This document shows positions 1 through 61,342 of a stretch of 61,342 bases of DNA, in pieces. Origin of the DNA: Phycisphaerales bacterium. Lineage in GTDB: Bacteria > Planctomycetota > Phycisphaerae > Sedimentisphaerales > Anaerobacaceae. The translations under genes were made by a program, and so were the position numbers. The notes beneath the pieces were generated by a model. That model ran no database searches and was not told the origin of the DNA. It was given only the letters and a program-made list of their open reading frames with translations. Every line of letters begins with the position of its first letter. Position 1 is the first letter of the stretch. The stretch is from the NCBI GenBank assembly GCA_003141315.1, contig PLLP01000014.1, forward strand, positions 44,459 to 105,800. Reading direction: 5' to 3'.

Positions 1-875
1 TGCCAGTCGCCCGAGCCGAACGGAAATTTGTATTCGACATCGACACATCCCTTTGCGTAGTGCGCGAGCTCATCTTTCTGATGTTCGCGGAATCGCAGGT
101 TGTCTTTTTTGATGCCGAGATTGATATACCAGTCGAATCTCGCCTGCCGCCATTTCTGATACCAATCTTCGTCGGTTCCCGGCTCGCAGAAAAATTCAAT
201 CTCCGCCTGCTCGAATTCGCGTGTGCGGAATATAAACGCCTTCGTCGTCACCTCGTTGCGGAAACTCTTGCCGATTTGGGCAATCCCGAACGGGATTTTG
301 ACCCTGCCGCTGTCGAGGACGTTTTTGAAATTGACGAATATGCCTTGTGCGGTTTCCGGCCGCAGATACAGCGTCATCGAATCATCGACGTTTGCGCCCA
401 TCTTTGTCTCGAACATTAATTTGAAAGGCATCGGCTCAGTGAACTGCCCGACCACGCCGCAATTCGGACACACCTTGTTTGCTAAACTGCCGGTCTGTGC
501 TGCTGCGGAATCAATGGATATATGCTCGGCGTGTTCGTCTGCGGAATTGTTTGCCTTATCCTTGAGATGGTCAACGCGGCTTCGCGTGTTGCACTTTTTG
601 CATTCGGCTATCAGGTCGGCGAACTTGTCGGCGTGCCCCGAGGCCTTCCAGACTAATGGGTGCATAAGGATACTGCAATCGAGACCCACAATATCGTCCC
701 GCATCTGCACGACGGCCTTCCACCAGGCCTTTTTGACGTTGTTCTTCAGCTCCACGCCCAGCGGCCCGTAATCGTAGCAACTCGCAAGCCCGCCATAAAT
801 CTCGCTCGATTGAAATATGAACCCGCGCCTGCGGCACAATGATACGATGTCATCGAGTTTGGTCAGTTTCGCCAT
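1..875 (-). CDS. glyS: Glycyl-tRNA synthetase (dimeric type), C-terminus cut by window start
   Basis: Charges tRNA-Gly with glycine in the cytoplasm. The minus-strand reading from ATG at 875 gives [19 protein letters not shown], followed by [18 protein letters not shown], which is the motif 1 region of the single-chain (alpha2, GRS1-like) class II enzyme and not the alpha/beta type. Further in are two CxxC pairs (ECKKCN and CPNCG), the class II signature RPETAQGIF and the [10 protein letters not shown] stretch. A GGAG sits about 9 bases before the start. About 291 residues are visible; the rest, including the anticodon-binding domain, lies outside the window. The gene is divergent from rpmA. 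Confidence 0.95.
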
Positions 876-989
876 AAAATTTCTCCATCAAAAATTTGGC
901 CTTATTATATTAAACATCGTCCCAATTACAAGTCTGCCTTCGGCGGGGCGGCAATAATGCGATTTACAGGCATTTTCCGCCGTTGTATA

Positions 990-1026
990 GCCCCCGCGTC
1001 TTGCTTTCGTAAGAAAGCAGCGGGGG
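990..1026. other. Long hairpin between glyS and rpmA
   Basis: CCCCCGC at 991-997 pairs with GCGGGGG at 1020-1026, and TGCTTTC at 1002-1008 pairs with GAAAGCA at 1013-1019, around a GTAA loop. The only flaw is a 4-base bulge at 998-1001. No T-run follows on either strand, so it is not a standard intrinsic terminator. It lies in the divergent intergenic region, upstream of the likely rpmA promoter and within the possible glyS leader. Its role is unknown. Confidence 0.6.
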
Positions 1027-1074
1027 TTGTCATTCGTCTTGTAAAAAGGCACCATTTTTTCGCAAAAATTTTTC

Positions 1075-1106
1075 TGGACAAATCCTGGCCGGCAGGTTAT
1101 TATACT
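1075..1106 (+). promoter_or_regulatory. Probable sigma-70 promoter of rpmA
   Basis: TGGACA at 1075-1080 is followed after 17 bases by TATTAT (1098-1103), overlapping the better hexamer TATACT at 1101-1106. This is 36 bases before the rpmA start and is the only good promoter-like pair in that space. Confidence 0.55.
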
Positions 1107-1141
1107 AGTCTGATTTAAATTATAGAAATGAGGTATTTGTT

Positions 1142-1375
1142 ATGGCACATAAAAAGGGACAAGGTTCCACAAGGAACGGCAGAGACAGCAACCCCAAATA
1201 CAGGGGCATAAAACTTTACGGCGGACAGGTCGCAAAGGCCGGCAATATCATTATTCGCCAGTGCGGCACCAAATTCTTCGCAGGCGTCAACGTCGCTATG
1301 GGTAGGGACTACACGCTCTTTGCCACCTCCGACGGCACAGTCACATTCAAAGGCCGTAAAGTCCACATAGTTTAA
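1142..1375 (+). CDS. rpmA: 50S ribosomal protein L27
   Basis: Component of the large ribosomal subunit whose N-terminal tail reaches the peptidyl-transferase centre. The protein is 77 residues, somewhat shorter than the usual 85, but carries the L27 signature [17 protein letters not shown], then [20 protein letters not shown], and a shortened C-terminus ([10 protein letters not shown]) lacking the basic extension seen in E. coli. A GAGG lies about 10 bases before ATG. The gene stands alone: L21 (rplU) and obgE, its frequent partners, are not directly adjacent, although obgE follows about 0.9 kb downstream. Confidence 0.96.
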
Positions 1376-1399
1376 ATCGGCAACTGATTTTAGAATTGT

Positions 1400-1433
1400 A
1401 AAAAGGATGGTAAAATCTTGCCATCCTTTTTTA
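1400..1433. terminator. Bidirectional terminator between rpmA and the dockerin gene
   Basis: AAAAGGATGG (1401-1410) and CCATCCTTTT (1421-1430) form a 10-bp stem with a 10-base loop, with a T-run on the plus side and the complementary run on the minus side. It lies between convergent genes and overlaps the stop codon of the minus-strand gene. Confidence 0.85.
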
Positions 1434-2048
1434 ATTATCCGCAAGATATTTATTTGCCAGAAGGGCAAAGTCGATAAAATCAACAGTGCCGCTGACGTTT
1501 AAATCAGCGCTGCCGCACCAGCCGGGAAACACACAATTTTCCTCAAGCCAGTGTGATGCTAATATCGCAAGATCACTAAAATCTGCAACACAGTCATCTT
1601 CAAGGACTTCACACCAGGGATTTAATTCGGTGCCCAGTTCCGCTCTAACGGTATATGTCCAAAAACCGATTGTATCTCCTACAAAAGTTCCGTTTTCAAC
1701 CTGAGTTGGTGTGCCATCGAAGACTTCAGCAGTAACATCGGCAAATCCCAGAAATTCCTTCACATACCAGGACCACGATGGTGCAGGATGGGCACAATAG
1801 TTCCTGTTAATATTTATTCCATTAACGTCACGAGAGATTCTGGCAACTACTATCGGCTGACTAAAAACTCCATGGTGTTTTACCAAATCGCGAGCATGTG
1901 TGATATCATCTGGATTATGAAGGGGCAGTACGTAGCTGTCAGAACAAATAATTGGACGAACCAGAAAATATACAGTATCTCCGCGAGACGGTAATTGCCC
2001 CATAACCTGGGACAAAATGAATAAAACCAGAAGTGAATATCGTCGCAT
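1431..2048 (-). CDS. Secreted protein with C-terminal dockerin-like repeats
   Basis: About 205 residues. ATG at 2048 is chosen over an ATG 21 bases upstream because AAAGGAGG sits 7 bases before it and overlaps the alternative start. The N-terminus (MRRYSLLVLFILSQVMG) is a signal peptide. The middle part is Cys-poor and not recognised. The C-terminal third has two half-repeats, VADFSDLAILASHWL and ADLNVSGTVDFIDFALLA, which match the DxNxDGxVDxxDxxxLAxxW pattern of planctomycete dockerin type I repeats with calcium-binding Asp/Asn positions. Known dockerins bind cohesins; many planctomycete dockerin proteins have no known partner. No cohesin gene is in the window. The gene is monocistronic, facing rpmA. 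Confidence 0.7.
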   Translation of the reverse strand: MRRYSLLVLFILSQVMGQLPSRGDTVYFLVRPIICSDSYVLPLHNPDDITHARDLVKHHGVFSQPIVVARISRDVNGININRNYCAHPAPSWSWYVKEFLGFADVTAEVFDGTPTQVENGTFVGDTIGFWTYTVRAELGTELNPWCEVLEDDCVADFSDLAILASHWLEENCVFPGWCGSADLNVSGTVDFIDFALLANKYLADN

Positions 2049-2204
2049 AAAGCTTCCTCCTTTGAACATTTGCTAATGAAAAAAGCTCCCTGTTAAAGTT
2101 CTGTTGCAGGACATACATTTGCGAATCTATAATAGACTCAAGATAACTTAAATTATTCATTTAGTCAAGAGAAAAATCAGCTTACAATTTGCAAAAACAT
2201 ACAT

Positions 2205-2233
2205 AGTGCAAAAGTTCGGGGTTTGGCTATAAT
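2205..2233 (+). promoter_or_regulatory. Possible promoter of the obgE operon
   Basis: A perfect TATAAT at 2228-2233 lies 64 bases before the obgE start. The -35 position (around 2205-2210, AGTGCA) matches poorly, so only the -10 element is convincing. Confidence 0.45.
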
Positions 2234-2294
2234 AGATGGTTTAGAGAAAGATTCTTCGTAGTATAGCTAATCTCTTTCGCGAAATGGACTGTAA

Positions 2295-3311
<1,017 letters not shown>

Positions 3312-3323
3312 ACGGAGCGAAAA

Positions 3324-4115
3324 ATGAATTTAATCGCAGTTGATATAGGTAATACCAATGTAGCGGTAGGGCTTTTTCTGGGAGGTGTTGAGAAGTCCAT
3401 AACGACTGTCAGGGGCAGTGATAAAGAGCAGCTTGTCGAGCGATTGAAAGAGGCCTGGGGGAAAATTCCGATTGCAAAACGCTCGAAAGAGCAAAAACGC
3501 GACGGCGTCATTGTCATAAGCTCCGTAAAACCTGCCCATACAGAAATGCTGCGGGAAATTGCCCGAAAAGAATTCGATGAGAGAATTTTGCTCATCGGCA
3601 AAGATATTCCGTTTCCGATGGATTTGTCGGTGGATAAGACCTATAAAGGCTCAATCGGCTCTGACCGCGTTGTGGCGGCAGCGGCGGCTTACGCCGTCGT
3701 CGAGGATGCAGTTATCGTTGCTCAAATCGGCACCGCTATAACGATTGACCTTGTCGATGACAGGGGCATTTTTCTTGGCGGCGTTATCATCCCCGGTTTA
3801 GAGGCGTCTGCACAGGCCTTGAAGGATTCCACGGCACAATTGCCGAAAATCGATATCCATAAGCCGCAAACAGTTTACGGAAGCAATACCAACGATGCGA
3901 TAAATTGTGGTGTATATTATTCCGCTATTGCAACCTTGCAGGAGATGGCTCGCCGATACGCCGAATTGATTGGCAAATGGCCGCAGACCGTCATTACCGG
4001 CTCCGGCGCCGAACTAATCAAAGACGACTGCGATTTTGTCGATTCTTATGTCCCCAATCTCGTGGTAAAAGGCATCGCACTTGCATATCGCAAATATACC
4101 GACAGTCAAGAATGA
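3324..4115 (+). CDS. coaX: Type III pantothenate kinase
   Basis: Catalyses the first step of CoA synthesis, pantothenate to 4'-phosphopantothenate. It is 263 residues of the ASKHA fold: the N-terminal phosphate-binding motif AVDIGNTNVAVGLF (residues 4-17), the GSDRVVAAAAAY stretch containing the pantothenate-binding region, the second phosphate motif AQIGTAITIDLVD, GGVIIPGLEAS, and GVYYSAIATLQEM near the C-terminus, then VITGSGAE. The length and motif order are normal for type III enzymes, which are insensitive to CoA feedback. GGAG lies 7 bases before ATG. It follows obgE in the same operon. Confidence 0.95.
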   Translation: MNLIAVDIGNTNVAVGLFLGGVEKSITTVRGSDKEQLVERLKEAWGKIPIAKRSKEQKRDGVIVISSVKPAHTEMLREIARKEFDERILLIGKDIPFPMDLSVDKTYKGSIGSDRVVAAAAAYAVVEDAVIVAQIGTAITIDLVDDRGIFLGGVIIPGLEASAQALKDSTAQLPKIDIHKPQTVYGSNTNDAINCGVYYSAIATLQEMARRYAELIGKWPQTVITGSGAELIKDDCDFVDSYVPNLVVKGIALAYRKYTDSQE

Positions 4116-4237
4116 GAACACAGAACACAGAATATCGAATACAGTCCGCCCCGCCCAGGCGGACCGCAGGCGGAGCGGATCTCCGAAATACAGTAGGCAG
4201 TAGAATCAAATCACGAGGCACCGGACACGAGCAACGA
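4116..4237 (+). repeat. Dispersed palindromic repeat with stuttering flanks (copy between coaX and mnmE)
   Basis: The spacer starts with reiterated words (GAACACAGAACACAGAATA), then the palindrome GTCCGCC (4144-4150)/GGCGGAC (4158-4164), a second half-palindrome CGCAGGCGGAGCGGA, and a second stutter (CACGAGGCACCGGACACGAG and variants) up to the mnmE start. The reading frame is open through the spacer, giving two possible upstream mnmE starts (ATG at 4112 overlapping the coaX stop), but the translation has no MnmE similarity. A closely similar element lies at 58254-58269 on the other strand. Confidence 0.75.
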
Positions 4238-5428
4238 GTGACGAATACGATTGCTGCGGTGACGACGGGCAAAGGAACCGGCGCAATTGCCGTTATCGAA
4301 CTTTTCGGTCGGGATGCAGAGGCGGTTCTAAAAAAAATATTTTGCAGAACCGGTGGCAAAGAACCGCAATTCCAGATTGGCAAAATTTTTGTCGGCTCAA
4401 TCAAAAACGGCAAAAAGATAATCGACCACGTGACAATCGGCTGCGAAGGCCGGAATCATTTTGCAATAAATTGTCACGGCAACCCGCTTATCGTCGCGGA
4501 CATAATGGCGCTGCTGCGGAAAAAGGGCGTAAAGCCGGTAAGCGACAAAAAACTGCTCTATGAAATTTTTTCGCAGGATTGCGCAAATACAATTGAGGTT
4601 GAGGCGAAGCTCGCACAGCTCAATGCCAAAACGCTATCCGGCACAAAAATAATTTTGAACCAGATAGATTCAGGTTTGTCAAAGATTGCGAAAAAATGGC
4701 TCGAAAAAATCAGCAAACAATCGCCGGCAAAAATTAGAAATGAGGCGGAGCAGGTATTAAAGAACACCAAAATCGCAAAACCGATTATCTGCGGCTTAAA
4801 AATTGCCCTGGCAGGGCCGCCAAATACGGGCAAAAGCACACTTCTCAATTTCCTCGTGGGCAGACAAAAGTCAATCGTCGCCGATATCGCAGGCACAACA
4901 AGGGATTTCGTTACGGCAGAGTGTCGAATCGGACCTCTTTTTGCACAGGTGATTGATACAGCCGGCTTAGCCGGAAGATGGATGGCAGATGGCAGAGGAC
5001 AGAGGGCGGTTGAGAAGATTGCGCAAAAAAGGAGTATGGAGGTTTTAGGCGATGCTGATTTAGTATTGCTTATTATCGATAATAGCCGGAAGAATATCAA
5101 ACCTGACAGGAATTTTTTGAAAGCAATTTTTGGTAAATCGACAATTGTGGTTTTGAATAAATCCGACAAACCCGCCCGGTTCAGGATTCAAAGCCTGCCG
5201 CCATTCCTTTCTGATATTGTAAAAATAAGCGCCAAAACCGGCGCCGGCGTTGATAAACTGCTCGCCGAAATCCGGCGTAAGACAAAAGTCGATGATTTTG
5301 ACCTCAATTCCCCCGTCTGTATAACGGCCAGACAGGAAAACTTCGTAAAAAAACTCATTGCTGCAAAATCCAAACCGCAATCCGCCAGGCTCATAACAGA
5401 GTTGTTAAACGGGCGTCTTTGTGTATAA
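4238..5428 (+). CDS. mnmE: Divergent MnmE/TrmE-like tRNA-modification GTPase
   Basis: MnmE works with MnmG to make cmnm5/nm5 modifications at tRNA wobble uridine 34. The GTG at 4238 is chosen because family similarity begins there (TNTIAAVTTGKGTGAIAVIEL, the N-terminal folate-binding domain). The protein is 396 residues, about 55 shorter than usual. The G domain has P-loop GPPNTGKST (193-201), GTTRD and DTAGL (240-244), and NKSD. Two oddities: right after DTAGLA comes GRWMADGRGQR, encoded by stuttering DNA at 4973-5008 resembling the intergenic repeats; and the C-terminus stops at LLNGRLCV, so the Cys position is followed by Val-stop where MnmE normally ends FCIGK. Function may be altered. 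It lies in operon with coaX and mutS. Confidence 0.85.
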   Translation: MTNTIAAVTTGKGTGAIAVIELFGRDAEAVLKKIFCRTGGKEPQFQIGKIFVGSIKNGKKIIDHVTIGCEGRNHFAINCHGNPLIVADIMALLRKKGVKPVSDKKLLYEIFSQDCANTIEVEAKLAQLNAKTLSGTKIILNQIDSGLSKIAKKWLEKISKQSPAKIRNEAEQVLKNTKIAKPIICGLKIALAGPPNTGKSTLLNFLVGRQKSIVADIAGTTRDFVTAECRIGPLFAQVIDTAGLAGRWMADGRGQRAVEKIAQKRSMEVLGDADLVLLIIDNSRKNIKPDRNFLKAIFGKSTIVVLNKSDKPARFRIQSLPPFLSDIVKISAKTGAGVDKLLAEIRRKTKVDDFDLNSPVCITARQENFVKKLIAAKSKPQSARLITELLNGRLCV

Positions 5429-5437
5429 TCTGCCGTA

Positions 5438-8065
5438 ATGAGAGAAAACAAAGACAATATTACGCCGGCGATGAAGCAGTATATGCAGTACAAGCAAAAG
5501 TATGCCGACTGCATCCTGTTTTTCCGGATGGGCGATTTTTACGAGACGTTTTACGAGGACGCCAGGACCTGCTCGCAGGTTTTGGGTCTGACTCTCACCA
5601 GCCGGAACAAAGGCGATAATCCTGTCCCGCTGGCGGGCGTGCCGTATCACGCCATCGACGGCTACATAAAAAAAATGCTCCAGGCCGGCTACAAGGTCGC
5701 AATCTGCGAGCAAATCGAAAACCCGAAGCAGGCAAAAGGGGTAGTCAAACGCGACGTCGTGCGAATCATAACCGCCGGCACGCTCACCGATGATATGCTC
5801 CTCGACGCCAAACAGGAAAATTTCCTCTGCGCAGTCAACCTTGGCCATAAGGGGCAGGCCGGCATTAGCTGGGTGGAGTTATCGACGGGGCATTTTTTTG
5901 CGCAGCAGTTATCCGAGGCAAAAGTCCTTGATGAATTGCTGCGTCTGTCGCCTGCCGAGTGCCTGCTGCCTGACAGGCGAGGCGAATTATTCGAAGCCGA
6001 ATCCAAAAAACTTGCCAAAGACATCGCTCAGATTACCGGCGCCGTTGTGACCGAAAGGCCTGCCTGGTATTTTGACCCCTTTCAGGCCAAGCAGCGGCTG
6101 CTGAAACATTTTGCCGTTTCCACTCTGGCCGGTTTCGGCATCGGCGACGATGAGCCGGTAATCGCGCCCGCCGGCGCAATCATCGAATACCTCAATGAAA
6201 CGCAGAAGACAACTTTGGCGCACATCCAGACGCTTAAAAAAATTGACCGCCGCAGCTTTCTGCAGATTGATGCCGCCAGTCTGCGAAGCCTTGAAGTCTT
6301 GCGGACAATCCGCACCGAAGGCACAAAAGGGACGCTTCTTGATTGTCTCGACCGGACTCTTACGCCGATGGGCAGCAGGCTGTTCAGGAACTGGCTTTGT
6401 ATGCCGCTTTGCGACCTCGGCGCAATCGAGCTTCGCCAGGATGCAATCGAGGAATTTATCCAAAATGGAGATAAATTAGCCAAAATATGCAAACTGCTTT
6501 CCGATATTGCCGACACCGAGCGGATTGCCGCCCGCATAACAACCAGCCGGGCCAATCCGCGGGATTTACTCGCACTTGCAGGCACACTGCGGAAGATTCC
6601 GTTTTTGCGGGAAGTCCTTAAGACTTTTTCAGCAGACCTTCTGATAAAAATATCCAGCCTCTGCGACAGTATGGACGAACTGGCGGACCTTTTGGAATTG
6701 GCCGTTGAGCCGAACTGCCCTGCGCATCTTCGCGACGGCGGATTCATCAGGACAGGCTTCAGTGAGGAGCTTGATTCGCTGCACTCGATTTCGAAGGACG
6801 GTCGAAGCTGGCTGTCCAATTACCAGAAACAGCAGGTTGAGCGAACCGGCATTTCGAACCTGAAGATTGGTTTCAACCAGGTCTTCGGTTTCTACATCGA
6901 GGTTAATCATTCCGCTGCCGACAAAGTTCCGCCCGATTATGTTCGCAAGCAGACAATCAAAAATGCCGAACGCTACATCACCGAGGCTCTTAAAGAGTAT
7001 GAAACAAAGGCTCTCGGCGCAGAGGAAAAGGCACTCGAACTCGAACAGAAGATTTTTGAACAGCTCCGGCAGCAGGCTGCCCTTTATGTCTCCCGGCTTC
7101 AGGCGCTTGCGGAGACGGTTGCGCAGTGCGACTGCCTTTCAGCCCTCGCCTCTCTTGCGAAACAGCGCGGCTACATCCGTCCGAAAATGACCAGCGGAAC
7201 GGAACTGGTTATAAAAGATGGAAAACATCCCGTCCTGGCGGAAACTATCGGCCCGGAATTTACGCCGAACGATATTGAGCTGGGAAATGGGGCGGGCGAC
7301 TGCGTAATTATCACGGGCCCGAATATGAGCGGCAAAAGCACTTACATAAGGCAGACCGCATTGCTTATCCTGATGGCGCAGACGGGTTCGTTTATTCCTG
7401 CAAAGGAGGCGCAAATCGGGCTGGTGGACAGGATTTTCACGCGGGTCGGCGCTTCCGATGAACTGGTTCGGGGGCAATCGACTTTTATGGTCGAGATGAC
7501 CGAGACCGCAAACATCATAAACAACGCTACCGAAAAATCTCTTGTCGTTCTCGATGAGGTCGGTCGCGGCACAAGCACCTATGACGGCCTGTCGCTTGCC
7601 TGGGCGATTACCGAGCATATCGCAACGAAGGTAAAATGCCGGACGCTTTTCGCCACGCACTATCACGAGCTTACAGAGCTTGCGGAATTATTTGCCAATA
7701 TCAAAAATTGTAATGTCGCCGTCCGCGAGTGGGCAGGGGAGGTGATTTTTCTGCACCGGATTCTGCCCGGCGGCACCGACAAAAGTTATGGCCTGCACGT
7801 AGCAAAACTTGCAGGCATCCCGAAGCCGGTATTGGAACGCAGCGCCGAAATTTTAAGAGACCTCGAAAGCACCTTCGCAAAAGAGGCCGCCGGCGACCAT
7901 TTAGCTCGTCATAAAACAAAAGAGGCGGATACCGATGCCCTCTTTGTCGAAAAGCACAAATCCATCCTTGAAAAACTTTCCTCAATCGATGTCAATAACC
8001 TTACGCCCATCGAGGCCATAAACCTCCTCAATAAAATAAAAACTCAGATGACTGAAGATAGATAA
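5438..8065 (+). CDS. mutS: DNA mismatch repair protein MutS
   Basis: Recognises mismatches and small loops and, with ATP, starts mismatch repair with MutL. The 875-residue protein has every MutS1 part: the N-terminal mismatch-binding domain with FFRMGDFYETF (the Phe-x-Glu wedge), connector, lever and clamp domains, Walker A GPNMSGKST (about residues 627-635), Walker B VVLDEVGRGTSTYDG, and the ATHYHEL signature, then a C-terminal helical tail with NLLNKIK. It starts 9 bases after the mnmE stop, at ATG with no clear Shine-Dalgarno, so translation may depend on coupling. It is the last gene of the obgE operon. MutL is not in the window. Confidence 0.98.
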   Translation: MRENKDNITPAMKQYMQYKQKYADCILFFRMGDFYETFYEDARTCSQVLGLTLTSRNKGDNPVPLAGVPYHAIDGYIKKMLQAGYKVAICEQIENPKQAKGVVKRDVVRIITAGTLTDDMLLDAKQENFLCAVNLGHKGQAGISWVELSTGHFFAQQLSEAKVLDELLRLSPAECLLPDRRGELFEAESKKLAKDIAQITGAVVTERPAWYFDPFQAKQRLLKHFAVSTLAGFGIGDDEPVIAPAGAIIEYLNETQKTTLAHIQTLKKIDRRSFLQIDAASLRSLEVLRTIRTEGTKGTLLDCLDRTLTPMGSRLFRNWLCMPLCDLGAIELRQDAIEEFIQNGDKLAKICKLLSDIADTERIAARITTSRANPRDLLALAGTLRKIPFLREVLKTFSADLLIKISSLCDSMDELADLLELAVEPNCPAHLRDGGFIRTGFSEELDSLHSISKDGRSWLSNYQKQQVERTGISNLKIGFNQVFGFYIEVNHSAADKVPPDYVRKQTIKNAERYITEALKEYETKALGAEEKALELEQKIFEQLRQQAALYVSRLQALAETVAQCDCLSALASLAKQRGYIRPKMTSGTELVIKDGKHPVLAETIGPEFTPNDIELGNGAGDCVIITGPNMSGKSTYIRQTALLILMAQTGSFIPAKEAQIGLVDRIFTRVGASDELVRGQSTFMVEMTETANIINNATEKSLVVLDEVGRGTSTYDGLSLAWAITEHIATKVKCRTLFATHYHELTELAELFANIKNCNVAVREWAGEVIFLHRILPGGTDKSYGLHVAKLAGIPKPVLERSAEILRDLESTFAKEAAGDHLARHKTKEADTDALFVEKHKSILEKLSSIDVNNLTPIEAINLLNKIKTQMTEDR

Positions 8066-8185
8066 CAGAGGACAGAATCCGGATTTACAAAACCGAAAAA
8101 CGATACACATAAAAATCAGTGTCAACCAGTGTCTTAAATACGACTGAGGAGAGGCGGCTGATACGCAGTCCTCTCAATCTGTTGG

Positions 8186-8596
8186 TTAAGTATGTTTTAG
8201 CAGGTCGAGCAAATTGTAGACGAATTGGCCGCAGCCCTGATGAAAGAAAAGTCCTATCTGGGCAATCAGAGAATAAGCAACGGCGAACTGGGCAAGTGCA
8301 AAGCCGGCTATCGTGAACTGACTAACGCTGATTACTCCCACGCCAAACTGAGAAATGGTGACGATGCCGCAGGCAAACTGCCCGACTGCAATAATACCTT
8401 TTGCTACAACAGGGGTGCGGTTCGGTCGGTATTTGAATGCAATATGTATAAGCGGCAATCCGAAAAAGGCGAGGTTTGATTTGTATTCGAATCCCCAGCC
8501 GTCCCATTTTTCTCTTGCGGGATACGGTGCTCCGCAATTCGGACACATAAAAGCCTGTTCGGAAACCTCGTGCTTGCACTCTCTGCAATTCTTCAT
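8186..8596 (-). CDS. Zinc-ribbon protein with G/Q-F hydrophobic repeats
   Basis: 136 residues. The N-terminus has a zinc ribbon made of two CxxC pairs, MKNCRECKHEV and MCPNCGAPYP. The C-terminal half is a run of about nine-residue units with a hydrophobic beta pattern and recurrent QF: GIIAVGQFACG, IVTISQFGVG, VISVSQFTIAG, FALAQFAVA. This pattern suggests either a membrane-embedded hairpin stack or a small beta-solenoid. GGAGG lies 8 bases before ATG. No enzyme function can be assigned. The next gene on the same strand is the flavoprotein at 8676, transcribed upstream. Confidence 0.75.
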   Translation of the reverse strand: MKNCRECKHEVSEQAFMCPNCGAPYPAREKWDGWGFEYKSNLAFFGLPLIHIAFKYRPNRTPVVAKGIIAVGQFACGIVTISQFGVGVISVSQFTIAGFALAQFAVAYSLIAQIGLFFHQGCGQFVYNLLDLLKHT

Positions 8597-8675
8597 TTAA
8601 AGCCTCCAGCATCGCCAATTTATTTACTGGTCATTCTCGTATGAATTATCACAAATTACCAGATTAGTTTCAACT

Positions 8676-9950
8676 CTAAAATCGGTTGCTTTCTATAGCA
8701 GATTCCGCTGCGGATTTGCCAGCTAATATCCCGCTGGAAAATGCGAATTGCAGATTGAATCCGCCGCAGGGGCCGTCAATGTCAATAACCTCGCCTGCAA
8801 AATAAAGCCCGGGACAAACTAAAGACTCCATAGTCTTTGGGTTTATTTCATCAGTAGATACGCCGCCGTGGGTAATGGTCGCCTCTTCAACAGGCCTTGC
8901 TGCGGTTATCGTAAGCGGCAGCACCTTTAGCAATTTTATCAGTTTTTTTCGCTCTGACTTTTCTAATTGTCTTGCGATTTTATTGCCATCGAAACTAAAC
9001 CGCTCGCAAAAAGTCGCAGCGAATCGTTGTGGATATAATAGGGCGAGAAGACCTTTCAATGTCTTTTTCGGATTTTGCTCGCAAAGTTTTAGAAATCGCT
9101 TTTCCAGCTCAGCCTCATTTGTATTGGCCAATGTATCAATAGAAACCGCTATTGATTTCCCATTTGCGGAAAGGTAATTGGTAATCAATCTGCTGAAATC
9201 CAAAACCGCTGGCCCGCCAATACCGTCCTGGGTGAAAACAAGCGAACCGCTTGAATTTATCTTTTTATTTTCAAATGTTGCCATGATTTTTATATCTGAA
9301 AGTGTTGTCCCTGCTAATTGGTCCGGCCAATCCTCTCTTGTTATAAGCGGAACGAGAGCGGCCTTCGGTTCAATTATTGTATGGCCGAATCTTTGTGCGA
9401 GCCTGTAGCCGTCGCCGGTTGAGCCAGTCTGCGGATAAGAAAGGCCGCCGGTCGCAATAATGACTTTTTTTGAAACAAAAGTTCCTTTGCCGCTTGATAT
9501 GGTAAAAACTGAATCTTTTTTATCTATTTTTTCGATATTTGCCGCAGGCGAACCATACAAGAACTGCACACCGGCCCTATTGGCCCGGGCGACTAACACC
9601 TCTCTGACATCGCTGCTTTTTTCACTTACCGGAAAGACACAGCCGTCCTCCTGCACCTTTGTTGATAGTCCGCTATCGGCAAAGAATTTTCGCAAATCCT
9701 GCGGGCTGAATTCATAAAGGCAGTGCTGCACAAATCTTTGTTTTTCGCCGAATGCCCTTGCAAAATCTTTAATGTCGCAGTCATGTGTGATGTTGCATCT
9801 GCCGCCGCCGGTGAGCAGCAGTTTTCTGCCTGCCGCGGTATTTGCTTCGAAGATAATCGTTTTGGTCCGCCTCTGGCGGAATTCAGCCGCAAAAATCGCA
9901 GCCATAAGCCCGGCAGGTCCTGCCCCTATTATGCTTACATCCGATTCCAT
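8676..9950 (-). CDS. HI0933/BaiN-family FAD-dependent flavoprotein
   Basis: 424 residues. The N-terminal FAD-binding Rossmann motif is SIIGAGPAGLMAAIFAAE (6-23), followed by the family signature GRKLLLTGGGRCNITHD. A second motif, KKVIIATGGLSYPQTGSTGDGY, contacts FAD. The C-terminal part has TRPVEEATITHGGVSTDEI-type residues (here ARPVEEATITHGGV) and LYFAGEVIDIDGPCGGFNLQFA, typical of the YhiN/HI0933 family. BaiN is a bile-acid reductase in gut clostridia, but most members have no known substrate, so only a generic oxidoreductase call is justified. It is a cytoplasmic protein of normal length. Confidence 0.9.
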   Translation of the reverse strand: MESDVSIIGAGPAGLMAAIFAAEFRQRRTKTIIFEANTAAGRKLLLTGGGRCNITHDCDIKDFARAFGEKQRFVQHCLYEFSPQDLRKFFADSGLSTKVQEDGCVFPVSEKSSDVREVLVARANRAGVQFLYGSPAANIEKIDKKDSVFTISSGKGTFVSKKVIIATGGLSYPQTGSTGDGYRLAQRFGHTIIEPKAALVPLITREDWPDQLAGTTLSDIKIMATFENKKINSSGSLVFTQDGIGGPAVLDFSRLITNYLSANGKSIAVSIDTLANTNEAELEKRFLKLCEQNPKKTLKGLLALLYPQRFAATFCERFSFDGNKIARQLEKSERKKLIKLLKVLPLTITAARPVEEATITHGGVSTDEINPKTMESLVCPGLYFAGEVIDIDGPCGGFNLQFAFSSGILAGKSAAESAIESNRF

Positions 9951-10007
9951 AATTCAGACCCAAGACTTATGACACAAGACTCAAGACCTTTGCTCCTTTG
10001 TGCCTTT

Positions 10008-10937
10008 TTAGAATATTGCCAGGACAGCACCGAGCGACAATACCGAAATAGCTGTGCTTACAAGTACGGTGGCTGCGGCTAATTTCGGGTCGCCATCGAG
10101 CTGGTCTGCCATCACGTAAGTCACCGCAGCGGCAGGGCAGGCCAGATACACAAGTGCAATCCTTGCTTCGTTTGAATTAAGCCCCAGCAAATAGACAATC
10201 GCCAGTCCTACAGCCGGCGCTACAATGCATTTAATTAAGGAACAGGCAAATGCTGCTGCGCGGTCGTTTGCGATTTTTCCATCCGCCAGTGTTCCGCCGA
10301 TAGCCAAGAGTGCAAGCGGCAGGGCAATATTACCTATGGCCGAAACCGTCCGTTCCTGCCAAATCGCGAAACTGCCGAATAACCACTTGTAAAGAAATGC
10401 CGCCGCAGTTGCAATCACCAGAGGGTTTGTCACGAGCTGGCCGAGAATTTTCCCGAAAATCAGGCGGTCGATTTTATGTTTGCTTGCGAGCAGCACGATA
10501 ACTGCTGCTATGTTGTAAATTGGTATAATAAAAGCCAGAACCAGCACGGCGGTATTTGTCATAGCGTCTTTTTGGCTGTCAAATGCGAAACTGTAGAATA
10601 CAATAGGCAGGCCTATATACATCAAATTACCGCGAAATGCTCCCTGCACGAATGTGCCGACCGAACCAGCCGATATTCTTAACAGGCGGGCGATAAAATA
10701 AGCAACAATAATGCTGCCCGCCATTCCCCCGAAAACGACGAGAAACACCTTGCCTGCAGCACGTCCGTCATACCTGGCAATCACAATCTCGTAAAAAAGC
10801 AGGCAGGGCAGGCCTATCCAGTACACTAAGTTGTTAAGCCCCCTGACAAATTCCAGCGACAGGAAATTTGTTCTCTTGAGCAGAACGCCGATAATTATTA
10901 TCACGAAAACCGGCGCCAATATATTGATAATCTGCAT
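10008..10937 (-). CDS. AEC-family (auxin efflux carrier-like) permease
   Basis: About 309 residues with roughly ten hydrophobic helices arranged as two five-helix halves, as expected for AEC transporters (relatives include malonate/malate permeases). The N-terminus MQIINILAPVFVIIIIGVLLKR is typical, so ATG at 10937 is preferred to a TTG 30 bases upstream, although that TTG has AAGGA before it. Motifs include GLNNLVYWIGLPCLLFYE in helix 2 and the C-terminal CPAAAVTYVMADQLDGD. The substrate cannot be read from the sequence. A strong hairpin lies just upstream of the start. Confidence 0.88.
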   Translation of the reverse strand: MQIINILAPVFVIIIIGVLLKRTNFLSLEFVRGLNNLVYWIGLPCLLFYEIVIARYDGRAAGKVFLVVFGGMAGSIIVAYFIARLLRISAGSVGTFVQGAFRGNLMYIGLPIVFYSFAFDSQKDAMTNTAVLVLAFIIPIYNIAAVIVLLASKHKIDRLIFGKILGQLVTNPLVIATAAAFLYKWLFGSFAIWQERTVSAIGNIALPLALLAIGGTLADGKIANDRAAAFACSLIKCIVAPAVGLAIVYLLGLNSNEARIALVYLACPAAAVTYVMADQLDGDPKLAAATVLVSTAISVLSLGAVLAIF

Positions 10938-10946
10938 ATAATATAT

Positions 10947-10992
10947 CCATAATCCAGGAAACTGCAAAATCCTTTTGCCTGGTTAGCTATGG
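10947..10992 (-). promoter_or_regulatory. Leader hairpin just before the AEC permease start
   Basis: On the plus strand CCAT (10947-10950) pairs with ATGG (10989-10992), CCAG (10954-10957) with CTGG (10979-10982), and GCAAAA (10964-10969) with TTTTGC (10973-10978). The result is one long interrupted hairpin in the 5' leader, 9 bases from the ATG. CTGGTTAGCTATGG (10979-10992) recurs exactly at 57461-57474. It could hold back ribosome binding; this is inference. Confidence 0.45.
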
Positions 10993-11063
10993 AGACCCAC
11001 GGCTATATCCCGATATTTCAGGACAAAGACGGGAAACAAGCCGATTGACCCGCAAATCTTTTT

Positions 11064-11837
11064 TTATTGTGCTTCGATTACTCTTATCAGGTCGCGAACG
11101 GTTATAATCTCCATAACCCCGAGTTTGAGTTTGCCGTCAGGCCCAATAAAATAATGGCACGGAACATATAAGTTTGTTGTAAGCATTTGCGGAAGCGATT
11201 TCTGCGGCTCGTAAAAGACAGGAAAGTTTATATTTTGTTTTTGGACGAAATCTTTTACCTTTTGCAGGTCTTCTTTTCCGGTGTTTAGTGCGACGCCCAG
11301 AATTGCCAGCTTATCTTCACCCATCGTCTTTCTCAGTTCGGTCAGGAATGGAATTTGTGCCTTGCAGGGTGCAGACCAGATTGCAAATTCAAATATGAGC
11401 ACATTTTTCCCGCGGTAGCTGCTCAGTTTGTATGCTTTTCCGTCAATATCCATTAGGTTAAAATCAGGCACTGCTGTTCCGAACACTTCATCGCCCGCTG
11501 TTTCCCAGAAACCGATTTCGTCAAGCAGTTGTTTTACCGTCATTGCTGGTGCCGGCTGGGCCGGCTCTTTAACGGCCTGCTGCGGTGCCGCTGCCGGCGT
11601 TGGTGCTGCTGCCTCTTTTGGTTTTACTTCTGCTGCCGGTACTGCTGCCTCTTTTGGTTTTATTTCTGCCGGTTTTGTCTGAACTGCGGTTTTTTCTTCC
11701 GCAACTACAGCCTTTGTTTGTGTACCCGCTGTTGGCTGTGCATTCTGCTTTTCCTCGTTACAGCCTGACAGGACAGGTAAAGTAGATATACAAATTACAA
11801 TTAACCAGTTCACGCCTGATTTTGCCGACTTTGTCAT
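11064..11837 (-). CDS. Lipoprotein with thioredoxin-like (TlpA/AhpC-TSA) domain
   Basis: 257 residues. A lipoprotein signal peptide ends in LPVLSGC, so the protein is probably membrane-anchored outside the cytoplasm. Residues 30-105 are a low-complexity Ala/Pro/Lys linker in which the unit (A)EIKPKEAA / AEVKPKEAA is reiterated. Residues 118-257 are a TlpA-like fold: VPDFNLMDIDGKAYKLSSYRGKNVLIFEFA, then WSAPC (154-158). The usual redox motif is WCxPC, so the first, attacking Cys is Ser here and the second Cys is kept. Ordinary disulfide reductase activity is therefore doubtful. AGGAG lies 9 bases before ATG. Confidence 0.88.
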   Translation of the reverse strand: MTKSAKSGVNWLIVICISTLPVLSGCNEEKQNAQPTAGTQTKAVVAEEKTAVQTKPAEIKPKEAAVPAAEVKPKEAAAPTPAAAPQQAVKEPAQPAPAMTVKQLLDEIGFWETAGDEVFGTAVPDFNLMDIDGKAYKLSSYRGKNVLIFEFAIWSAPCKAQIPFLTELRKTMGEDKLAILGVALNTGKEDLQKVKDFVQKQNINFPVFYEPQKSLPQMLTTNLYVPCHYFIGPDGKLKLGVMEIITVRDLIRVIEAQ

Positions 11838-12117
11838 TTCCGGTTCTCCTAAAAAAGTTTATTCAATCAAACCTGCATATTTATACCTGTAGATTATCCG
11901 CACTTCAAGTAAATTTTACCCCCTTTGTTGCGATTGACAAATAATATACTGCTGTATTTGCCGCACAAAATAGAGGAGAAGTTGCCGGTAATACTCAATA
12001 TAATCCCAAAGAAAATTACCCCACCAGGTGATATGGTATGGAAAAGCCTCCAACCACGACTCGTGTCCGCGAAAAATCTCGTGAAATTTTCGGGTTTTGA
12101 CGATAAGATAAGCAAAA

Positions 12118-12717
12118 ATGCTAATCGACCTGATAACACATTACGGTTATGTTGCCCTGTTCGGGTTTTTGATGTTCGGGATTATAGGCTTTCCGATGTC
12201 GGAAGAGCTTTTGCTGCTTTACGCCGGCTACAACGTCTCAATGCACCGAATAGCTCTCGTACCCACTATCGTCGTATGTGCACTTGGGGCCATGTGCGGC
12301 GTCACAATCAGCTACCTGATGGGCCGATTTATCGGGCTGCCGGCCATCCACAAGTTTGGTCGCTTCTTACACATTACTGATGAAAATCTTCGAAATGTCC
12401 ACGACTGGTTTGAGCATTGGGGGAAGTGGACGCTTACATTCGGCTACTTTATTCCCGTCGTACGTCATCTTTCGTCAATCGTTGCAGGCACATCTAAACT
12501 GTCCTGGCACGAATTCGCTATCTTCGCTTATAGCGGCGCATTGATATGGGCAAATGTTTTCATTCTGGCCGGTTTCTTTCTTGGCCCTGAGACTCTCAAG
12601 ATAGCTAATGTCGTGAAGCGTGACCTTATGTTGTTTTCAATAGCAACCCTGCTGAGCGTGACCATCGTTTTGTTTGTTCGATACTACCTGATGCGACAGA
12701 AGAAGAAAGCTAATTGA
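12118..12717 (+). CDS. DedA-family membrane protein
   Basis: 199 residues with four to five hydrophobic helices. The family features are the N-terminal re-entrant stretch FPMSEELLLLYAGY, YLMGRFIGLPAIHKFGR, and the signature FGYFIPVVRHLSSIVAGTSKLSWHEFAIFAYSGALIW containing the conserved Arg-His and Gly. DedA proteins are linked to undecaprenyl-phosphate or phospholipid flipping and membrane homeostasis; the exact substrate is not predictable. The start ATG at 12118 has no strong ribosome-binding site. It stands alone between the lipoprotein and the YXWGXW gene. Confidence 0.9.
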   Translation: MLIDLITHYGYVALFGFLMFGIIGFPMSEELLLLYAGYNVSMHRIALVPTIVVCALGAMCGVTISYLMGRFIGLPAIHKFGRFLHITDENLRNVHDWFEHWGKWTLTFGYFIPVVRHLSSIVAGTSKLSWHEFAIFAYSGALIWANVFILAGFFLGPETLKIANVVKRDLMLFSIATLLSVTIVLFVRYYLMRQKKKAN

Positions 12718-13039
12718 GGTACGTAAAACATAGAAGAGATTTACCGTCTTCTGCCGGAGTTTGCAGGCGAGATTAATTTTATTTATATCAACCTGCCTTT
12801 TGCCGCAGGAGCGGACTTTTCTATAAACATAAAACCGGGTGATGCAGCAATCGAACCTGCCGCATTCTGTCAAATCTGCAATCAAGGCAAAAGTGCGAAA
12901 AGATAAAAGAGGCCTGGCGCATACATCCCAGGCGAACCTCCTTCGTCAAGACTAAGGAGGGTGGGCTAAATATCAACGCCCAACAACCTTCAAGCGACAC
13001 GCATTGCAGGATTACGCTGGCGAGATACACAAAAAACAA
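12718..13039. other. Gene-free stretch with a tRNA relic and two small hairpins
   Basis: Between dedA and the convergent YXWGXW gene. It holds a tRNA-Lys 3'-end relic (12837-12866), a hairpin GCCTGG (12912-12917)/CCAGGC (12928-12933), and a second hairpin CCTCCTT (12937-12943)/AAGGAGG (12954-12960). Neither hairpin has a T-run. I see no credible reading frame here. Confidence 0.6.
12837..12866 (-). pseudogene. Relic of the 3' end of tRNA-Lys
   Basis: GGGTGATGCAGCAATCGAAC continuing to CTGC matches the T-arm and acceptor 3' strand of the intact tRNA-Lys at 14946-14975 with very few differences over about 28 bases. One change breaks the outermost-loop T-stem pair. There is no 5' half: upstream sequence has neither D-arm nor anticodon arm. 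This could be a recombination or integration scar, or decay of a duplicated tRNA. Confidence 0.6.
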
Positions 13040-14722
13040 TCAATCTTTTCTGTTGCGATTACCTCTGTCCCCGCCTGAATCCCTCTGTGTATCCGCGCCT
13101 CTTTGTGTGCCCGAGTCTTTGCGCATATCTGCACTGTTGTGCGTATCTCTGACATCGACTTTTTGTTCATCGGACGGCCGAGACGGCGGACCTTTCGAGA
13201 AGATACCACTCTTGTTGGAAATTGGCGACTTGGGGATTGTCACCTGCTCTGCTTTTTTCGCGGTCACTTCTCGCGGGGGTGAAACCACAGGTTTATGCTC
13301 AGCGGGCTGAGATATCGATTCCTTATGTTCAACAGGTGGAGATACCGCTTCCTTACGCCCGGTCGGCTGAGGTATCGCTTCCTTATGTCCGGTTGGCTGA
13401 GAAATCGATTCCTTATGCTCAACAGGCGGAGATACCGCTTCCTTATGCCCGGTCGGCTGTGTCACGGCGCCTTTGTGTTCCACAAGCGGCTGGTTTGTCT
13501 TCTGACCTGCCGGCTGAGATTCCCATTGGCTCCGCTTACCACTGAATGCGTGTACGTCGGCTGTCTTCGCGGCTAACTTATTGCGTGCGTCGTTGCTTAT
13601 ATGCTCGAACTTCATCGAAGTCTTTTTGTCGGCGACGAACCTGTTCATCGGTTCTGCTATCTGAAAGTTTCTTCGCTGCGGCTCGGGCAACTTGGCAAGC
13701 CTGGTCTCCATCTCGTGATATGTCCTCGGCGGGCGAAGGTCCTTGTCTGCACGGCGGTGGTCATACTCAGCTCGCTGATTCTCCTCCCAGCGAGGGTCAG
13801 TCCTGTGGAATCGCCAGCGGTCATGCTCATAAAACGGGTCATACCAGGTATGCCGCTGCTCGCACTCGAACCACGGGTAAATGCCGATGCCGATGTAGGA
13901 GTCATCAAAATAATCGCCGAAGTAGTAGTGGCAGTAGCGCGGATACGTGAACAGGCTGAACTGAAACATGCCAATATCGATAGCGATGCTGGATGAAAAA
14001 GTAAATCCCGGCCTCTCATAGATAGGTGTTGGAAAATAGACCGGCGCAAACAACACGCCTCGCTGTTCCAGTGGGTAATCCCAATGTCCCCTGGCGAAAA
14101 TATAGCCTCGCGGCGACCAGAGATAATGAGACGGAACCCAGACCCAGTCCGTTCGACCCGGCAGCCAATAACCGGGCCGCCAAATATACTGGTCTGTATT
14201 CCAGTACCAGCAGGGCGGCACCCAAATCACATCAGGAGAAGGCGGGTTGTCCGGCGGCTGCACATCGGTAAGTGCAGGCGGCGCAGGCAGATATTCTATT
14301 TGCTGAGGATTTGTCACAGGCGACCAGAAACCGGCTACCCACTGCCAGCCATCGGATACTTTTGCCCAGTAGCCCGGCACCCAGTACATATTCGACGGAG
14401 CTGCCCGCCAGCATCCGCTAACCCAGATGTAGCCGTTTCGTTCCGAATCCCATGACCAATAGCCCGGTATCCAAACGAATTGTCCGCCTGCGGGCTTGTC
14501 TGCCGAGGGGGTTTCCACAATGGTTGCCGGCGGCTCGACAGGGGCTACCACGCCTGCCTGAAGCTGCAAATCAACCGGTTCGGCAAAGGCTTCATGCACC
14601 GGGCCGCGGGTCAGAACCTCAGGCTGCTCCTGCGCCGGCGTCGGCGGCGGTTCGATGGTGTCGCCGCAAAGCGGGCCGGCCGTCAGGGCTAATGTTATCA
14701 CAATCATAATTAAAGATTTCAT
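13040..14722 (-). CDS. Secreted YXWGXW-repeat protein with 11-residue C-terminal repeats
   Basis: 560 residues. Signal peptide MKSLIMIVITLALTAGPLCGD. Residues 80-230 hold five to six aromatic repeats: FVWIPGYWSWDSE, YIWVSGCWRA, MYWVPGYWAK, WQWVAGFWSP, YIWRPGYWLPG, WVWVPSHYLWSPRGYIFARGHWDY, matching the planctomycete YXWGXW family. A Tyr/Phe-rich stretch (GIGIYPWFECEQ) follows. Residues 410-480 are tandem units of the type HKEAVSPPVE / HKESISQPTG, and the tail is Arg/Asp-rich and charged. AAAGGGAAG precedes the ATG. It is probably exported and possibly associated with the cell surface. The function of the family is not known. Confidence 0.82.
   Translation of the reverse strand: MKSLIMIVITLALTAGPLCGDTIEPPPTPAQEQPEVLTRGPVHEAFAEPVDLQLQAGVVAPVEPPATIVETPSADKPAGGQFVWIPGYWSWDSERNGYIWVSGCWRAAPSNMYWVPGYWAKVSDGWQWVAGFWSPVTNPQQIEYLPAPPALTDVQPPDNPPSPDVIWVPPCWYWNTDQYIWRPGYWLPGRTDWVWVPSHYLWSPRGYIFARGHWDYPLEQRGVLFAPVYFPTPIYERPGFTFSSSIAIDIGMFQFSLFTYPRYCHYYFGDYFDDSYIGIGIYPWFECEQRHTWYDPFYEHDRWRFHRTDPRWEENQRAEYDHRRADKDLRPPRTYHEMETRLAKLPEPQRRNFQIAEPMNRFVADKKTSMKFEHISNDARNKLAAKTADVHAFSGKRSQWESQPAGQKTNQPLVEHKGAVTQPTGHKEAVSPPVEHKESISQPTGHKEAIPQPTGRKEAVSPPVEHKESISQPAEHKPVVSPPREVTAKKAEQVTIPKSPISNKSGIFSKGPPSRPSDEQKVDVRDTHNSADMRKDSGTQRGADTQRDSGGDRGNRNRKD
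13275..13490. repeat. 33-bp tandem repeat inside the YXWGXW gene
   Basis: Roughly six copies of a 33-base unit, each containing the core ATTCCTTATG or CTTCCTTATG and alternating between a CTCAACAGG and a CCCGGTCGG half. The unit length is a multiple of three and the repeats encode the 11-residue protein units, so copy number can change without a frameshift. Confidence 0.8.
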
Positions 14723-14944
14723 ATTACTTCCCTTTCATAAATAACAGGTAATACAACACTCATTATTTTAATACGTATTTCGCATTGGAAATATTGCAAT
14801 AAAAAGAAAAACCTGTCAACCGTACCGTTCAGCGGATTTCCAATAACAGATGCCGTAATCCTGCCGGATTTATCGTTGTAGGGTATAGCGACAAAAAAAT
14901 GGTGAACTTGTCAATCCTATTAGCAATAAAAATATTTTTTTGAA

Positions 14945-15017
<73 letters not shown>

Positions 15018-15077
15018 GTATTCGTCGCTTGCTGCTCGTGATTAGTATCGCAAATCCCGGCCGGCCAGCGACTTCAC

Positions 15078-15149
15078 TGGGCCCGGTAGGGGTCGAACCT
15101 ACGACCAATGGATTATGAGTCCACCGCTCTGCCACTGAGCTACGAGCCC
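15078..15149 (-). tRNA. tRNA with CAU anticodon (elongator Met or Ile2)
   Basis: From 15149 on the minus strand: acceptor GGGCTCG pairs with CGGGCCC, with one G-U pair; D-arm TAGCTCAGTGGCAGAGC; anticodon arm TGGA-CTCATAA-TCCA with anticodon CAT; T-arm GTAGG-TTCGACC-CCTAC; discriminator A. The anticodon stem lacks the three G-C pairs of initiator tRNA, so it is an elongator tRNA-Met or the lysidine-modified tRNA-Ile2; the sequence alone does not settle which. CCA is not encoded. It lies 60 bases upstream of tRNA-Lys, probably co-transcribed. Confidence 0.93.
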
Positions 15150-15233
15150 GAAAGCATACACAATTTACATAAAAATCGCACAGTCTGCAAGTAAAATTGT
15201 AATTTACGCCGGCGAAACAAACCGCAGCAGGTT

Positions 15234-16061
15234 TTAGAAATGCTCCTTCACGTATTTGACGGCATTATTGAAAATTATCATCCCGTCCGCTTCCGTCTTA
15301 TCTTTCAGCCGGGTCCATCGCGGATGCTGCGTGAGTCTTACGAATCTTTCAGGGTGCGGCATCATACCCATCACCCGGCCGGTTGCATCCACAAGACCGG
15401 CGATGGATTCAATCGACCCGTTAGGATTAATCGGGAACGGGCCTTCCTGGCCGCGCTCGTCGACATACTTAAATGCGATAAGATTATTCTGTTTTAGTTT
15501 TTCGAGCATCTCGGCGTTTCGGACGACAATCTTTCCTTCGCCGTGCGCAACAGGCAGGTAAATTTGTCTATCCGGTTCGATAAAAACGGATTTGGTCTTC
15601 TGGGACTGCAAATAAACCCAGCGGTCTTCGTATTTGCCGCTGTCGTTATAAGTGATTGTTAAATCCTTTTCGTCGTTCTGCGTCGCAGCGGCTGCACCCG
15701 GCGCAGCAGGTTGCACATCCGAATCTGAACCGGGCAGCAACCCTGCCTTGACCAGCACCTGAAAACCGTTGCAGAATCCCAGGACTAATTTGCCGTCATC
15801 GATGAATTTGCGAACCGCTTCTATCAGATGATTGACGACCTGGTTTGCCATAATCTTGCCGGCTGCCACGTCATCGCCGTAGCTGAACCCGCCCGGGAAA
15901 ACGAGAATCTGGTATTCGCTGAGCATCGCCTTGTTTTCGATGAGCCTGTTTATGTGTATCCGTTCCGCTTTTGCGTCCGCCAGTTCGAGCGCAAACTGTG
16001 TTTCGAGGTCGCAATTTATCCCTGCTGCCCGCAAAACTATCGCTTTAACTTTTTTTATCAT
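15234..16061 (-). CDS. purQ: Phosphoribosylformylglycinamidine synthase subunit PurQ
   Basis: Glutaminase subunit that supplies ammonia to PurL for FGAM formation in purine synthesis. The ATG at 16061 starts MIKKVKAIVLRAAGINCDLE, typical of PurQ; the in-frame upstream extension is not family-like. The glutamine amidotransferase class I triad is visible: nucleophile Cys in LGFCNGFQVL (about residue 95) and His-x-Glu in HGEGK, with PHPERF near the C-terminus. It is 275 residues, longer than the Bacillus type (about 227), partly because of an Ala/Pro-rich insert (DVQPAAPGAAAATQ) after the nucleophile region. It follows purL by 61 bases on the same strand. Confidence 0.95.
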   Translation of the reverse strand: MIKKVKAIVLRAAGINCDLETQFALELADAKAERIHINRLIENKAMLSEYQILVFPGGFSYGDDVAAGKIMANQVVNHLIEAVRKFIDDGKLVLGFCNGFQVLVKAGLLPGSDSDVQPAAPGAAAATQNDEKDLTITYNDSGKYEDRWVYLQSQKTKSVFIEPDRQIYLPVAHGEGKIVVRNAEMLEKLKQNNLIAFKYVDERGQEGPFPINPNGSIESIAGLVDATGRVMGMMPHPERFVRLTQHPRWTRLKDKTEADGMIIFNNAVKYVKEHF

Positions 16062-16122
16062 AGTCGAACCAAAAAATCCTTTTCTTAAACCTTTGCTTTT
16101 TCCGCCGTAAAGAATGACGGAT

Positions 16123-19008
16123 TTATTTCCAGTCGAAAGTCTTCTGCCAGGCTTTTTTGAGAGCATCAAGTTCTGCATCCACGATTGCCCGACCGTCATA
16201 AGATTTTATAACTAATTTTCTTGCAGCGATTACTTTTCCGACCTGTCCGAAAGGCAGGTTCAGAAACAGCTTCGCAAATGCATCGAAATTGGCCATCTCA
16301 ACCTCGACGATGAATCGTGAATTTGATTCGCTGAAAAGCTGCACGTCATTTCGCAGGCAGTCTGCCGATTTCGGCAACCCGCGCAGGTCTGCCTCGATGC
16401 CGTATCCGCCGGCGAATGCCATTTCTGCCAGCGCAACTGCCAGTCCGCCTTCCGAGCAATCGTGGCAGCTTGCAACCAAACCCTTTTCAACAGCCTCTGA
16501 TATTTTGGCGGCAATCTTCGGTCCCGTTTCGAGGTCAACCTTCGGCACGTTTGCCCCGACTTGATTGTGGATTTTATAATAATGCGAACCGCCGAGCTCA
16601 TTTTTCGTCAGCCCGACGACGAAGAGAATATTTGCCGGCTTTTTAACGTCCATCGTTACGCATTTGTTGATGTCTCCGACCGGCGACATTGCGCTTATCA
16701 GCAGTGTCGGCGGTATTGCGATTCGGCTGCCGTCCTCGCATTCGAATTCGTTGTTTAGCGAATCCTTGCCGGAGATAAAGGGTGCGCCATAAGCAATCGC
16801 GCCGTCGAAACAGGCCTGTGACGCGAGAACAAGCTGGCCCAGCGTTTCGGGTCTTGCGCAGTTGCCCCAGCAGAAATTATCCAATAACGCAATCCTGTCG
16901 AATCTGCCCCCGACGCAGACAATATTTCTTATCGCTTCGTCTATGCCCGCCAGCGCCATCCAGTAAGGGTCAATATCCCCGTATAAGGGATTCATCCCGC
17001 AACTTACAGCGAGGCCCCGGTCGCTTGTGTATTTCGGTCTTATCACAGCGGCATCGCTAGGCCCATCGTTGGTTATCCCCGTAAGCGGTTTGATAACCGA
17101 AGCACCCTGGACTTCGTGGTCGTACTGCCGGATTATCCATTCCTTGCTCGCGACATTATACGATGAAAGAATCTTCAGCAGGTCTTCGGTATAATTATCC
17201 TTTTGCGGCAGGTTCGGCTCTACAAAGTCCGTGCTTTTCCATGTCGCCTTTCGCGAGTATTTCGGCACGCCGTTATGCAAAAATTCCATATCGAGTTCGC
17301 CGACAGATTGGTCGTCATATCGCAATTTAAGTTTCTTGTCATCGGTGAATTTTCCGATTACCGTCGCCTCGACGTTTTCGTCCGCAAAAATCTTCATTAT
17401 CGATTCGAGGTTTTCCGGTCTCACCGCGATGACCATTCTTTCCTGTGCCTCGCTTATCCATATCTCGGTGTAATTTAGTCCGGTATATTTCAACGGCACT
17501 TTTTCAAGCTCGACCTCCGCGCCGAGTTCTGCTCCCATCTCACCGACGGCGCTGCTTAACCCGCCTGCGCCGCAGTCGGTAATCGCTTCGTAGAGGCCGG
17601 CCTTATTTGCTTCGAGCAGGCAATCCAGCGTCTTTTTTTCGGTGATGGCGTTGCCTATCTGAACGGCGTGCGAAAAAATAGTTTCGTGTTCGTGCGTCAT
17701 CTGCCCGCTCGAAAACGTAGCGCCGTGTATGCCGTCTCTGCCGGTTCTGCCCCCGACAACAATAATCAGGCTGCCTGTCTGCGGATGCTTAAAACATTTA
17801 TTTTTATCCATAATGCCGATATTGCCGCAGAAGACCAGCGGATTAGCCATATACCTGTTGTCGAAATAAACCGCCCCGTTTATTGTCGGTATTCCCATCC
17901 GGTTTCCGTAATCGCGAACGCCCGATACCACGCCCTTCATAATCCTTCGCGGGTGCAGGACTCCCTTGGGGATGTCTTCCAGCTTCGTATCAGGCTCGCC
18001 GAAACAGAATATATCCGTATTGGCTATCGGCCTTGCACCGAGTCCCGTTCCCATCGGGTCGCGGATAACTCCGCCGATTCCGGTCGCCGCGCCGCCATAA
18101 GGGTCAAGCGCAGATGGGTGGTTATGGGTCTCGACCTTGAAGCAGACAGCCGATTCTTCGTCAAATTCCACTACGCCCGCGTTATCCTCGAATACCGAAA
18201 TGCACCACGGCTTGTTTAATTGTTTCGTCGCCTTGAAGACAGTTTCTTTCAGCAGGTTGTTGTAGTGAATATTTTTGCCGTCGATTGTCATATCGACGGA
18301 GCTTTTCATTGTCTTGTGAACGCAGTGTTCGCTCCAGGTCTGTGCCAGGCTTTCAAGTTCGATGTCGGTCGGGTCTCTATCCGCCTTCCTGAAATAATTC
18401 TGGATAGTCTGCATCTCAATCAGATTAAGGAACAAATCCTTTTCTCCGCTCAGGGCGACAAGCTGTTCATCGGTAAGCTCCCTGATGGGCAGATGCACGA
18501 TTTTCAACTGGTAAGGTTTCAGATGCGGGGCGGGCGGTTCCGCCTCGTTGCCGATTACTACATCCTCGATGCAGTCGTTTGCCAGCACCTTTTTCGCGAT
18601 TGTTTCGATTTGTCTTGTGTTCAGTTCGCCCAGCAGCAGGTATTTCCTTGCGGTCCTCACGTTGTCTGCCTTTTGCCCTATGTCGGCTATCGCCTTTACC
18701 ACAGATTCCGCCACAGGGTCGGTCACGCCGCTTTTGAGGTGAACCTCGATTAAGGTTGCCTTCGCCAGGCCTGCCGGCGGCTTGCTTCTGCCGATATAGT
18801 ATTGTTCGCAGACGGCATCCGTGAGTATTTCCTTTGCTACTCTGTGTGCAAAATCCGTATCGAATTCCGCCTCAATCAGAAATACCCTTGCCGACTGCAC
18901 CGCCTCGATGCCCCCGATGCCGACCTCGCGAATACTTTCGAGGACGCCGTTTCCGTGAACGTCAGCAAACTCGGGTTTGTTAAAAACTTCAAATCGCCAT
19001 TGTTTCAC
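16123..19008 (-). CDS. purL: PurL with two N-terminal PurS-like domains
   Basis: FGAM synthase synthetase subunit: converts FGAR, ATP and ammonia to FGAM. It is 961 residues, far longer than the roughly 740 of stand-alone small PurL. Residues 1-75 (WRFEVFNKPEFADVHGNGVL...) and about 84-165 (TLIEVHLKSGVTDPVAESVV...) each resemble PurS; the rest is PurL, with QTWSEHCVHKTMKS, FKVETHNHPSALDPYGGAATG, VVGGRTGRDGIHGATFSS and SCHDCSEGGLAVALAEMAF. Fusion removes the need for a separate purS, and none is seen nearby. The GTG start at 19008 overlaps the tyrA stop by four bases (GTGA), so translation is coupled. purQ follows. Confidence 0.95.
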   Translation of the reverse strand: MKQWRFEVFNKPEFADVHGNGVLESIREVGIGGIEAVQSARVFLIEAEFDTDFAHRVAKEILTDAVCEQYYIGRSKPPAGLAKATLIEVHLKSGVTDPVAESVVKAIADIGQKADNVRTARKYLLLGELNTRQIETIAKKVLANDCIEDVVIGNEAEPPAPHLKPYQLKIVHLPIRELTDEQLVALSGEKDLFLNLIEMQTIQNYFRKADRDPTDIELESLAQTWSEHCVHKTMKSSVDMTIDGKNIHYNNLLKETVFKATKQLNKPWCISVFEDNAGVVEFDEESAVCFKVETHNHPSALDPYGGAATGIGGVIRDPMGTGLGARPIANTDIFCFGEPDTKLEDIPKGVLHPRRIMKGVVSGVRDYGNRMGIPTINGAVYFDNRYMANPLVFCGNIGIMDKNKCFKHPQTGSLIIVVGGRTGRDGIHGATFSSGQMTHEHETIFSHAVQIGNAITEKKTLDCLLEANKAGLYEAITDCGAGGLSSAVGEMGAELGAEVELEKVPLKYTGLNYTEIWISEAQERMVIAVRPENLESIMKIFADENVEATVIGKFTDDKKLKLRYDDQSVGELDMEFLHNGVPKYSRKATWKSTDFVEPNLPQKDNYTEDLLKILSSYNVASKEWIIRQYDHEVQGASVIKPLTGITNDGPSDAAVIRPKYTSDRGLAVSCGMNPLYGDIDPYWMALAGIDEAIRNIVCVGGRFDRIALLDNFCWGNCARPETLGQLVLASQACFDGAIAYGAPFISGKDSLNNEFECEDGSRIAIPPTLLISAMSPVGDINKCVTMDVKKPANILFVVGLTKNELGGSHYYKIHNQVGANVPKVDLETGPKIAAKISEAVEKGLVASCHDCSEGGLAVALAEMAFAGGYGIEADLRGLPKSADCLRNDVQLFSESNSRFIVEVEMANFDAFAKLFLNLPFGQVGKVIAARKLVIKSYDGRAIVDAELDALKKAWQKTFDWK

Positions 19009-19880
19009 TGAATCAATTCCCTTTTCTTCATTTTGTAATTTATCATTGCATTCCGTTTTGCTCTCGCTGCTTCGAGCAGTCTTTCCAGTTCGCCCCTGTC
19101 GCCTTTTTCGATTACCCTTTGTAGTTTTTTCAGTTCAGCGATAATCTTGTCAATGCCGCCGGCCACTTTTTTCCTGTTGGCCAGCAGCGTATCTGTCCAT
19201 ATATTGGCTGGCCCCGACGCAATCCTCGATGTGTCAACAAAACCTTTGCCCGCCAGTTTAAGCTCGTCATTGTTTTGTAGGTTGACAAGCGCCGCTGCCG
19301 TCACGTGAGGCAGATGACTTATATTGGCAAGAATTTCATCGTGTATATCAGGCTGCATAATCTTTACCATACAGCCGAGCCGAATCCAGAATTCCTTTAG
19401 GGTTCGCAGAGCCGCTGCATTGGTCCGTTTTGTTTTGGTAAGGATGCAGTAAGCCCTGTCGAACAAATCGTCTCTGGCAAATTCGACCCCTCTCTGTTCG
19501 GAGCCTGCTATCGGATGCGACCCGACGTAATATGCCGTATTGGGCAGATACTTTTCCGCCCAGTAATGAGGCAGAACTTTTGTTGAGCCGACATCGGTCA
19601 CTATGCAGCCTGCCGGCAGATGAGGAGCTATCTGCTTAAAAGTTTTTTCAAAGGTATAAATTGGTGTCGCAACGAAAACGATGTCAGCCTCTGCCACACT
19701 TTCGGTTATGGTTTCTGCAATCCGGTTTGCGACTGCAAGTTGTCTTGCTTTTCGCCGCGTGGAAGGGCGGTGTGAATAGCCCACCGTCTTTACGGAAGGG
19801 AAAGATTGGCATACAGAGCGGGTTATTGAGCCTCCGAGAAGACCCAGACCTATTACCGTAATTTGTCTTAACTCTTTCAA
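19005..19880 (-). CDS. tyrA: Prephenate dehydrogenase
   Basis: NAD(P)-dependent oxidative decarboxylation of prephenate to 4-hydroxyphenylpyruvate in tyrosine synthesis. 291 residues: Rossmann motif ITVIGLGLLGGSITRS (8-23), VFVATPIYTF, VTDVGSTK, and the catalytic-region His in YYVGSHPIAGSEQRGVEFA; NISHLPHVTAAALV and SRIASGPANIWTD follow. No ACT or chorismate mutase domain is fused. The start is TTG at 19880 with AAGG about 10 bases upstream; the family N-terminus begins there. It is first in an operon with purL and purQ and divergent from accA. Confidence 0.93.
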   Translation of the reverse strand: MKELRQITVIGLGLLGGSITRSVCQSFPSVKTVGYSHRPSTRRKARQLAVANRIAETITESVAEADIVFVATPIYTFEKTFKQIAPHLPAGCIVTDVGSTKVLPHYWAEKYLPNTAYYVGSHPIAGSEQRGVEFARDDLFDRAYCILTKTKRTNAAALRTLKEFWIRLGCMVKIMQPDIHDEILANISHLPHVTAAALVNLQNNDELKLAGKGFVDTSRIASGPANIWTDTLLANRKKVAGGIDKIIAELKKLQRVIEKGDRGELERLLEAARAKRNAMINYKMKKRELIQ

Positions 19881-19927
19881 ATATAATACCTTATGTAAAA
19901 ATTACAACCGGGATAATTGAGTCAACA

Positions 19928-19954
19928 ATTATAGCAGATACTCTCGAAAGTCAA
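19928..19954 (-). promoter_or_regulatory. Promoter of tyrA-purL-purQ
   Basis: On the minus strand TTGACT (19954-19949), a 15-base spacer and a perfect TATAAT (19933-19928) preceded by TGC, giving an extended -10 that can compensate for the short spacer. It is back to back with the accA promoter. Confidence 0.65.
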
Positions 19955-19963
19955 TTTTTTTCT

Positions 19964-19991
19964 TTGATTTTGACTTAATATTTGTTATGAT
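19964..19991 (+). promoter_or_regulatory. Promoter of accA
   Basis: TTGATT (19964-19969), 16 bases, TATGAT (19986-19991). Transcription would begin near 19998, exactly where the first leader stem starts. Confidence 0.6.
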
Positions 19992-19997
19992 ATCTTA

Positions 19998-20078
19998 ACA
20001 TGTATGGATAAAAAAGGCTGATGGAGTCGGCAAGGCAACCATAAATGTCGGGCCCGCGATTATGTGGGCTGTTTTTTT
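19998..20078 (+). promoter_or_regulatory. Structured accA leader ending in an intrinsic terminator (attenuator or small RNA)
   Basis: ACATGTATGG (19998-20007) can pair with CCATAAATGT (20039-20048) with one mismatch, closing over a small hairpin GCTGA-TGGAG-TCGGC (20017-20031). Directly after it comes a terminator: GCCCGC (20052-20057)/GTGGGC (20064-20069), then seven T (20072-20078). The only plus-strand gene nearby is accA, 48 bases further on, so the terminator must lie in the accA leader or end a separate RNA of about 80 bases. It matches no riboswitch class I can name. Confidence 0.6.
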
Positions 20079-20126
20079 AACTGCTGTTTCGTAAGTCTGT
20101 AATTAAAATTTTTTTAAGATTCCAAT

Positions 20127-21212
20127 ATGTCAAATACCAAAAATAATAACACTGCTGCCGGCGATTACCTTGCCTTCGAGGGCGATGTTGCCGACATCGA
20201 CCGGCAGATAAACGAGCTTACAAAATTGAGCTCTGCCAAAGGCATCGATTACTCTGCCGAGATTTATGCCCTGCAGAAAGAGCAGGTTGCTCAATTGAAG
20301 CAGATATATTCGAATCTTTCCGCCTGGCAGACCGTTCAGGTGGCAAGACACCCCAAAAGGCCTTTGCTGGATGATTATCTTAATCTTATGGTTAACGATT
20401 TTCACGAGCTTCACGGCGACAGGTGTTTCGGCAACGACAGGGCGATGGTTGCCGGCCTCGGCAGCATCGGCACTGAAAAGGTGATGATTATCGGCCACAG
20501 AAAAGGCAAATCCACTAAAGAAAAAATTGCCTGCAATTTCGGCTGTGCCAACCCGGAAGGCTATCGCAAGGCATTTGCCAAGATGCAGTTCGCAGCAAAA
20601 TATAATATACCGATAGTCACGTTCATTGATACGCCCGGCGCACACCCCGGCATTGAGGCCGAGCAGCGGGGGCAGGCGCAGGCGATTGCCGTTAATCTGC
20701 TGGAAATGTCGATTCTGCCGGTTCCGATTATCTGCATTGTAATCGGTGAAGGCGGTTCCGGCGGGGCGCTCGGTATCGGCGTGGGCGACAGGCTCGCTAT
20801 GCTCGAATTTGCATATTACTCGGTGATTTCTCCTGAAGGCTGCGCCGCAATCCTGTGGCGCGACGGCTCCCAGGCTGCACAGGCTGCTGACGCATTGAAA
20901 CTTACCAGCAAAGATTTGCTCAAATTAGGTCTTATCGATTCTGTTATTCCTGAGCCGCTCGGCGGCGCTCACCGCAATATTCACGATACGATTGATAACG
21001 TCGAGAAATTTGCCGTAAGAACGCTTCGTGAGTTAAAACGCATCGGCACGGAAAATTTGTTAAAAATGAGATACGAAAAGCTGCGAAGACTCGGCGAACC
21101 TATTGCCGTAAAATTGAGCCGAAAAACCGCACCGGCAAAACGAAGAATAAAGGCTGCAATTGAGACCATGGGGAAAAAAACGAAATCATCTTCCGCAAAA
21201 ACCTCGACTTAA
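20127..21212 (+). CDS. accA: Acetyl-CoA carboxylase carboxyltransferase subunit alpha
   Basis: Transfers the carboxyl group from biotin-BCCP to acetyl-CoA, making malonyl-CoA for fatty acid synthesis, in complex with AccD. 361 residues; the body matches AccA: VARHPKRPLLDDYLNLM, FHELHGDRCFGNDRAMVAGL, GCANPEGYRKAFAKMQFA, TFIDTPGAHPGIEAEQRGQ, IGEGGSGGALGIGVGDR, ISPEGCAAILWRDGSQA. The C-terminus has about 40 extra Lys/Ser/Arg-rich residues compared with E. coli. accD is not in the window. A probable attenuator lies in its leader. Confidence 0.97.
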   Translation: MSNTKNNNTAAGDYLAFEGDVADIDRQINELTKLSSAKGIDYSAEIYALQKEQVAQLKQIYSNLSAWQTVQVARHPKRPLLDDYLNLMVNDFHELHGDRCFGNDRAMVAGLGSIGTEKVMIIGHRKGKSTKEKIACNFGCANPEGYRKAFAKMQFAAKYNIPIVTFIDTPGAHPGIEAEQRGQAQAIAVNLLEMSILPVPIICIVIGEGGSGGALGIGVGDRLAMLEFAYYSVISPEGCAAILWRDGSQAAQAADALKLTSKDLLKLGLIDSVIPEPLGGAHRNIHDTIDNVEKFAVRTLRELKRIGTENLLKMRYEKLRRLGEPIAVKLSRKTAPAKRRIKAAIETMGKKTKSSSAKTST

Positions 21213-21286
21213 TATTCAGCCTGCACCTGTGATAGCAGGAATGTCATTAAACGCAGTCCGCCATTTTACCCCGGTTTTTTTGTTTA

Positions 21287-21751
21287 TCACCTTGAAATTT
21301 TTGCAGGGTTCTCTCCTTTTTCGATAGCGGCAATCTTGTTTATCCTTCTTTGGTGCCGGCCGCCCTGAAAATCGGTTGTCAGCCACATCTCCACTATTTT
21401 TCGCAGAAGCACCTCGCCGGTCATATCGCCCGACAGGCACAGCACGTTCGCATCGTTGTGGTGCCGTGAAATCTGTGCGGTAAGTTCATCGTGGCATATC
21501 GCTGCCCTTATACCTTTTACCTTGTTTGCGGCGATGCACATTCCTATACCGGTGCCGCAGATAAGTATTGCCCTGTCGGCTTCGCCTTTTGAGACGGCTG
21601 TTGCTGCGATGTATGCAATATCAGGATAATCAGTCGGGACGTTTTCCTTTGTGCCTACGTCGATACATTCGTGTCCCATCTGGGTTACGATTACCTTGAT
21701 TTGTTCTTTTGCCTCAAAGCCGCGGTGGTCGCTTCCTATCGCTATCTTCAT
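21287..21751 (-). CDS. rpiB: Ribose-5-phosphate isomerase B
   Basis: Interconverts ribose 5-phosphate and ribulose 5-phosphate. 154 residues from ATG at 21751, where family similarity begins (MKIAIGSDHRGFEAKEQIK); the upstream open frame belongs to the preceding gene. RpiB/LacAB features: SDHRG, DVGTKENVPTDYPDIA, the active-site Cys in LICGTGIGMCIAANKVKGIRAAICHD, and SRHHNDANVLCLSG. The ATG overlaps the stop of the Sua5-phosphatase fusion (ATGA). The order sua5 - phosphatase - rpiB recalls ywlC-ywlE-ywlF of Bacillus. Confidence 0.95.
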   Translation of the reverse strand: MKIAIGSDHRGFEAKEQIKVIVTQMGHECIDVGTKENVPTDYPDIAYIAATAVSKGEADRAILICGTGIGMCIAANKVKGIRAAICHDELTAQISRHHNDANVLCLSGDMTGEVLLRKIVEMWLTTDFQGGRHQRRINKIAAIEKGENPAKISR

Positions 21752-22866
21752 AATTTCAGTTCTCTTACCCTTTCTTTTACAGCCTCCTCGATTAAAAACG
21801 CACACTGCTCGTATATTTGCTGCTCCTGACCAATCGGGTCGGGAATGTCGAATTCCGACAGCATCAAGCATTTTTCGGAAGCCTTCGGCGCCATTTCAAT
21901 TATCTGCCGGCGGTGCGATGCGGTCATTGTATAAATAACATCGCATTCCTCTATCAGCTGGTCCGTCAAGCCCGCGCTGGAATGGCTGCTTATATCAACT
22001 CCTTTTGCAGCACAGGCCTTTACTGCCTCTGCACTTGCAGGAATGCCCCAAATGCCCATCGTGCCTGCAGAATATATCTTATACCCCATTTCCTCGAGCC
22101 GGTCAACATTGCACTTCAATTTTTCAGCTAAATATTTGCCGAATATACCCGCCGCCATCGGGCTTCTGCAGCTGTTGCCGGTGCATACGAACAAAAACTT
22201 GACCAGCGACATTGCTTTTATATCTTTTTGTGAAAATACGCCTTCTCTAAGAATGGTTATTCCCGCTGACCCTGTCTTTACAACCGTGCTGCTCTTTTTA
22301 TATTTACAGCTGCCGGCATCGAGGATGAGAGGGATTTTGCCTTTCAGATACTCGATAGCTTCTTCTGCACTGGTGGCAGGGGGGGAGCCTGCCGGGTTCG
22401 CGCTGGGGGCAACAACCGGATGATTGGTGTACGACAGCAGCATTGAAGCGACCGGGTGGTCGGGACACCGGATACCTATGGAATTATCCTTATAGAGGTT
22501 ATTAAAAACCTCTTTTTCGATTCTTTGGCTTTGTTTTGCTATCTCCTGCGGTTCCAGTTCGAAGACTATTGTTAAAGGTCCCGGCCATGCTTTTTTTATA
22601 AGTTTGCGTCCCCTCATGCCCATTTCCGGCACGAATTCATTTACCTTTTCTTTTTTATCAATATGTAGGGTGTAGTATTTATCGGCCTCTCTGTTTTTTA
22701 TTGCGCTTAACTTTTTAAGCGAATCGCTGCTTACCCTGCAGGCTATCCCATAGACGGTCTCGGTCGGAAATGCAACCAGATTGCCCTGGTCGATAAGACC
22801 GGCAGTCTTTTTGATTGCGCCCAAATCAATTCTTTCGCTTTCGATTTTTATTACTTCAGTCTTCAT
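21748..22866 (-). CDS. Fusion: TsaC/Sua5-type threonylcarbamoyl-AMP synthase plus low-molecular-weight phosphatase
   Basis: 372 residues, two enzymes in one chain. Residues 1-212 are a YrdC/Sua5 domain (makes threonylcarbamoyl-AMP for tRNA t6A): FPTETVYGIAC (33-43), KNRE, KAWPGPLTIVFEL, SIGIRCPDHPVA, VAPSANPAGSPPAT, and the Thr/Gly-rich end STVVKTGSAGITILREG. The small C-terminal Sua5 domain is absent. Residues 219-372 are a low-molecular-weight protein-tyrosine/arginine phosphatase: P-loop CTGNSCRS (228-235) and acid loop DIPDPIG. In the arginine phosphatase YwlE the equivalent P-loop residue is Thr; here it is Ser. An internal Met at 219 has no Shine-Dalgarno, so a single product is likely. 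TsaE, its pathway partner, is at 29557. Confidence 0.93.
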   Translation of the reverse strand: MKTEVIKIESERIDLGAIKKTAGLIDQGNLVAFPTETVYGIACRVSSDSLKKLSAIKNREADKYYTLHIDKKEKVNEFVPEMGMRGRKLIKKAWPGPLTIVFELEPQEIAKQSQRIEKEVFNNLYKDNSIGIRCPDHPVASMLLSYTNHPVVAPSANPAGSPPATSAEEAIEYLKGKIPLILDAGSCKYKKSSTVVKTGSAGITILREGVFSQKDIKAMSLVKFLFVCTGNSCRSPMAAGIFGKYLAEKLKCNVDRLEEMGYKIYSAGTMGIWGIPASAEAVKACAAKGVDISSHSSAGLTDQLIEECDVIYTMTASHRRQIIEMAPKASEKCLMLSEFDIPDPIGQEQQIYEQCAFLIEEAVKERVRELKL

Positions 22867-23210
22867 TATTCTTAAATAAATACCTTAAAACTGCAATTCT
22901 AACAAGTGCCTAATACTGAATTAGCCCGTAAATATCGAAACGTGGCATACCATTTTCAAATAAGAATGAATGAGATTTATCTGATTTTTAGATGGGTTAG
23001 ATTGAGGTATATTAAAAAAAGTTGAAAGTAAATCAAAAATTTTTTCACCTTACGACCCATAAAAATATCCAAACAATGTTAAAATAGGCAATTTATTAGA
23101 GGGCGTAAAATTTTTAATATATTTGCCAGATACACTAATCTACCTAAATTAACATTGTCGATAAATAATCTTAATTGATGGAACGGTATAGTTTTTTAGG
23201 AGATTTAGGT
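22867..23210. other. AT-rich gene-free stretch upstream of the PilZ gene
   Basis: Contains the divergent leaders of the Sua5 fusion gene and the PilZ gene. The best promoter-like pair towards PilZ is TTGCCA (23123-23128), 16 bases, TAAATT (23145-23150), which is weak. I see no reading frame, strong hairpin or repeat here. Confidence 0.4.
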
Positions 23211-23525
23211 ATGAACACATTAACAGAGCAGCGAAAAGAAACAAGAACACAGCTTTCCTGGCCGGTAAGTGTCTGGCTTCCGGAGGCTCACAGGTTTGTT
23301 AATGCAAGAAGCTCGAATATCAGCAAAACAGGCGCCTTTCTGACAATGCCTCTCACTGCACCGGTAAAAGCGGGAAGTACCATCGAGTTAAATTTCCCCC
23401 GCACGACGCAGCTCGCTAAAGAAAAGGGTTCTTTTGCCCGTATCAGAAGCGGAAAGATTGTAAGAGTCGAGAGAGAGAACATCCTGAAAGATGCGAACCT
23501 CGGCATAGCAGTTCATTTTAATTGA
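23211..23525 (+). CDS. PilZ-domain protein
   Basis: 104 residues, nearly all one PilZ domain, the common cyclic-di-GMP receptor. The binding features are RKETRTQL near the N-terminus (the RxxxR element) and NISKTGAF (matching D/NxSxxG). The rest has the beta-barrel pattern: GSTIELNFP, IRSGKIVRVERE and LGIAVHF. ATG at 23211 is chosen because TTTAGGAG lies 7-14 bases before it; the longer start 36 bases upstream lacks a site. It may report c-di-GMP to motility or secretion; its target is unknown. It stands alone in its transcription unit. Confidence 0.85.
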   Translation: MNTLTEQRKETRTQLSWPVSVWLPEAHRFVNARSSNISKTGAFLTMPLTAPVKAGSTIELNFPRTTQLAKEKGSFARIRSGKIVRVERENILKDANLGIAVHFN

Positions 23526-23550
23526 TAAATAAGCCGTCATTCTTTGTTGC

Positions 23551-23602
23551 TTAGCCCCCACTGTTTGCTTGTGCAAATCCGCCGCAGGCGGATGGGGGGT
23601 TG
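23551..23602. repeat. Dispersed palindrome copy after the PilZ gene
   Basis: TCCGCC (23578-23583)-GCA-GGCGGA (23587-23592) lies inside a larger inverted arrangement, GCCCCCA at about 23554 and TGGGGGG at about 23594, that could fold as one long hairpin between the convergent PilZ and membrane-protein genes. It may work as a terminator although no long T-run follows. Confidence 0.6.
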
Positions 23603-23621
23603 GTATTGGTTTGACTGATAA

Positions 23622-23852
23622 TTATAAAACGGAAGCGAGAAATAACAGCAGGGCGGCTGCGCAGGCGGCTGCAAACGTCAAACTTGACCATTTATTGTAC
23701 CGTTTTATGACAGGGTGCTCATCTTCAAATTCATAGTAAGTTTCATCGTCTATGGCGTCAGCATCTCTTTTCATTTTTATCTTGACGTATATGTGAGCCG
23801 CTGCCGAGATTAGGAATAATGGTCCTGCGATTATAAAGAGTATCAATTTCAT
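23622..23852 (-). CDS. Small two-helix membrane protein, unknown function
   Basis: 76 residues. An N-terminal helix (MKLILFIIAGPLFLISAAAHIYV) is followed by a basic KIKMKRDAD segment, an acidic loop (IDDETYYEFEDEHPVIKRYNKW) and a second helix (SSLTFAAACAAALLLFLASVL). A weak AGAAAG precedes ATG. Amino-acid composition and hydrophobic pattern are protein-like. I do not recognise the family. Confidence 0.6.
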   Translation of the reverse strand: MKLILFIIAGPLFLISAAAHIYVKIKMKRDADAIDDETYYEFEDEHPVIKRYNKWSSLTFAAACAAALLLFLASVL

Positions 23853-23982
23853 ATCTTTCTATATAACTCGACAAACCGGAGAAAAAAAGAAAAATAAATT
23901 CAAAAACTTGACCCCGGCGGCTGTGGCGGTTAAATTGTTTTTTTTAATGAGCCGGTTGTTGGATTATTTTACGGGAATAATT

Positions 23983-24477
23983 ATGAAGATAGGTATTATC
24001 AGCGATACTCACGACCATCATACTAATGTAATCAAGGCGGTCAAAATCTTTAATGAGATGCAGGTAAAGTTTGTTCTGCACGCCGGCGATATAGTATCGC
24101 CTTTTACGGCAAAGGCATTTACCGACCTGAAGGATGCAAAATTCATTGCTGTTTTCGGCAACTGCGACGGAGAAAAGATACTATTAAAAAGTGCAGTAGA
24201 AGGTTTCGGCGGGGAAATCTATGATAACGTTTATAACAGTCAGGTTGCGGGCAGGAAGATTTTTATGATACACAGGCCGGATGCTATCGAGGAGGTTGCA
24301 GCCAGCTCGAAGTATGATTTGGTGATTTACGGTCATACTCACAGGCAGGACATAAGAACGGTCGGCGAAACCCTGATAATCAATCCGGGAGAGGCAACAG
24401 ACTGGCTTACGGGACATTCCTCGGTTGTCATTGTCGAACTTGATGATATGAGTTTTCAGATAATTCCCCTTGTTTAA
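23983..24477 (+). CDS. YfcE/MJ0936-family metallophosphoesterase
   Basis: 164 residues from ATG at 23983, where similarity begins (MKIGIISDTHDH). The calcineurin-like metal ligands are all present: D8 and H10 in SDTHDH, D in LHAGDIVS, N in GNCDGE, H in MIHRPD (usually GH), and GHTH in VIYGHTHRQD. NPGEAT near the end is typical of this phosphodiesterase group (MJ0936, YfcE). It hydrolyses phosphodiesters in vitro in known members; the physiological substrate is unknown. The longer upstream frame has no site and no similarity. Monocistronic. Confidence 0.88.
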   Translation: MKIGIISDTHDHHTNVIKAVKIFNEMQVKFVLHAGDIVSPFTAKAFTDLKDAKFIAVFGNCDGEKILLKSAVEGFGGEIYDNVYNSQVAGRKIFMIHRPDAIEEVAASSKYDLVIYGHTHRQDIRTVGETLIINPGEATDWLTGHSSVVIVELDDMSFQIIPLV

Positions 24478-24513
24478 TTTGCGATTATAATTAACAGATA
24501 CGCCGGAATTAAA

Positions 24514-24542
24514 TTGACGGTCTGTTAATCATTCCCTACAAT
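24514..24542 (+). promoter_or_regulatory. Promoter of the PAS/GAF sensor kinase gene
   Basis: TTGACG (24514-24519), 17-base spacer, TACAAT (24537-24542), 95 bases before the start codon. A near-consensus sigma-70 pair. Confidence 0.7.
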
Positions 24543-24636
24543 TACATCATTAAATATTGCCCATCGGATTTAGCAGGCCCGCAGCGATTGTCCCGCAACT
24601 CACTTAGATAGTTCAAGCAAGGGCAGGGGAGATACC

Positions 24637-27126
24637 GTGAAAGGTAACGAGAAAAAGACGCACAGCCGGCATGTGGAACCCGAAAATAATCTGTCGGATG
24701 AACAGGAGAGGGTTCATCTTTTATACCAGCAGTCTCCCTTTGCGTATCAGTCGCTCGATAAGGATGGATTTATCACGGAGGTCAATACCGCCTGGCTTGC
24801 TATGCTCGGCTACCCGCCGCAGGCGAGCCCGGAGGTTGTCGGCAAATGGATTGGCGAATTTCTAACTCCAAAATCTCAGGAAAAATTCAAAAAGCAGTTT
24901 TCGAAATTCGTGTCGAGCGGTTCTTTACAGGCGGCGGTCTTTGAGATGGTCTGCCGTGATGGAAAGACCATCGCTGTCGAGGTTGACGGCAAAATCGGAA
25001 CCGACAAAAATGGTCATTTCAGACAGACTCACTGTATTTTGCGCAATATAACCAAACAGAGAGAAGCGGAGGATAAGCTGAGCCTGCTTTCTTCCGTTGT
25101 TCATCAGTGCAGGGAAGGAATAGCCGTCGCCGACCTTCAGTATAATTTGTTGTTTATGAATCGTTCTTATGCGCAGATGCACGGTTACGAACCGTCGGAA
25201 TTATTTGGTAAAAGTATTGCTGCTTTGCATACTCCTGAGCAGATGATTGATATTGATAAAGCCATACAATCTATTAAACAGCATGGTGAGTTCAAGGGGC
25301 AGGTAGGACGCAAAAGAAAAGACGGCAGTGTTTTTCCTTCACTGATGCACATTTCATTTTTATCGGACAGTTCCGGTGAGCCTCTCGGAATAATTGGCAT
25401 TATCCTGGATATAAGCGAGCTTAAACGGATAGAAGATGAACTTCGCAGAGAAAGAGACCTGGCACAAAAATACCTCGATATTGCAGGTGTAATTTTAATT
25501 GTTGTCGGCGCTGACCGAAAGGTCAAAATGATAAACAAAAAAGGCTGCGGCATTTTAGGTTTCAGCCAGCAGGATATTATCGACAAGGACTGGTTTGAAA
25601 ACTTTATTGTGCCGCAGCAAAAAGACAAAGTAAAAATTGTTTTTGATGCAATGATGAAAGAACACAAAGATGCCGCCGAATATTACGAGAATGATATTAT
25701 CACCAGAAGCGGCGAGGTTAGAACCATTGCCTGGCATAATACGATTCTTGCCGACGATACGGGTGCGATTACCGGCATCCTGAGTTCCGGCCTTGATATT
25801 ACCGAGCAGAAAAAGGCCGAAACATGGCTGCGCTCGCAGCATTCACTTGCAATTGCCCTCAACAAAATGAGCGACCTCACAAAGGCCTTGCGAATAATAT
25901 TAAGGACCGCTATGAAACTCGATGAGGTGGACTGCGGCGGGATATATCTTGTCGATGAAAAAACCGGCGGTTTGGATTTAGTCGTTTTTGACGGCCTTTC
26001 ACCACAATTTGTCAATAGAGTTTCGCATTATGAAGCGGATGCTCCGCAAACCGGAATAGTTTTGCAAGGTAAGGCAGTTTATCAACTTTGTTCCGAGTTT
26101 GAGCCTGCCGTAAGAGAAAGTCTTGTTAATGAAGGCCTTCGCAGCCTTTTTGTCATTCCGATAAGGCACGAGGGGAAAATTATCGGCAGCCTGAACCTTG
26201 CTTCACGAAATTACGACCAGATTTCTCCTGCGTCGCGAAATTCTGCCGAGATACTTGCCGCCGAGGTCGGCGGTGTTGTAGCGAGGATAAAGGCAGAAGA
26301 GGCGCTCAAGGCATCTTACAATGAGCTGGAGAAAAAGGTTGAAGAAAGAACAGCCCAGCTATCGAAGGCTTATAAGGATTTGGAGGCAGAGACAGAACAG
26401 CGGAAGTTAAAGGAGAAGATGCTTCGTGAGAACGAGAAATTTGCCGCCACAGGCCGCCTCGCTGCCAGGATTGCCCACGAGATTAATAACCCCCTGGCGG
26501 GAATAAAGAACGCCTTTCTGCTCGTAAAGGATGCCGTGCCTGAAGAATATGAATATTATAATTATGTAAGTCTTATTGAAAAAGAAATTTCGCGTGTCAG
26601 CAGAATAGTTCATCAGATGCTCGAACTTTACAGGCCGCAGCAGGAATCGCCCATTGAATTCAGATTTGCAGACCTTGTAAGAGAAGTGGTTGTGCTGCAC
26701 GAAATTGCCTGCAGGGAGCATAATGTCAAACTCGAAATCGACATCGATGATTCGCTGAAGGTTTTGCTCTCGGAAGGAATGCTTAAACAGGTCTTGTTCA
26801 ATCTTATCGATAATGCGGTAAAGGCATCGAAACCTGACGGCGTTGTAAGGGTTTGGGCAAAGTTTTCAAACGGCATTTTGACTTTTAATGTTGCGGATAA
26901 AGGTATTGGCATTAAAAAAGATATACAGGACAAGGTTTTTGAGCCGTTTTTTACCGCGGATACCGACGGTTCAAAACGAGGGCTCGGCCTTGGCCTGGCG
27001 ATTACCAAAAGTATTGTTGACGCAATGGGCGGCTCAATCGGTTTCGAAAGCGAATACGGCAGTGGGTCGGTTTTTACGGTTTCGATTCCATTATGTGCGA
27101 GTGTCCCAAGCCCCAAAACCGGCTGA
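24637..27126 (+). CDS. Multi-PAS/GAF sensor histidine kinase
   Basis: 829 residues, no membrane helix, so probably a cytoplasmic sensor. Domains in order: PAS 1 (about 25-145; SLDKDGFITEVNTAWLAMLGY), PAS 2 (150-270; NLLFMNRSYAQMHGYEPSELFGKS), PAS 3 (278-400; ending LDITEQKKAE), GAF (405-555; IPIRHEGKIIGSLNLAS), a coiled coil (about 560-600), HisKA with phospho-acceptor H614 in ARIAHEINNPLAG, and HATPase_c with NLIDNAVKASK, DKGIGI and GLGLGLAI. The start is GTG at 24637 with GGGGAG 7-12 bases before it. No response regulator is adjacent, so it is an orphan kinase; the receiver at 34144 and the NtrC-type regulator at 39945 are possible partners but not shown to be. Confidence 0.92.
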   Translation: MKGNEKKTHSRHVEPENNLSDEQERVHLLYQQSPFAYQSLDKDGFITEVNTAWLAMLGYPPQASPEVVGKWIGEFLTPKSQEKFKKQFSKFVSSGSLQAAVFEMVCRDGKTIAVEVDGKIGTDKNGHFRQTHCILRNITKQREAEDKLSLLSSVVHQCREGIAVADLQYNLLFMNRSYAQMHGYEPSELFGKSIAALHTPEQMIDIDKAIQSIKQHGEFKGQVGRKRKDGSVFPSLMHISFLSDSSGEPLGIIGIILDISELKRIEDELRRERDLAQKYLDIAGVILIVVGADRKVKMINKKGCGILGFSQQDIIDKDWFENFIVPQQKDKVKIVFDAMMKEHKDAAEYYENDIITRSGEVRTIAWHNTILADDTGAITGILSSGLDITEQKKAETWLRSQHSLAIALNKMSDLTKALRIILRTAMKLDEVDCGGIYLVDEKTGGLDLVVFDGLSPQFVNRVSHYEADAPQTGIVLQGKAVYQLCSEFEPAVRESLVNEGLRSLFVIPIRHEGKIIGSLNLASRNYDQISPASRNSAEILAAEVGGVVARIKAEEALKASYNELEKKVEERTAQLSKAYKDLEAETEQRKLKEKMLRENEKFAATGRLAARIAHEINNPLAGIKNAFLLVKDAVPEEYEYYNYVSLIEKEISRVSRIVHQMLELYRPQQESPIEFRFADLVREVVVLHEIACREHNVKLEIDIDDSLKVLLSEGMLKQVLFNLIDNAVKASKPDGVVRVWAKFSNGILTFNVADKGIGIKKDIQDKVFEPFFTADTDGSKRGLGLGLAITKSIVDAMGGSIGFESEYGSGSVFTVSIPLCASVPSPKTG

Positions 27127-27174
27127 CGGTGCGGTTCGGCAAAATTATGCCATTCCCTGTTTTGCCTCTATTCC

Positions 27175-27203
27175 TTGACATATTTTCTGATACTCTTTAT
27201 GAT
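27175..27203 (+). promoter_or_regulatory. Promoter of argH-thiL-tsaE
   Basis: TTGACA (27175-27180), 17 bases, TATGAT (27198-27203), 36 bases before argH. This is close to sigma-70 consensus. Confidence 0.78.
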
Positions 27204-27238
27204 TCTCGGAAGCTGAATATATATTTCGGAGAACTTAA

Positions 27239-28627
27239 ATGGCAAAAAAACAGAGAATCTGGGAAAAACGCCTCAAGGGCAGCCCGCCTGAAATGGCAAT
27301 GAATTTCGTGCAGTCGTTATCTTTTGACAAAAGACTTTACAAATATGACATTGCAGGTTCGATTGCCCACAGCCAGATGCTGGCGGAACAGAAACTGATA
27401 AGCAATGCCCAATTTCGGCAAATCAAAAGTGGTCTGCTTCAGATAGAACGGCAAATCAGCGATGGGAAATTTAAATTCGATAAGGCTGATGAGGATATTC
27501 ACATGGCTGTTGAGGCTGCGCTGATTAAAAAAATCGGCGTCGTCGGCAGGAAGCTGCATACCGGTCGCAGCCGGAACGACCAGGTCGCTGCTGATTTGCG
27601 GCTCTGGATGCGGGACGAGATTGAGATAATTCAGACTAAAATTACTTTGCTTCAGCAGGCCTTTATCGAAATGGCACAAAAATATCAGGATGTTGTTTGC
27701 CCCGCATATACGCACATGCAGCGGGCACAGCCGATAATTTTGGCGGCATACCTGTTAAGTTTCGTCGAGCAGTTCGAACGTGATTTTATCCGGCTGGGAA
27801 ATTGCAGCGGCCTTCTCGATGTCTCGCCGCTCGGCAGCGGCGCAATCGCAGGCAGCACACTGCCCATAAGCCGCACCAGCACCGCGGAAAAGCTGGGCTT
27901 CCATCAGGTAAGCAGGAACAGCATCGATGCGACGTCGGACAGGGATTTCTGCGCGGAATTTATCTTCGATTGCGCACTGATTGCGGCGCATCTTTCGCGG
28001 CTGGCAGAGGACTGGATAATCTTTTCGAGCAGCGAATTTAATTTTGTTCACATTGACGACAAGTACTGCACGTCATCGAGTATGATGCCGCAGAAACGCA
28101 ATCCCGATATGCTCGAACTTATTCGCGCCAAAACAGGCACTGTTTATGGTTCGCTTGTTGGTATGCTTACAATTCTGAAGGGGTTGCCTTCGGGCTACAA
28201 TCGCGACCTGCAGGAAGATAAAGTTCACGTTTTTACGGCGGCGGATACTATCGAGGCATCTGTCGATATGGCCTGTGCCATTGCAGCCAACACGGGATTT
28301 AACGCCGATAAAATCAAGGCGGGTCTCGATGAAGGTTTTCTCGATGCGACGGCCTTGGCGGAATATCTTGTCCTAAAGAACATAGCGTTTCGTCAGGCGC
28401 ACGGCATCGTGGGCCGGCTGGTTTCTTCCTGTGAGAAACAGGGGAAAAAACTTGTTCAGCTGAATCTGGCTGAATTCAAAAAGTATTGCCCTGCGATTGA
28501 ACGCGATGTCTATAAATTTCTCGGAGCCGAAAATGTCGTGAAAAGATATGCCACCAGCGGCGCCGCAGGAGTTAAACAGGCCGGCGAGCAAATCGCATTC
28601 TGGAAAAAGCAGCTTTCAAAACGATGA
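27239..28627 (+). CDS. argH: Argininosuccinate lyase
   Basis: Last step of arginine synthesis: argininosuccinate to arginine and fumarate. 462 residues, the usual length. Fumarase/ASL superfamily features: [43 protein letters not shown] with the catalytic-region His, and the flexible signature loop [16 protein letters not shown] lies 7 bases before ATG. It overlaps thiL by four bases (ATGA) and heads an operon with thiL and tsaE. argG is not in the window. Confidence 0.97.
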
Positions 28628-29547
28628 AGAATAAAGAAGACCGGATAACCGCCTGGTTTGCCGGGCAGAGGAAATTGCCGTCCAGATTCTTTCCGATTGG
28701 CATCGGAGATGATATGGCGCAGATTCGTCTGCCTGGCGGTGCGTCAGTCCTAATCACAACTGATATGCTTCTCGATGGCGTCCATTTCGACCTGCGAAAG
28801 GCCACGCTCAGGCAGGTCGGCTACAAGGCGATGGCGGCCAGTTTAAGCGATTGTGCCGCGATGGCGACAATTCCTCTGGCTGCGGTTGTAAGCGTTGCCC
28901 TGCCGAAAGGCTTTGGCTCAAAGAAACTTAAAAAGCTGCATGCGGGCATTGTCGAGGCCTCCGACAAATACAACTGCCCGCTCGTCGGCGGAGACATTAC
29001 AGCCTGGAAGGGCAGCAGCCCCTTTGCAATCAACGTGGCTATGATAAGCAGGCCTGGCCCGACGAAGCCGCTGCGAAGAAGCGGTGCAAAGATTGGTGAT
29101 ATAATCTGTGTCACAGGCACGCTCGGCGGCTCCGGGTTCGGAAGACACCTGCGATTTGAGCCGCGGGTTAGTGAGGCACTTGAACTGGCACAGATGGTTT
29201 CTATTCATTCTATGATGGATATTTCCGATGGTCTAAGCACTGATTTGAATCGTATTTGCAAAGAGAGCTGCGTCGGCGCACTGTTGTTTGCCGAAAAGAT
29301 ACCCGTGTCAAAAGATGCCAAAAAGAAACCGGACCCGCTTTTTTCTGCGCTGAATGACGGCGAGGATTTCGAGCTGCTTTTCACGCTTTCAAAAAAGGAA
29401 TATGAGAAACTCTGCGCCCGCTGGAGAAAAAAGCCTGCTGTCACCGCCGTAGGAATAATTACGGATACGAAAATTATGCAGATGAAAACGCGCGACGGCA
29501 GGATTCGCAGGCTCCAGCCGGCAGGCTATGACCATTTGGCGGATTAA
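28624..29547 (+). CDS. thiL: Thiamine-monophosphate kinase
   Basis: ATP-dependent phosphorylation of thiamine monophosphate to the active cofactor. 307 residues of the PurM/ThiL fold: [80 protein letters not shown] and [12 protein letters not shown], the metal- and substrate-binding set in the usual order. It is coupled to argH by an ATGA overlap; tsaE starts 9 bases after its stop. The link between arginine, thiamine and tRNA genes is probably only operonic convenience. Confidence 0.95.
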
Positions 29548-29556
29548 ATATCGAGT

Positions 29557-30012
29557 ATGGATTACGATTTTTTATCAAATTCGGCAGAGGAAACAATTGA
29601 ACTTGGCAGTTCCATCGGAAGCCGGCTCAAAGGCGGCGAGGTCATTGCCCTTACAGGCCCCCTCGGCAGCGGCAAAACGTATCTTACAAAAGGCATCGCA
29701 CAAGGCGCGGGAGCGGGAAAAGAAAGTGTCCCGGTCAACAGCCCGACCTTTGTTCTGGTTAATGAGTATTCCGGCAGACTTGATATCTATCATATAGATG
29801 CCTACAGGATAAAGTCCATAAAGGAATTTGAAAATATCGGCTTCGACGATTTTTGCTCGCCGGATTCGGTCGTTCTGATTGAGTGGGCGGACAAGATACT
29901 TGCCGCATTAAAAGGCATCAATTACGTCCGGATAACAATGTCTTACGAGGGAAAAACATCGAGAAAAATTTCGATGGAAAATTTACCGCAATACATTGAC
30001 CTCGCAGAATAA
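29557..30012 (+). CDS. tsaE: tRNA threonylcarbamoyladenosine synthesis ATPase TsaE
   Basis: P-loop ATPase that works with TsaB and TsaD to place threonylcarbamoyl on A37 of ANN-reading tRNAs. 151 residues: N-terminal SNSAEETIELGSSIGSRLK, Walker A GPLGSGKT (about 34-41), switch NSPTFVLVNEYSG, YHIDAYRIKS with conserved His-Asp-Tyr-Arg, and the TsaE signature VLIEWADKI. It lies 9 bases after thiL. The TsaC-type enzyme of the same pathway is fused to a phosphatase at 21748; TsaB and TsaD are not in this window. Confidence 0.95.
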   Translation: MDYDFLSNSAEETIELGSSIGSRLKGGEVIALTGPLGSGKTYLTKGIAQGAGAGKESVPVNSPTFVLVNEYSGRLDIYHIDAYRIKSIKEFENIGFDDFCSPDSVVLIEWADKILAALKGINYVRITMSYEGKTSRKISMENLPQYIDLAE

Positions 30013-30449
30013 AAATCTTTGGTATTTGCCTATCCTCTCGTTGTAATCGGTATATTCGATACAATCCGACCAAAATCAGTTTCATTTCAAGACCTGTTTC
30101 TTTATCGCAGAGATTTTTTCTTCTTCGCATTTGGCATAGGCAGATTTGTTTTCTATATTTTACATTGCAGCCTGCCCAGTGATGCCAATTCAAGCTGCTG
30201 CGGATTTTTTCGGACTTTGTCTTTCATGACGAAAAAGATATTCAGGCCGTAAGCTGATATTTGAAGAAAGAAAACCCAATTCTTTTTATTTTTTTTGGAG
30301 GTGTCAAAAAGGCAAAAAGCAGGTTCGTAAAGTCTTGAATCATTTAAGACGATAGCAGAAACAGCGAAATGCTGTTTTATCGAAACCCCGGCTTGCCGGG
30401 GATGGTTGAAAACAAATTTATTTACAACAATTTATGTGAGGGTAAAAAA
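30013..30449 (+). promoter_or_regulatory. Long structured leader upstream of the first pseudopilin gene
   Basis: This 437-base gap has no gene. Its 3' half can fold into three consecutive hairpins: GTCTT (30332-30336)/AAGAC (30346-30350); CGATA (30350-30354)/TATCG (30378-30382) continuing through a 4-base bulge into AAACAGC/GCTGTTT (30359-30377); and CCCCGGC/GCCGGGG (30386-30401). The last has no T-run. A GGAGGTG at about 30297 has no reading frame behind it. The stems suggest a regulatory 5' UTR or RNA-stabilising structure for an abundant pilin message. Confidence 0.45.
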
Positions 30450-30854
30450 ATGAAAACAAGAAAAGGATTTACACTGGTAGAAATTTTAATTGTCGTTGTC
30501 ATTCTCGGTATTCTGGCAGCGATAGTGATTCCGCAGTTCACCAATGCCAGCACAGCGGCAAAAGAATCGAATCTGAAGAGTAATCTTCAGACGGTGCGTG
30601 CACAGATTGAGCTTTACAAGCTTGATAATAACGACGTACCTCCTGCCAGTGCGGCTGCATTAGCAGCGGCATTAGCAGATACCGGCGGCAAGACTTACCT
30701 GAAGACAATGCCGGATAATCCGTTCACGGGCCACAATATCGTAGGCGCCGACAAAGCCTCGGGGGACTGGGTGTACGTTCCATCCGGGTTTAATTTTACC
30801 TTCAGTGCTGGCACTGATGCTACTCTTCAGACCGCTGACCATGAGAAATGGTAA
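30450..30854 (+). CDS. Type II secretion/type IV pilin-like major pseudopilin (GspG-like)
   Basis: 134 residues from ATG at 30450, preceded by GAGGG. The class III signal is short: MKTRKG then FTLVEILIVVVILGILAA, with cleavage expected after the Gly and Glu at position 5 of the mature protein. After the helix comes IPQFTNASTAAKESNLKSNLQTVRAQIELYKLDN and a C-terminal globular part, PDNPFTGHNIVGADKASGDWVYVP, typical of GspG/PulG-like pseudopilins, although the calcium-site details cannot be judged. It has its own terminator, so it is probably expressed at a higher level than the secretin genes downstream. Confidence 0.88.
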   Translation: MKTRKGFTLVEILIVVVILGILAAIVIPQFTNASTAAKESNLKSNLQTVRAQIELYKLDNNDVPPASAAALAAALADTGGKTYLKTMPDNPFTGHNIVGADKASGDWVYVPSGFNFTFSAGTDATLQTADHEKW

Positions 30855-30919
30855 GCTTAACGATGTTTGCCCTGTTCTGACGGTCTGAACAGAGGCGGAC
30901 AGAATTGTAAATCAGTGAG

Positions 30920-30953
30920 CTGGCCGGTTTTCAAAAACCGGCCGGCTTTTTTT
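30920..30953 (+). terminator. Intrinsic terminator of the first pseudopilin gene
   Basis: TGGCCGGTTTT (30921-30931) and AAAAACCGGCC (30934-30943 region) form a near-perfect stem of at least 10 bp with a tiny loop, followed by GGCTTTTTTT. It is a strong rho-independent terminator 65 bases after the stop. Confidence 0.88.
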
Positions 30954-31415
30954 ATCAACAGTTTTTTAGAATCACCAGACAATGCGTTAATTTATCAGGG
31001 AATAGAAAGAAGCGATTAAAACGGCTTTTATCGGCCTATGTTTCCGGCAAATAAATAAAGTTATCAAATTGTCATAATAAATTTTACCGCCGGATTTTTG
31101 CATTTGTATCCTGAATCACTTCTTTCAAGCCCGTTTCTTTTAACGATTGTAGTTATTCTACCGGAAGTCCGTTCCGGCAGTATTGAAAGTGGCACTTGTA
31201 TCGGCATTTGGGGGCATCAAAAACGACGTTTGAAAACGATAATTATCCGGCAAAAAACGCCCGGTTTAGAATGCCTGATTATGTGGTCATATTTCATCAA
31301 AGCAGCGTTTAAGACACGAGGCTATCAGGTCGAAACAGAGATAATGGAATCCCGTATCGTCGGGATTATATACAGAAATGTCCCTTGAAAATTTCAGGAC
31401 AAAAGGGCGATAAGA
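30954..31415 (+). other. Gene-free stretch between the two pseudopilin genes
   Basis: Contains two small hairpins, CCGGAA/TTCCGG near 31160-31177 and AATCCCG/CGGGATT near 31348-31368. A 96-codon open frame at 31098-31388 has no ribosome-binding site, an unremarkable composition and no recognised motif. I treat it as non-coding leader sequence. Confidence 0.5.
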
Positions 31416-31907
31416 ATGCAAAAGTCGAAATTAGAAAAAAATGGTTTCACCTTGATAGAGATAATCATCGTGGTGGTGATTCTTTCGATAGCCGCTCTTC
31501 TTGCCATACCGATGCTCGGCAACTCAGGCGACATACAGGTTCGTGCCGCCGGTGATATGATTGCCGCCGACCTCGAATACGCAAAGGGTATGGCTGTAAG
31601 CAGGCAGAAACCTTACACGGTTGTTTTTAGCGACTCCGCCGAAAGCTACAGTATCAAAGATGCAAACGGAACCGTGATAACACATCCGGTTAACGGAAAA
31701 CCGTATTCAGTCAATTTCACGACCGACAGCAGGATAAGCCAGGTTAACATTTCCAGTTTAGTTGATTTCGGAGGTACTTCGCAGGTCGAGTTTGACTCCG
31801 TCGGCAAACCTGTCAACGGCGGCGGTAAGATATTTCTTGCCGGAGGCGGCAAAACCGTCACCGTATCCGTGGATGCCGTCACAGGATATATTTCGGTGTC
31901 CAACTGA
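31416..31907 (+). CDS. Pseudopilin (GspH/FimT-like)
   Basis: 163 residues. MQKSKLEKNG then FTLIEIIIVVVILSIAALLAIPML is a prepilin leader with cleavage after Gly and Glu5. After the helix, IQVRAAGDMIAADLEYAKGMAVSRQKPYTVVF is the conserved GspH/FimT pattern for minor pseudopilins, and the C-terminal half is beta-rich. It is the first gene of a run with a small ORF, the secretin, a small membrane protein, a receiver and an HD-GYP protein. It is a minor tip component in known systems; here the exact assignment is inference. Confidence 0.85.
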   Translation: MQKSKLEKNGFTLIEIIIVVVILSIAALLAIPMLGNSGDIQVRAAGDMIAADLEYAKGMAVSRQKPYTVVFSDSAESYSIKDANGTVITHPVNGKPYSVNFTTDSRISQVNISSLVDFGGTSQVEFDSVGKPVNGGGKIFLAGGGKTVTVSVDAVTGYISVSN

Positions 31908-31921
31908 GTTTCCGGGAAAAT

Positions 31922-32125
31922 ATGAATATGAAAATCAATAACTTATATTTTGAAGCAGAGAATATTTCGGATGGCAATGAAAAATTCGATTGTATTGTTG
32001 ATAAAAGAAATGAAACAGAAATTAATTATCGCGAAACAGAAATCAGACTCAAACTGTCGAATCCGCACGAGGTAATCGCAGAACAACAGCGATTGCCCGA
32101 AAAGCGGGATAGTAAGGTCTTATGA
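31922..32125 (+). CDS. Small ORF between pseudopilin and secretin genes, uncertain
   Basis: 67 codons, starting 14 bases after the pseudopilin stop and ending 15 bases before the secretin start. The product is acidic and basic without a hydrophobic segment (MNMKINNLYFEAENISDGNE...). A GGGAAAA lies just upstream of two close ATGs. Its spacing fits an operon member, but I recognise no family, and the frame could be chance. Confidence 0.4.
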   Translation: MNMKINNLYFEAENISDGNEKFDCIVDKRNETEINYRETEIRLKLSNPHEVIAEQQRLPEKRDSKVL

Positions 32126-32140
32126 ACAGGAGAAAAAATT

Positions 32141-33898
32141 ATGTACAAAAACAAAGAAACAATGGCAGCAAGAAGTATTATTTTATTGGCAGTTATGATT
32201 GCATTGACGACAGTTGCGGGTTCGTACTCTGCCGATGACTTGACGGCAACCCAGCAGGTCAAGCCTGTAAGCACCGCACCGGAAGAAGGCAATGCAGCCA
32301 TTAGTATTGCCGCCGACGGGAAAATCCAGTCCATCAGCTTCAAGAAGGATGCTGATATCAGGGACGTTCTTCGTTTCCTCGGCGCCAAATACAACAAAAA
32401 TATCGTTCCTTCCCCGAAGGTCGAAGGCCCCATTACCGTCACCAATCTCTATAACGTGACATTCGACCAGGCGATGGATGCGATTATGGGCGACAATTAT
32501 GTCTGGAAACAGCATGGAAACATCATCGAGGTCTTTACCAGGGAAGACAAAAGCAGAATGACCTGCAAAGTCTTTACTCTCTCATACATTACCGCTGAAG
32601 AGGCCAAGAAAATTATTACCCCCATCCTCAGCAGCGTTGGCCAGGTTGGTTTCAGCACCCCTGCGATGAAGGGCATACCTGAATCCATTACTTATTCCGG
32701 CGGCGGCGACACCATTGCTTCCAGCGACACACTGGTTATTTATGACTACCCCGAAAGGATTGAGCAGGCCGAGAAGATTATGAAGGAAGTCGATGTAAGG
32801 CCTAAGCAAGTCCTTATTGAGGCCACTATCCTCAGCGTCCTGCTTAATGAAGGAATGGAAATGGGCGTTGACTGGAACCTCTTTAACGGTGTAGGCCTGA
32901 CCGGAGCCGCCGCTACATCGGACATAACAACAAGCACGGATATCAGCCGCGGTTCAGTAGCCACTTCACCAATTGCGCAGGTCGTTGCGGGCGGCGTCGG
33001 CACACCTATTGAAACGTCGGGTTTTGCCAAGGCGAGAAGTGACGGCCTTCGGGTGGGCATTACAACCGGCGACTTATCAATGTTTATTACCGCATTAGAG
33101 CAGGTGACAGATACCACCATTCTTGCCAATCCAAAGATTCTGGCAGTCAATAAGCAGCTTGGCCAGGTCTATATAGGTACGAAGATTGGGTATATAAATC
33201 AGACTACTCAGAGCCAGACATCGACGACCCAGGAGGTTCAGTTCCTTGATACAGGCACGAAACTTTCATTCAGGCCTTATATCGGCGATGACGGCTATAT
33301 CCGGATGGATATTCACCCCAAAGACAGTTCCGGCGATTTGAAGTCCAACAATATACCTGATGAGACCTCTACAGAACTGTCAACAAACGTGGTAGTGAAA
33401 GATGGCGAAACGATAGTTATCGGCGGACTGTTCAGAGATGTGATTATCTCCTCCCGCAAGCAGGTGCCGCTTCTCGGCGACCTCCCGTTTATCGGTTCTT
33501 TATTCAGAAGCAATTCCGATACCACAAAACGGCAGGAGGTTATTGTTCTGCTTACTCCGCATATAATTCACGATGCCGCAGATACCAATCCGCAGGGCCG
33601 CCTCGATGATATTCGCCTCAAGAGACAGTCAACCATCGACCAGCTTCAATGGGTTGACAGGGCCAGACAGGCTGAAGACCACTATACAAAGGCTGTAAAG
33701 TTAGCCAGTGAAAACAAGAGAGAGCAGGCGCTTGGTGAGGTCAACACAGCCCTTGAGCTTCGTCCAACATATCTCGAAGCCCTGAGACTCAAAGAAAAGA
33801 TTACAAAGGAAATGAATCCGCAGGCAGCCTCGAAGATAAGCAGCATTATGAAGGAAAATATGGAGCGTAAGGATAATGACAAGTGGTTGAAGAGATAA
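32141..33898 (+). CDS. Secretin (GspD/PilQ-like) with C-terminal TPR-like tail
   Basis: Outer-membrane channel for type II secretion or type IV pili. 585 residues. Signal peptide in the first 30 residues (IILLAVMIALTTVAGSYSA). An N0/STN-like part (ISFKKDADIRDVLRFLGAKY, ITVTNLYNVTFDQAMDAIM), then N1 (FTLSYITAEEAKKIITPIL), the secretin beta-domain with TTILANPKILAVNKQ, ELSTNVVVKDGETIVIGGL and the signature VPLLGDLPFIGSLFRS. After ILLTPHII there are about 95 extra residues; AEDHYTKAVKLASENKREQA-LGEVNTALELRPTYLEAL looks like one or two TPR-type helices. Such a tail at the pore's periplasmic exit is not common in GspD. Confidence 0.92.
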   Translation: MYKNKETMAARSIILLAVMIALTTVAGSYSADDLTATQQVKPVSTAPEEGNAAISIAADGKIQSISFKKDADIRDVLRFLGAKYNKNIVPSPKVEGPITVTNLYNVTFDQAMDAIMGDNYVWKQHGNIIEVFTREDKSRMTCKVFTLSYITAEEAKKIITPILSSVGQVGFSTPAMKGIPESITYSGGGDTIASSDTLVIYDYPERIEQAEKIMKEVDVRPKQVLIEATILSVLLNEGMEMGVDWNLFNGVGLTGAAATSDITTSTDISRGSVATSPIAQVVAGGVGTPIETSGFAKARSDGLRVGITTGDLSMFITALEQVTDTTILANPKILAVNKQLGQVYIGTKIGYINQTTQSQTSTTQEVQFLDTGTKLSFRPYIGDDGYIRMDIHPKDSSGDLKSNNIPDETSTELSTNVVVKDGETIVIGGLFRDVIISSRKQVPLLGDLPFIGSLFRSNSDTTKRQEVIVLLTPHIIHDAADTNPQGRLDDIRLKRQSTIDQLQWVDRARQAEDHYTKAVKLASENKREQALGEVNTALELRPTYLEALRLKEKITKEMNPQAASKISSIMKENMERKDNDKWLKR

Positions 33899-33928
33899 TA
33901 CAGCCTTTCAGAGGTATAGCAAAGGCTG

Positions 33929-34144
33929 ATGAGGTTTATATTGAAACTTGATAAAAGTTTATATCCGCAGGGATACTGTCCTGCGAACTTTTGCAGGACA
34001 GTTTTTCCGGTGATGGCAACCTGGGTATGCGTACTGTTGACGGCAGCATTGGCTCTTGGGTCCGCTTTCAGCGGGCCTCGCCTGAACTGCGGGGTATTCA
34101 AAGCTAAAAAATTACAATACCTGGATATGGTGGAGGCTCATTGA
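33929..34144 (+). CDS. Small single-helix membrane protein coupled to the receiver gene, probable
   Basis: 71 residues with one hydrophobic segment (VFPVMATWVCVLLTAALALGSAF). AAAGG lies 5 bases before ATG, and its stop overlaps the next start (TGATG), the usual layout of coupled genes. No family is recognised; the coupling is the main reason to believe it. It could be a small partner of the secretin or receiver. Confidence 0.5.
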   Translation: MRFILKLDKSLYPQGYCPANFCRTVFPVMATWVCVLLTAALALGSAFSGPRLNCGVFKAKKLQYLDMVEAH

Positions 34145-34536
34145 TGGAAAGCAAAAAAGTATTGGTTGTTGATGATGAAATACATATTGTCCACGTGGTG
34201 GCAATTAAGCTTCGAAGCAATGGCTTCGAGGTCGTGACGGCTTCGAATGGAGCGGAGGCCTTCGCGCTGGCCTGTTCCGAAATGCCGGATATTATCGTAA
34301 CGGATATGCAGATGCCGGTTATGGACGGCCTCGAACTGGTAGGCAAACTTCGTGAAAATGAAAAAACTAAAGCTATTCCCGTCGTGATGCTTACCGGGCG
34401 CAGCTTCAGCATCGAAAGCGAAAAAAAGGCGAGCCTGCGGATTTCCGAATGTCTCGGCAAGCCCTTCAGCCCTAAAGAGCTGCTGAAAAAAATTGAGGAT
34501 ATTCTCAGTCTGGATACTGTCTCGGCTGCCCGATAA
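34144..34536 (+). CDS. Stand-alone receiver-domain response regulator
   Basis: 130 residues, a single CheY-like receiver without output domain. Acidic pair in VLVVDDEIH, phospho-acceptor Asp in IIVTDMQMPVMDG (about residue 53), Thr in VVMLTGRS and Lys in CLGKPFSPKEL. ATG at 34144 is preferred to TTG at 34141; GGTGGAGG is 7-14 bases upstream. It lies 46 bases before the HD-GYP gene. Many HD-GYP proteins carry a receiver on the same chain; here they are separate but co-transcribed, so this receiver may control the HD-GYP protein. Confidence 0.92.
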   Translation: MESKKVLVVDDEIHIVHVVAIKLRSNGFEVVTASNGAEAFALACSEMPDIIVTDMQMPVMDGLELVGKLRENEKTKAIPVVMLTGRSFSIESEKKASLRISECLGKPFSPKELLKKIEDILSLDTVSAAR

Positions 34537-34582
34537 CGAAAACTTGTGCAGCCTGACCTGAGTAAATAACGGAAAGAAATAT

Positions 34583-36262
34583 ATGTTATTGACCGAAACC
34601 GGCAGGTTGGACAGCCTGCAGATTCAACAACTGCGGACGTTTGGTGAGAATGTCAACGGACTCGGTGCGGATTTTGCAGTTTGTGATTCCAACGGGCAGT
34701 TAATTCTTGTCTGCGAAAGCGGCAGCCTCGAAAGCGACTGGAAATCAATTCTCGCACGCACTATCGAGGTTTTCAGAAATCCCGGAAAAAGCATCACCGG
34801 CAAACCCTTTATCGTAAGCGATTCAATCCTGTCGGCAGTCTTGACCGCTGAGTTCGGCAAACCGCAGCTTTTCGCACTGGTTAATATGCCGCCGCAGACA
34901 AAATCAGACGCCGTTGCGGAAAGGAAATCCGTTTCGCAGCAGAAACAGCCGTCAATAATACTTGTTGATTATCTGTCGCTTCTTCTGGAAAGTTTTCAGT
35001 CCCGGCTGAAAACCGAAAAACATATCCAGTCTTTTACAAGGGAATTGTCGCAGGCTTATGAAGAGCTTGCTCTCATTCACAAACTCGGTGCCAGTATGAC
35101 AATCAGAGATTCGGACCAGAATTATCTTGAAATGGTCTGCAAGAGTCTCGCTGAAATTGTTGTCGCCGAGGGCATCGCAATCTTGCTTGAAGACAGGTCA
35201 ACCGGTTCGCTTGTCAGTGTCGCAGGTTCCGGTCTTGTTGAGTTTGACCGGGCAGGGAAGAGCCTGCTGCTCGAACGTTTGACCGCAGAATTGAAACAGG
35301 GTAAAGATGCCCTTTTGGACAGCAACGCATTTTCCGCATTCAGATACAGCTGGCCTGAAAATATACAGAGTATTATAGCCGCGCCTCTTTATGGAAAAGA
35401 CCGTTCAGATTCTCCTATGCCTGGCAAAAGTGACGCGGGCCGGCTTATCGGCATTCTGGTTGCCGTCAACAGGCTTGATAAGCCTGATTTCGACAGCGCA
35501 GATATAAAATTATTCAGTTCGGTAGCGACTAACTGTGCGGTGTTTGTCGAGAACGGCAGACTTTTCAAAGACCTAAAGGAATTATTCATAGGGTCATTGA
35601 AAGCCCTCACAAGCAGCATCGACGCCAAGGACAAATACACTCGCGGCCATTCAGAACGCGTCGCGTCGATTGCAAGGTGGATTGCTGAAAAATACTCCGA
35701 AGTCGAATTTCTTGACCAGGAGCAGATTCACAACATCTATATCGCAGGCCTTCTGCACGATATCGGAAAAATCGGCATCTCGGAGGCTGTCTTGTGCAAA
35801 AATGGGAAACTTACCGATGACGAGATGGAATACATTAAAAAACATCCCTCGATAGGAGCAGCCATCTTGAGCCAGATAAAACAGATGCGGAATCTGGTGC
35901 CTGCTGTTCTTCATCACCATGAACGTATCGATGGAAAAGGTTATCCCAGCCGTTTGGCCGGCAAAGACATTCCGCTGGCAGCCAAAATCATCGGGCTTGC
36001 CGACAGCTTTGATGCTATGACTTCCGCGAGGCCATACAGGCCTGCTATGCAAATTGAAATAGCCCTCAACGAGATAAAAAACAACCTCGGCACCCAGTTC
36101 GATGAAAAAATCGGCAGGGTATTTCTCGAAAGCAACATTTATGACTTTTGGGAGAGCCTGCAGCACAAGTCTGCCGATTTGTTCTCAGAAGATGAGTTTG
36201 CCGAAGCGGGGGAAAAGGCGGCTGAAACCGTAAAAATCGAAGATTCAAATGCGAAAATATAA
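34583..36262 (+). CDS. GAF/HD-GYP cyclic-di-GMP phosphodiesterase
   Basis: Likely hydrolyses cyclic di-GMP. 559 residues without membrane helices. N-terminal 140 residues are not recognised (a possible PocR-like sensory part: GADFAVCDSNGQLILVCESG), then a short coiled coil, a GAF domain (about 165-325), and HD-GYP (about 330-520). HD-GYP motifs: DKYTRGHSERVA, HDIGKIG (about 393), KKHPSIGAAIL and HHERIDGKGYP (about 443-453), with all metal ligands and the GYP triplet. It is the last gene of the secretin run. With the PilZ protein at 23211 it points to c-di-GMP control of surface structures. Confidence 0.92.
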   Translation: MLLTETGRLDSLQIQQLRTFGENVNGLGADFAVCDSNGQLILVCESGSLESDWKSILARTIEVFRNPGKSITGKPFIVSDSILSAVLTAEFGKPQLFALVNMPPQTKSDAVAERKSVSQQKQPSIILVDYLSLLLESFQSRLKTEKHIQSFTRELSQAYEELALIHKLGASMTIRDSDQNYLEMVCKSLAEIVVAEGIAILLEDRSTGSLVSVAGSGLVEFDRAGKSLLLERLTAELKQGKDALLDSNAFSAFRYSWPENIQSIIAAPLYGKDRSDSPMPGKSDAGRLIGILVAVNRLDKPDFDSADIKLFSSVATNCAVFVENGRLFKDLKELFIGSLKALTSSIDAKDKYTRGHSERVASIARWIAEKYSEVEFLDQEQIHNIYIAGLLHDIGKIGISEAVLCKNGKLTDDEMEYIKKHPSIGAAILSQIKQMRNLVPAVLHHHERIDGKGYPSRLAGKDIPLAAKIIGLADSFDAMTSARPYRPAMQIEIALNEIKNNLGTQFDEKIGRVFLESNIYDFWESLQHKSADLFSEDEFAEAGEKAAETVKIEDSNAKI

Positions 36263-36387
36263 CTATGCTGTTTTTCCTGCCCGGCGGCGAATTATACCCC
36301 ACAAAATGCCCCGCGGCTCAAAAATTCAATAGGCCAACCAGCTTTTTGACGGCGTGCAATTCAAACTTTTTTTCGTACGAAAATAAC

Positions 36388-36415
36388 TTGCAATCATAAC
36401 TTGTTTTGGTATAAT
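36388..36415 (+). promoter_or_regulatory. Promoter of rpsO-pnp
   Basis: TTGCAA (36388-36393), 16 bases, perfect TATAAT (36410-36415), 90 bases before rpsO. Confidence 0.72.
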
Positions 36416-36505
36416 GCCCCTTTTGGAAATTTGAAGATTGTGGATTATTGTATGTCGAATTTTCAGGACTTCTGCCAGCGAAGCGGAAAGGATTTTATTT
36501 AATTT

Positions 36506-36772
36506 ATGATAACGCCGGATGAAAAACAAAAAGTTATTACAGATTACGAAACTCATAAGGGAGATACTGGTTCGCCGGAAGTTCAGATTGCTCTGCTTAC
36601 AAAAAGGATTGATGAGCTTACCGAGCATCTGAAACTCCACAGCAAAGACCATTCATCGAGGCGGGGTCTGTTAAAAATGGTCGGTAAAAGATCGGCGCTG
36701 CTGAAATATGTCGATAAAAAAGAGCCGAAACGTTATCGTCAGATTATCTCCAGGCTTGGTTTAAGAAAATAA
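36506..36772 (+). CDS. rpsO: 30S ribosomal protein S15
   Basis: Primary binding protein of the small-subunit platform. 88 residues, the standard length: [35 protein letters not shown], then [33 protein letters not shown], the S15 signature with its 16S-binding His/Asp/Ser residues, and [12 protein letters not shown]. It precedes pnp, as in many bacteria, with a long hairpin in the spacer. Confidence 0.98.
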
Positions 36773-36788
36773 TATTTAGATTGGGGTT

Positions 36789-36843
36789 CGTAGTTCGTAG
36801 TTGAAAGCTCAATTTCCAATGGAACTTTCAACTACTGACTACG
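36789..36843 (+). promoter_or_regulatory. Long rpsO-pnp intergenic hairpin
   Basis: Arm CGTAGTTCGTAGTTGAAAG (36789-36807) pairs with CTTTCAACTACTGACTACG (36825-36843): 17 of 19 positions match, and the loop holds a further TTCC/GGAA mini-stem. In E. coli an RNase III-cleaved hairpin at the same place is the handle for PNPase autoregulation. The sequence here also looks like the genome's stuttering intergenic repeats, so its origin may be separate. Confidence 0.7.
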
Positions 36844-36870
36844 GACTCCTGCAGACATTAAGGGATTATT

Positions 36871-39006
36871 ATGTTCGATGTGCAGAGTGTTAACCGTCAA
36901 ATCGGGGGAAAAACTTTATCAATTGAAACAGGCAAAATTGCAAAACAGGCCGATGGCGCCGTTGTAGTCACTTACGGCGAAACTATGGTTCTGGTTGCCG
37001 TTGTTACCGCTCCATCCGCAAGGGAGGATATTGATTACTTTCCGCTGAGCGTTGAATACCGTGAGCAGCAGAGCGCCGCGGGAAAATTTCCAGGCGGCTT
37101 TATCAAACGCGAAGGCAGACCCAGCACTAAAGACATCCTTACATCGAGGATGATTGACAGGCCCATCAGGCCGTTGTTCCCGGAAGGATATTTTCAGGAA
37201 GTCCAGATTATCGCCAGTGTCCTGAGCTTTGATGGCGAAAACGACCCTGATGTCCTTGCGATGATTGGTGCAAGCGCAGCTCTTACCATAAGCAAGATTC
37301 CTTTTCTTGGCCCTATCGGCGCATGCAGGCTCGGCCTTGTTAAAGGCGGGTTTGTTGTCAATCCTACTCACAAGCAGATTGAGGAAAGCCAGTTAAATCT
37401 TCTTGTCTGCGGCAGAAAAGAAGCTCTCAATATGATTGAAGTCGGCGCAAAAGAAGTAAGCGAGCAGATGGTTGCTGACGCCATTGCGGAAGCTCACAAA
37501 ACCATCATTGAAGTCTGCGATATGATTAACGAGCTTCAGAAAAAGGTCGGTGTCCCGAAGGAGATTATTCTCGTTGAGGAAGATAAGAATCTTTACGCCG
37601 GTCTTCGCTCCAAAATTTTTGACAAGCTTTATGCTCTCAAGCAAATCCAGTCCAAACAGAAACGAGGCGATGCCGTTAAGCAGCTTCTGGACGGGATTAT
37701 TGCCGAGTATTGCGTTCAGCAGAAACCTGATGCGGTTGTGTACAGCAAGCCGCAGGTTATGCGTACCATCGAAAAAATCGAAGGCGAGGTTGTTAAAAAA
37801 CTGCTCCTCGAAGGAAAGAGACTTGACGGCAGGGGCTATGGCGATGTTCGTCCAATTTCCTGCGAGGTCGGTATCTTCCCGAGGACGCATGGCTCCGCTC
37901 TCTTTACCCGCGGCGAAACGCAGGCCATTGTAACCGTGACGCTCGGCACTCTCAAAGACGCACAGATTGTGGACGGGCTGCGTGAAGAATATTCCCAGAC
38001 GTTCACACTTCACTATAATTTTCCGCCGTATTCTGTCGGCGAGATTAGGCCTGTCCGCGGGCCGGGCAGACGCGAAATCGGACATGGCTCTCTTGCAGAG
38101 CGCGCTCTCGTTGGCGTAAGACCTCCTGAAGATGAATTTGCCTACACAATCAGGCTTGTCTCGGATATTACCGAATCCAACGGCTCCAGCTCTATGGCTT
38201 CGGTTTGCGGCGGCTCGCTTGCTCTTTTGGATGCAGGCGTCCCTATGAAAAATATCGTCGCGGGCATATCTATCGGCCTGATTACTGACGACAAGGGAAA
38301 GCACACATTATTGACGGATATTATAGGCGACGAAGATCATTTTGGCGAGATGGATTTCAAGGTCGCAGGCACCGTCAATGGTATTACCGCGATTCAGCTC
38401 GATATCAAGGCCGAAGGTTTGGCGCATAATATTATGGTCGAAGCGCTCGAACGTGCAAAAGAAGCAAGGCTGAAAATATTGAAGGTTATGACGGAGACAA
38501 TCAAAGAGCCGAGAAAAGAACTGAGCAAATACGCACCGAAGCTGATTAGTATTGAAATCGACCCCGAGCTTATCGGCAAAGTCATAGGCCCGGGCGGCAA
38601 AAATGTAAAGGGTATTCAAGAGCAGACCGGCGCCACTATCGAAATCGAAGAAGACGGCACAATCTATATAAGCTGTGTAGGCGGCGACGGGCATCTTGCC
38701 GCGAAGGAAATGATTGAGGCTATGACGCAGCCGCCCCGCATCGGAAAAATTTACAGCACCGCCAAAGTTGTTTCTGTTAAGGAATTCGGCGCATTTGTCG
38801 AGATTATTCCGGGCGTAGAGGGCCTCTGCCACATCAGCGAGCTAAGCGACAGCTACGTCAAAAACATCGAAAGCGTCTGCAAAGTCGGCGATATAATACC
38901 CGTAAAACTTATCGCTATCGATGACCAGGGTAGGCTTAAGTTATCACGAAAGGCTGCTCTTGCGGAAATAAACAAGGAAAAAAGCCCGGACGAGAATCCG
39001 AAATAA
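36871..39006 (+). CDS. pnp: Polyribonucleotide nucleotidyltransferase (PNPase)
   Basis: 3'-5' phosphorolytic exoribonuclease, main mRNA turnover enzyme and degradosome component. 711 residues: two RNase PH domains (first with FPGGFIKREGRPSTKDIL and DRPIRPLFPEGY; second with LDGRGYGDVRPISCEVG, LFTRGETQAIVTVTLG and the catalytic set SNGSSSMASVCGGSLAL), the linking helical domain, KH (IGKVIGPGGKNVKGIQEQTGA), and S1 (KVVSVKEFGAFVEIIPGVEGLCHISEL). AAGGGA precedes ATG. Confidence 0.98.
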   Translation: MFDVQSVNRQIGGKTLSIETGKIAKQADGAVVVTYGETMVLVAVVTAPSAREDIDYFPLSVEYREQQSAAGKFPGGFIKREGRPSTKDILTSRMIDRPIRPLFPEGYFQEVQIIASVLSFDGENDPDVLAMIGASAALTISKIPFLGPIGACRLGLVKGGFVVNPTHKQIEESQLNLLVCGRKEALNMIEVGAKEVSEQMVADAIAEAHKTIIEVCDMINELQKKVGVPKEIILVEEDKNLYAGLRSKIFDKLYALKQIQSKQKRGDAVKQLLDGIIAEYCVQQKPDAVVYSKPQVMRTIEKIEGEVVKKLLLEGKRLDGRGYGDVRPISCEVGIFPRTHGSALFTRGETQAIVTVTLGTLKDAQIVDGLREEYSQTFTLHYNFPPYSVGEIRPVRGPGRREIGHGSLAERALVGVRPPEDEFAYTIRLVSDITESNGSSSMASVCGGSLALLDAGVPMKNIVAGISIGLITDDKGKHTLLTDIIGDEDHFGEMDFKVAGTVNGITAIQLDIKAEGLAHNIMVEALERAKEARLKILKVMTETIKEPRKELSKYAPKLISIEIDPELIGKVIGPGGKNVKGIQEQTGATIEIEEDGTIYISCVGGDGHLAAKEMIEAMTQPPRIGKIYSTAKVVSVKEFGAFVEIIPGVEGLCHISELSDSYVKNIESVCKVGDIIPVKLIAIDDQGRLKLSRKAALAEINKEKSPDENPK

Positions 39007-39095
39007 TTTTTTTCGCGCCAGACAGCAAATTTATTCTCAAATTTATAAGCATCAGGCTTACATACCTGTGTTGAGCAGCCCTGCGGAGAAGATAT

Positions 39096-39929
39096 ATGTT
39101 TAAGGTTGTAATTGCGGGTTTAGTCGGTCTGGCAGCCGGCGTTGTTGCTGCCTTGTTTTACCGCAAAAAAGCCGAATGCAAAAAAACACCCGGCGAAGAA
39201 AATCCTGCCGTCCGGGAACAGGAAAATTTCCATCTGGTCGGCTCACTTGCCCACGAAATAAAAAATCCTCTTTCTACCATAAAAATAAACCTCAAGCTTA
39301 TCGCTGAAGACCTCCAGGCTTTTCGCCGCAGCCGCAGGCCCGCTGCCGGCACAAATCTGCCGGACGATACAACTCTCGCGTCAGCGGTTCGAAAGATAGA
39401 CATAATTAAAAAAGAGGCCGACCGTCTCGAACAGACTCTCGACGGTTTCCTTCGTTTTACAGATAGTATTCAACCGCAGCTTGCGCGGGGCGATATCAAC
39501 GGTCTCGTAAGCGATATGATTGATTTCTACACGCCGCAGGCGTTCGGCCATTCGATTGTGATAAGGCACTTGTTGTATCCTCAGCCGCTTGTTTGCAGAA
39601 TCGACGCAAACCTGCTCAAGCAGGCACTGTTGAATCTGTTTATTAATGCCCAGCACGCAATGGAAAAAGGCGGCGAGCTTATGGTAAGAACCGAAAAGAG
39701 CGGCTCTTTTGCCGTTATCTCGGTAAGCGATACTGGCGTCGGTATCGGGCAGGAAGACCTGCCGAAAATTTTCGACGGTTTTTCCTTCCGGCAGGGCGGC
39801 AGGGGGCTTGGGCTGCCTATCGTAAAAAAGATTGTCGATGTCCATAACGGCTCCATTACCGTTGAAAGTTTGTCTGGAAAAGGGACTTGTTTTACGATAA
39901 AATTACCATTACTGCAGGACGCAGATTGA
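39096..39929 (+). CDS. Membrane-anchored sensor histidine kinase
   Basis: 277 residues. One N-terminal helix (VVIAGLVGLAAGVVAALFY) anchors a short linker, then HisKA with phospho-acceptor H53 in LVGSLAHEIKNPLSTI, and HATPase_c: LLNLFINAQHAME (N box), SDTGVGIGQEDLPKIFDG (G1), GGRGLGLPIVKKIVDVHNG (G2). There is no sensor domain outside or inside, so the input must come through another protein or the helix itself. It lies 15 bases before the NtrC-type regulator, which is surely its partner. Confidence 0.93.
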   Translation: MFKVVIAGLVGLAAGVVAALFYRKKAECKKTPGEENPAVREQENFHLVGSLAHEIKNPLSTIKINLKLIAEDLQAFRRSRRPAAGTNLPDDTTLASAVRKIDIIKKEADRLEQTLDGFLRFTDSIQPQLARGDINGLVSDMIDFYTPQAFGHSIVIRHLLYPQPLVCRIDANLLKQALLNLFINAQHAMEKGGELMVRTEKSGSFAVISVSDTGVGIGQEDLPKIFDGFSFRQGGRGLGLPIVKKIVDVHNGSITVESLSGKGTCFTIKLPLLQDAD

Positions 39930-39944
39930 TTACGGACCCGCAAA

Positions 39945-41312
39945 ATGGCTAAAGACAGCATAATACTGGTTGTTGATGACGAGAGGAACCACGCCGATGG
40001 CGTTGTTGAGGCACTCGACAAATTGTGTGCAAAGGCTGTTGCCGTCTATAGCGGCAAAGATGCCCTCGAAATCCTGCACAATGAAAATGTCGATTGCATC
40101 ATTACAGACCTGAAGCTCGACGGCGATGTTGACGGCCTGTCTATCCTCGACGAGGCAAAAAAATTAAATCCCGATACCGAGGTTATCCTCGTCACCGCCT
40201 ATGCTACAATCGATACCTGTAAGGATGCTATCAGGCGAGGCGCCTTCGATTACCTCGTCAAGCCCATTGATATCGACCAGCTTCGCGCCCTCACGCTCCA
40301 GGCCTGCCGGAAGGCGGAGACAGCGAGGCGCCGGTTTAAAACAGACCGGTCTGAAAAACAGGATTTTATCTTTGATGGCGTTCGTGGAAAAAGCCGTAAA
40401 ATGCAGGGCATCTTCGAAATCCTCAAACGCATCGCTCCTACCAATCTGCCTCTTCTTATCGAGGGTGAATCCGGCACCGGCAAAGAATTGCTCGCAAAGG
40501 CCGTCCACGAGAATTCCCAGCGTGCGGATAATCTCTTCAGACCCGTTAACTGTGCAGGTCTTACTGAAACGCTTCTCGAAAGCGAACTTTTCGGCCATGT
40601 CAGAGGCGCCTTCACGGGCGCTGCCGGCGACAGAAAAGGCTTGTTTGAAACTGCCGACAAAGGAACATTGTTTCTCGATGAAATAGGCGATATGGCGCCC
40701 AACAGCCAGGCAAAACTGCTGCGGGTCATCGAAGACGGTATCGTTATTCCTGTCGGCTCCAACAAACCCGTGAAGGTCGATGTAAGGATTATTACCGCCA
40801 CCAACCAGGACCTTACAAAACTGATTGAAGAAAAAAAGTTTCGCCAGGACCTCTATTTCCGCATTAAGGGTATTAGCGTAGTTCTGCCGCCGCTGCGTGA
40901 AAGGGCGGAAGATATACCTATCTTCGTCGATTATTTTATTAAGCAGGCTTCGATGGAAATCGGCTCTAAAGTTGCGGGCATAACCGATGCGGCAATGAAT
41001 ATCCTCAAAAGCTGCGACTGGCCCGGCAATATCCGCCAGTTGAGAAACGTAATAAGGACAATGGTCGTGATGAGCAGCAGGGATACGCTCGACATCCACG
41101 ATATCCCGCCTGAAATATCACAGCGAAGACAGCTGATGCCCGCCGCCGGCCCTGTTGAACAAACCGCAGGCCTTTCCCTTGCCGAACTCGAAAAGCAGGC
41201 CATCATCGAAACTCTCTCGCGGACGGGCAATAACCGCCAGCAGACCGCCAGGATACTCGGTATCGGCGAAAGAACACTTTATCGTAAAATCAAGGAATAT
41301 AACCTCGGCTAA
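39945..41312 (+). CDS. NtrC-family sigma-54 response regulator
   Basis: Activates sigma-54 promoters. 455 residues: receiver (1-120; VVDDERNH, phospho-acceptor in CIITDLKLDGDVDG, VTAYAT, VKPIDIDQL), AAA+ domain (about 148-380; Walker A GESGTGKE, the sigma-54-contacting GAFTGA loop, LFLDEIGDM Walker B, RQDLYFRIKGISVVLPPLRER), and a Fis-type HTH C-terminus (TLSRTGNNRQQTARILGIGERTLYRKI). All features needed for activity are present. It is paired with the upstream kinase. Its target genes cannot be identified here; the presence of a sigma-54 regulon is implied. Confidence 0.96.
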   Translation: MAKDSIILVVDDERNHADGVVEALDKLCAKAVAVYSGKDALEILHNENVDCIITDLKLDGDVDGLSILDEAKKLNPDTEVILVTAYATIDTCKDAIRRGAFDYLVKPIDIDQLRALTLQACRKAETARRRFKTDRSEKQDFIFDGVRGKSRKMQGIFEILKRIAPTNLPLLIEGESGTGKELLAKAVHENSQRADNLFRPVNCAGLTETLLESELFGHVRGAFTGAAGDRKGLFETADKGTLFLDEIGDMAPNSQAKLLRVIEDGIVIPVGSNKPVKVDVRIITATNQDLTKLIEEKKFRQDLYFRIKGISVVLPPLRERAEDIPIFVDYFIKQASMEIGSKVAGITDAAMNILKSCDWPGNIRQLRNVIRTMVVMSSRDTLDIHDIPPEISQRRQLMPAAGPVEQTAGLSLAELEKQAIIETLSRTGNNRQQTARILGIGERTLYRKIKEYNLG

Positions 41313-41359
41313 ATCTTCTCAATTTGGCAAATCAAACCTTTGTGAAGCTGCCTGAAAAT

Positions 41360-42016
41360 TTATTCGTTCTTCAGCAGGTCAGGCTCTATTCTTTGCAGCC
41401 ATTCCGGAAACTGCTCTCTTTTAACATTTGCCCAAAGACCATTTTTGTCCCTGCGGGCGGCAGATTCCAATTGCAGGTATTTGTTGTAATACTGGTGCTT
41501 GAATCGCCTGTCCGCATAAGCGAAGCCGTCCGAGAGCAATAATTCGTTCAGAAAGCTGCCGTCTTCGAACTGAACGTAAGCGAGCAGCCTGTCGTATTTG
41601 TCGCGGGTTTGTTTCTCGCTAATGTAAATTTTAACTCTCTTCCCCCGTGTCATCTGCTTTGTAAATTCTGACGCCTCCGGCCCGAAGTAGCCGACAGGCT
41701 GATTGGGTGCCTTTGTTTCAGGTGTATCGATTCCCCAAAGTCTGATTCTCGTATGGTCATATTGGTCGTCAGGGATATTTATATCTATTGTGTCGCCATC
41801 TACGGTATAAACTACCGTAAATGTTTTGCCCTGATACTTCTCGATATCGCCCGGCTTTACTTTGCTAACGGTTTTTGTCTGCGGGGCGTGCGGCGGGCGT
41901 GCGTTTGTGCGGTCCAGCCATCCGACAATAAGAGCAATCAATAGACACAAAAGAACAATAATAGTCCTGTTTTGTCTGCTGATTGCAAACCTTTTTCTGC
42001 ATCTTTTGGCCGACAC
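41360..42016 (-). CDS. Membrane-anchored staphylococcal-nuclease-like protein
   Basis: 218 residues. A basic N-terminus is followed by one helix (TIIVLLCLLIALIVGWL), so it is anchored with its catalytic domain outside, or is a long signal peptide. SNase fold: VVYTVDGDTIDINI (catalytic Asp pair), RIRLWGIDTPETKAP with the active-site Arg and Glu, YFGPEASEFTKQM, and KYDRLLAYVQFEDG with the second catalytic Arg. It is a calcium-dependent nuclease in known members. It lies just downstream of lysC on the same strand with a small gap, and could be the last gene of that unit. Confidence 0.9.
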   Translation of the reverse strand: MSAKRCRKRFAISRQNRTIIVLLCLLIALIVGWLDRTNARPPHAPQTKTVSKVKPGDIEKYQGKTFTVVYTVDGDTIDINIPDDQYDHTRIRLWGIDTPETKAPNQPVGYFGPEASEFTKQMTRGKRVKIYISEKQTRDKYDRLLAYVQFEDGSFLNELLLSDGFAYADRRFKHQYYNKYLQLESAARRDKNGLWANVKREQFPEWLQRIEPDLLKNE

Positions 42017-42046
42017 AGATTCCTCTTTATAGTGAGACTGCCGGGT

Positions 42047-43297
42047 CTATTTTCTCGGATATTTCTTTCGTTTGCCTACGGGCTTGTCGAGGTCGAAGGC
42101 CTTGCATACCGCAATTAACGCCCGCTCTGCATCTTTTTTCTCGACCACACAGCTTATGCGGATTTCGCTTGTGGTTATCAAATCGATATTCACGCCTGCC
42201 TTGAAAAGAGACGTGAACATCTTCTCGGCGATGCCGTAATGGCTTCGCATTCCTACCCCGATTATGGAAACTTCGGCTATGTTATCGTGAACAAATATAT
42301 CCTCGCATCCGACCGTGTCTCTCACGTCATCGATTGCCTTCTTTGCAGCCTTCAAATCGGAGCTTCCCACCGTGAAAGTAAGGTTTGCTTTTTTGGGTCC
42401 GACTTCCGTCTGGATAATATCGTTGACCAGCACACGGGCCTCTGCCAGCTTTGAGAATACCCTTGCCGCATTGCCCGGCTTGTGGTCAACATTTACAAGC
42501 CCTATCTTGGCCATATCTTTTTGTATTGTCGCGCCGGATACTACTACTTCTTCCATTTGTGCCTCCTCTTCCGAGGTAATTATTGTTCCTTTATTTTCAT
42601 TTCCACTGTTCCTGACGTGAATTCTCACGTCACACTTTTTGCCTAATTCTATTGACCGCGAGTGCATAACGCCAGCACCCATGCTTGCCATTTCCAGCAT
42701 CTCGTCATAGCTGATTTTATCTATCTTGACCGCATCTTTGAAAATCCTCGGGTCTGTCGTATATACCCCGTCAACGTCCGTGAATATTTCGCATTCTTCT
42801 GCCTTCATCGCCGCTGCCAGGGCAACCGCGCTTGTATCGGAACCACCTCTGCCGAGTGTTGTGATATTGCCGTCATCATCGATGCCCTGAAAGCCCGCTA
42901 CGAGGACGACTTTGCCTGCGTCTAATTCTTTTTGTATCCTGCTGGCGTCGATGCTTTTGATTCTTGCCTTTGTGTGCACGCCGTCGGTCATCATTCGTAT
43001 CTGGCCGCCGCTGAAACTTATAGCGTTGTGTCCTTCGGCGTGAAGCGCCATCGCAAAAAGCGATACCGACTGAATCTCGCCCGTGCTTAACAGCTGGTCT
43101 AATTCGCGTTCCGGCGGCTCAGGATTCAACTCGTGCGCATCTGCTATCAGCTCATCGGTTTGCTGTCCTCTTGCCGATGCGACCACCACTACCGAATATC
43201 CTTCCTTGACGCGTTGAATTACCCTCTGCGCCGCACGTTTTATCTTTTCAGCGTTGGCGACCGATGTCCCGCCGAATTTCTGAACCACTATTGCCAT
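42047..43297 (-). CDS. lysC: Aspartate kinase
   Basis: First step of the aspartate pathway (Lys, Thr, Met, diaminopimelate). 416 residues: kinase domain with VVQKFGGTSVANAEKIKRA, GRGGSDTSAVALAAAMKAEECEIFTDVDGVYTTDPR and MLEMASMGAGVMHSRSIELGKK, then two ACT domains (from about 265) with IGLVNVDHKPGNAARVFSKLAEARV and VSIIGVGMRSHYGIAEKMF, the allosteric part. Same size and layout as the Bacillus/Thermus single-function type. AGGATAAATTGAG precedes ATG. It is the third gene of the hom operon. Confidence 0.97.
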   Translation of the reverse strand: MAIVVQKFGGTSVANAEKIKRAAQRVIQRVKEGYSVVVVASARGQQTDELIADAHELNPEPPERELDQLLSTGEIQSVSLFAMALHAEGHNAISFSGGQIRMMTDGVHTKARIKSIDASRIQKELDAGKVVLVAGFQGIDDDGNITTLGRGGSDTSAVALAAAMKAEECEIFTDVDGVYTTDPRIFKDAVKIDKISYDEMLEMASMGAGVMHSRSIELGKKCDVRIHVRNSGNENKGTIITSEEEAQMEEVVVSGATIQKDMAKIGLVNVDHKPGNAARVFSKLAEARVLVNDIIQTEVGPKKANLTFTVGSSDLKAAKKAIDDVRDTVGCEDIFVHDNIAEVSIIGVGMRSHYGIAEKMFTSLFKAGVNIDLITTSEIRISCVVEKKDAERALIAVCKAFDLDKPVGKRKKYPRK

Positions 43298-43335
43298 CTC
43301 AATTTATCCTTATAGTATAAAAAATATCTGCCGTG

Positions 43336-44535
43336 TTATTTAACCGATAAAAAATATTCCATCAAGTCTGAACCTTTATTTATCACAAGGCCTGATTTTG
43401 CGGCGTTGGTTTCGCCAAACGGCAGGTGCAGCCCGCCTTCAGCGGATTCGATTCCGGTGCCTGCCATTGTGAAAGGCACCGCTTCCGATGAATGAGCGCA
43501 GGTGCTTATCGGCGTATAATGGTCAGGGGAAACCAGTATTCGCCAATTATCATATTTCTGCAATGCGTCATAGACCGGCCCGACAACGTATTTATCAATC
43601 AGCTCAATCGATTTTTTCTTCAGTTTTGCGTTGCCCTGGTGCGAGGTCTCGTCCGGTGCCTCTATATGCACGATGACGATGTCGTATTTTTTAAGAGCCT
43701 CGATTGCCGCCGACGCCTTGCCCTCGAAATTTGTATCCACATAACCGGTCACCCCCGGCACCGCTATCAGGTCAAAGCCTACCATTTTCGATAAGCCTCT
43801 TACCAGGTCAACCGCCGTAATTGTTGCGCCTTTCAGTCCGAATCGACTCTCGAAGCTGTCGAGCTTTGACTTCTGTCCCTGTCCCCAGAGCCATATCGAA
43901 TCAGCCGGATTTTCACCGAGGTCTCTTCTTACCTGGTTAATCTCGTGACCGGCTAAAAGCTGCTGGCCCTTTGCCATAAGGTCGATAAGAAACTCGGCGT
44001 TTTTTCCTCTCGGAAGTAATTTATCAACCGCCGTTCCGATATAATCGTGCGGCGGAAACGTCCGGACTTCAAAATCCATTCCCTTCACAACCATCAGGTT
44101 GCGGTAGCTCACGCCGGGATAAAAACGGATTTGTTCGTTGCCGAGTTTTTTATTAATCTCTTCTATTAGCCTGTGGCCTTCTTTATCGGAAATATGTCCG
44201 GCGCTGTGGTCGGCCATTTTCCCGTCTGCCACGGTTACAAAATTGCACCTGAATACCCAGTCGCTTTCCGACAATTCTATATCCTGTGCGACAGCCTCGA
44301 TAGGGGCCCGCCCGCAGTAATGTTTCGCAGGGTCGTATCCGAACAGCGACATAATCGCCACATCGCTGCCCGGTTCCATTTTTTCCGGAACTGTTTGCAC
44401 GAGGCCCAGCCTGCCGTTCATACTGATTTTATCCATATTCGGCGTATTTGACGCCTCTATCGCCGTCTTGTTGCCGAATTCCGGCAGACTGTTATCGGCG
44501 GCGCCGTCAGGAATTATTAACACATACTTAGTCAC
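43336..44535 (-). CDS. Phosphoglycerate-mutase-like (ApgM family) protein, probable homoserine kinase
   Basis: 399 residues of the alkaline-phosphatase-fold family containing archaeal cofactor-independent phosphoglycerate mutase. Metal and nucleophile motifs: YVLIIPDGAADNSLPEF, EASNTPNMDKI, PGSDVAIMSLFGYDP (Ser/Thr nucleophile region), CNFVTVADGKMADHSAGHI, VHIEAPDETSHQGN and LVSPDHYTPI. A subgroup of this family is annotated as proposed homoserine kinase because it sits in threonine loci lacking ThrB. Here it lies between hom and lysC, overlapping hom by one base (GTG start at 44535), so the kinase role fits the context better than glycolysis. No classical thrB is present in the window. Confidence 0.85.
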   Translation of the reverse strand: MTKYVLIIPDGAADNSLPEFGNKTAIEASNTPNMDKISMNGRLGLVQTVPEKMEPGSDVAIMSLFGYDPAKHYCGRAPIEAVAQDIELSESDWVFRCNFVTVADGKMADHSAGHISDKEGHRLIEEINKKLGNEQIRFYPGVSYRNLMVVKGMDFEVRTFPPHDYIGTAVDKLLPRGKNAEFLIDLMAKGQQLLAGHEINQVRRDLGENPADSIWLWGQGQKSKLDSFESRFGLKGATITAVDLVRGLSKMVGFDLIAVPGVTGYVDTNFEGKASAAIEALKKYDIVIVHIEAPDETSHQGNAKLKKKSIELIDKYVVGPVYDALQKYDNWRILVSPDHYTPISTCAHSSEAVPFTMAGTGIESAEGGLHLPFGETNAAKSGLVINKGSDLMEYFLSVK

Positions 44536-45857
44536 TATTCTTTATCCTCAGGTATATCTACAATTCTTATACAGACCGGTTTGCCGCAGGTAGAATCGAG
44601 CCTGGCCAATCCTGTCAGGGCGGCATTGATGCTTTTCTCAGGCGTCGAATGAGTGGCAATCACGACAGGCACGGTATTTTTCGGGCCGCTGCCTTCGTGC
44701 TGGATTGCGCCGGAAATGCTTATCTTGTTTTCCGCAAGAACCTTGCTCCACTGTGCCATCACGCCGGCCTGGTCTTTGCACATAATCCTGATGTAAAACC
44801 GGCTCACAAGATTGTCTATTTTATTTATCTTGATATTTGTGCTACCTTGGGGCTTAAGCTCCATACGATTGAAGGTATTGGCGGAATTGCCGATTGCCAC
44901 GTCGATTATATCGGAAACGACGGCGCTTGCCGTCGGCATCATTCCGGCGCCGCGGCCGTAATACATAACTTCGCCTGCCGCACTCGCGAATATGCTTATC
45001 GCGTTGAAAGGCCCGTTCACTCTCGCAAGCCCGTTATCGTTATTGATAAACGCCGGATGCACGCGGAGCGATACGCTGCCATCGCCAGCCCTCTGGCATA
45101 TTGCCAGAAGCTTCAGCACATATCCCATCTCCGCACCGTTCCGGATATCGTCCTGGCTGACGTTTTCTATGCCTTCGACGTAAATATCATCGAGTGAAAT
45201 CTGGCTGCCTAACGCCAGCGATGAAAGAATCGCCAGTTTATGTGCGCTGTCAAGGCCGCTGATGTCCAATTTCGGGTCGGCCTCGGCGTAGCCCTTCTTC
45301 TGGGCGTCGGCCAACGCCTCTGCAAAAGCGCTTCCCTTGCTCGACATATTTGAAAGAATGTAATTGCTTGTGCCGTTCAAAATTCCGTAAATGGCTGTAA
45401 TCTGGTTTGCTATCAGCCCTGTGCGAAGGCCGGATATAATCGGCACTCCGCCGGCGCAGCTTGCCTCGAATGCGATGCACCGTCCGTATTGGCGTGCGGT
45501 GCGGTAAAGCTCGCTGCCGTGTACCGCCAGCAGCGCCTTGTTTGCGGTCACAACATCCTTGCCGGCCTTTAGCATATTCAGCTGTATATCTTTTGCGAAG
45601 GTTGTCCCGCCGACCAGTTCGACGGCTATTTTGATGGAATTATCTTTGAGCAATTTCTCGATATCGTCGGTCAGGATTCCCTTTTCCAATTTTACCGCCC
45701 GCTCTCTTTTTGTGTCGGTATCAACCACGCAGGCGACCTTCAGCCGAAGCCCCGTCCTGGCGGCAATCGCATCAGCCTGCTCGTTTATCAGTTTAACAAC
45801 GCCCGCCCCGACTGTTCCGAAGCCGACAATACCGATTTTTACGACTTTTTCTTCCAT
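44535..45857 (-). CDS. hom: Homoserine dehydrogenase
   Basis: NAD(P)-dependent reduction of aspartate semialdehyde to homoserine. 440 residues: Rossmann VKIGIVGFGTVGAGVVKLI (6-24), VELVGGTTFAKD, VVTANKALLAVHG, SCAGGVPIISGLRTGL, the conserved GILNGTSNYILS, and AEADPKLDISGLDSAHKLAIL with the catalytic Asp/Lys. A C-terminal ACT domain (about 360-435; SRFYIRIMCKDQAGVMAQW) provides probable threonine feedback. AGGAT lies about 11 bases before ATG. It is first in an operon with the homoserine-kinase-like gene and lysC. Confidence 0.97.
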   Translation of the reverse strand: MEEKVVKIGIVGFGTVGAGVVKLINEQADAIAARTGLRLKVACVVDTDTKRERAVKLEKGILTDDIEKLLKDNSIKIAVELVGGTTFAKDIQLNMLKAGKDVVTANKALLAVHGSELYRTARQYGRCIAFEASCAGGVPIISGLRTGLIANQITAIYGILNGTSNYILSNMSSKGSAFAEALADAQKKGYAEADPKLDISGLDSAHKLAILSSLALGSQISLDDIYVEGIENVSQDDIRNGAEMGYVLKLLAICQRAGDGSVSLRVHPAFINNDNGLARVNGPFNAISIFASAAGEVMYYGRGAGMMPTASAVVSDIIDVAIGNSANTFNRMELKPQGSTNIKINKIDNLVSRFYIRIMCKDQAGVMAQWSKVLAENKISISGAIQHEGSGPKNTVPVVIATHSTPEKSINAALTGLARLDSTCGKPVCIRIVDIPEDKE

Positions 45858-46100
45858 CTTTCGCTATCCTGATTAAATTATTGCTGCCCTGCGAAGCAGC
45901 ATTTTTTTCAGCTGCCAGGCACGAGTTTGCAGGCGGTAAGTTTATAGGCCAAAGACCTTTCAGTCAATAGAATTATATCGCCGCAGCGCCTTCAATTAAG
46001 TCCCCGCTTTTTTAGATTTCCCTTAATTTCCTTTGCCTGTTCGTTCCGCTTCTATTATTATCACCGTTTTTCGATAAGCTGTTTATTCCTGGAACTGGAT

Positions 46101-47024
46101 ATGGGGATTTACCTGAAATTACTGCTGACAGCCCTTTTTTGGGCGGGTACCTTTATTGCCGGCAGAATCCTTGGCAGGCAGGATAGTCCCGCTGACCCTT
46201 CGTCGGCAGCCTTTCTCAGGTTTGCATTCGCTTCCGCAGCTATGATTCCTATTTTAATGATGTCCGAAAAGCGCCTGCCGAAACTTGGTATCAGGCAGTG
46301 GTTTGCCGTGTTCCTGCTCGGCTTTTTTGGGGTTTTCTTGTATCACATCATGTTCCTTGAAGGTCTCAAAACCGTTGATGCGGCAAGCGCTTCGGTTCTT
46401 ATCGCTACCAGCCCGGTTTTTATCTCTATTCTGTCCGCTTATTTTTTCAAGGAGATTCTTACCCCCATAAGGCTTACTGGTATTATTTTGTCCGTATTTG
46501 GCGCAATCTATGTTGCGTTGAGAGGCGACTTCGCTTTCTTTTTCAAACACGGCATCGGTGTCGGCCAGACGTTTATTATTGGCTGTGTCGTCTGCTGGGT
46601 CTTTTATTCCATCCTCGGCAAGGTCTTGCTTGCGGGCCTTTCTCCTATAGTCACCGTCACGTATTCGTCTGTCATCGGCGCACTCTTACTGTTTTTCCCT
46701 GCCCTTTACAACGGCATATTCGGCAAACTCGCTGATTATGCCGCCAAGGATTGGTATAGCATATTATACCTGGCGTTTTTCGGCACCGTCGCAGGTTACA
46801 TCTGGTTCTGCGAGGGCCTTCTGGTAATCGGGCCTACAAGAACTGCGCTGTTTATCAATTTTATTCCCATTTTCACTGTTGTTTTGTCTTTTCTAATGCT
46901 CGGCGAACCTGTGACGAAATCTCTTGTGATGGGAACTCTCCTCGTGGTTGTCGGCGTTTATCTTACCAATAAAACTAAAAATAATAAAAATCCGGAAGAG
47001 CTTTCCAAATTCTTAAAAGGTTAA
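46101..47024 (+). CDS. EamA/DMT-superfamily transporter
   Basis: 307 residues with ten hydrophobic helices in two EamA repeats: ALFWAGTFIAGRILGR in helix 1, FLRFAFASAAMIPILMM, GLKTVDAASASVLIATSPVFISILSAYFFKEILTP (the typical end of the first repeat), and the matching GPTRTALFINFIPIFTVVLSFLMLGEPVTKSLVMGT in the second. This drug/metabolite family exports amino acids, nucleosides or metabolites; the substrate is not predictable. GGAACTGG lies before ATG. Monocistronic. Confidence 0.92.
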   Translation: MGIYLKLLLTALFWAGTFIAGRILGRQDSPADPSSAAFLRFAFASAAMIPILMMSEKRLPKLGIRQWFAVFLLGFFGVFLYHIMFLEGLKTVDAASASVLIATSPVFISILSAYFFKEILTPIRLTGIILSVFGAIYVALRGDFAFFFKHGIGVGQTFIIGCVVCWVFYSILGKVLLAGLSPIVTVTYSSVIGALLLFFPALYNGIFGKLADYAAKDWYSILYLAFFGTVAGYIWFCEGLLVIGPTRTALFINFIPIFTVVLSFLMLGEPVTKSLVMGTLLVVVGVYLTNKTKNNKNPEELSKFLKG

Positions 47025-47090
47025 TCGGATGAATACTTACAAAACGAAAATCTTTAGTCTTGAGTCTGTTGTAGTCTGGAGTTTGTTGCA

Positions 47091-47819
47091 ATGAACATCC
47101 GCCGTTTTTATTGTGAAAAAATTACTCAGCCGCAAACCATCCTTGCCGGCACAGAGGCTCACCATCTGGCTTCTGTCCTGAGGCTGCAAAAAGGCGGGCA
47201 GGTTGAACTCTTTGACGGCAAAGGCTCTGTCGCTTCTGCGACAATTATGGATTTGAACAACCGGCAGGTTCTCCTTGATGTAATTGAGCAAAAGACTATT
47301 CCGCAAAGAACATCAGGCCGGTTAATACTCGCCGTAAGCATCGCAAAGACCGACAGGTTCGACTGGCTCGTGGAAAAATGCACCGAGCTCGGTATCGACC
47401 GGCTGTGTCCCGTATTGTTTGAGCGAACGGTAAAAACCGCCGCCGGCCCGCAGACAATTCAGCGATGGCACAGGCTGGCCGTTTCCGCGGTAAAACAATC
47501 AGGCCGGAATTTCCTGCCGGTTATCGACAGCCCGTCTCATCTAAACGATATATTGGATAAATTAACTACAGAATTTCCTTCCGCAGACGTCCTTTTAGGT
47601 TCTCCCTCTCCGCAGGCGCTGCCGGTTATCAAGTATCCTTTTGCCGGTAAAGACCTGATAGTCTTTGTCGGCCCGGAAGGGGGGCTGACGGACAAAGAAG
47701 ATGCACTTCTCCTCAAATGCGGCGCAAAGCATGTGCGTCTTACGGAAACAATTCTAAGGGTCGAAACAGCAGCCCTTGCCTTTGCTTCCATACTTACCGC
47801 CCATCGCGATAATCAATAG
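47091..47819 (+). CDS. rsmE: 16S rRNA (uracil1498-N3)-methyltransferase
   Basis: SPOUT-class SAM-dependent methylase that makes m3U1498 in the 30S subunit. 242 residues: N-terminal PUA-like part (RRFYCEKI, EAHHLASVLRLQKGGQVELFDGKG), then the SPOUT knot with SIAKTDRFDWLVEKCTELGI, PVLFERTV, WHRLAVSAVKQSGRNFLP and the SAM-binding FVGPEGGLTDKEDALL and VRLTETILRVETAALAF. The spacer before it (about 47040-47090) is stuttering sequence (AGTCTTGAGTCTGTTGTAG). Confidence 0.95.
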   Translation: MNIRRFYCEKITQPQTILAGTEAHHLASVLRLQKGGQVELFDGKGSVASATIMDLNNRQVLLDVIEQKTIPQRTSGRLILAVSIAKTDRFDWLVEKCTELGIDRLCPVLFERTVKTAAGPQTIQRWHRLAVSAVKQSGRNFLPVIDSPSHLNDILDKLTTEFPSADVLLGSPSPQALPVIKYPFAGKDLIVFVGPEGGLTDKEDALLLKCGAKHVRLTETILRVETAALAFASILTAHRDNQ

Positions 47820-47988
47820 TTAGCCCCGAGCAGGTCAGAAAACAGCCAAAAAAAAATCTCTCACTGTCAGTTCATTTTGATTTCTTTCGGCAAACGGCCC
47901 ATATAATCATTTACAGCCAAATCAAAATAAACAGGTTATAAGACCATTCAGATATTCCTATACGGTGGTCGCAGGAGAGTCAAAAATC

Positions 47989-48017
47989 TTGATTTTGGAT
48001 ACAAAATAAAGTAGAAT
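47989..48017 (+). promoter_or_regulatory. Promoter of the PEP-CTERM gene
   Basis: TTGATT (47989-47994), 17 bases, TAGAAT (48012-48017), 87 bases before the start codon. Confidence 0.6.
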
Positions 48018-48103
48018 AAGTTTGCTAAATGGGGGTTAAGTTTAGCACTTGTTTTTCAGCAAAATTGCAGTCGCAGGATTGCGAATTTTAAATGGTGGGG
48101 ACG

Positions 48104-48766
48104 ATGAAAAGAAGTAGCCTTTTATTCACTTTTATTATTTCGCTGGTCTTTATCCTGGTGCCCCCGTCGCCGGCAGGCTTCGTGCCTTATATTTCCGGCC
48201 AAAGCACCGCGACCCTAATCGAAAGCGGCGATTTCACTGGTATGTATCGTTACGATATTTCTATCAACTGGAAGACGCGTTTTGGCCTGTCCCAGATTGA
48301 TTTGCTGCTGGTAGATTTCAGCCGAAGTGCGGATTACGAAATTACTTTTTCATCGTCCGCTGCTGCCTCAACAAGCAAAATACACCACCATGACCCGCTT
48401 GCTGTCACCTGGAAGGCATACCTGGAGAGCAGCGGCCTCAGCCTTTTCGGCGAGGATGACCCGTATATTAAATACGCACCTTCAGACAGGTGGCATTCTT
48501 TCTGGTCGTATTTTTTGATGCCCGGCAGAACAGGTTTCGGAACGTTTTCGTTTTATTCCGATATCGCGCCTGAATACGGCACATTGGATGATATCCTTGT
48601 TGCACAGACAGGCCGCCACCAGAAAATCTATGGCGATTTATCCGGAGCGTTTCCGATTGTCTCTTCCGGCACAGGTGGAGGCACAGGCGGAAGCACGCCT
48701 GAACCTGCCACAATCACACTGCTCGGCCTCGGCAGCTGCTTTATCCTCACCAGGAAAAAAAGATAA
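48104..48766 (+). CDS. Secreted PEP-CTERM protein
   Basis: About 220 residues. ATG at 48104 is used because GGTGGGGA lies just upstream; the earlier ATG overlaps that site. Signal peptide MKRSSLLFTFIISLVFILVPPSPAG. The middle is a beta-rich domain without clear family (FGLSQIDLLLVDFSRSADYEI). After a Gly/Thr spacer (SGTGGGTGGS) the C-terminus is TPEPATITLLGLGSCFILTRKKR: PEP motif, hydrophobic helix and basic tail, the exosortase-type sorting signal. It is probably exported and processed by an exosortase, which is not in the window. Confidence 0.88.
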   Translation: MKRSSLLFTFIISLVFILVPPSPAGFVPYISGQSTATLIESGDFTGMYRYDISINWKTRFGLSQIDLLLVDFSRSADYEITFSSSAAASTSKIHHHDPLAVTWKAYLESSGLSLFGEDDPYIKYAPSDRWHSFWSYFLMPGRTGFGTFSFYSDIAPEYGTLDDILVAQTGRHQKIYGDLSGAFPIVSSGTGGGTGGSTPEPATITLLGLGSCFILTRKKR

Positions 48767-48814
48767 CAATCACGTTTTTTCGCAGTTCTATCCCTCTTCG
48801 GAGGATTGCATTTC

Positions 48815-48843
48815 TTGACGTTTGAACCATAATCACTTATATT
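48815..48843 (+). promoter_or_regulatory. Promoter of the hisS operon
   Basis: TTGACG (48815-48820), 17 bases, TATATT (48838-48843). The -35 is also one arm of an inverted repeat, TTGACGTT (48815-48822) with AACGTCAA (48865-48872), about 40 bases apart, which could fold in DNA or be an operator pair. Confidence 0.7.
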
Positions 48844-48885
48844 GTTCACAAATTTTGAATATCGAACGTCAAAAGGGAAAGAAAA

Positions 48886-50184
48886 ATGAAAATTCCGCCT
48901 GTAAAAGGAACTCGTGATTTTTACCCTGCTGAAATGGCCGTCCGAAATTATATTATTGACGGCTGGAAAAAAGTCTCTATCCGCAACGGCTTCGAGGAAT
49001 TCGACAGCCCAATCCTCGAACACCTCCAGATGTACACGCAGAAGAGCGGCGCCGAAATCGTAGAGCAGCTTTTTTCTTTCAAAGACCGCGGCGACAGAGA
49101 CCTCGCCCTTATTCCCGAAATGACGCCTTCCCTCGCCCGAATGGTCAACCAGAAAATCAATTCACTGCCGAAACCCATAAAATGGTTTTCTGTGCCGAGA
49201 CTCTTTCGTGCCGAACGCCCGCAGAAGGGCAGACTCCGCGAATTCTTCCAGTGGAACATCGACATAATCGGTACAGACAGCATCGCAGCAGACGCCGAGA
49301 TTATCTTTACCACTCTCGATTATCTCCAGTATGCCGGCCTGTCTGAAAATGATGTTGTTGTAAAGGTTTCCAGCAGAAAACTTCTGGCAGCATTTTTGAA
49401 AAGCTTAAGCATCGCAGAAAATGATTTGCCCGGGATGTATGCCATGCTCGATAAAAAGCCGAAAATGCCCGCCGACACATTTGCTGCGGTTCTCAATGAA
49501 AAGCTTTCTGACAAGGACAGGGCATCGAAAATCCTCGCCTTTATGGAAACAGATTCGCTTGAAAAAATTAAAAAATCTCTCGGCGTCAACCAGAAGATTG
49601 ATGATGCGATTAATGAATTATTGGAACATCATCGGCTGTTAAATGAAATGGGTGTCGGCAGGTTTTACAAATTCGACCCCGGTATCGTCAGAGGTTTGGC
49701 GTATTATACCGGTATTGTATTTGAGGTTCACGCCGTCGGCGGCGAACTTCGCGCAATCTGCGGCGGGGGCAGATACGATAACCTGCTCAAAGATTTCGGC
49801 GGGCCTGATATTCCCGCAGTCGGTATGGGTTTTGGCGATTGCGTTCTTGAAATTCTCCTCAGAGAAAAAGGCCTTTTGGATAAGCATATTAAAAAACCCG
49901 AATTGGACTATTTTGTTGTCTCGGACAAAAGTTTTGAAGAAAACATTTTTTTTGACCTCGTGGCGAAATTGCGGAGAAACGGTTTCATCACTGACTTTAG
50001 CTATAAAACCGATAACCTCAGTAAGCAGCTCAAAACCGCCTCCGAAAAAAATGCCAAAAAGTGCATAATTATCAGCAAGGAATACTCGGATAGTAAGCAG
50101 ATTATTGTTAAGGATATGGCCACAGGCGAGCAGCAAACTATTCCAATAGATAAGTTTATGGATGGACTTATCAACTCGAAATGA
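48886..50184 (+). CDS. hisS: Histidyl-tRNA synthetase
   Basis: Class II synthetase charging tRNA-His. 432 residues: VKGTRDFYPAEM, motif 1 region FEEFDSPILEHLQMY, LIPEMTPSLARMV (variant of LRPEGT), motif 2 FRAERPQKGRLREFFQWNIDIIG, and the HisRS signatures VRGLAYYTGIVFE and GGGRYDNLL, then motif 3 VGMGFGD. The C-terminal anticodon-binding domain has the usual beta-alpha pattern. GGGAAAG lies 7 bases before ATG. It overlaps the HYExAFE gene by four bases (ATGA). Confidence 0.97.
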   Translation: MKIPPVKGTRDFYPAEMAVRNYIIDGWKKVSIRNGFEEFDSPILEHLQMYTQKSGAEIVEQLFSFKDRGDRDLALIPEMTPSLARMVNQKINSLPKPIKWFSVPRLFRAERPQKGRLREFFQWNIDIIGTDSIAADAEIIFTTLDYLQYAGLSENDVVVKVSSRKLLAAFLKSLSIAENDLPGMYAMLDKKPKMPADTFAAVLNEKLSDKDRASKILAFMETDSLEKIKKSLGVNQKIDDAINELLEHHRLLNEMGVGRFYKFDPGIVRGLAYYTGIVFEVHAVGGELRAICGGGRYDNLLKDFGGPDIPAVGMGFGDCVLEILLREKGLLDKHIKKPELDYFVVSDKSFEENIFFDLVAKLRRNGFITDFSYKTDNLSKQLKTASEKNAKKCIIISKEYSDSKQIIVKDMATGEQQTIPIDKFMDGLINSK

Positions 50185-50696
50185 AAAATTTTCACCTCAA
50201 CCATTACGAAAAGGCCTTCGCAAATTTTCTTTCCGATAATCGCATCCGTTATATCGCCGTCGATGAGCAGAAAAGAGCCGCCCTCGGCAAAACAAACCTC
50301 AAAAGTTTCGATTACCTTTTGTATCCGCCCAATCAACCGACAATAATTACCGAGGTGAAAGGTCGTAAATTTGCCGGCACAACCTTTGCCAATCTGGCCG
50401 GCTTCGAATGCTGGGTGACAGCCGATGACGTTGACGGCCTGGCAAACTGGCAGCGAATCTTCGGCCCGACACATTCAGCAGCCTTCGTCTTCGCCTACAA
50501 AATCGAAAACGTCGACGTCGATTTTGACGGCAGGGGGGTTTATGAATTCAAAGGTCTGAATTATATCTTTTTTTCTATAAGGCTTGCTGATTATATAAAG
50601 TTTATGAAGCTTCGCAGCCCGAAGTGGAGGACTGTCACGCTGCCCGCCGACAAATTCCGCCTCTGCGCCGTCCAGCTTCAAAACCTCCTCTTTTAA
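50181..50696 (+). CDS. HYExAFE-family protein with PD-(D/E)xK-like motif
   Basis: 171 residues. The name-giving motif NHYEKAFANFL (7-17) is near the N-terminus. Residues 42-61 carry SFDYLLYPPNQPTIITEVKG: an Asp at 44, then E58-V-K60, spaced as in PD-(D/E)xK nucleases, with FAGTTFANLAGFECWVTADDVDGL after it. This suggests a small nuclease-like fold, but activity is not proven. It is translationally coupled to hisS, a conserved-looking arrangement within planctomycetes (from memory of the family, not checked). The remainder ends in LRSPKWRTVTLPADKFRL. Confidence 0.8.
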   Translation: MKNFHLNHYEKAFANFLSDNRIRYIAVDEQKRAALGKTNLKSFDYLLYPPNQPTIITEVKGRKFAGTTFANLAGFECWVTADDVDGLANWQRIFGPTHSAAFVFAYKIENVDVDFDGRGVYEFKGLNYIFFSIRLADYIKFMKLRSPKWRTVTLPADKFRLCAVQLQNLLF

Positions 50697-50812
50697 TATA
50701 TGGGTTAGGATTTCTCAAAGGGCAAAAAAATGGTGCATTTGAGGATACCTGTAGTTATATTATTATATCGCTATTTTTATCTTTCTCTGTGAACTCTGTG
50801 GTTTAAAACCTT

Positions 50813-51397
50813 ATGCGAATAATAGCAGGCACCAAACGTGGAATGAAACTGTTCAGCCCCGAGACCGACCTGTCTCGGCCTATCCTCGACAGGGTCAAGC
50901 AATCTCTCTTCGATTGCCTGCAAAAATATAATGCCCCCGCTGGCAAACTCGTCGCAGACCTCTTTAGCGGCGTCGGTTCGCTCGGCCTCGAATCCATCAG
51001 CAGGGGGGCAGAGTCCGCAGCCTTTGTCGAAAGAGACCCCAAAACCGCTGCCATCCTTAAGCAGAACATCGCAAAGGCAGGCTTTTATAATCAATCAAAG
51101 GTTTTAATCGCCGACGCATTCAAGACAGGCGCCGCTCTTGTCCCCGGCAAGCCGAAATACGACCTTGTCTTTGTTGACCCGCCTTATATCCGAACGAACG
51201 ATGTCGGCGCCGATTCGGATTTAGCGGGCCTTATGAAAATTTTAGTTGACCAGACCGCTGACAATGCTTTAGTTATTGTTAGAACTTACAAGGATATCGA
51301 ACTGCCCGATATTTATGCCGGCTTCAAAATAATTGACCGGCGCCAGTGGGGCAGTATGGCTGTGACTTTTTTAATGCGGTCGAAAAATGAACAATAA
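50813..51397 (+). CDS. rsmD: 16S rRNA (guanine966-N2)-methyltransferase
   Basis: 194 residues. N-terminal MRIIAGTKRGMKLFSP and RPILDRVKQSLFDCLQ are RsmD hallmarks. SAM-binding VADLFSGVGSLGLESISRGA, AAFVERD and catalytic DPPYIR (N6/N2-methylase motif IV) follow. It modifies G966 of 16S rRNA in the P-site area. The 116-base spacer before it includes another stuttering patch (CTCTGTGAACTCTGTGG). It overlaps cca by 11 bases, so the two are translationally linked. Confidence 0.95.
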   Translation: MRIIAGTKRGMKLFSPETDLSRPILDRVKQSLFDCLQKYNAPAGKLVADLFSGVGSLGLESISRGAESAAFVERDPKTAAILKQNIAKAGFYNQSKVLIADAFKTGAALVPGKPKYDLVFVDPPYIRTNDVGADSDLAGLMKILVDQTADNALVIVRTYKDIELPDIYAGFKIIDRRQWGSMAVTFLMRSKNEQ

Positions 51398-52592
51398 AGA
51401 TGCTGCGATAAAAATTGTTAAAGTGCTTCGTCGAAACGGCTACCAGACACTGCTCGCCGGCGGCTGCGTCCGCGATATGCTTCTGCACAGGCTTGCAAAG
51501 GATTACGACGTCGCCACCAATGCCCAGCCGAAAGAAATCATAAGACTTTTTGACCGCACGCTCAAGGTCGGCGCAAAATTCGGTGTTGTTATTGTCCTGC
51601 TCGATGATACGCAGGTCGAGGTTGCCACATTCAGGGCGGAGGCGGATTATTCGGATGGCAGGCATCCGCAAAAAGTTTCTTTTACCAATGCTGCCAATGA
51701 TGCCGCCCGGCGGGATTTCACAATCAACGGTATGTTTTATGACCCTGTTGAAAAAAAGATTATCGATTTTGTCGGCGGCAGGGTGGACCTTAAAAAGAAA
51801 ATCATTCGAACTATAGGCCGGCCCGAAGAGCGGTTCGGCGAGGATTACCTGCGAATGCTGCGGGCGATAAGGTTCTCTGCTCAGCTCGGTTTTAAAATTG
51901 ATTCGAAAACTTATGCTGCGATTCGCAAGAACGCATCCAGCATAACCAAAATCAGCGGCGAACGCATTGCCGCAGAACTCGAAGGCATCCTCACCGGTTA
52001 TAATAAAGCCGATGGTGTATCTAATTTGCTTAAAAGCGGTCTGGCAAAAGCCATTTTTCCGGATTTTCCTGTGAAGCAAATAAAAACCGCAATTAAAGTC
52101 TTGTCCCGATTGCCCCGTGATATTAGTTTTCCGCTTGGCCTGTCCGCCTTGTTCGCAGATTGCACCACTGCCTTCGCAATGAAAAAAATATCCGTCCTGA
52201 AGCTCAGCAGAAACCAGGCGAAGCATATAAAATTTCTCCTCGATAGCCGCGGCAGATTGCTCGATGAGGATATGGCGCTTGCGGAATTTAAAATGCTTCT
52301 TACGGAACCGCACTTTCACGATTTGTATGATTTCCAGATGGCCATCCTCAAGGCCGCCGGAAAATCAATAAACCTGCTTGTGAAATTTAATAAAAGGATA
52401 AAAAAACTCGGTAATATCGAGTTGAAGCCGAAACCTTTGCTTGACGGCCACGAACTTATCGGTTTAGGCGCATTGCCGGGGCCTGATTTGGGCAGGCTCG
52501 CAAGACAGTTATATATCGCCCAGCTCAATCTGGAAATTCATACGAAAGAAGACGCAGAACAATGGGTGCGGAACCGGCTGAATAAAAATTGA
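51387..52592 (+). CDS. cca: CCA tRNA nucleotidyltransferase (class II)
   Basis: Adds or repairs the 3' CCA end of tRNA (poly(A) polymerases share the fold). 401 residues: LLAGGCVRDMLLHR (motif A), KDYDVATNAQP with the catalytic DxD, VEVATFRAEADYSDGRHP, RRDFTINGMFYDP (motif B/C), GRPEERFGEDYLRMLRAIRFSAQLGF (motif D with the EDYLRxxRxxRF signature). The C-terminal part is helical. Since both tRNA genes in this window lack CCA, the CCA-adding role is likely. It overlaps rsmD; the sulfatase-like gene follows at 30 bases. Confidence 0.92.
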   Translation: MNNKDAAIKIVKVLRRNGYQTLLAGGCVRDMLLHRLAKDYDVATNAQPKEIIRLFDRTLKVGAKFGVVIVLLDDTQVEVATFRAEADYSDGRHPQKVSFTNAANDAARRDFTINGMFYDPVEKKIIDFVGGRVDLKKKIIRTIGRPEERFGEDYLRMLRAIRFSAQLGFKIDSKTYAAIRKNASSITKISGERIAAELEGILTGYNKADGVSNLLKSGLAKAIFPDFPVKQIKTAIKVLSRLPRDISFPLGLSALFADCTTAFAMKKISVLKLSRNQAKHIKFLLDSRGRLLDEDMALAEFKMLLTEPHFHDLYDFQMAILKAAGKSINLLVKFNKRIKKLGNIELKPKPLLDGHELIGLGALPGPDLGRLARQLYIAQLNLEIHTKEDAEQWVRNRLNKN

Positions 52593-52621
52593 AACTGTTT
52601 TTTTATACGCAGAGAAAAATT

Positions 52622-54118
52622 ATGGCGGGATTGACAAGAGGATATTTTTTGAAGGCAGCGGTTATTGGTATTGCTGCCGTAAGTATTCTTGGATGCGGCA
52701 GGCTGATGACGGTTGACAGGTCTCAGCGCAGTTCGCAGCCGAATATTCTCTTTATTGTTGTTGACGGCCTCAACGATTGCACGGGGTGTCTGGGCGGGAA
52801 ACCGCAGGCCAAAACTCCAAATATCGACAGCCTCGCAAAACGGGGGACGCTCTTTACCAATGCCTACTGTGCCGCCTGTGGAAGTCTTAACTCGCGGCTA
52901 ATCGTCCTTACCGGTCTTTGGGCAGGCGAAGATGGAGAGAAATCATATCGCTGGGCCAATGCTATTACATACTGGAGAACCCAATCGCCTGTTCTTAAAA
53001 AAGTATTAACAATTCCGGAGTATTTCAAAGCAAACGGCTATGAAGTAATCGGCAGCGGGAAAATATTTTCCGGCAATTTATGGAAGAATGAAAATGGATG
53101 GTATAGAAACCAGAACGATTTTACTATTTGGGATTCGTATTTTCCTCCGAAAGCAAAATCTGTCCTCGATTTCTTTCTGCCTTCGGCTGTAGTTGACAAT
53201 AATGGCACAGTTTCCTGGCAGCCCGCACCAAACGGCCCAAAACATTTAGTGCATCCTTCTGATTTTGACTGGGCGGCGATAGATTATCCTGATAGCCGAA
53301 CAGCAGATTATAAAATCGTAAGCTGGACAATTGACGAGCTTAGAAAAAATCATAAAAAACCGTTCTTTCTTGCTGTCGGCCTTTCCGCATCGGAGGTTTC
53401 CTGGTTTATTCCGAAAGAATATTTCGAGATGTATCCGCTCGACCATGTACAACTGCCGCCTATTGTTCAAAATGACATCAACGACATCCCGCCGGGTGTC
53501 AGAGAATTTGTACCGGATGAATCTTACAAGCAGATTGTTAAAAATAATCTATTGAAAAATGCCGTTCAGGCATACCTTGCCGGTACAACCTATATCGATG
53601 CACAGGTGGGAAGACTCATCGACGCCCTTGACAAAAGCCGCTATGCCGAAAACACCATAATCGTGCTTTTGTCCGACCGCGGTTTTCTTCTCGGCCAGAA
53701 GGAGCATTGGGGCGATGCTGCTCTTTGGGGAAAATCTACACATGTGCCTCTGATTATAATTGCTCCAAGTGCAGGCAAACCCTACAGCCGCTGCTCAAGA
53801 GCCGTGAGCCTGATTGATATTTACCCGACATTGATTGATTTGTGCAAGATGAAACCGCAGGCAAACCTTGCCGGTGAAAGCCTCGTGCCGCTGCTTAGTA
53901 ATCCGCAGGCACATAGAGAAACGCCTGCTATAACAATCTGTGGAGATATTATCCATTCTGTTCGCACAGAAAGATGGAGTTATATTAAATATCGCGATGG
54001 TTCGGAGGAGCTTTATGACCACCAGGCTGACCCGTGCGAGTTTACAAACCTTGCCGGCCGGCCGGAATATGACCATATTAAACTCGAACTTTTTGCCTGG
54101 ATTCCGGAAAATAAGTAA
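52622..54118 (+). CDS. Sulfatase-fold lipoprotein that has lost catalytic residues (pseudosulfatase)
   Basis: About 498 residues; ATG at 52622 is preferred to TTG at 52589. Lipoprotein signal ending SILGC. The body matches iduronate-2-sulfatase-type sulfatases end to end: NILFIVVDGLND, AKTPNIDSLAKRGTLFTNAYC, LTGLWAGE, PFFLAVGL, YPTLIDLC, YDHQADPCEFTNLA. But the catalytic places differ: the formylglycine motif CxPSR region reads CGSLNSR, so no Cys aligns at the modified position; the metal Asp pair DD is DG; SGKIF is followed by Ser not His; the RPHxPW region reads SASEVSW; and DHG reads DRG. It is therefore probably catalytically dead, perhaps a ligand-binding surface lipoprotein. Confidence 0.85.
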   Translation: MAGLTRGYFLKAAVIGIAAVSILGCGRLMTVDRSQRSSQPNILFIVVDGLNDCTGCLGGKPQAKTPNIDSLAKRGTLFTNAYCAACGSLNSRLIVLTGLWAGEDGEKSYRWANAITYWRTQSPVLKKVLTIPEYFKANGYEVIGSGKIFSGNLWKNENGWYRNQNDFTIWDSYFPPKAKSVLDFFLPSAVVDNNGTVSWQPAPNGPKHLVHPSDFDWAAIDYPDSRTADYKIVSWTIDELRKNHKKPFFLAVGLSASEVSWFIPKEYFEMYPLDHVQLPPIVQNDINDIPPGVREFVPDESYKQIVKNNLLKNAVQAYLAGTTYIDAQVGRLIDALDKSRYAENTIIVLLSDRGFLLGQKEHWGDAALWGKSTHVPLIIIAPSAGKPYSRCSRAVSLIDIYPTLIDLCKMKPQANLAGESLVPLLSNPQAHRETPAITICGDIIHSVRTERWSYIKYRDGSEELYDHQADPCEFTNLAGRPEYDHIKLELFAWIPENK

Positions 54119-54243
54119 TAATAACCATTGATTGTCCCATAATAACAGGACGAAAAATGCCCGGCGCAGGCGATTTAATGCAGAAAGCAAAAAAGTTTAT
54201 CTAAATATCCGAATTAGGCTATTTTCAAAAAGCGGTTTTCTTA

Positions 54244-54272
54244 TTGACAGAATGGGTATTTTCTTTTAGTAT
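54244..54272 (+). promoter_or_regulatory. Promoter of the HEAT-repeat gene
   Basis: Consensus TTGACA (54244-54249), 17 bases, TAGTAT (54267-54272). It lies 171 bases before the start, so the leader is long. Confidence 0.68.
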
Positions 54273-54412
54273 ATGCCTATATTAGTCGAAACAGTCTTAG
54301 AGGAACTGTAATCCGCGTAATGCGGATGGAAGTGCCGCGAAAATAAGGTTTTATGGTTTTTTGAGGCCTCGATTGCCTTTGTAATGACAAGGTTAGGCTT
54401 GTTTTTCGTCAA

Positions 54413-54427
54413 TCCGCCATAGGCGGG
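54413..54427. repeat. Dispersed palindrome copy before the HEAT-repeat gene
   Basis: TCCGCC (54413-54418)-ATA-GGCGGG (54422-54427), then TGGGAGAAG, which is the ribosome-binding site of the next gene. The repeat therefore sits in the translation initiation region. Confidence 0.65.
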
Positions 54428-54442
54428 TGGGAGAAGTTTGTC

Positions 54443-56254
54443 ATGCTCAATAGAACCGCTAAACTCGTCCTGATAATTATCGTTATGCTTCCCTTTATGG
54501 CTTTGGCCGAGACGGCTGACCAAAATGATGTGACGAACAATTTCAATGACCTGCTTCATTATCTTACTATAGGCAGGCTCGACCTTTCAAAGGCTTATGC
54601 GACGCGTATCCTCGAAGGCAATCCCGACCCTGTCCTGCTGTTCAGCATCTCCGGCGAAAATCCGCAAAGTTATACTGTTTTGCAGAGGGCCAAAGATAAT
54701 AAATTTGATACGCAATTATCCGATTTGTGCGGCAAGGTTCTCGCCACCATTGATAAGGGCAGATTTATTCGCCGCCAGGACCCGAAGGTTATCCTCGAAG
54801 AAGTAAAGCGTCTCAGCACTACGCCGCGCGGGCAGCTTGCCGCAGTCAAAAGACTTCAGGATGCCGGCGAATATTCGATAATGTTTATGCTCGATGCCCT
54901 CACCGACCCCGCACGCAAGGATGAATGGCCTAATATCGTTATAGCCCTTCCTAAAATCGGCAGAGACGCCATCAGGCCTCTCGTCGCCGCTCTGCAGACT
55001 GATGATGTATCCACAAAAACCGCAATTATCGAATCCCTCGCTAAAATGGAATACCCGCAGACTTTGGCTTACCTCAAATACATCCTCGAAACCGAAAAAT
55101 CAGAACAGATTCGCCAGATAGCAGCCGAGGGCATCCAGAAAATTGACGCATCAGCATTGACGCTTCCTTCGGCCCAGCTTTTTTATAACCTTGCTGAAAA
55201 TTATTATTATCGTGCCGATTCCGTTGCCCCCGCTGCCGATGCGAACATTGCGAACATCTGGTTCTGGAATGCCGAAAAAAAGAGCCTCGAAAGGGTTGAG
55301 GTTGACAAGGGTTATTTCTTCGAGCTGATGACGATGCGATGCTGCGAGTGGTCATTGAAGGCAGATAGCTCTTACGGCGAGGCGATAGGGCTTTGGCTTG
55401 CCGCCTTCTTTAAGGCGGAATCTACAGGCGTTGCGATGCCGGCTTATTTCGGCCAGGCTCATCCCGATGCCTTTACCTATGCCATTACCGCAGGCCCGGA
55501 ATATCTCCATCAGGCTCTTGAACGGGCGCTGAGGGATAAGGATTCTCATGTAGCCCTTGCTGCCATCGAAGGCCTGGCAAAAACCGCAGGTGAAAAATCT
55601 ATTGTCTACCGGCTCGGTATCGTTCAGCCTTTGATGCAGGCGCTTTCCTATGATGATAAAGCGGTAAGATATAGCGCCGCCATCGCCATTGCCACCGCAG
55701 GGCCGACACAAACATTTTCCGAAAGCTCCCTCGTAATTCAAAATCTCGCCGAAGCCATCAGCCGGCAGGATGCAAATGATTCAAATAGTCAGCCTAATCA
55801 AAAATTAGATAGCAAGCTGGCGGATGATTACGCCATTCGAAGTCTTGAAGTTATGCTCAAACTTGGCCAGACAAAAAATCCTGTTATAAATTTATCCGCG
55901 GCGCAGCCGGAGCTGATAAAAGCGACAAGAGACAGCCGAATACCTGTTCGGATTCTTGCAGGCCAGGTTCTCGCATACATAAACAGCCCCAACGCCCAGC
56001 GAGCTATCGTTGCTATGGGTCTTCATACCGCAAATCAATTAGATGTCCGCATCGCTGCCTTCAATTCACTCGCTGCTTCTGCAAAGCTTAGCGGCAATCT
56101 TTTGGAGGGCGATTTTGTCGATGCCGTTTTTTCTCTGATAAGCTCGCCGCAAACACCTCCGGAGTTGAAGACCGCAGCCGCTGCCGCCTACGGCGCATTG
56201 AACCTGCCAAGCAAAAAGGTTAAAGACCTGATTCTCAATCAGTCAAAAAGCTGA
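54443..56254 (+). CDS. Secreted HEAT-repeat protein
   Basis: 603 residues. Signal peptide MLNRTAKLVLIIIVMLPFMALAE. Helical repeats of HEAT/PBS-lyase type cover most of the rest, e.g. PNIVIALPKIGRDAIRPLVAALQ, IIESLAKMEYPQTLAYLKYIL, ALAAIEGLAKTAGE, DDKAVRYSAAIAIATAGPTQ, DSRIPVRILAGQVLAYINSPN. Two short stretches (residues 30-70, 255-300) are non-repeat. It is probably a periplasmic scaffold; no enzyme motif is seen. GGGAGAAG 7 bases before ATG comes from a dispersed repeat. The closest homologues are expected among planctomycete hypothetical proteins (inference). Confidence 0.8.
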   Translation: MLNRTAKLVLIIIVMLPFMALAETADQNDVTNNFNDLLHYLTIGRLDLSKAYATRILEGNPDPVLLFSISGENPQSYTVLQRAKDNKFDTQLSDLCGKVLATIDKGRFIRRQDPKVILEEVKRLSTTPRGQLAAVKRLQDAGEYSIMFMLDALTDPARKDEWPNIVIALPKIGRDAIRPLVAALQTDDVSTKTAIIESLAKMEYPQTLAYLKYILETEKSEQIRQIAAEGIQKIDASALTLPSAQLFYNLAENYYYRADSVAPAADANIANIWFWNAEKKSLERVEVDKGYFFELMTMRCCEWSLKADSSYGEAIGLWLAAFFKAESTGVAMPAYFGQAHPDAFTYAITAGPEYLHQALERALRDKDSHVALAAIEGLAKTAGEKSIVYRLGIVQPLMQALSYDDKAVRYSAAIAIATAGPTQTFSESSLVIQNLAEAISRQDANDSNSQPNQKLDSKLADDYAIRSLEVMLKLGQTKNPVINLSAAQPELIKATRDSRIPVRILAGQVLAYINSPNAQRAIVAMGLHTANQLDVRIAAFNSLAASAKLSGNLLEGDFVDAVFSLISSPQTPPELKTAAAAAYGALNLPSKKVKDLILNQSKS

Positions 56255-56322
56255 TTTGTCTTTATGCGGGATTCTGTAAAACGAATATCGGCGATAGAGC
56301 AACGATTAGCCGAAAAGCAAAA

Positions 56323-57171
56323 TTAGCGTTTTCTTTTCAACATCACCGCACCGAGGCCGAGAAGTAAAATCGTAGCTGGTTCAGGAACAGGCTGCACTGC
56401 GATATACATTGGGTAATTCAAGCCCGATGCAAAGACAGACCTGTTCCCACTCGGATCGAATTTATAAATCATCCCGGTGCCCGGATCGTAGCCTTCATCG
56501 GCAACATAGAGATTTCCGATACTATCGAACGCGAGACCCGTAGGGCATCCAAAACCCGAGGCGAAGACAGACCCCTTTCCACTTGGGTCGAATTTATCAA
56601 TCGTCCCGCTGTCAAAATTGGAAACGTAGAGATTTCCGATACTGTCGAACGCAAGCCCTAAAGCATTAATGTTCAAAGCAACAGACATGTTTCCCCTTGG
56701 ATCAAACTTATCAATCGTCCCCCTGTCAACATTGGCAACGTAGAGATTGTCGCTTTTGTCGAACGCAAGCGCAAAAACAATATCTTCGTTTGATGTGAAG
56801 ATAGACTTGTTTCCACTTGGGTCGAATTTATCAATCGTCCCGTGGCCATTATCAACAACATAGAGATTCCCGACGCTGTCGAACGCGAGACCCATAGGGA
56901 ATTCAACACTCCCGAAGATAAACCTGTTTCCACTTGGATCGAATTTTTCAATCGTCCCTCTGCTAAAATCGTCAACATAGAGATTTCCGATGCTGTCGAA
57001 TGCGAGACCCATAGGGAATTCAAAACCCGACGCGAAGACAGACCTGTTTCCACTCGAATCAAATTTCTCAATCGTCGAGTCACACGGGACGTAAATGAAA
57101 TCGGCATACGCGAATGAATTGGTCAGTAAGACAAGCACAACCACAGCACAAATTGTAATTAACCTTTTCAT
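56323..57171 (-). CDS. PEP-CTERM protein with six NHL-like repeats (beta-propeller)
   Basis: 282 residues from ATG at 57171, with GAGAGGAAAG upstream; the earlier frame start is not used. Signal peptide MKRLITICAVVVLVLLTNSFAYA. Six units of about 40 residues follow, each with a GLAFDSIGNLYVxD strand pair, then GTIDKFDPSGN and SVFASGF. Six such blades would make an NHL-like beta-propeller. The units are close to identical in DNA, suggesting recent duplication. The C-terminus is VPEPATILLLGLGAVMLKRKR, a PEP-CTERM sorting signal. It is likely surface-exposed or secreted and possibly ligand-binding. Confidence 0.87.
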   Translation of the reverse strand: MKRLITICAVVVLVLLTNSFAYADFIYVPCDSTIEKFDSSGNRSVFASGFEFPMGLAFDSIGNLYVDDFSRGTIEKFDPSGNRFIFGSVEFPMGLAFDSVGNLYVVDNGHGTIDKFDPSGNKSIFTSNEDIVFALAFDKSDNLYVANVDRGTIDKFDPRGNMSVALNINALGLAFDSIGNLYVSNFDSGTIDKFDPSGKGSVFASGFGCPTGLAFDSIGNLYVADEGYDPGTGMIYKFDPSGNRSVFASGLNYPMYIAVQPVPEPATILLLGLGAVMLKRKR

Positions 57172-57528
57172 CTTTCCTCTCCTCAAAAAAAATAAAATGG
57201 CTGAATCATAAATAAACTTTTTGCATCCTGATGTACATAGGTATTGATTCTGACAAAAGGAATGAACCAATAAAAGGCAAAATTACTATCTCTTCTCATC
57301 TCATCACGCTCCACACTTTTTTCAGACAAATTGTGCCTGAAAAAACCGCTATTATTATAGGCTTTCCGCTGGTGAATTTCAAGGAAAAAAAGGACTAAAT
57401 ATTACCTTTTTAGGCCATTTTTCGTTAATATGTCAACTGTATTGAAATTAAATCGGGTTACTGGTTAGCTATGGCAAGCGGTTCAGGCAGGGCGGGAGGC
57501 CATGCTTGTGTTGCAGAGGCGGTAAATG
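57172..57528. other. Gene-free stretch between the propeller gene and cvpA
   Basis: Contains a perfect inverted repeat TTTTTTCAG (57317-57325)/CTGAAAAAA (57337-57345); CTGGTTAGCTATGG (57461-57474), repeated exactly at 10979-10992; and a possible minus-strand promoter with TTGACA at 57436-57431. The region 57460-57520 is G-rich (GGCAGGGCGGGAGGCC). No gene is seen. Confidence 0.55.
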
Positions 57529-58236
57529 TTATCTGACGCCTCTCTTATTAATTTCGGAAGAGCCGCTGCCGCTGCCTCTGCGATTGGGAGGCATGTTTTG
57601 CTGCGGTGTTCCAGGTGGACAACCTTCGACGGTGTTCGGTTCGGTTATCTGGTTCGGCTCATTTGTTGAAGGCGTCTTTGGTCTTGGAATCTCTTTCTTT
57701 TCGGCTGGTTTCATAAGGTCTGCAATCGCCACGTCGGCGCTTAAAAAATTGCTTTTGGACGAGACCAGATTATTAACCTTGCTTACCCACCATTTGATAT
57801 TTGAGGCGTTATTCTGCTGAAACTTTAAATCGAACCCGATATCGGCCAGTACCTGCTCTTTTGCGACCGGCGTGAGACTTATCAGCAGGCACGCAAATGA
57901 CCAAATCAAAAAGCCGTTCACGAATCCGATAATGCCTGACCCGATTACGTCGAGCACCCTCGGGAATGTCACGTCGAACTGGCTTGTGAAATATATAAAA
58001 GACAGGGCGGACAGGATTGCAAACGAAGCGACCCATATCCCCAGCACAATCAGTGCGTTGTTGTATGGCGTATCGGCTGCCGCCTGAACCATTGGCGCGA
58101 CTACCGGCCTTAAAAAAATCGCAAGGTAAGTCGAAATAATCGTGTTGAAAAGCGTCACCCAGGTCTCATAGAGACCGTTCTTGATGGCCCACGCCACGAA
58201 AAGCCCACTTACTATTATGCCTACCCAAAAAATCAT
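57529..58236 (-). CDS. CvpA-family membrane protein
   Basis: 235 residues. Four helices (IFWVGIIVSGLFVAWAI; TLFNTIISTYLAIFL; ALIVLGIWVASFAILSALSFIYF; GSGIIGFVNGFLIWSFACLLISL) form the CvpA/colicin V production fold; LDVIGSGIIGFVNGFLIW is the family signature. After the last helix comes a soluble tail, Pro/Thr/Asn-rich with repeats PNTVEGCPPGTPQQNMPPN and a SGSGSS end. CvpA proteins are implicated in membrane integrity and cell envelope stress. It lies downstream of the GspE-like gene on the same strand. Confidence 0.85.
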   Translation of the reverse strand: MIFWVGIIVSGLFVAWAIKNGLYETWVTLFNTIISTYLAIFLRPVVAPMVQAAADTPYNNALIVLGIWVASFAILSALSFIYFTSQFDVTFPRVLDVIGSGIIGFVNGFLIWSFACLLISLTPVAKEQVLADIGFDLKFQQNNASNIKWWVSKVNNLVSSKSNFLSADVAIADLMKPAEKKEIPRPKTPSTNEPNQITEPNTVEGCPPGTPQQNMPPNRRGSGSGSSEINKRGVR

Positions 58237-58253
58237 ATCTAATTCCGCATTCT

Positions 58254-58269
58254 GTCCGCCTGGGCGGAC
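58254..58269 (-). repeat. Dispersed palindrome copy between the GspE-like gene and cvpA
   Basis: GTCCGCC (58254-58260)-TG-GGCGGAC (58263-58269), flanked on the minus strand by AAGAATACAGAACACA, the same word family as before the copy at 4144-4164. It lies in the 52-base space between the two minus-strand genes. Confidence 0.75.
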
Positions 58270-58288
58270 TGTGTTCTGTATTCTTAAA

Positions 58289-59902
58289 TTATCCTGTCAC
58301 TCTTTGCAGCTCTTCCAAACTTGTTATTCCCGCGAATACCTTTTTTAATCCTTCTTTCCGCATATTGGTAATGCCTTTTTGGTCGCCCTTCGACCTCATT
58401 TCCTCCACCGGCAGTTTGCTATCTGCTATGGCGTTCTTTAAGTTGGTATCTACAATCATAATATCGCCAATCGCGGTCCTTCCTTTGTAGCCGGTGCTGT
58501 TGCAGAAATCGCAGCCGCCCGCCGAGCAAAGGTTGGAATAATTCACGTTATTCTTTTTGAAGCACTCTATCTGCTTTTCAGTGAGTTTGGCCGGCTGCCT
58601 GCAGTTTTCGCAGAGTTTGCGGACGAGCCTCTGTGAGACTAAAAGGTTCAGGCCCGATGCAATCAGCAGCGGTGAGACGCCCAAATCCATCAGCCGCATA
58701 AGCGCTGATGCATTGCTGGAGCTGTGTATCGTCGCCATCACTAAGTGTCCCGTCTGCGATGCCCGAAGCGCTATCGATGCCGTCTCTTCATCCCTTATTT
58801 CGCCCACGCAGATTACATCCGGGTCTTGTCTCAAAATACTCCGCAGGCTTTTTGCAAACGTGATGTCCGCTCGCTGATTAATCTCAATCTGGCTGGCGTC
58901 CGGGATTACGCATTCAATCGGGTCTTCGACCGTAATTACATTGCGGGAAAACAGGTCTATCTCGTTGAGCATCGCATACAGCGTCGTTGTTTTTCCGCAG
59001 CCGGTCGGCCCGCATAAAAGAATCATTCCTGAAGGTTTCAGCAGATAGTCTTTGATGGTTTTAAGTTGGATGTTCGACAGTCCCACACTTTCAAGTTTGG
59101 TCGAGCCGGCGTTGAAATTCAGGACTCTTATAGATAATTTCTCGCCGTGCATAACGCCCGCGCTTGCCACACGGAAGGAAAAACCTCTTTCCGCCGTCTT
59201 GGCCGAAAATGCGCCGTCCTGAGGCCTTCGCTTTTCCGAAATATCCATCCCCGAAACTGCCTTGATGCTGTTTATCACAGCCTGGCATTGCTCGAAATCA
59301 ATTTGCTGAACCGTCCTCAACATTCCATCCACACGCAGCCTTACGCTGTAGGTCGAATCATCCTTCGGGTCAATCAGGATATCGCTTGCCTGTTCTGCGA
59401 GGGCATCGAAAATAATGTTATCGGTAAGGCTTAAAATCTGCCTGTCTTCCTTGGCTATTTTTTCGCCGCCGTAGACCTCGCGAATTTCTTTTCCTGACGA
59501 ATGGAGCAGTAATATTTCCCGTGTGGATTTTGAGGATGATTCCAGTGATTTCAATTTCGTAATTCCCGTCTGCACCCCGTCTTTGAGCCTGCCGACAAAA
59601 CCCGTTTCGACGCCGGAATAATTGAATATGCTGTCGGTTATCAGCAGGAACAAATAAAGAATTGGCCCCAGGAAAAGACCGGCAACGTTAGCCAAAGTCC
59701 GGGCCCTTTCAGGTACAAGCGGGTTAAACTGGAGATGCTGGATTGTATAGAGACACGCATACACCCACCCGACGAGCATCAAAAGCTTTGCTACGCTGAA
59801 AGGCAGGGCGATAGCCTCTGCTATGATTAGTCCCTGTGCCGATGCCGCATAATGCGGCGCCGCCAGCGAAGCCTCCATAAGTCCGCCTAATGTGAATACC
59901 AA
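58289..59902 (-). CDS. GspE/PilB-like secretion ATPase with N-terminal membrane helices
   Basis: Powers pseudopilus or pilus assembly. 537 residues. Unlike ordinary GspE/PilB, the first 110 residues have hydrophobic segments (LIIAEAIALPFSVAKLLMLVGWVYACLY and VAGLFLGPILYLFLLI), suggesting a membrane anchor in place of the cytoplasmic N1E/MshEN domain. The ATPase part is standard: DILIDPKDD, Walker A CGPTGCGKTTT (about 297), Asp box VEDPIEC, Walker B QDPDVICVGEIRDEETA, ATIHSSS, and two Cys pairs LCENC and CDFCNSTGYKGR. The start is TTG at 59902 with GAGGAG 8 bases upstream, better placed than the ATG at 59878. Partner of the secretin/pseudopilins at 30-34 kb is plausible. Confidence 0.88.
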   Translation of the reverse strand: MVFTLGGLMEASLAAPHYAASAQGLIIAEAIALPFSVAKLLMLVGWVYACLYTIQHLQFNPLVPERARTLANVAGLFLGPILYLFLLITDSIFNYSGVETGFVGRLKDGVQTGITKLKSLESSSKSTREILLLHSSGKEIREVYGGEKIAKEDRQILSLTDNIIFDALAEQASDILIDPKDDSTYSVRLRVDGMLRTVQQIDFEQCQAVINSIKAVSGMDISEKRRPQDGAFSAKTAERGFSFRVASAGVMHGEKLSIRVLNFNAGSTKLESVGLSNIQLKTIKDYLLKPSGMILLCGPTGCGKTTTLYAMLNEIDLFSRNVITVEDPIECVIPDASQIEINQRADITFAKSLRSILRQDPDVICVGEIRDEETASIALRASQTGHLVMATIHSSSNASALMRLMDLGVSPLLIASGLNLLVSQRLVRKLCENCRQPAKLTEKQIECFKKNNVNYSNLCSAGGCDFCNSTGYKGRTAIGDIMIVDTNLKNAIADSKLPVEEMRSKGDQKGITNMRKEGLKKVFAGITSLEELQRVTG

Positions 59903-60206
59903 ACCTGTTTCTCCTCAAGTCCGACCTGAAATAAGAACAAGTTAGACAATTTTTCAAGTATAGCATATTGCCGCCGGTTTGGCAAATGTTTTTCGACAAA
60001 ATAATCGTTTAATTCTGTGTTAATAAAGATATTGACATTGTTTTTATTTCTGGTTAGATTTACCCTGTTAGCTCAGTTTGGAAACAAGGCTTCCAATGGA
60101 TTAAAAACGCCGCCGTTTTTATCGACCCTGGTATAACAGGGGGGTTCTCCGGCGGGGCTTACACAGGCGATTGCAGAAGAAAAAAACTGTTTCTGGATAA
60201 GAATTT
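59903..60206 (+). promoter_or_regulatory. Structured leader of thrS with a tRNA-like element
   Basis: From about 60063 the leader can fold several ways. CCCTGTTA (60063-60070) is complementary to TAACAGGG (60134-60141), but CCCTG (60126-60130) also pairs with the same CAGGG. TTAGCTCAGTTTGG (60068-60081) looks like a tRNA D-arm. AAAAACG/CGTTTTT (60103-60109/60114-60120) is a hairpin whose loop can pair with CGGCGG (60150-60155) through CCGCCG (60110-60115). In E. coli thrS is autoregulated through a tRNA-like operator; the arrangement here recalls that. No T-box signature is present. Confidence 0.5.
60032..60060 (+). promoter_or_regulatory. Promoter of thrS
   Basis: TTGACA (60032-60037), 17 bases, TAGATT (60055-60060). 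The expected RNA start (about 60067) falls inside the first complementary segment of the leader, so part of that stem may not be transcribed. Confidence 0.65.
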
Positions 60207-61342
60207 ATGGCGAAAATCACTCTGCCTGATGGCAGTATATTAGAGGTTCAAAACAATACAACAGCAAGGCAGATAGCTGAAAGCATAAGTCCGAAGCTTG
60301 CAAAACAAGCGATAGCAGCTCAAATCAACGGGCAAATTGTTGACTTAATTACTCCTGTAAATTCCGATGTCGCGTTAAAAATTATTACCGGCAAAGACCC
60401 GCAGGGTCTTCATGTAATGCGGCATAGCTGTGCTCACATTATGGCCGAAGCTGTCTGCTCCCTCTGGCCGCAGGCGAAACTCGTGTATGGCCCGCCTGTC
60501 GAGGATGGCTTCTATTATGATATCGACCTCGATGAACCTGTCCGGCCGACCGATTTCGAACGCATCGAGCAGAAAATGCAGGAAATCGTCAAGGCCGACA
60601 AACCCTTCGTAAGAAAAGAAATGTCCCGGCAGGATGCCCTCGCAAAACTCGCCGCCGACAAATACAAAACCGATAACATCAACCGCGCTGAAGGCGACAT
60701 AATGAGTTTTTATTCTCACGGCAGTTCATTCGAAGACCTTTGTCGCGGGCCGCATATCCCCAGCACAGGAAAAGTCGGCAGTTTCAAGATTATGTCTGTC
60801 GCAGGAGCCTACTGGCACGGCGACCCGACTCAAAAAATGCTCCAGCGAATCTACGGCACAGTCTGGCCCTCAAAAAAAGAGCTTGATGATTACATTAACA
60901 TGCTCGAAGAGGCGAAAAAAAGAGACCATCGCATCCTCGGAAAGCAGCTCGATTTATTCAGCTTTAATGATGCGGGGCCGGGCTTTGCCTTTATGCATCC
61001 GAAGGGGATGATAATTTGGAATACAATTGTCGATTTTTGGCGCTCCGTCCATAAACGATACGGCTATAATGAAATTAAAACTCCTATCATCCTCAATGAA
61101 CAGCTCTGGCACAGGTCGGGACACTGGGATAACTACAAAGAGAATATGTATTTCAGCGAGATTGACGGCGTAGGCTATGCCATCAAACCGATGAATTGCC
61201 CCGGCTGCTGCCTTGTTTATAACTCCAATCAGCATTCTTATCGCGAGCTGCCCCTGCGACTGGCGGAACTCGGACTTGTCCACAGGCACGAAGCCAGCGG
61301 CGTTATGCACGGCCTGTTTCGCGTAAGGCAGTTCACACAGGC
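60207..61342 (+). CDS. thrS: Threonyl-tRNA synthetase, C-terminus cut by window end
   Basis: Charges tRNA-Thr. About 378 residues are visible from ATG at 60207: the TGS domain (LPDGSILEVQNNTTARQIAE), the SAD editing domain with HSCAHIMAEAV (HxxxH) and the SFEDLCRGPHIPSTGKV stretch, and the class II core with DFWRSVHKRYGYNEIKTPII, LWHRSGHWDNYKENMY, the zinc-ligand-bearing KPMNCPGC and motif 2 FRVRQFTQ at the window edge. The remaining core and the anticodon domain are beyond the window. A long structured leader precedes it. Confidence 0.97.
   Translation, partial: MAKITLPDGSILEVQNNTTARQIAESISPKLAKQAIAAQINGQIVDLITPVNSDVALKIITGKDPQGLHVMRHSCAHIMAEAVCSLWPQAKLVYGPPVEDGFYYDIDLDEPVRPTDFERIEQKMQEIVKADKPFVRKEMSRQDALAKLAADKYKTDNINRAEGDIMSFYSHGSSFEDLCRGPHIPSTGKVGSFKIMSVAGAYWHGDPTQKMLQRIYGTVWPSKKELDDYINMLEEAKKRDHRILGKQLDLFSFNDAGPGFAFMHPKGMIIWNTIVDFWRSVHKRYGYNEIKTPIILNEQLWHRSGHWDNYKENMYFSEIDGVGYAIKPMNCPGCCLVYNSNQHSYRELPLRLAELGLVHRHEASGVMHGLFRVRQFTQ

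Follow-up and report, generated by a model that had tools for sequence, protein, structure and literature searches.

A putative S1_7 pseudo-sulfatase, probably orphaned of its maturases, in a Phycisphaerales genome

Introduction

Pseudoenzymes occur across many enzyme families, and a search of the literature on pseudoenzymes, inactive sulfatases and pseudosulfatases yielded no described formylglycine (FGly) sulfatase pseudoenzyme with a retained fold. The closest systems are the following. The authors of SulfAtlas considered that nine FGly-sulfatase sequences from Planctomycetes and Lentisphaerae may be inactive, having lost Arg55 (PMC5066984). YejM/PbgA/LapC has a periplasmic arylsulfatase-type domain that was judged to be without properly placed catalytic residues, with a role in sensing/regulation (PMC7773988), and the title of a further paper describes YejM as a metalloenzyme (PMC7576196). 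As for the S1_7 sulfatases themselves, human iduronate-2-sulfatase (IDS) contacts a sulfate oxygen through H229 and the formylglycine hydroxyl through H138, and K347 contributes a positive charge to the catalytic core (PMC5472762).

Here, we describe a gene (52622..54118, + strand) in the window, that is, the whole 61,342-nucleotide stretch of Phycisphaerales contig PLLP01000014.1 that was analysed, whose product (498 aa plus stop) has an alkaline-phosphatase/sulfatase fold and is S1_7-like by descent, yet fails four defining features of a functional FGly sulfatase. It shares with S1_7 enzymes (5fql, 6hhm) the whole-length fold, the order of the motifs and residues D48, R92, K147 and D352, but lacks the FGly Cys, the P/A at +2, D49, H150, H258, H353 and K365; it also differs in a segment after the K-x-x-H motif that is longer than in its close homologues and in a genome without a maturase match. 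Like the SulfAtlas sequences, it comes from the same group of phyla and its inactivity is proposed from the loss of catalytic residues, but the nine lack one residue (Arg55), whereas the window protein keeps the Arg and is changed at seven other positions. Its likeness to YejM/PbgA/LapC, which is among the fold matches of its model (Z ~32), is that of a putative envelope protein with a sulfatase-type fold, although YejM/PbgA/LapC is an integral membrane LtaS-like protein and the window protein an S1_7 putative lipoprotein. We propose that it is probably an S1_7 pseudo-sulfatase orphaned of its maturases, which the lineage has kept as a non-catalytic protein anchored in the envelope, for binding or scaffolding.

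A sulfatase fold with a dismantled active site

The frame runs uninterrupted from the ATG at 52622 to the stop at 54118 (an alternative TTG start at 52589 would add 11 aa at the N-terminus). Pfam Sulfatase matches the product at 5e-34 (118 bits) and SGSH_C at 1e-13, among solved structures the sequence matches the S1_7 ulvan sulfatase 6hhm (3e-39) and IDS (6e-36), and no curated family closer than the generic sulfatase scored above cut-off. In its AlphaFold model (pLDDT 83.3, pTM 0.86), the predicted protein is a full sulfatase fold over its whole length, whose best solved match is the ulvan sulfatase FA22070 (6hhm; Z 42.2, 414 residues, rmsd 2.7), and which also matches IDS (5fql; Z 37.3, 406 residues aligned). 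This agrees with a preliminary description of the locus, according to which sulfatase landmarks run along the whole length. When compared to a control model built for L114, its closest active homologue (pLDDT 89.4), confidence is lower at residues 103-112, 156-162 and 188-213, and these low-confidence stretches come after what was the FGly helix and after the K-x-x-H motif. Alignment and model together define a remodelled segment (residues 152-213; 53075..53260, + strand), with pLDDT below 50 at 156-162, 188-192, 194-198 and 200-213, which is contained in a region (residues 141-232) of 92 aa that exceeds its counterpart in the closest active homologues (67 aa) by 25 residues.

The active site was scored in an alignment with 121 homologues, taken from related genomes and GTDB contigs, at eleven positions corresponding to the ten active-site residues of the IDS structure paper (PMC5472762) plus the Pro of CxPSR. 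Each position is conserved in 97-100% of the homologues, which read DDCPRKHHDHK, while the window protein reads DGSNRKSEDRD (D48, G49, S88, N90, R92, K147, S150, E258, D352, R353 and D365). Seven positions are replaced (D49G, C88S, P90N, H150S, H258E, H353R and K365D) and four are retained (D48, R92, K147 and D352); P to N, H to S, H to E and K to D each require at least two nucleotide changes. Along the gene (all on the + strand), the metal-ligand pair DD has become D48-G49 (52763..52768), the FGly motif C-x-P-S-R has become S88-L-N90-S-R92 (52883..52897), the K-x-x-H motif keeps K147 but has S150 for its His (53060..53071), the RPH motif shows P257S and E258 for the catalytic His (53390..53395), the metal-ligand pair DH has become D352-R353 (53675..53680) and the active-site Lys (IDS K347) is D365 (53714..53716). 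Two of the four metal ligands (D, D, D and N/H) are therefore lost, and S150, E258 and D365 stand for the active-site His, His and Lys (H138, H229 and K347 in IDS).

The preliminary description had read several of these places as changed (DD to DG, His to Ser, the loss of RPH, DH to DR), and the 121 homologues bear it out. For the formylglycine region, quoted there as CGSLNSR, the Cys place is indeed changed, but in ACGSLNSR it is Ser88 (codon 52883-52885), rather than Cys86, that aligns with the formylglycine Cys. The [C/S]-x-[P/A]-x-R maturation motif is absent, since S-L-N-S-R has Asn at the P/A position, where Pro is found in 120 of the 121 homologues and Ala in the remaining one. Cys86 was considered as the nucleophile and rejected, because positions 88 and 90 would then have to be P/A and R, whereas they are S and N. 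Sequencing or assembly error is an unlikely source of seven scattered changes, four of them needing two nucleotides or more, in an intact frame, and the genes on either side of this one are the family's own neighbours.

Without a usable FGly motif, with two metal ligands of four gone together with one Lys and both catalytic His, and with no maturase found in the genome, the protein should not, judging from its sequence, work as a formylglycine sulfatase, and its earlier characterisation as a dead sulfatase holds. Catalytic residues are missing and the predicted fold is retained, as expected of a pseudoenzyme; the gene should not carry a sulfatase annotation, or count toward sulfated-polysaccharide capacity.

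The N-terminal signal (MAGLTRGYFLKAAVIGIAAVSILGC; 52622..52696, + strand) contains by reading a putative lipobox, SILGC, and a Tat motif altered from the RRxFLK of relatives to RGYFLK. The lipobox had been presented as clean; it is plausible, but by comparison of the sequences it looks ancestral, since many close active homologues carry LPGC, and the element that appears to have changed is the Tat motif. The protein is presumably exported as a lipoprotein. PEP-CTERM-like C-terminal signals are found near the gene, at 48092-48766 (by reading) and 56323-57270 (by Pfam PEP-CTERM).

Genomic slot and maturases

The gene occupies a slot bordered on the left by cca (tRNA nucleotidyltransferase/polyA polymerase family; 51387..52592, + strand), 29 bp upstream, and on the right by a gene encoding a HEAT-repeat protein (54443..56254, + strand) that is present in 79 of 89 family genomes. 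The order hisS-orf-rsmD-cca-[anSME]-HEAT is conserved in relatives, the locus of the maturase anSME lying between cca and the HEAT-repeat gene in L157, L158, L159, L161-L165 and L174-L176. In some relatives, two anSME copies flank one to four sulfatase genes in the slot, while four sulfatase-poor genomes have neither anSME nor sulfatase there. In the window, the slot contains the dead sulfatase alone, without anSME, and no anSME remnant was found (best tblastn E 0.03, far from the slot). The earlier statement that cca lies upstream with no sulfatase operon around is thus true in this genome but misleading, because the slot is an anSME locus in relatives, often with sulfatases. The HEAT-repeat protein may be linked to sulfatase maturation, or its gene may be no more than a stable neighbour.

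Two of these relatives' loci show peculiarities of their own. In L175 (1111-1749), one anSME copy is apparently split into two ORFs, next to another that is intact, which recalls a duplicate in decay. In L159 (9306-10838), a slot sulfatase reads CTPFR in place of CxPSR and has its second metal-ligand position taken by Gln, the other active-site residues being the usual ones.

At the level of the genome, a draft that is 96.6% complete and in which a maturase could therefore be missed, no anSME match scored above cut-off (the one TIGR03942 match, at 47.7 bits against a cut-off of 349, is to a radical-SAM protein), and a PF03781 profile search for the maturase FGE returned no match. anSME is present in 65 of 89 family genomes, and PF03781 has a match in 80 of 89. 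The absence of anSME is the firmer result, since PF03781 also covers proteins other than sulfatase maturases. The only other PF00884 protein in the genome is LtaS-like by reading, with hydrophobic N-terminal segments. Across the family, five or fewer first-look sulfatase candidates were seen in 15 of 21 genomes without anSME versus 1 of 68 with it (anSME presence at E<=1e-60, genomes tallied by hand).

The slot's own sulfatases are not the closest kin of the window protein, which groups with S1_7-type sulfatases encoded elsewhere in those genomes (45-48% identity, 48% being the highest of any relative found), although its exact placement is weak (support 0.58). Descent from a degenerate copy of a slot sulfatase was considered and finds no support, because in those the Cys is present, as are nearly all metal ligands (one D-to-Q, in L159), and they fall outside the window protein's group in the tree.

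Decay or retention

The rival explanation that survives best, although it is unlikely, is that of an early-stage decaying pseudogene, the last sulfatase of a genome that has lost its sulfatases and maturases, which would still be open by chance. It draws on the fact that this genome and its anSME-less relatives have shed nearly all sulfatases, and on a gene composition that is slightly off: GC3 is 0.456 versus 0.52-0.58 in seven other window genes and six of those seven have a stronger codon bias, although recent transfer or relaxation fits these values as well. However, neutral decay would hit structural positions equally, whereas among positions conserved at 95% or more the losses concentrate in the active site and motif (7 of 11 versus 2 of 50 elsewhere; Fisher p = 2.4e-5). 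The 48 other near-invariant outside positions are kept, as is the frame, which upholds the argument against random decay made in the preliminary description, and the two lost (P257 and E359) lie, in the sequence, adjacent or close to residues of the active site. Away from the active site, the consensus residue is kept at 28, 41, 51, 72 and 96% of positions by conservation class, a profile matching that of active homologues of equal overall divergence. Neutral simulation points the same way, with about 5 stops (and a probability of no stop of about 0.01) at 20% amino-acid change and about 15 stops at the 63-64% change seen at catalytic positions, against none in the gene, and the four replacements that need two or more nucleotides each also weigh against decay.

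Focused loss, preserved profile and simulated stops together indicate that the body of the protein stayed under constraint when the active site was given up, which makes random decay very unlikely; fold and frame look kept by selection. That no orthologue sharing the substitutions turned up in the genus (1 genome), the family (89), the order (161), a class sample (397) or one GTDB r220 contig scan is a point for the decaying pseudogene, and it is also why retention is read from a single sequence. The window branch is long (1.1 substitutions/site), and part of it may predate the loss of catalysis.

Proposed history and function

The maturase-orphaned pseudo-sulfatase that we favour would have arisen as follows, the order of events being the one we infer. 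The ancestor would be a Tat-exported formylglycine sulfatase of S1_7 (iduronate-2-sulfatase/ulvan-sulfatase type), in a lineage that would then have lost its sulfatase maturation system, both anSME and FGE, so that the nucleophile could no longer be converted to formylglycine. The catalytic residues would have been replaced afterwards, without loss of the folded body or the lipoprotein anchor. At present, the protein would most likely (i) bind a glycan not primarily recognised by its sulfate or (ii) scaffold a partner, using the retained fold and the remodelled segment 152-213. A bolder version of this scenario, which we put forward tentatively and hold to be possible rather than probable, is that maturase loss itself freed an FGly sulfatase to become a non-catalytic envelope protein that now sits where the lost maturase was encoded, perhaps with R353 in the former calcium site. 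If true, this would be a natural case in which the loss of a post-translational activator drives the birth of a pseudoenzyme. The case connects the loss of catalysis with that of the maturase that activates the enzyme, and with a genomic slot conserved in relatives, and it makes testable what stays once the activator is lost.

Could the protein instead be a repurposed active enzyme? Alkaline-phosphatase relatives work with an unmodified Ser/Thr nucleophile, Ser88 sits exactly at the nucleophile position and D48, D352, R92 and K147 are retained, so that a rebuilt metal/Arg site (D48, D352, R353 and K147) might act on phosphate or another ester. This is quite unlikely, considering that the protein has lost two of four metal ligands (D49G and H353R) along with the Lys at 365 and both catalytic His, and that no curated family closer than the generic sulfatase claims the product. 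As for a surface receptor for sulfated glycans, dead in catalysis but still binding sulfate, which had been suggested earlier on, it is decidedly improbable and finds no support at the old site, where anion binding would be disfavoured by Glu, Ser and Asp in place of IDS H229, H138 and K347 and where the metal site beside the sulfate has lost two ligands (a subsite that looks destroyed, not preserved), despite an S1_7 ancestry that implies an ancestral sulfated-glycan substrate, the retained K147 and R92 and the lipobox. Binding of another glycan or of a partner protein would fit these residues better.

Other observations

No Rfam match flanks the pseudo-sulfatase gene, and a promoter scan around it is uninformative (6 sites versus 4.1 expected). 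On the window's contig, about 44 kb before the window (L001, 1-690), there is a CRISPR array whose repeat, GTTTAAGGCAGCTGTATAATTTCTACTATTGTAGAT on one strand, ends like a Cas12a (type V-A) repeat.
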